Below, piece after piece: positions 1 through 14,314 of a stretch of 14,314 bases of DNA. Position 1 is the first letter of the stretch. Each line of letters starts with the position of its first letter. This DNA is from Candidatus Bathyarchaeota archaeon (GTDB lineage Archaea; Thermoproteota; Bathyarchaeia; 40CM-2-53-6), in the NCBI GenBank assembly GCA_005884605.1, contig VBBE01000151.1, forward strand, positions 1 through 14,314. Reading direction: 5' to 3'. Both the position numbers and the translations under genes were made by a program. The notes under the pieces were generated by a model that made no database searches, was not told the DNA's origin, and saw only the letters and a list, made by a program, of their open reading frames with translations.

Positions 1-4
1 CGCA

Positions 5-735
5 ATGCCCCATCGGTTTCATCCACAGTTGAGGGCTGTCGAGCGTCTGATTGTAGGCAGGAAGAAGGAGAATGGTCACGGATAGTCTCTGGCGAGCTCA
101 CCCTTTGGGGATGGTTAACGCGTTCACCCCTACGGCATGTCCGGAACTTGCCTATGTAATAGGCGTGGCTCAGCGATGGCAATCTAAATGTTCACGAACA
201 CCATAGAGAGATTCTACTCAGCGTAACCGACAGAGACTTTGCGGAAGAATTCAGCAGATGTCTCGCAAAACTCCTCCACAGAGCCTTGCCCTACAAAGTT
301 TGGTGGAGCGAGAAGAGAAAGAGATGTATAGTCCAAGGAGCAAGTATTTTCCTCTACAAATTCCTCAGTCATCAATGGCTAGAACTGAAACCCTGGATCG
401 AACACTGCAACAAATGCACTGCTTGCTATCTCAGAGCTTTCTTCGATGGCGAGGGTTGCATAAGTCGTCGACAGCTTACAATCTCTAACACGAACGTGGA
501 ACTCTTGGTCTATGCGAGAGAGCTTCTACGGAAGTTTGGAGTCGAATCAACTGGCCCGTATCTCGGCAAATTGGCAGGCACAGTACTCAAAGATTCTCAA
601 ACAGGGAAGCTGTACAAAAGGAAAAAGAATTGCTACTATTCATACGTGAGTGTTCGAAATCTTCCGCAATTTGCGGAGCATATTGGGTTCACGATTGAGC
701 GAAAACAGAGACGCCTTCGAGCGGCCTGTACTTAG
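5..735 (+). pseudogene. Decayed free-standing LAGLIDADG homing endonuclease
   Basis: This is a LAGLIDADG-type DNA endonuclease gene that can only be read by changing frame. From 72 the frame gives a stretch ending PELAYVIGVA (to 170), the first half of a LAGLIDADG motif. The following residues SDGNLNVHEHH continue in another frame from 172, and that frame runs open to the TAG at 733-735. The second motif, YLRAFFDGEGC, lies at about 421-453. A one- or two-base indel at 168-172 therefore falls inside the first catalytic motif. A third frame from ATG at 5 gives MPHRFHPQLRAVERLIVGRK, which looks like the start of an N-terminal helix-turn-helix region and implies a further lesion near 70-85. The gene points at the 3' end of tRNA-Arg, 51 bp away. 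An ORF could restart at TTG 286 (149 aa), but it would lack motif 1. Family assignment is secure; exact ends are not. Confidence 0.72.
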
Positions 736-786
736 GGCAAGGCTTTCCGCGTTACCTTCCCTTTCTAACAAATCCCGAGACTTGCG

Positions 787-875
787 CGGGCCCGGCGGGA
801 TTTGAACCCGCGACCTTCGGCTCTCCCCTGAATGGTAGAGGGCCGACGCTACTGTCCGTACTGAGCTACGGGCCC
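787..875 (-). tRNA. tRNA-Arg (anticodon TCT) with a 13-nt anticodon-loop intron
   Basis: The minus strand folds as a tRNA. The acceptor is GGGCCCG / CGGGCCC with discriminator G at 787. The T-arm is GCGGG-TTCAAAT-CCCGC and the anticodon stem is TCGGC / GCCGA. The 20 nt between the anticodon-stem halves are a 7-nt loop plus a 13-nt insert between positions 37 and 38. Splicing gives the loop C-C-TCT-A-A, so Arg-TCT, and a mature length of 76. Two features are odd. Position 33 is C instead of the near-invariant U, and the 3' side of the D-stem reads GTAGC rather than GAGC, one base extra. The splice site forms a bulge-helix-bulge in which C33 pairs with an intron G. A TATA-like stretch CATTTTAC lies about 25-32 bp upstream (near 900-907). 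Discriminator G with no encoded CCA. Confidence 0.85.
823..835 (-). other. tRNA-Arg intron at 37/38
   Basis: This 13-nt intron starts CCATTC and ends GGGGAG on the minus strand. A bulge-helix-bulge fits: 5' helix strand CCTC (positions 32-35) pairs with intron GGGG, with three-nt bulges TA^C and AG^A and the anticodon stem TCGGC/GCCGA outside. The helix includes one U-G pair and the intron leaves only a six-nt terminal loop, so it is close to the minimum substrate for the archaeal splicing endonuclease. Confidence 0.7.
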
Positions 876-946
876 AGCATGATCCGACAAGCCCTTCCAG
901 TAAAATGCCTTCCCACGCTGAGAACAACAGAGAATTTTCTAGGCAC

Positions 947-984
947 GAAAAAAAGAAGAGAAGATGGGAAGAGAAAGAGAGAAG
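947..984 (-). terminator. Polypurine/polypyrimidine tract, possible T-rich terminator
   Basis: On the plus strand 37 of 38 bases are purines (one T at 965). Read on the minus strand this is a C/T tract ending in a run of seven T (948-954). It starts nine bp past the end of the broken secreted-protein gene. Archaeal RNA polymerase commonly terminates at T-rich non-template stretches, so a terminator role is plausible, but there is no hairpin and this is inference. Confidence 0.35.
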
Positions 985-992
985 CGCTAGGT

Positions 993-1611
993 CTACGGTT
1001 TCTTTGAAAGGTTGCCGAGCCTCATCATGACCATGGCCGGGATGGCTGTCGCGATCACAAGAACGATGAGAGTTGCAACAGGTATCTACTCCTGAATAGC
1101 TGACAGAGTCGACGGGTTGTAAACCGCTAGTGCCATGGCTATTCCAAAGTCGAAGCCCTCATAACGTGTTGTAGAGTTCGTTCCGAGAAGGATGCAGCCA
1201 GAGTACAAACCGAATTTCGTGTTCGTGTTCCCCGGGCAACCAAACTGTGATCGGCTGCTGATTCCCCACCAGGTCGGAATGTTGAACGTTTGTGTTGTGT
1301 AGGAGTAATTGTTGGCTCCTTTGGTGGCTAAGGCCACGGGTGGAGAGACAGGGTAAGTGTAATTAGCGCTGAACCATTTTCCGTTGGTATCGTAACCGGC
1401 CCATGGATAGTATATTGTGATGTTGCGAACTAGCAGCGGGTTTCCAATAGTATTGATTATTGAGATTGTCATGGTCCCTGAGTCGCCAGGTGCGTAGGCT
1501 GACTTATCGGCGCGCGCGTTAACAGTTGGCTGGGCGTGGACAGCTCACAGCGGCGAGCGCTAGTGCCAGAAGGGAGATCGCAAGTACCGAGCGCTGAATT
1601 TTTTTCATCAT
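993..1611 (-). pseudogene. Broken gene for a secreted, C-terminally anchored protein
   Basis: Three pieces in order make a sensible exported protein. (1) From ATG at 1611 comes MMKKIQRSVLAISLLALALA, a clear signal peptide with basic N-region and hydrophobic core. (2) After a frame change at about 1541-1548, the other frame gives AVHAQPTVNARADKSAYAPG and a roughly 140-aa Asn/Thr/Tyr-rich extracytoplasmic domain with likely beta strands and several N-x-S/T sequons. The VHA-Q junction would suit signal peptidase. (3) In that frame, a TAG at 1086-1088 is followed by IPVATLIVLVIATAIPA and a basic tail ending KKP at TAG 993-995, i.e. a C-terminal membrane anchor. The frameshift is repaired by adding back two bases (a GCGC reduced to GC would do it). 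The domain is not one I can name. Both lesions could be assembly errors, or a truncated soluble form could be made. Confidence 0.65.
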
Positions 1612-1636
1612 GAAACAGCGTACTTTCCATGGAACC

Positions 1637-1644
1637 AGTATAAG
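1637..1644 (-). promoter_or_regulatory. TATA-like box of the secreted-protein gene
   Basis: CTTATACT on the minus strand lies 26-33 bp upstream of the ATG at 1611. That spacing would place the transcription start at or within a base or two of the start codon, i.e. a leaderless mRNA, which is common in archaea. There is no convincing Shine-Dalgarno sequence before this ATG. Confidence 0.45.
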
Positions 1645-1727
1645 CTGTATCGCTATTCTCGATAACTCGCTCGAATACGGCTGTGGGAAAAGCTTGATAC
1701 ACTATCAGCATTCGGCCAAGCACCTCG

Positions 1728-1826
1728 GGGCTCGTCGTCTAAGACGCCGTTAAAGCGTCGGCGAAGCCTGGTTAGGACGTCGCCCTGACACGGCGAAGGT
1801 CGCAGGTTCGAATCCTGCCGAGCCCA
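1728..1826 (+). tRNA. tRNA-Val (anticodon GAC) with a D-loop intron
   Basis: The acceptor GGGCTCG (1728-1734) pairs with CGAGCCC (1819-1825), with discriminator A at 1826. The anticodon arm is TCGCC-CTGACAC-GGCGA, so anticodon GAC, Val. The T-arm is GCAGG-TTCGAAT-CCTGC. The D-stem is GTCT (1737-1740) / GGAC. The D region is about 24 nt too long; removing 1742-1765 restores the ordinary loop A-GCCTGGTTA and a 75-nt mature tRNA. The anticodon loop itself is uninterrupted. No CCA is encoded. A weak AT-rich stretch (TTGATACAC, about 1694-1702) sits 26-34 bp upstream. Confidence 0.9.
1742..1765 (+). other. tRNA-Val non-canonical intron in the D-loop
   Basis: This 24-nt insertion sits in the D-loop (the boundary can slide by one A). 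It contains its own hairpin, GACGC (1743-1747) / GCGTC (1755-1759), around a seven-nt loop, with an alternative CGCC/GGCG pairing. I infer an intron because its removal restores a standard D-arm. A strict bulge-helix-bulge was not resolved by eye. Confidence 0.7.
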
Positions 1827-1833
1827 AATATAC

Positions 1834-1853
1834 GCCCACCCGAAACGGTGGGC
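1834..1853. terminator. GC-rich hairpin between tRNA-Val and the facing endonuclease relic
   Basis: GCCCACC (1834-1840) and GGTGGGC (1847-1853) form a perfect 7-bp stem around CGAAAC. On the plus strand it is followed by AACATTTT. It lies in the 53-bp gap between the 3' end of tRNA-Val and the 3' end of the minus-strand endonuclease relic, so it could stop transcription in either direction. The role is inferred. Confidence 0.45.
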
Positions 1854-1879
1854 AACATTTTCAATTCAGAAAGTCAGGC

Positions 1880-2705
1880 TCAATTTTTGAGGTTCGCCTT
1901 AGTTGGCGGTCTCATTGAGAACCGCGGTGAGTTGTACCGGCATGCTTCAGCCACTTTTTTGGAGATGAGGTCCTCGGTTAGGTACTGTTTCTTCCTTGTA
2001 AGACGACTATGTCTTGCAATGGGCCCGATGAAACATTTGAGATTTTGGCTTTTCCTAATTTCGAGTTGATAGTGGACGCTCGGCTTACGCTCGCGATTTC
2101 GGGTGCGTAGGAGACATTCCACACCAAACTCGCCCAACCTGTGTTCAATGATTCGTAAGGAAGACCCATTCGCACTATGAAGTACGAGCTTTGAAAGCCT
2201 CCCACTCGGTGCCAAAACAACTTGCCCCTCAGCATCGAAGAGCCCCGCAATATAGGGGCAGAATAGATTCTTCGACAATTTGGGCACGGTCCATCTCTGG
2301 GTACCAAAGTTCAACTTTTGTTTGAAGAGCCACCTGACCAATGTTCGCGAGTATACTGCGAGTCTAAGCCTGGGCTTCCGATGAAGCTTCGGTTTCTCAA
2401 GGTAGATGCTTGAGGAGAGTCTAAACAGACTGGTGACTAGACTCTTGGCGGGGTCTATGAGCTCGCGGTCTGTTGAGTGGAACCAAATTCCGTTTCTCAG
2501 GTCCACGCTACCGTCTCTGTAAGTACCCTATGAGCCACCAGAAATCTTGGTTTGCCAATGTGTTTTCGTTGATGGCCGGAATATTTGTCGTCGGTATCCT
2601 ATCGATCGCTCCATTGTTGACTGATATTGCGTAGATGAAAGTGAAACTACTCTCGACCAAAACACTCTGGTAAACAACACCAATTATCTTGCGACAATTG
2701 TGCAA
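1880..2705 (-). pseudogene. Second decayed LAGLIDADG homing endonuclease
   Basis: Two reading frames join into one LAGLIDADG protein. The upstream frame (ATG at 2705 to TAG at 2508) ends NQDFWWLIGYLQ, the first half of motif 1. The downstream frame picks up as DGSVDLRNGIWFHSTDREL and runs to 1880 (208 aa from GTG 2506). It contains motif 2, YIAGLFDAEGQV, at roughly residues 85-96 of that frame. The break at about 2511-2522 is a one- or two-base indel immediately before the catalytic Asp-Gly of motif 1. The first 45 or so residues of the upstream ORF are hydrophobic and unlike typical endonuclease N-termini. The true start could instead be TTG close to the motif. The gene converges on tRNA-Val with a 53-bp gap. 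The 208-aa piece alone would keep only motif 2. Confidence 0.7.
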
Positions 2706-2768
2706 AAGGTCGGAGCTTGTGATTTTTCAACCTGGTGGGCGGAGATTTACTGAGGGCTGAGCTCGTAC

Positions 2769-2936
2769 TCAGTGACCAGACGGGGCGGGTGTACCTTGAC
2801 TGTTTTCGTATTCCAGTCGTTTCACATAAGGGTCGTTAGGACCTAGAATGAATCCATCCGTATCGCAGATGAATATTTTCAATCTGCCATTCCAATGCAT
2901 TGGGCGGTTGCAACGCGGACATCCAACCTTGACCAT
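2769..2936 (-). CDS. Small zinc-finger-like protein, 55 aa
   Basis: ATG at 2936 to TGA at 2769 encodes 55 aa beginning MVKVGCPRCNRPMHWNGRLK. It has a CPxC knuckle (Cys6, Cys9) and a third Cys at 24 in FICD, the pattern of a small treble-clef or zinc-ribbon fold short of one Cys; His14 or an Asp could complete the site. A GGAG sits nine nt before the ATG. The gene is 57 bp downstream of eL37 on the same strand, and the frame is open back to the eL37 stop codon, so co-transcription is likely. The cluster of zinc-finger residues, acidic-hydrophobic core and ribosome-binding site argue against a chance ORF. The function is not recognised; nucleic-acid binding or a ribosome-associated role is a guess from fold and neighbour. 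Confidence 0.6.
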   Translation of the reverse strand: MVKVGCPRCNRPMHWNGRLKIFICDTDGFILGPNDPYVKRLEYENSQGTPAPSGH

Positions 2937-2993
2937 AGGCCAAGCTCCATCCTCAAGTAAAGCCCGAAGATATGCTAGGGAAAACCGCCGTTG

Positions 2994-3185
2994 CTAGACT
3001 ATTCTTGTCCGATTGATCTTCTTGTTCTGCCAAGAGTAGCGTCGAAGCTTTGCAATCTCTCCAAAGCCGCAGGCTGCGCAACGTTTCTTGCGCACATGGT
3101 AGGCGTGTCGGCCACATCTTCGGCATCTAATGTGAGTCCCCTTTCCGCCAGCTTTCCCCAGTGATGTGGTTCCTTTGCTGCCCAT
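2994..3185 (-). CDS. rpl37e: Large-subunit ribosomal protein eL37 (L37e)
   Basis: This 63-aa basic protein starts [20 protein letters not shown], the near-universal eL37 opening, with a zinc finger of Cys21-x2-Cys24 and Cys36-x2-Cys39 (CRRCG ... CAACG). It ends [10 protein letters not shown] plus a short basic tail. Length is normal for archaea. It binds 23S rRNA in the large subunit. The ATG at 3185 is the conserved start. A TATA-like TTTATC lies near 3221-3227. It is 56 bp downstream of the deacetylase gene and precedes the small zinc protein. Many archaea pair eL37 with an Sm-like (LSm) gene; none is seen here. Confidence 0.97.
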
Positions 3186-3241
3186 CTATGGTTCATCGCG
3201 AACGCTCAGCGCGTTGAAAGATAAACGTTGCATTATCCCTA

Positions 3242-4357
3242 TTAGTTCGCAAGGTAAGATGCGAGCTCCTTCAACACTTTATCGACTTCGCCAATCGTTT
3301 TTGAATCGTCGTTTGTGGGCTCATCGTGGAGATGGTTCGGAGCATCCTCTCCGCTAAGCTGGAACTCTCTTGACCAATCCTCCGGGATCTTATTGTCCAG
3401 CTTTATCCCGGCAAGCGATGCGAAGGCGACCGTCCAGACCCTAGGCACGTTGGCGAGAGTATAGCCTCCTCCGCCAAACAGAAGGAGTCGACCTTCGCAA
3501 AGTTCATGCGCGAGTTCGTGCATCTGCGAAACAGTCCCATCGTACGTGTTTGTGGTGAGTCGAAGATGGGCTAGACGATCGTTCGCATGCCCATCGGCCC
3601 CGCACTGAACTAGAATGACCTCGGGTCGAAATTTTCTCACCGTTTCGGGAACAAGTTTGTGAAACGCCTTCATGTAGGCCTCATCCCCCGTTCCAGGCGG
3701 GAGTGGCATGTTTAGCTTGAGCCCCTTCGCCTCATTCTCTCCAATCTCATCCGGGAATCCAGTTCCGGGAAATAGATATTTTCCACTCTCGTGGAAATCT
3801 ATGTCTAGTACTGAGGGATCGTTGTAAAACCCATACATGACGCCGTCGCCATGATGGGCGTCTATGTCCAAGTAGACAAGTCGCTTGACCTTGTATTTCG
3901 TCTTCAAATAATTGATGGTGACCGCTGGATCGTTGAAGATGCAGAACCCCGAAGCGCGTTCGGGATGTGCGTGATGCAATCCTCCAGATGGGTTGAAGGC
4001 ATGAGCGAATTTTCCACTCATTATGCTGTCACATCCCTTGAGGGAGGCACCCACGACTAGGCTGGTGGCCTCAAAGCATCCCTTGAAAGCAGGAGTATCG
4101 CCCGCATCCAAAAGCCCTGAACCTCTCTCACTGTACTTCTGAACCAGGCGAACGTACTCTCTTTCATGGAAGAGAAGAATTTCTTCCTCAGAAGCCATGC
4201 GAGGCGTTGTGATCTGGACTGTGTCTCCGTTGAGTACTCCTTTCGACTGGATCAGGTCATAGGTTAGCTTCACTCTTACTGGACGCAGAGGGTGAAGGGG
4301 TCCGAGGTTGTAATCTAGAAACTTCTCGGAGTAGACAAGAGTCGTCCCGTCTCCCAC
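3242..4357 (-). CDS. Histone deacetylase family zinc amidohydrolase (AcuC-like)
   Basis: This enzyme of the arginase/deacetylase fold removes acetyl groups from acetyl-lysine or acetylated amines using Zn2+. All class I signatures are present: GGLHHA with the catalytic His pair (128-129), DIDAHHGDG with metal ligands Asp166 and His168, FHESGKYLFPGTG (188-200), QCGADGHANDRL with ligand Asp255, and GGGGYT with the transition-state Tyr299. At 371 aa it is typical of bacterial and archaeal AcuC. The start is GTG. It is chosen because a perfect AGGTGA lies six nt upstream and the aldehyde dehydrogenase stop codon lies 21 bp upstream. Candidate substrates are acetylated chromatin proteins, acetyl-CoA synthetase as for Bacillus AcuC, or N-acetylpolyamines; the sequence does not decide. 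The adjacent dehydrogenase mildly favours amine catabolism. The last 50 or so residues are acidic and variable. Confidence 0.93.
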   Translation of the reverse strand: MGDGTTLVYSEKFLDYNLGPLHPLRPVRVKLTYDLIQSKGVLNGDTVQITTPRMASEEEILLFHEREYVRLVQKYSERGSGLLDAGDTPAFKGCFEATSLVVGASLKGCDSIMSGKFAHAFNPSGGLHHAHPERASGFCIFNDPAVTINYLKTKYKVKRLVYLDIDAHHGDGVMYGFYNDPSVLDIDFHESGKYLFPGTGFPDEIGENEAKGLKLNMPLPPGTGDEAYMKAFHKLVPETVRKFRPEVILVQCGADGHANDRLAHLRLTTNTYDGTVSQMHELAHELCEGRLLLFGGGGYTLANVPRVWTVAFASLAGIKLDNKIPEDWSREFQLSGEDAPNHLHDEPTNDDSKTIGEVDKVLKELASYLAN

Positions 4358-4363
4358 GACGCG

Positions 4364-4369
4364 TCACCT
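4364..4369 (-). promoter_or_regulatory. Shine-Dalgarno site fixing the GTG start of the deacetylase
   Basis: AGGTGA on the minus strand matches the archaeal 16S rRNA 3' end and is separated by six nt from GTG 4355-4357. It lies in the 21-bp gap after the aldehyde dehydrogenase stop, consistent with translation of a second cistron. Confidence 0.75.
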
Positions 4370-4378
4370 GGGTGTCTA

Positions 4379-5815
4379 CTATTCTACGTGGGCATGGGCT
4401 AGTGGCGATTTTTCATAGAGACGGATCGATTTTATGTTCGCGAATTCCAGCATTCCATATCTTGACAGTTCACGACCAATTCCGCTATGCCGGACTCCGC
4501 CGAATGGCATCCGCGGGTCAGAAACGACAACATTGTTGACCGTCACTAGGCCAGAGGACACTTCTCTCGCCACCTTCTCTGCCCTTCTAGTATCCGTTCC
4601 CCAAACGCTCGCTCCGAGACCAAACTCGCTCCTGTTGGCGAGTCTTATCGCCTCACTTTCGTCTCTGACCGCCATGACTGGCGCGGCGGGTCCAAATGTT
4701 TCCTCTTGCATGATCCTCATGTCCGGTGTTGTGTTCGTGAGGATAGTGGGAGCGTAGAATGACCCTTTGCGCCGGAGTCTCTCGCCACCAAGTTCCAGGT
4801 TGGCTCCCTGCCTGACCGCGTCTTTGACCTGTTCGTCCAATCTCTTGAGTGCGTCTTCTCTGACAATGGGTCCGATGTCTGTTTCGGGACTTAGAGGGTC
4901 TCCTACCTTCAATGACTTTGTCTTCTTCTCGAATCTTTCTAGGAAATCGTCTAGAACTTTCTTGATGACAAAGATTCTCTTGGTGGCGATACAGCTCTGG
5001 CCGTTGTTGATGAAACGGCCTGCGACCGCGCCGGTTGAAGCTGCCTCAATGTCCGCGTCTTCCAGAACTATGAGGGGATCGCTTCCTCCCAGTTCAAGGA
5101 CGAATTTCTTCAGTTGACCGCTCGTGGATTGGGCCACTATGCGTCCGGCATTCACGCTACCAGTAAAGGAGATAGCGACAGTATCAGATTCGATTAGATA
5201 GTTGGCTACCTGAGCGCTACCGAGAACTATACTAAAGCATCCTGGTATCATTCCGGTTGACTCGAAGGCGCTTTGGAGGGCCAGTCCTGATTGAGGTGTT
5301 ATGCTGGAGGGTTTGAACACGGTCGTGTTGCCTACCATCAAGGCCGGTGCTGCGAAGCGGATGCATTGCCATAGTGGAAAGTTCCAGGGCATGATGGAGC
5401 CAATGACGCCCAGTGGTTCGAAGGCTACGTAACTGTCTGTCGCGTCTGTCTTTGTCGCCTCTGGGTTCAGAAATTTCGGGCCGTGCTCGGAATAGTATTC
5501 CAAAGCCCAGGCGCATTTTGCAACTTCTGGTAATGACTCTTTGATCGGTTTCCCCACTTCCTGTGTGATTATTCGAGCCAGTCTCTCCTTCTGTGCCCGA
5601 AGGGTCTTCGCTGTTCTCTCCAGATAGATTGCGCGTTTGTTAGGCGAGAGTTGGCGCCACTTTTCAAACGCTTTTTTGGCTTTCGTAACTGCTTTGTCAA
5701 CGTCGCTCTTCGTCGATGATTTGTATCGTTTGAGGGTCTTGCCTGTGGCCGGGTTGATCGTCTCAAACCAAGAGGGTTGTCTACTCGGCAAAGGATGCTC
5801 CGCAGCCTCTGGCAT
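4379..5815 (-). CDS. NAD(P)-dependent aldehyde dehydrogenase (succinate-semialdehyde type)
   Basis: This 478-aa enzyme of the ALDH superfamily oxidises an aldehyde to its acid. Key positions are all present: PWNFPLW with Asn145, FKPS with the cofactor-binding Lys168, FTGS (217-220), LELGGSDP with the general base Glu241, and NGQSCIATKR with nucleophile Cys275. Near the C-terminus are QEETFGP and the PFGGVRHSG segment. Overall pattern and length resemble short GabD/Sad-type succinate-semialdehyde dehydrogenases, but substrate cannot be fixed from motifs. It is the first gene of a probable two-gene unit with the deacetylase 21 bp downstream. A 16-bp palindrome lies 35 bp upstream of its ATG. 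The pair would suit degradation of acetylated amines (deacetylation plus oxidation of the derived aldehyde), though no amine oxidase or transaminase is in view. Confidence 0.93.
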   Translation of the reverse strand: MPEAAEHPLPSRQPSWFETINPATGKTLKRYKSSTKSDVDKAVTKAKKAFEKWRQLSPNKRAIYLERTAKTLRAQKERLARIITQEVGKPIKESLPEVAKCAWALEYYSEHGPKFLNPEATKTDATDSYVAFEPLGVIGSIMPWNFPLWQCIRFAAPALMVGNTTVFKPSSITPQSGLALQSAFESTGMIPGCFSIVLGSAQVANYLIESDTVAISFTGSVNAGRIVAQSTSGQLKKFVLELGGSDPLIVLEDADIEAASTGAVAGRFINNGQSCIATKRIFVIKKVLDDFLERFEKKTKSLKVGDPLSPETDIGPIVREDALKRLDEQVKDAVRQGANLELGGERLRRKGSFYAPTILTNTTPDMRIMQEETFGPAAPVMAVRDESEAIRLANRSEFGLGASVWGTDTRRAEKVAREVSSGLVTVNNVVVSDPRMPFGGVRHSGIGRELSRYGMLEFANIKSIRLYEKSPLAHAHVE

Positions 5816-5820
5816 TCCGC

Positions 5821-5877
5821 GTTTACCTATAAGACCAACTCACATTTTTCCCGCGGGCCCGCGGGGCTAGGGTAAAC
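5821..5877. promoter_or_regulatory. Nested inverted repeat with 16-bp palindrome upstream of aldehyde dehydrogenase
   Basis: CCCGCGGGCCCGCGGG at 5850-5865 is a perfect palindrome. It lies between GTTTACC (5821-5827) and GGTAAAC (5871-5877), a perfect 7-bp outer inverted repeat. The block lies 6-62 bp upstream of the aldehyde dehydrogenase ATG on the minus strand. It could be an operator for a dimeric regulator of the dehydrogenase-deacetylase unit or a transcript hairpin. The symmetry is observed; the role is inferred. Confidence 0.5.
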
Positions 5878-5942
5878 ACTGCTCGACAAGCCATTGGCCG
5901 ACAGCGCGGGACACGCACCTCAGAAAGGTTGTGAATCTGATC

Positions 5943-6121
5943 ATCCCGAACAGCATCCCGGAACGAGTCATAGGAATCCGATTTTGGATCGCGTTTTCGA
6001 TTCGCCTCTCAGAATCGCACCCCTGAACTCGGGTTCCTGAAATCGCTCCTTGAAACAGGGTTCGCGAAACGATTCGTGAACAGGTACCTGAAACAGGTTC
6101 TTGAAACGGCTTTGGTGAATT
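5943..6121. repeat. Degenerate tandem array of about 14 GAA-centred 13-bp units
   Basis: The stretch resolves into units resembling TTC-NN-GAA-A/C-N-GG. The GAA (or its variant GAT) core falls at 5948, 5961, 5974, 5987, 5999, 6012, 6025, 6039, 6052, 6066, 6078, 6090, 6103 and 6117. Every step is 12-14 bp and the mean is 13.0. The units at the right end are the best preserved (TTCCTGAA, TTCGCGAA, TTCGTGAA, TTCTTGAA) and several are near-palindromes; the left units are worn. The step is not a multiple of three in register, so it is not a repeated peptide. With 5821-5877 it fills the gene-free 5816-6175. It lies downstream of tRNA-Ala and upstream of the aldehyde dehydrogenase promoter region. 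Confidence 0.65.
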
Positions 6122-6204
6122 TTTCGGACCCCCCGTGGGCCTACTCGAACCTCGCGCGCCAGAGCCTATTCGTGGTGGACCGGGCGGGATTTGAACCCGC
6201 GGCC

Positions 6205-6226
6205 CTACGGAGCAGGGTTAGTGCCT
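6205..6226 (-). other. tRNA-Ala intron 3, variable loop
   Basis: This 22-nt insert lies between anticodon stem and T-stem and starts AGGCAC, ending CCGTAG on the minus strand. Removing it leaves a five-nt variable loop AGGCC. Boundaries may slide; the bulge-helix-bulge was not resolved by eye. Confidence 0.6.
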
Positions 6227-6233
6227 TCCCGCA

Positions 6234-6252
6234 CTCAGGGTCGAGGATGACC
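6234..6252 (-). other. tRNA-Ala intron 2, canonical site 37/38
   Basis: This 19-nt insert starts GGTCAT and ends CCTGAG. Canonical geometry fits: anticodon stem CCCGC/GCGGG outside, central four-pair helix TTGG/CCTG with one U-U mismatch, bulges CA^G and AG^T, and an inner GTC/GAC helix. Confidence 0.78.
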
Positions 6253-6268
6253 TGCCAAGCGGGCGATC

Positions 6269-6292
6269 TTCGGCCAGCCCTAACGCGCTGTG
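6269..6292 (-). other. tRNA-Ala intron 1, D-loop
   Basis: This 24-nt insert starts CACAGC and ends GCCGAA, between D-loop sequence AGCCTGGTA and the 3' D-stem GATC. A relaxed bulge-helix-bulge is possible: inner CAGC/GCTG, bulge ACA, helix TGGT/GCCG with two wobbles, bulge AAG. It has the same length as the tRNA-Val D-loop intron, but the sequence is not obviously the same. Confidence 0.68.
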
Positions 6293-6340
6293 TACCAGGC
6301 TGATCTACCGGCCCACGGAGACCGCGAAACCTACGACCCA

Positions 6341-6350
6341 GTATTAAATT
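6341..6350 (-). promoter_or_regulatory. TATA-like box of tRNA-Ala
   Basis: AATTTAATAC on the minus strand lies 27-36 bp upstream of the tRNA 5' end at 6314. It has the sequence and spacing of an archaeal TATA box, in otherwise GC-rich DNA. The remaining bases up to 6480 show no gene that I can support. Confidence 0.6.
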
Positions 6351-6480
6351 GGTTCTGTCGTACGGGTTTCCAGAACTTACGTTGCTAGAAGCCACTGACA
6401 ACCTTCGCTCTCCGGGCCTACGCGTCAGCGCCTATCAACACCGAATCCTCGCGGCCTCATAACACCCAACTAGGATTTCA

Positions 6481-7503
6481 TCAAGAACGCCAAAACTGCG
6501 AGACCACATAGTCTGCAAAGACCGCGTCCAACACTCCTAGCCCTCCAGCCTTGAAGACGGTAATTTGATTCTCTCTTCTCCCTACGAGGTTGGGATCGAG
6601 GAGTAGCTCGCCTAGCTCCGCTCTGATGTGCGATTTCTTAATCGCCTTCTCCTTGAGCGGGATCACGATATCTCCATAGGTTGCGACAGCCTGTTCCACA
6701 GAGTCGACAACAAGAATGGATCTTTTTACGAGAGTTGTGTCCATCTCTCGTGAACTCGGCAGAGCAGCCCCTATGGCGTTCGCATGGGTCCCAAGAGGAA
6801 CGTTAGTGCCCTTGAAGAGAGGGACACGAGAAGTGGTGGCCAGGACGAGAATGTCGGATTTTCGAGCCACTTCTTGAGCGGAATCTGTAGAAGTTACGGG
6901 TACCGCGGTAATCTTGGAGGCCCATCGGACGAAGTTCTCCCGATGAGCCTTTGATGGAGAATAGACTAGGACCCGTGAAAAACTTCTCACTTCCAGCATT
7001 GCTGGGAGATGAGCGTGAGCTTGTTTTCCGGATCCGATTATTCCTAGGGAATCTGCCTCTTTGAGGGCTAGAATGTCGGTTGCTAATGCCGAGCTGGCTG
7101 CGGTTCTGATCGCGGTCAAGTTGTTCCCGGCAATTCGGGCCAGCTCAGACCCGGTTCTTGAGTCGAAGACGTAGATCGTAGCTGATATCGATGGGAGATG
7201 ATTGTTGCGGTTTCTAGGATTTAAGCTGACAACTTTCACCGATGCTGTCTTTAGGCCAGATACGTGCGCAGGCATGAAATAGAAAGATGCTCCATCTCGA
7301 ACCGTGAACCATGTACGGAGTGGTTCGAGTACTCTTCTCTTGGCTCGTAAGAGGTAAGCTCGCCGAGCAAGCTGGGTCGATTTCTGGACCGTCAGAGTTC
7401 GGCCTACGTCTTCTTCGCTGATCGATAGGACCGACTTCACGAGAACAGATGTGCTATTTGGCAGCTTAACAGGATTCCTAGTCGGATCTTCTGGTTCGAT
7501 CAA
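6481..7503 (-). CDS. Ornithine cyclodeaminase / mu-crystallin family protein
   Basis: This 340-aa NAD(P)-dependent enzyme belongs to the OCD/mu-crystallin family. Members convert ornithine to proline, act as alanine dehydrogenases, or reduce cyclic ketimines. The substrate region has SVKVVSLNP (residues 88-96, family Lys) and the conserved AIRTAASSALATDILA. A Rossmann nucleotide-binding loop GIIGSGKQAHAHL follows near residue 153. The C-terminal part has HANAIGAALPSSREMD and the family Asp in LGVLDAVFADYV. The long reading starts at TTG 7503 and carries about 25 residues ahead of the usual family start. GTG at 7440 (beginning VKSVLSISEEDV) gives a more usual N-terminus, and neither has a clear ribosome-binding site. 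The gene is divergent from the 229-aa gene across 85 bp. Which of the family's reactions it performs cannot be told from motifs. Confidence 0.9.
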   Translation of the reverse strand: MIEPEDPTRNPVKLPNSTSVLVKSVLSISEEDVGRTLTVQKSTQLARRAYLLRAKRRVLEPLRTWFTVRDGASFYFMPAHVSGLKTASVKVVSLNPRNRNNHLPSISATIYVFDSRTGSELARIAGNNLTAIRTAASSALATDILALKEADSLGIIGSGKQAHAHLPAMLEVRSFSRVLVYSPSKAHRENFVRWASKITAVPVTSTDSAQEVARKSDILVLATTSRVPLFKGTNVPLGTHANAIGAALPSSREMDTTLVKRSILVVDSVEQAVATYGDIVIPLKEKAIKKSHIRAELGELLLDPNLVGRRENQITVFKAGGLGVLDAVFADYVVSQFWRS

Positions 7504-7588
7504 GTACCAGTCATGAACGACTATGGCTGCGCGCGGGGAACATTTTGCCTATCTCTCACCCTGACTGACGCTCAAGGGCTGGATATCC

Positions 7589-8278
7589 TTGCCCGCTCAG
7601 GAGCCGCTGGTCTCGCCTGTGGATGTTGATGTTCTTCGCCAGGTGAACGTGTCTTTGACTCGGAACCTGGATTTCTGTCAATCTGGTGAGGGGAGTCAGG
7701 CTTGGAGCGAGGTCTTGGGACTACGTGAGGATTTCAAGTCCCATTTGTCATGGGTTATGGGGCTGGGTCATCTTTCGGATACGTTTTCTCGTCATGCGGT
7801 TCCGAACTATCTCGTTCGAGTCTTGCATCCCTTATCGCAGAGTCTTCGTGTGAATCTTCTCCTGGGTATGTTGCCGGACTGTTTTTTGGAGGTGCGGGCA
7901 TTAACGGAGCAATTGGCACGGGCGTTCCAGGCGGATCTAAAGTTCTCTAAGGAGTCCTCGTTTACCAGTAAATTGTCCCGGTTGGATGTTCGGGAGCCGA
8001 GTCTCTACAAGCTGACTGGGGAAACGGATACGAGTGTTCTGCCTTTGCTGTCGGAGCTGGGTCATGGGTGGGTTCGGATGGACCAGCCTTTGACTGGTAT
8101 GGGGGCTTCCCTGCCTGTTTCAGCCGCATCAATCACGTACACGACACGGGATATTCCTGAGCTGTTGCGGCTTACGTCGGCGGTGAAGCGTTTTCGGGAA
8201 TTGTTGTCGAAGACGATGAGCCAGTGGTCGTCCAGGCTGGATAGGAAGGATTCGCCTCCAGCTCCTAAAGCGTCTTGA
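7589..8278 (+). CDS. Uncharacterised 229-aa protein
   Basis: I do not recognise this protein. The open frame starts at TTG 7589 (MPAQEPLVSPVDVDV), with no ATG candidate nearby and no strong ribosome-binding site, and ends at TGA 8276-8278. It reads as a soluble, mostly helical protein. A leucine-rich helical stretch RVLHPLSQSLRVNLLLGMLP and VRALTEQLARAF lie mid-protein. The C-terminus is a charged helix followed by a short Pro/Ala/Lys tail (SSRLDRKDSPPAPKAS). There are no membrane segments, cysteine clusters or ATPase motifs. Codon use is unlike its neighbours: third positions favour G and T heavily, whereas radA favours C. No competing long ORF exists on the other strand here, which supports it as real. 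It stands alone: divergent from the OCD-family gene and 109 bp ahead of the radA ATG. Confidence 0.6.
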   Translation: MPAQEPLVSPVDVDVLRQVNVSLTRNLDFCQSGEGSQAWSEVLGLREDFKSHLSWVMGLGHLSDTFSRHAVPNYLVRVLHPLSQSLRVNLLLGMLPDCFLEVRALTEQLARAFQADLKFSKESSFTSKLSRLDVREPSLYKLTGETDTSVLPLLSELGHGWVRMDQPLTGMGASLPVSAASITYTTRDIPELLRLTSAVKRFRELLSKTMSQWSSRLDRKDSPPAPKAS

Positions 8279-8387
8279 GACGGGACGCACTAGTTCAACA
8301 GACTAAGAGCCTTCCAAGTCGGAAGAATACTTTCACTCTTCACTGTGAGAGATAAGCGAACGCGAAGTGGCGTCACATAGATGTGTT

Positions 8388-10685
8388 ATGACTGCTGAAG
8401 TGTTAGATATTCAAGACTTGGACGGCGTCGGACCGGTCACCGCAAACAAGCTTCGGGAAGCAGGCTACGACTCTATCTCGGCCCTCGCCATCGCCCCTAT
8501 ACGCGAGCTTGTCGAGAAAGCCGGTCTCGAGAGCAGCGTTGCCCACAAGATCAGCAAAGCTGCTCGCGAAACCATCCAGACGGACTTTGTCACTGCCAAA
8601 CAGTTATGGGAGCGACGCAAGACTCTGCTCCGCCTCAGCTTCGGATCGAGCAACCTCAACACGCTGTTGGGTGGTGGACTAGAGACTCAGGCTATCACCG
8701 AGTTCGTCGGCGAATTCGGCGCGGGCAAATGTGTAAACAAAGACTCGATAATTTTTACGTCCACCGGGCCCACAATTGCTTCTGATCTATCGCTCGCTGA
8801 TTCGCCTTTTGAGATTGATTCCGCGAATCACGCAACTTCGGGTAAGGCTTTGCGAAAGTTTCTGCAGGATGTGCCCAAACCGGTTGAGATCAAAGCCTCA
8901 GGAGGTTTCAGAGTGATCTGCAGTCCACAGCACAGGTTCTTCACATTAGACAATGAAGCCCAACTCGCGGAGATTCATGCAGGAGATCTGAAGGAAAAAC
9001 GATGGTTAGCAGTAATTCGCAGACTGCCTCTCGTCGAGGAGCCCTATGAGCTTCCTTCTCCTTCAACAGAGCATGGTAAACAGTATGCGTTCCCAGCGAA
9101 GGTCAGTGTTGAGCTCGCAAAGCTGCTTGGATACCTTGCAAGTGAAGGGTCTCTTCAATGGGCACAGAATTCATGCACTCTAGTCTTCACCAATACTGAC
9201 AAGGACCTGCAAAAAGAGTACAGTAGGTGTTTCGAAAAAACTTTCGGCACTCCCTCACATTCGCCCCCAAGTCATCCCCATGATCAGATTGTCTGCTCAG
9301 TCCAGATAGGAGATTGGTTTGTGAAACTGATGCCGACGCTAAAGAGTAAAGGAGAGGGTAAGACTGCAAGAAAGCTTCTACCTAAGCAAGCCCTACGTCT
9401 TGGAGCAGACGAAACTAAGGCGCTGATCCGGGCGTATTTTGACGGCGATGGGTGGGCGCAAGAGAAAGCGCCTTTAATCGAACTCTACTCAGTCCACCAG
9501 CCGCTACTCGAACAGCTCCGGTTTCTATTGTTGAAACTAGGAATATACGCTAGAATGCGATATGGTAAGTCTTTGGCGATAAGTGGAGAGTACGCCCTCA
9601 AATTTGCCAACGAGATAGGATCCGATAGGACTGCAAACATAGAAAAATTCAGTAAATGGAATATAGAGCGCAGAAACTTCATTGCAGACATTATTCCTGT
9701 TCCCAGAAAAATCTTCCACAGACTAGGACATCTTCTAGGCTTGAACTCTGAAAGCCCTGTTTGGAAAAGATGGGTGAAGAACTATCTAGTTATTGACCAG
9801 GCATATCCTACTAGGCATACGCTTCAGGAACTCATCCGAAACATCAACACCTTTTCTACGGATGCAAAGAAAGCAGGCTTTGCCTTTGAAAAAGAGGCCG
9901 AGCATATCATAGATCGACTCAACACTTTGGTCGAGAGCGATCTTGCATGGGAAAAGGTCCTCAGTGTCGAGGAAAAGAATGGACCGGTAGAAATGGTCGA
10001 CTACGAAGTTAATCCGCACCACAACTACATCGTCAACGGATTCGTGACCCATAATTCTCAGATCTCTATGAAACTGAGTATTCAGACTCAGCTTTCCGCG
10101 GCAGAGGGCGGATTGGAGGGGAAGGTTCTCTTCATCGATACTGAGGGGACTTTCGCGGCCCAACGAGTATTCCAGATGGCCCAGGCTAGTGGTCAGGATG
10201 CTGACAAGATTCTCGACGGCATCATCTATAGCCGTGTTTACAATAGTGACCATCAGATACTGACTGTTGATCACGCTTTCAAGATCTGCAAGGAAGAAAA
10301 TATCAAACTGCTTGTTGTCGATTCTATCCTCTCACACTTCCGCGGGGAATATATTGGTCGAGAGTCCCTCAGTGAACGACAGCAGCGTTTGAACAGCCAT
10401 CTCCATAAGCTCCTCCGCATCGCTCAAGCTCTCAACCTTGCAGTCGTCGTCACCAATCAGGTGCAGGCTAATCCGCAGGCGTTCTTCGGCGATCCTATGC
10501 GCCCTGCAGGCGGGAACATCATGGCGCATGCATCAACCCATCGTATCATGCTCAAAAAGTCCAGTCAGGGACTACGCGTTGCCAAGGTCATAGATTCACC
10601 CTATCTGCCAGAATCCGAGACCTACTTCCGCATCACGGAGAAGGGTGTGGAAGACGCTGTCCCCCGCAACAAACGCGACGAATAG
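8388..10685 (+). CDS. radA: RadA recombinase precursor with in-frame intein
   Basis: RadA is the archaeal Rad51/RecA homologue that forms filaments on single-stranded DNA and drives strand exchange using ATP. The precursor is 765 aa from ATG 8388; after intein removal it is about 323 aa, normal for RadA. The N-terminal helix-hairpin-helix domain includes LDGVGPVTANKLREAGY (11-27). The core begins GGGLETQAITEFVGEFGAGK, where Walker A is cut by the intein after Lys114 and resumes SQISMKLSIQ. Walker B is LLVVDSILSHF. EYIGRESLSERQQRLN and the L2 region NQVQANPQAFFGDP with GGNIMAHAS complete the fold. A GTG at 8367 would add seven residues, but family N-termini favour ATG 8388. A paralogue follows after 23 bp. 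RadA activity depends on intein splicing because the ATP site is split. Confidence 0.96.
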   Translation: MTAEVLDIQDLDGVGPVTANKLREAGYDSISALAIAPIRELVEKAGLESSVAHKISKAARETIQTDFVTAKQLWERRKTLLRLSFGSSNLNTLLGGGLETQAITEFVGEFGAGKCVNKDSIIFTSTGPTIASDLSLADSPFEIDSANHATSGKALRKFLQDVPKPVEIKASGGFRVICSPQHRFFTLDNEAQLAEIHAGDLKEKRWLAVIRRLPLVEEPYELPSPSTEHGKQYAFPAKVSVELAKLLGYLASEGSLQWAQNSCTLVFTNTDKDLQKEYSRCFEKTFGTPSHSPPSHPHDQIVCSVQIGDWFVKLMPTLKSKGEGKTARKLLPKQALRLGADETKALIRAYFDGDGWAQEKAPLIELYSVHQPLLEQLRFLLLKLGIYARMRYGKSLAISGEYALKFANEIGSDRTANIEKFSKWNIERRNFIADIIPVPRKIFHRLGHLLGLNSESPVWKRWVKNYLVIDQAYPTRHTLQELIRNINTFSTDAKKAGFAFEKEAEHIIDRLNTLVESDLAWEKVLSVEEKNGPVEMVDYEVNPHHNYIVNGFVTHNSQISMKLSIQTQLSAAEGGLEGKVLFIDTEGTFAAQRVFQMAQASGQDADKILDGIIYSRVYNSDHQILTVDHAFKICKEENIKLLVVDSILSHFRGEYIGRESLSERQQRLNSHLHKLLRIAQALNLAVVVTNQVQANPQAFFGDPMRPAGGNIMAHASTHRIMLKKSSQGLRVAKVIDSPYLPESETYFRITEKGVEDAVPRNKRDE
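8730..10055 (+). other. RadA intein, 442 aa, with LAGLIDADG endonuclease
   Basis: The intein starts with Cys1 (CVNKDSIIF) and ends HHNYIVNGFVTHN, followed by extein Ser. All splicing nucleophiles are present. The block-B motif is SPQHRFF with the His, although Ser replaces the usual Thr. The endonuclease core has both motifs, LLGYLASEGSL (132-142, acidic Glu139) and LIRAYFDGDGW (232-242, Asp240), so it could still cut DNA. The insertion point, after the Walker A Lys, is a known RadA intein site in archaea. The intein is visibly more AT-rich than the flanking extein, consistent with horizontal arrival. Confidence 0.95.
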
Positions 10686-10708
10686 GATCCTTACAATGAG
10701 CCGAAAGC

Positions 10709-11716
10709 ATGGGAACTCGCCACTCCACTGAACCTCTACAGTCCAAGATCTGGCAGCTAGACCAGGACCAGTCAAGCCCTCAAGGCTTTCTGTACAGTTG
10801 CAACCTATGCGATGAAACTCTAGTCCTCTCGAAACCGTTCATCAATCCCCGCAAAATCCAGCTCGCCTTCTCGAACACCTGTCCCGGATGCGGTTTCGAG
10901 CTTGACAAAACCCTGAGAGTACAAACGTCTACTCTTCCACTAGGAAGACGGTTTCTTACGAACCCGGTCTGCAAAGACCCCGAGCAGCTAATCGAACCTG
11001 ACGAGTCGTTTGAGGCGAAGCTGAGTAGAGGAAGCACACTTCTCCGAGATGTCCGATCGGATCTGCCTTCAGGGATTGAACTGCTTGATCAGACCCTTGT
11101 TCTCCGCTTCGGCCAGCTAGTCACTCTACAGGGCGAAGCGTCCAATGCTCTCAGCCATCTCCTCTCCGTCCGAGCAGTCTATCCTCCTCCGCCGGGGCTG
11201 GATAGTGATGTCGTGTTTGTTGATGGGGGAAACGTTTTCGATGCATATACGGTATCTCGGCACGCTTTCAGCCTCGGGCTTGATGAAGAGAGGACGAAGC
11301 TGCGGATTCATCTCAGCAGAGCGTTCACCCATCACCAGCTAAGCGGGTTCATTACTGAAAGGCTCGCTAGGTCAATTGGCGAGTGCGATGCCAGGCTGGC
11401 GATCGTATCAGATATTACAGCTCTATACTGCGATCCGGATGTCAAGGAGAAGAGGGAAGCGTTCGATCTCTTCTCCAAAGATACTCGTTCCTTGGCCACT
11501 CTTGCAGAGCAGAGAAAAATGATCATTGTCGTAACGAACTTACAGTCACGAAGACAGGCGATGGATGATGTTCTAGCTAGAACAGCTCATGTCTCTGCTA
11601 TACTGGAGGATAAGGGAGCGCATACGCAGCTCACTGTTACCAGGCATCCATTCATCCCGACGGGCAAGACCGAGATCGCTACACTGGACAATCAGACACT
11701 GACAAGATACCTCTAG
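10709..11716 (+). CDS. RadA/RecA-fold paralogue with N-terminal zinc finger and no functional P-loop
   Basis: This 335-aa protein begins at ATG 10709, 23 bp after radA, so it is probably in the same transcript. Residues 31-61 hold a four-cysteine zinc finger (CNLC ... CPGC). The RecA-like core follows: LPSGIELLDQTLVLRFGQLVTLQGEASNALS resembles the RadA sequence leading into Walker A, but where GxxGxGKS/T is expected it reads GEASNALS (142-149), lacking the Gly-Lys. VVFVDGGNVFDAY (168-180) and a hydrophobic beta strand ARLAIVSDITALY (228-240, Walker-B-like) then IIVVTNLQS match the RadA order. The inference is a catalytically dead RadA paralogue that assists or regulates RadA, as some archaeal RadA paralogues (RadB/RadC-type) and eukaryotic Rad51 paralogues do. 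I cannot give it an established name. Confidence 0.78.
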   Translation: MGTRHSTEPLQSKIWQLDQDQSSPQGFLYSCNLCDETLVLSKPFINPRKIQLAFSNTCPGCGFELDKTLRVQTSTLPLGRRFLTNPVCKDPEQLIEPDESFEAKLSRGSTLLRDVRSDLPSGIELLDQTLVLRFGQLVTLQGEASNALSHLLSVRAVYPPPPGLDSDVVFVDGGNVFDAYTVSRHAFSLGLDEERTKLRIHLSRAFTHHQLSGFITERLARSIGECDARLAIVSDITALYCDPDVKEKREAFDLFSKDTRSLATLAEQRKMIIVVTNLQSRRQAMDDVLARTAHVSAILEDKGAHTQLTVTRHPFIPTGKTEIATLDNQTLTRYL

Positions 11717-11810
11717 AACCGTTTATTTCTGGATAAACCACTCTTGGGTCGCGAGGTCGAGTCACTAAGACCCTCTTTCTCCCGAGAATACTTGCTGTCT
11801 GGCAGTGGTT

Positions 11811-11918
11811 ATGGGCGAGACAGGCGATTCGGGGCAAGGTCCAGGCTTGGATAGCATAGCGTTCTGGGCCAGGCGCCAAGAACGATTTGCTAGGAAATGC
11901 AGGGAAGAGCTCCTATAA
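11811..11918 (+). CDS. Possible 35-aa small protein between the convergent genes
   Basis: ATG 11811 to TAA 11918 reads MGETGDSGQGPGLDSIAFWA and continues with a strongly basic amphipathic helix, RRQERFARKCREELL. It lies in the 246-bp gap between the radA-paralogue stop and the polB stop. A gene is suggested only by the helix-like composition; there is no clear ribosome-binding site and a chance ORF of this size is easy. A T-rich stretch TTTATTT at about 11722-11728 just after the radA paralogue may end that transcript. Nothing else is seen in the gap. Confidence 0.25.
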   Translation: MGETGDSGQGPGLDSIAFWARRQERFARKCREELL

Positions 11919-11962
11919 CCGAGATCAGGGCTTATTCCAGGCGATTTTCTATGAGAAGCGCG

Positions 11963-14314
11963 TTATGAAAACGGTCTTTGGTGGGCTGTAGGCCGTTTCA
12001 TCTCGGTTGTCTTGAACATGGATCGAAGGTATTTCGTGTCGTACCCGAGGGGTAAGAGGAGGTTTGCTGTTGAAGAGCAGAGAAGGTCGACGTACCGCTC
12101 CGAATCATAGACTGTGCCTTGATCGACAATCTCGGGCGGTACAGCCGTGCGGGTCTGGTCATTGGTTAGGATGTAGCTGACTTGCTGTCCCGCGTGCACT
12201 GAACCTCCATGTGCAACAAGATGTCTCGCAGCTATCGCCTGGGGAACCTGGTGACTGTACTCGTCCGGATTCTTGCTCAAGTTCCTGACTATCACAAGAT
12301 CCTCCAGGGGAACGCTGCCGTCTCGCAGCGAGCTTACGAACTTTTCCAGGATCTTGAGAGCGCTGGGAATGAGAAGTCTGAACTCGTTTGAATCACGAGC
12401 CCTGGTGAGGATATCTAGCATCTCCGTCTGGCACTGTCGAACGATATCGGGAGTATCATGTCTTCGAAGGTCTATTCCGCGAACTTTGAGTGTTCCATCT
12501 TCGAAAATACCATAGTACCTGTTTAGCACTCCGACCTTCGAGTCTGTCTTCGAACTGAGAAAAACAATCCACTTGTATATTCCCTCGAAAGAGATCGGTA
12601 GCCTAAGCTCTTCACGGATGATTCTGCAGAGGTCCTCGTACTCGCTTCTTGTCGCTTCATGCTTGCGCAGCCAGAACGAATCGACTATTCCATGGACAAG
12701 CTTGAAACCACGAGCCTCAGCCAGAGCTGCCGCCTGTCCCAGAACCTGTCTGCTGAAAGCGCAGGTCGCTATGTGAGCATCTATCTTTCCAAAACGAGCA
12801 TTCTTGAAGCCAAGATAGCCGAAGGAGTTGTGGACAAGAACCCCACCGGATCCTGTAAAGAAAGCAGGAAAGTTCTCATCGTTCGAGATCTCAAAACAAT
12901 ACACAAAGGGAGAAGAAGATTCGATCTGCTCGATTTTTTTTACGGCGACAAAACCAATATCAGAATCTAGCAGATTCATGATTCGAGAGTGGGCGTCTCG
13001 TAGTCGAGAAGAGTGAATGTGTCTTCGTTCCTTTTTCAGGGCAAATTGAAGAGTGTTCGAAGAAGAGCTCACGACTGATTGGAGGCTATCACTTTTGGCG
13101 CGCCAAAGGTTGTTCTCAGTCTGGCCTATCTCCTGTCTAACTCGTTCTAGAAGATCTAATCTCGAAACTGTTGCATTGTGAACGATTCCTTTGGCTACTG
13201 GTACGAGGTCTCCTTTTGACAACTTCTCCGCGTTTATTTCAACCAGGTGCCCATTTCTCAGAACATAAAATGAATGATTAGGAGTGCATTCTACTTGCCT
13301 ACCATCATCCATTCTTACTCTCAGGAGTTTTTCTGGAGAAGGAGTCTTGATTAGTTTCGAGACTCTGCAAAATTTTGACCTTAGATTCTTATCGACTCCT
13401 GCAACAAACAATTCCTGAGGACAATCAAAGACTCCTACGTTCTCACCTAATAGCTGGTCGATGATTTCGCCAATTTGTTCGTAACTGACCCTTCCATTCC
13501 GAGAGATCAGTACAGGTGATTCAGGCGGTAAGCAACAAACTAGGATCCACTTGAGCGCAGCCTGACGTTGGTCATAAAGCGTCTTCAACTCCTCGTCCAC
13601 GACAGTTTTCTTGGCAACCTTGTACCGGGCTCGCTTGTCGAGCAGGATTTTCAGGGAAAGAGGAACGATGCCAGCCGATCGTTCGCAGATGTTGAACTCG
13701 AGCTCTGGAACACGGTTCGCGGAATCGGGGCAACATGTACAGTTGACAGTTTCACCGCTAAGATTCATCCGCGTCATGAGCGTCGGATAGAGACTGTTAT
13801 GGGTCAAGATGCCGTTGGCAAAATAGTATGGGAATTCTTCCCATTCAAGCGTTATGTCATACACGTAATCATCGTAGTCTAGTATCTCCTTGTTGATGAC
13901 TCGTACCTCTCGCAAGAACGAGAGTGCGTTGTTTTTTCGCGCTTTGAGATATACTCCAAAGCGAGGATTATTGTAGTGTTGGGCTTTCCTAATACGAGTA
14001 AGCATTATCTGGCGAAGTTTTTCTTCTTTATTTTTCGAAATAAAACCAACTTGTGTGTAATACCTTACATGCGCCTCTAAGCCTGAAAGTTCTAAAAAGA
14101 GTGTTGGGTTAGTTGAATACGCATACTTGTACGTTCCGACGCGATTTTTGATGTTTAACTCGCGCAGATAGTTGCACACAATTTCTAGTTTTTCAGTGTT
14201 AACGAATGATTGGTTGCATTGAATTGTATTTCGTCTGGTGTTTACACCGCCGTCACCTTCAAAGAAACCTCGTAGGAATGATGCTTTTTCGTCTAGAGTC
14301 AGGTAATGATTTGC
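11963..14314 (-). CDS. polB: Family B DNA polymerase precursor, C-terminal part, with two inteins (5' end outside window)
   Basis: The frame is open to the window edge, so the start and the exonuclease domain are missing. Extein pieces are: SLYPTLMTRMN (region II, after intein 1), a fingers segment with LLDKRARYKV and ALKWILVC, then after intein 2 SFGYLGFKNARFGKID (region III end), HGIVDSFWL (region I, usually YxDTDS; the second, essential Asp is kept), FLSSKTDSKVGVLNRYYG (KxY-like region), and a thumb domain ending at TAA 11963. The HGIVDS form, rather than YGDTDS, is in my recollection typical of some TACK-lineage PolB enzymes. Both inteins sit at active-site motifs, so polymerase activity needs two splicing events. 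The internal GTG at 14179 is not the real start. The gene converges on the radA pair. Confidence 0.94.
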   Translation of the reverse strand, partial: ANHYLTLDEKASFLRGFFEGDGGVNTRRNTIQCNQSFVNTEKLEIVCNYLRELNIKNRVGTYKYAYSTNPTLFLELSGLEAHVRYYTQVGFISKNKEEKLRQIMLTRIRKAQHYNNPRFGVYLKARKNNALSFLREVRVINKEILDYDDYVYDITLEWEEFPYYFANGILTHNSLYPTLMTRMNLSGETVNCTCCPDSANRVPELEFNICERSAGIVPLSLKILLDKRARYKVAKKTVVDEELKTLYDQRQAALKWILVCCLPPESPVLISRNGRVSYEQIGEIIDQLLGENVGVFDCPQELFVAGVDKNLRSKFCRVSKLIKTPSPEKLLRVRMDDGRQVECTPNHSFYVLRNGHLVEINAEKLSKGDLVPVAKGIVHNATVSRLDLLERVRQEIGQTENNLWRAKSDSLQSVVSSSSNTLQFALKKERRHIHSSRLRDAHSRIMNLLDSDIGFVAVKKIEQIESSSPFVYCFEISNDENFPAFFTGSGGVLVHNSFGYLGFKNARFGKIDAHIATCAFSRQVLGQAAALAEARGFKLVHGIVDSFWLRKHEATRSEYEDLCRIIREELRLPISFEGIYKWIVFLSSKTDSKVGVLNRYYGIFEDGTLKVRGIDLRRHDTPDIVRQCQTEMLDILTRARDSNEFRLLIPSALKILEKFVSSLRDGSVPLEDLVIVRNLSKNPDEYSHQVPQAIAARHLVAHGGSVHAGQQVSYILTNDQTRTAVPPEIVDQGTVYDSERYVDLLCSSTANLLLPLGYDTKYLRSMFKTTEMKRPTAHQRPFS
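12827..13534 (-). other. PolB intein 2, 236-aa mini-intein
   Basis: It starts CLPPESPVLISRNGRVSYEQ after extein Cys and ends GSGGVLVHN before extein Ser-Phe-Gly in polymerase region III. Block B is CTPNHSFYVL with the Thr-x-x-His. The splicing domain is complete. There is no LAGLIDADG motif; instead residues about 120-195 form a charged, Ser-rich helical linker (QEIGQTENNLWRAKSDSLQS and onward). This is an endonuclease-free mini-intein at a site used by larger inteins in other archaeal PolB proteins. Splicing looks competent; homing does not. Confidence 0.92.
13796..14314 (-). other. PolB intein 1, C-terminal 173 aa, with LAGLIDADG endonuclease
   Basis: The sequence from the window edge contains LAGLIDADG motif 2, FLRGFFEGDGGV (about 14243-14278). 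It continues through the endonuclease domain and ends with the splicing blocks DYVYDITLEWEE and YYFANGILTHN, followed by extein SLYPT in polymerase region II. The C-terminal His-Asn and extein Ser are intact. Its N-terminus and motif 1 lie outside the window. Confidence 0.93.

Follow-up and report, generated by a model that had tools for sequence, protein, structure and literature searches.

The minus strand of the window (the whole 14,314-nt contig analysed here) very probably carries a tRNA-Ala(GGC) gene with three introns, located at position 21/22 (23 nt), at 37/38 (19 nt) and at 44/45 (22 nt), each predicted to be cut at a bulge-helix-bulge motif. An earlier note on this DNA had proposed one tRNA-Ala gene broken by three introns at three sites, and this proposal is borne out by orthologues that carry 0, 1, 2 and 3 of the inserts.

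Gene structure and predicted splice junctions

The 142-nt precursor, which includes an encoded CCA, occupies 6314..6173 of the minus strand (Table 1). The interval 6176..6314 given earlier does contain the gene, but its end falls at A73. The acceptor stem (GGGCCGG/CCGGUCC) includes G3-U70, the pair read by alanyl-tRNA synthetase, and the T-arm and the encoded CCA are present as well; on G3-U70 and CCA the note was right. It was also right on the sizes of the 37/38 insert (19 nt) and of the variable-loop insert (22 nt, after position 44). Its 24-nt D-loop insert, by contrast, has to be shortened to 23 nt because the D-loop of the intronless orthologues L225-L227 comprises 10 nt (AGCCTGGTAT). 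The bulge-helix-bulge rule likewise puts the D-arm cleavage sites after positions 23 and 46 of the precursor. The inserts therefore sum to 64 nt, and their removal leaves 75 nt to A73 (78 nt with CCA), instead of 65 and 74 nt. Since our automatic parser returned an unstable D-arm boundary for Ala-GGC (21, 22 or 23 nt), this boundary was fixed via the empty sites in relatives.

Table 1. Positions in the window of the tRNA-Ala(GGC) gene, its exons and predicted introns, and two further intron-bearing tRNA genes.
Feature	Position	Strand	Basis or remark
tRNA-Ala(GGC) precursor, 142 nt incl. CCA	6173..6314	-	identical precursor in L002, L006, L163, L202
Exon 1: acceptor 5' strand, D-stem 5' strand, D-loop (GGGCCGGTAGATCAGCCTGGTAC)	6292..6314	-	aligned with intronless orthologues L225-L227
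D-arm intron, 23 nt, position 21/22	6269..6291 (precursor 24-46)	-	bulge-helix-bulge; empty site in L225-L227, L237
Exon 2: D-stem 3' strand, anticodon stem 5' strand, anticodon GGC, A37	6253..6268	-	orthologue comparison
Canonical 37/38 intron, 19 nt	6234..6252 (precursor 63-81)	-	relaxed bulge-helix-bulge; empty site in L225-L228, L230
Exon 3: T38, anticodon stem 3' strand, A44 (TGCGGGA)	6227..6233	-	orthologue comparison
Variable-loop intron, 22 nt, position 44/45	6205..6226 (precursor 89-110)	-	bulge-helix-bulge; empty site in L225-L228, L230, L235, L241, L243, L244
Exon 4: variable-loop GGCC, T-arm, acceptor 3' strand, A73, CCA	6173..6204	-	sequence and orthologue comparison
tRNA-Val(GAC), 24-nt D-loop intron at 1742-1765	1728..1826	+	same intron in L004, L007, L008, L009, L011
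tRNA-Arg(UCU), 13-nt 37/38 intron at 823-835	787..875	-	unspliced form taken for Glu(CTC) by ARAGORN

Removal of all three inserts left a 78-nt product that forms a perfect cloverleaf and is called tRNA-Ala(ggc) by ARAGORN, in agreement with the textbook tRNA that had been anticipated. ARAGORN made no call on the unspliced gene or on any form with one insert removed. With two inserts removed, the outcome was Ala(ggc) without the D-arm and 37/38 inserts, Gln(ctg) without the 37/38 and variable-loop inserts, and no call without the D-arm and variable-loop inserts. When three random segments of equal sizes were removed, Ala(ggc) was called in 43 of 3,000 trials.

All three junctions fit a bulge-helix-bulge model, a check which the note had recommended, with the 37/38 junction being the weakest. 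Cuts (^) were placed after the second letter of each bulge. The D-arm junction (TGGT.AC^A and GCCG.AA^G) has a strict central helix TGGT/GCCG and an inner helix CAGC/GCTG, and the variable-loop junction (GCGG.GA^A and CCGT.AG^G) combines a strict central helix GCGG/CCGT with an inner helix GGCA/TGCT. At the 37/38 junction (TTGG.CA^G and CCTG.AG^T) the central helix TTGG/CCTG is relaxed, with 3 of 4 pairs formed, and is accompanied by an inner helix GTC/GAC; a T-T mismatch occurs in this motif in 13 of 17 sequences. Shuffling of the intron letters with the exons fixed matched or exceeded the observed number of central and inner pairs in 15 (D-arm), 335 (37/38) and 4 (variable loop) of 20,000 shuffles each. 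The stability of the unspliced precursor as a whole was unremarkable (z -1.35), with 20 of 200 shuffles folding equally well.

Orthologues and conservation of the variable-loop intron

Searching with the C-terminal portion of the RadA encoded in the window yielded 80 loci, the best 15 of which belong to soil Bathyarchaeota-type assemblies; the nearest nine are 99-100% identical over the RadA residues. We infer that these relatives stem from grassland soil, partly via the accounts of Bathyarchaeota in PMC6784897 and PMC5103831; introns go unmentioned in the Bathyarchaeota portions of these two papers. The window's RadA gene contains an intein at about 8729-10052 that is missing from all 11 nearest loci (L001-L011, DNA alignment). 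A second intein, in DNA polymerase B (about 12824-13533), is missing from L001, L004, L005, L006 and L009; L003, L008 and L011 instead contain about 0.9 kb of additional DNA near 13012, which may represent an endonuclease domain that the window has lost.

The orthologous tRNA-Ala gene was located in 29 of the order's 38 genomes. Of the loci with a precursor identical to that of the window, L002 and L006 come from separate records. The family of G001 comprises 21 genomes, 19 of which have a gene with this D-stem, without a match in G010 and G020, and all 19 genes, representing 17 distinct sequences, contain the three inserts. Outside the family the gene was identified in 10 of 17 genomes, which differ in intron content: G022-G024 share one identical sequence with no insert, G025 and G026 have the D-arm intron only, G028, G033, G034 and G036 have the D-arm and 37/38 introns, and G029 has the 37/38 and variable-loop introns. 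Each of the three sites is thus empty in at least one relative. The variable loop comprises 5 nt (AGGTC) in 9 of these 10 genomes, and a class II tRNA with a long variable arm was rejected on this ground.

D-arm introns, as read by eye, occupy two sites: one, used throughout the family apart from G021, precedes GATC, and the other lies inside the D-stem 3' strand in G021, G025, G026, G028, G033 and G034, which implies that D-arm insertion was repeated or shifted. The variable-loop introns of G029 (L237) and G021 (L172) are of other sequence with the CCGT core opposite GCGG kept. Thr-CGT and Val-TAC genes (L083, L142, L179, L246) likewise have an intron in the variable loop, placed as in Ala-GGC and sharing its GCGG/CCGY core.

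In the alignment of 17 precursors, 94.9% of the cells in the proposed helices pair, compared to 28.6-50.0% with slid partners. The covariation support is weaker than it appears. Five pairs are changed on both sides, three of them owing to L172, whose inserts differ. Without L172 two double-sided pairs are left, both in the D-arm inner helix and both in L161 and L175, perhaps reflecting one event, and none was found in the 37/38 and variable-loop introns inside the G001 family. The stronger case for a variable-loop intron is that L237 and L172 differ in sequence yet set CCGT opposite GCGG.

Among 16 family precursors (L172 was left out since its inserts differ), mean pairwise identity was 99.5% in the exons and 95.5% in the variable-loop intron, but 69.7% and 65.7% in the D-arm and 37/38 introns, respectively. 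In the intron loops, identity was 36.0% (D-arm), 34.5% (37/38) and 87.7% (variable loop). Of the 38 genomes searched for the core of the variable-loop intron (CACTAACMCTGCTC), 14 contain it as a single copy and G006 contains it twice; being mostly single-copy per genome, it is not a repeat element. The second near copy in G006 was set aside as apparently coding DNA (by eye). Pairing of the variable-loop intron with the D-arm intron (GTTAG/CTAAC in the window) was also considered and dropped, as it fails in relatives such as L156 (alignment, by eye).

It is conceivable, although we hold it to be rather unlikely, that this near-exon conservation means that the variable-loop intron does something, be it as a 22-nt RNA acting as guide or regulator, as a loop-controlled switch between motif and anticodon stem, or as a part kept in the mature tRNA. 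The family would then constitute a mesophilic radiation of tRNA introns at least as dense as that of the Thermoproteales, with one intron put to use. The last of these variants in its specific form, in which the D-arm and 37/38 inserts are spliced and the variable-loop insert persists as an enlarged variable arm tolerated by alanyl-tRNA synthetase, is improbable. It would account for the identity of this insert, which is close to that of the exons and far above that of the other introns over both the full length and the loop, and for the Ala(ggc) call that ARAGORN makes with the insert still in. However, orthologues outside the family have the plain AGGTC variable loop, L237 and L172 hold different inserts there with the splice core kept, and the site and core are common to Val-TAC and Thr-CGT.

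We consider it highly unlikely that the locus is a degenerate pseudogene whose inserts are random and that another gene supplies tRNA-Ala(GGC). A second copy may exist outside the 14,314-nt contig, but the exons of the 16 family precursors are almost invariant while the introns drift, each of the 19 family genomes having the gene contains one copy with this D-stem, and the spliced product is a perfect cloverleaf. The probability that the locus encodes a transfer-messenger RNA or another tRNA-like RNA is close to nil: tmRNA (RF00023) is the one Rfam match here, but its 25.6 bits lie below the cut-off of 47 bits and rest on the acceptor and T-arm, and the intronless orthologues are plain tRNA-Ala.

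Predicted processing of the precursor

For a tRNA-Ala(GGC) gene with three introns, the two-subunit (alpha2beta2) form of tRNA-splicing endonuclease would most likely cut the bulge-helix-bulge motifs, after which archaeal tRNA ligase would join the exons. Transcription, actual splicing and the splicing order are what we infer. Two PF01974 tRNA-splicing endonuclease genes were detected in the genomes of 7 of 7 relatives, one scoring 89-96 bits and the other 45-53 bits. Subunits were inspected in one of these seven pairs, that of G003. The higher-scoring G003 protein aligned to the solved endonuclease 3p1z across Tyr, His and Lys, and 3ajv has Ala at that His position, in agreement with a catalytic His. 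In the second protein, compared with 1a79, Phe and Arg replace Tyr and His and a Lys aligns. The G003 pair has the pattern of an alpha2beta2 endonuclease, with one putative catalytic subunit and one without Tyr and His. Endonucleases of this type are described as accepting relaxed motifs (PMC4090602, PMC7714728).

In the variable-loop motif, one side of the central helix is GCGG (positions 39-42), which also closes the anticodon stem. Variable-loop motif and anticodon stem are therefore mutually exclusive, and it follows that cutting of this intron would require an open anticodon stem. Forced folds of the unspliced precursor reached -61.5 kcal/mol with the anticodon stem and -61.4 kcal/mol with the D-arm motif plus the anticodon stem. 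Relative to the best fold with the anticodon stem, the fold with the variable-loop motif (-57.5 kcal/mol) was less stable by about 4 kcal/mol and that with the 37/38 motif (-54.4 kcal/mol) by about 7 kcal/mol. These energies imply that the D-arm motif is ready made and that the 37/38 and variable-loop motifs need local opening. The introns would probably be removed singly, one after another; for neighbouring introns, the authors of tRNAscan-SE describe that one is removed before the next motif can form (PMC8450103).

Other tRNA genes and comparison with known systems

General tRNA finders miss or miscall most such intron-bearing genes, which is a warning for annotation. RF00005, which gave no match at the tRNA-Ala locus of the window, reaches the orthologous gene in G005 (36.5 bits) and G006 (36.1 bits), and in seven relatives it recovers only 10-19 tRNAs per genome. 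At the tRNA-Val(GAC) gene of the window Rfam detected only 1760-1826. The intron-bearing Arg gene in L008 (3287-3378) is called tRNA-Pyl by ARAGORN; this false isotype and the Glu call on the Arg gene of the window are caused by the introns. At position 33 the tRNA-Arg(UCU) of the window carries C where U is usual, as is the case in 5 of 5 relatives checked (L004, L007, L008, L009, L011); this C might be edited or tolerated. Two LAGLIDADG_3 reading frames outside the inteins, at 286-735 (+) and 1880-2506 (-), flank the Arg and Val tRNA genes.

An intron census with our own parser, limited to resolved genes and with some sites unsure, counted 30 resolved tRNA species with about 57 introns in G003, of which 27 have at least one intron and 9 have three. 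For G001 the figures were 49 introns in 26 tRNA species from 30 candidates, with 24 having at least one and 8 having three. The G003 count is based on T-arm-anchored loci (31 clean parses of 34 candidates), takes each species once and adds L117 (Gly-GCC). It leaves out L091, L092 and L099 (poor or no parse), the second copies L094 and L106, and the loci without a strict T-arm (L084, L089, L096, L098, L100, L103, L114). These data provisionally indicate that three-intron tRNAs are common in this soil Bathyarchaeota lineage.

Individual G003 genes have inserts at further sites. The tRNA-Gly(GCC) of L117 has, besides a 37/38 intron, a T-arm intron of 26 nt at 53/54 with a strict bulge-helix-bulge motif. 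L098, a Ser-like tRNA, has a 50-nt T-loop insert near 59/60, and its anticodon arm contains further inserts. The 172-nt tRNA-Asp(GTC) precursor L092 contains about 50 extra nt near positions 7-9 together with D-arm and variable-region inserts and might hold four introns; the four-intron solution proposed by the parser was rejected because its two adjacent 5' inserts give no proper U8. In Leu-TAA a T-loop intron appeared in the first parse and was placed otherwise in later parses, and the third site is unsure.

Archaeal tRNA genes are described as having up to three introns, mainly in Thermoproteales (PMC4390854, PMC4033280, PMC8450103), with three each in Pyrobaculum tRNA-Glu(UUC) and tRNA-Pro(UGG) (PMC4390854). 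The view of the earlier note that three-intron tRNAs are rare and mainly a matter of Thermoproteales holds for archaea at large but not for this lineage, where they appear common, and its link to Thermoproteales does not extend to the host, a soil Bathyarchaeota member outside that order. Most intron-loaded archaeal tRNA examples come from hyperthermophiles. In the literature searched, with subscription papers and tRNA databases outside its scope, no report of multi-intron tRNAs in Bathyarchaeota or Bathyarchaeia was found. Multi-intron tRNA genes look unusually common in this group of soil archaea. As tRNA-Ala(GGC) orthologues with 0 to 3 introns exist in one order, site-specific gain and loss and the order of removal become directly testable.

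Since multi-intron tRNAs are known in Thermoproteales and in soil Asgard archaea, the tRNA-Ala(GGC) gene belongs to a known kind. It resembles the multi-intron pre-tRNAs of Thermoproteales in that a gene can hold as many as three short bulge-helix-bulge introns, at canonical and non-canonical sites, and in the probable two-subunit endonuclease, but differs in its phylum-level lineage and soil habitat. Intron density in G003 is about 1.9 per gene (57 in 30, resolved genes only), compared to 71 introns in 46 genes in P. calidifontis and 0.84 tRNA introns per gene in Thermoproteales (PMC8450103). In the soil Asgard Atabeyarchaeia and Freyarchaeia, introns are reported in 92-95% of tRNA genes, often at non-canonical positions, with more than half having several (PMC11291895). 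The likeness to these archaea lies in intron-rich tRNAs of soil archaea; they are Asgard archaea, whereas the present host belongs to Bathyarchaeota.

The common site and core of the variable-loop introns in Ala-GGC, Val-TAC and Thr-CGT hint at a possible movement of introns between tRNA genes. Intron transposition between tRNA genes was reportedly described in Thermoproteales by Fujishima et al. in 2010. The introns in the three genes resemble that case in sharing one site and one core beside similar exon letters, but differ from it in that only a short core is common to them.
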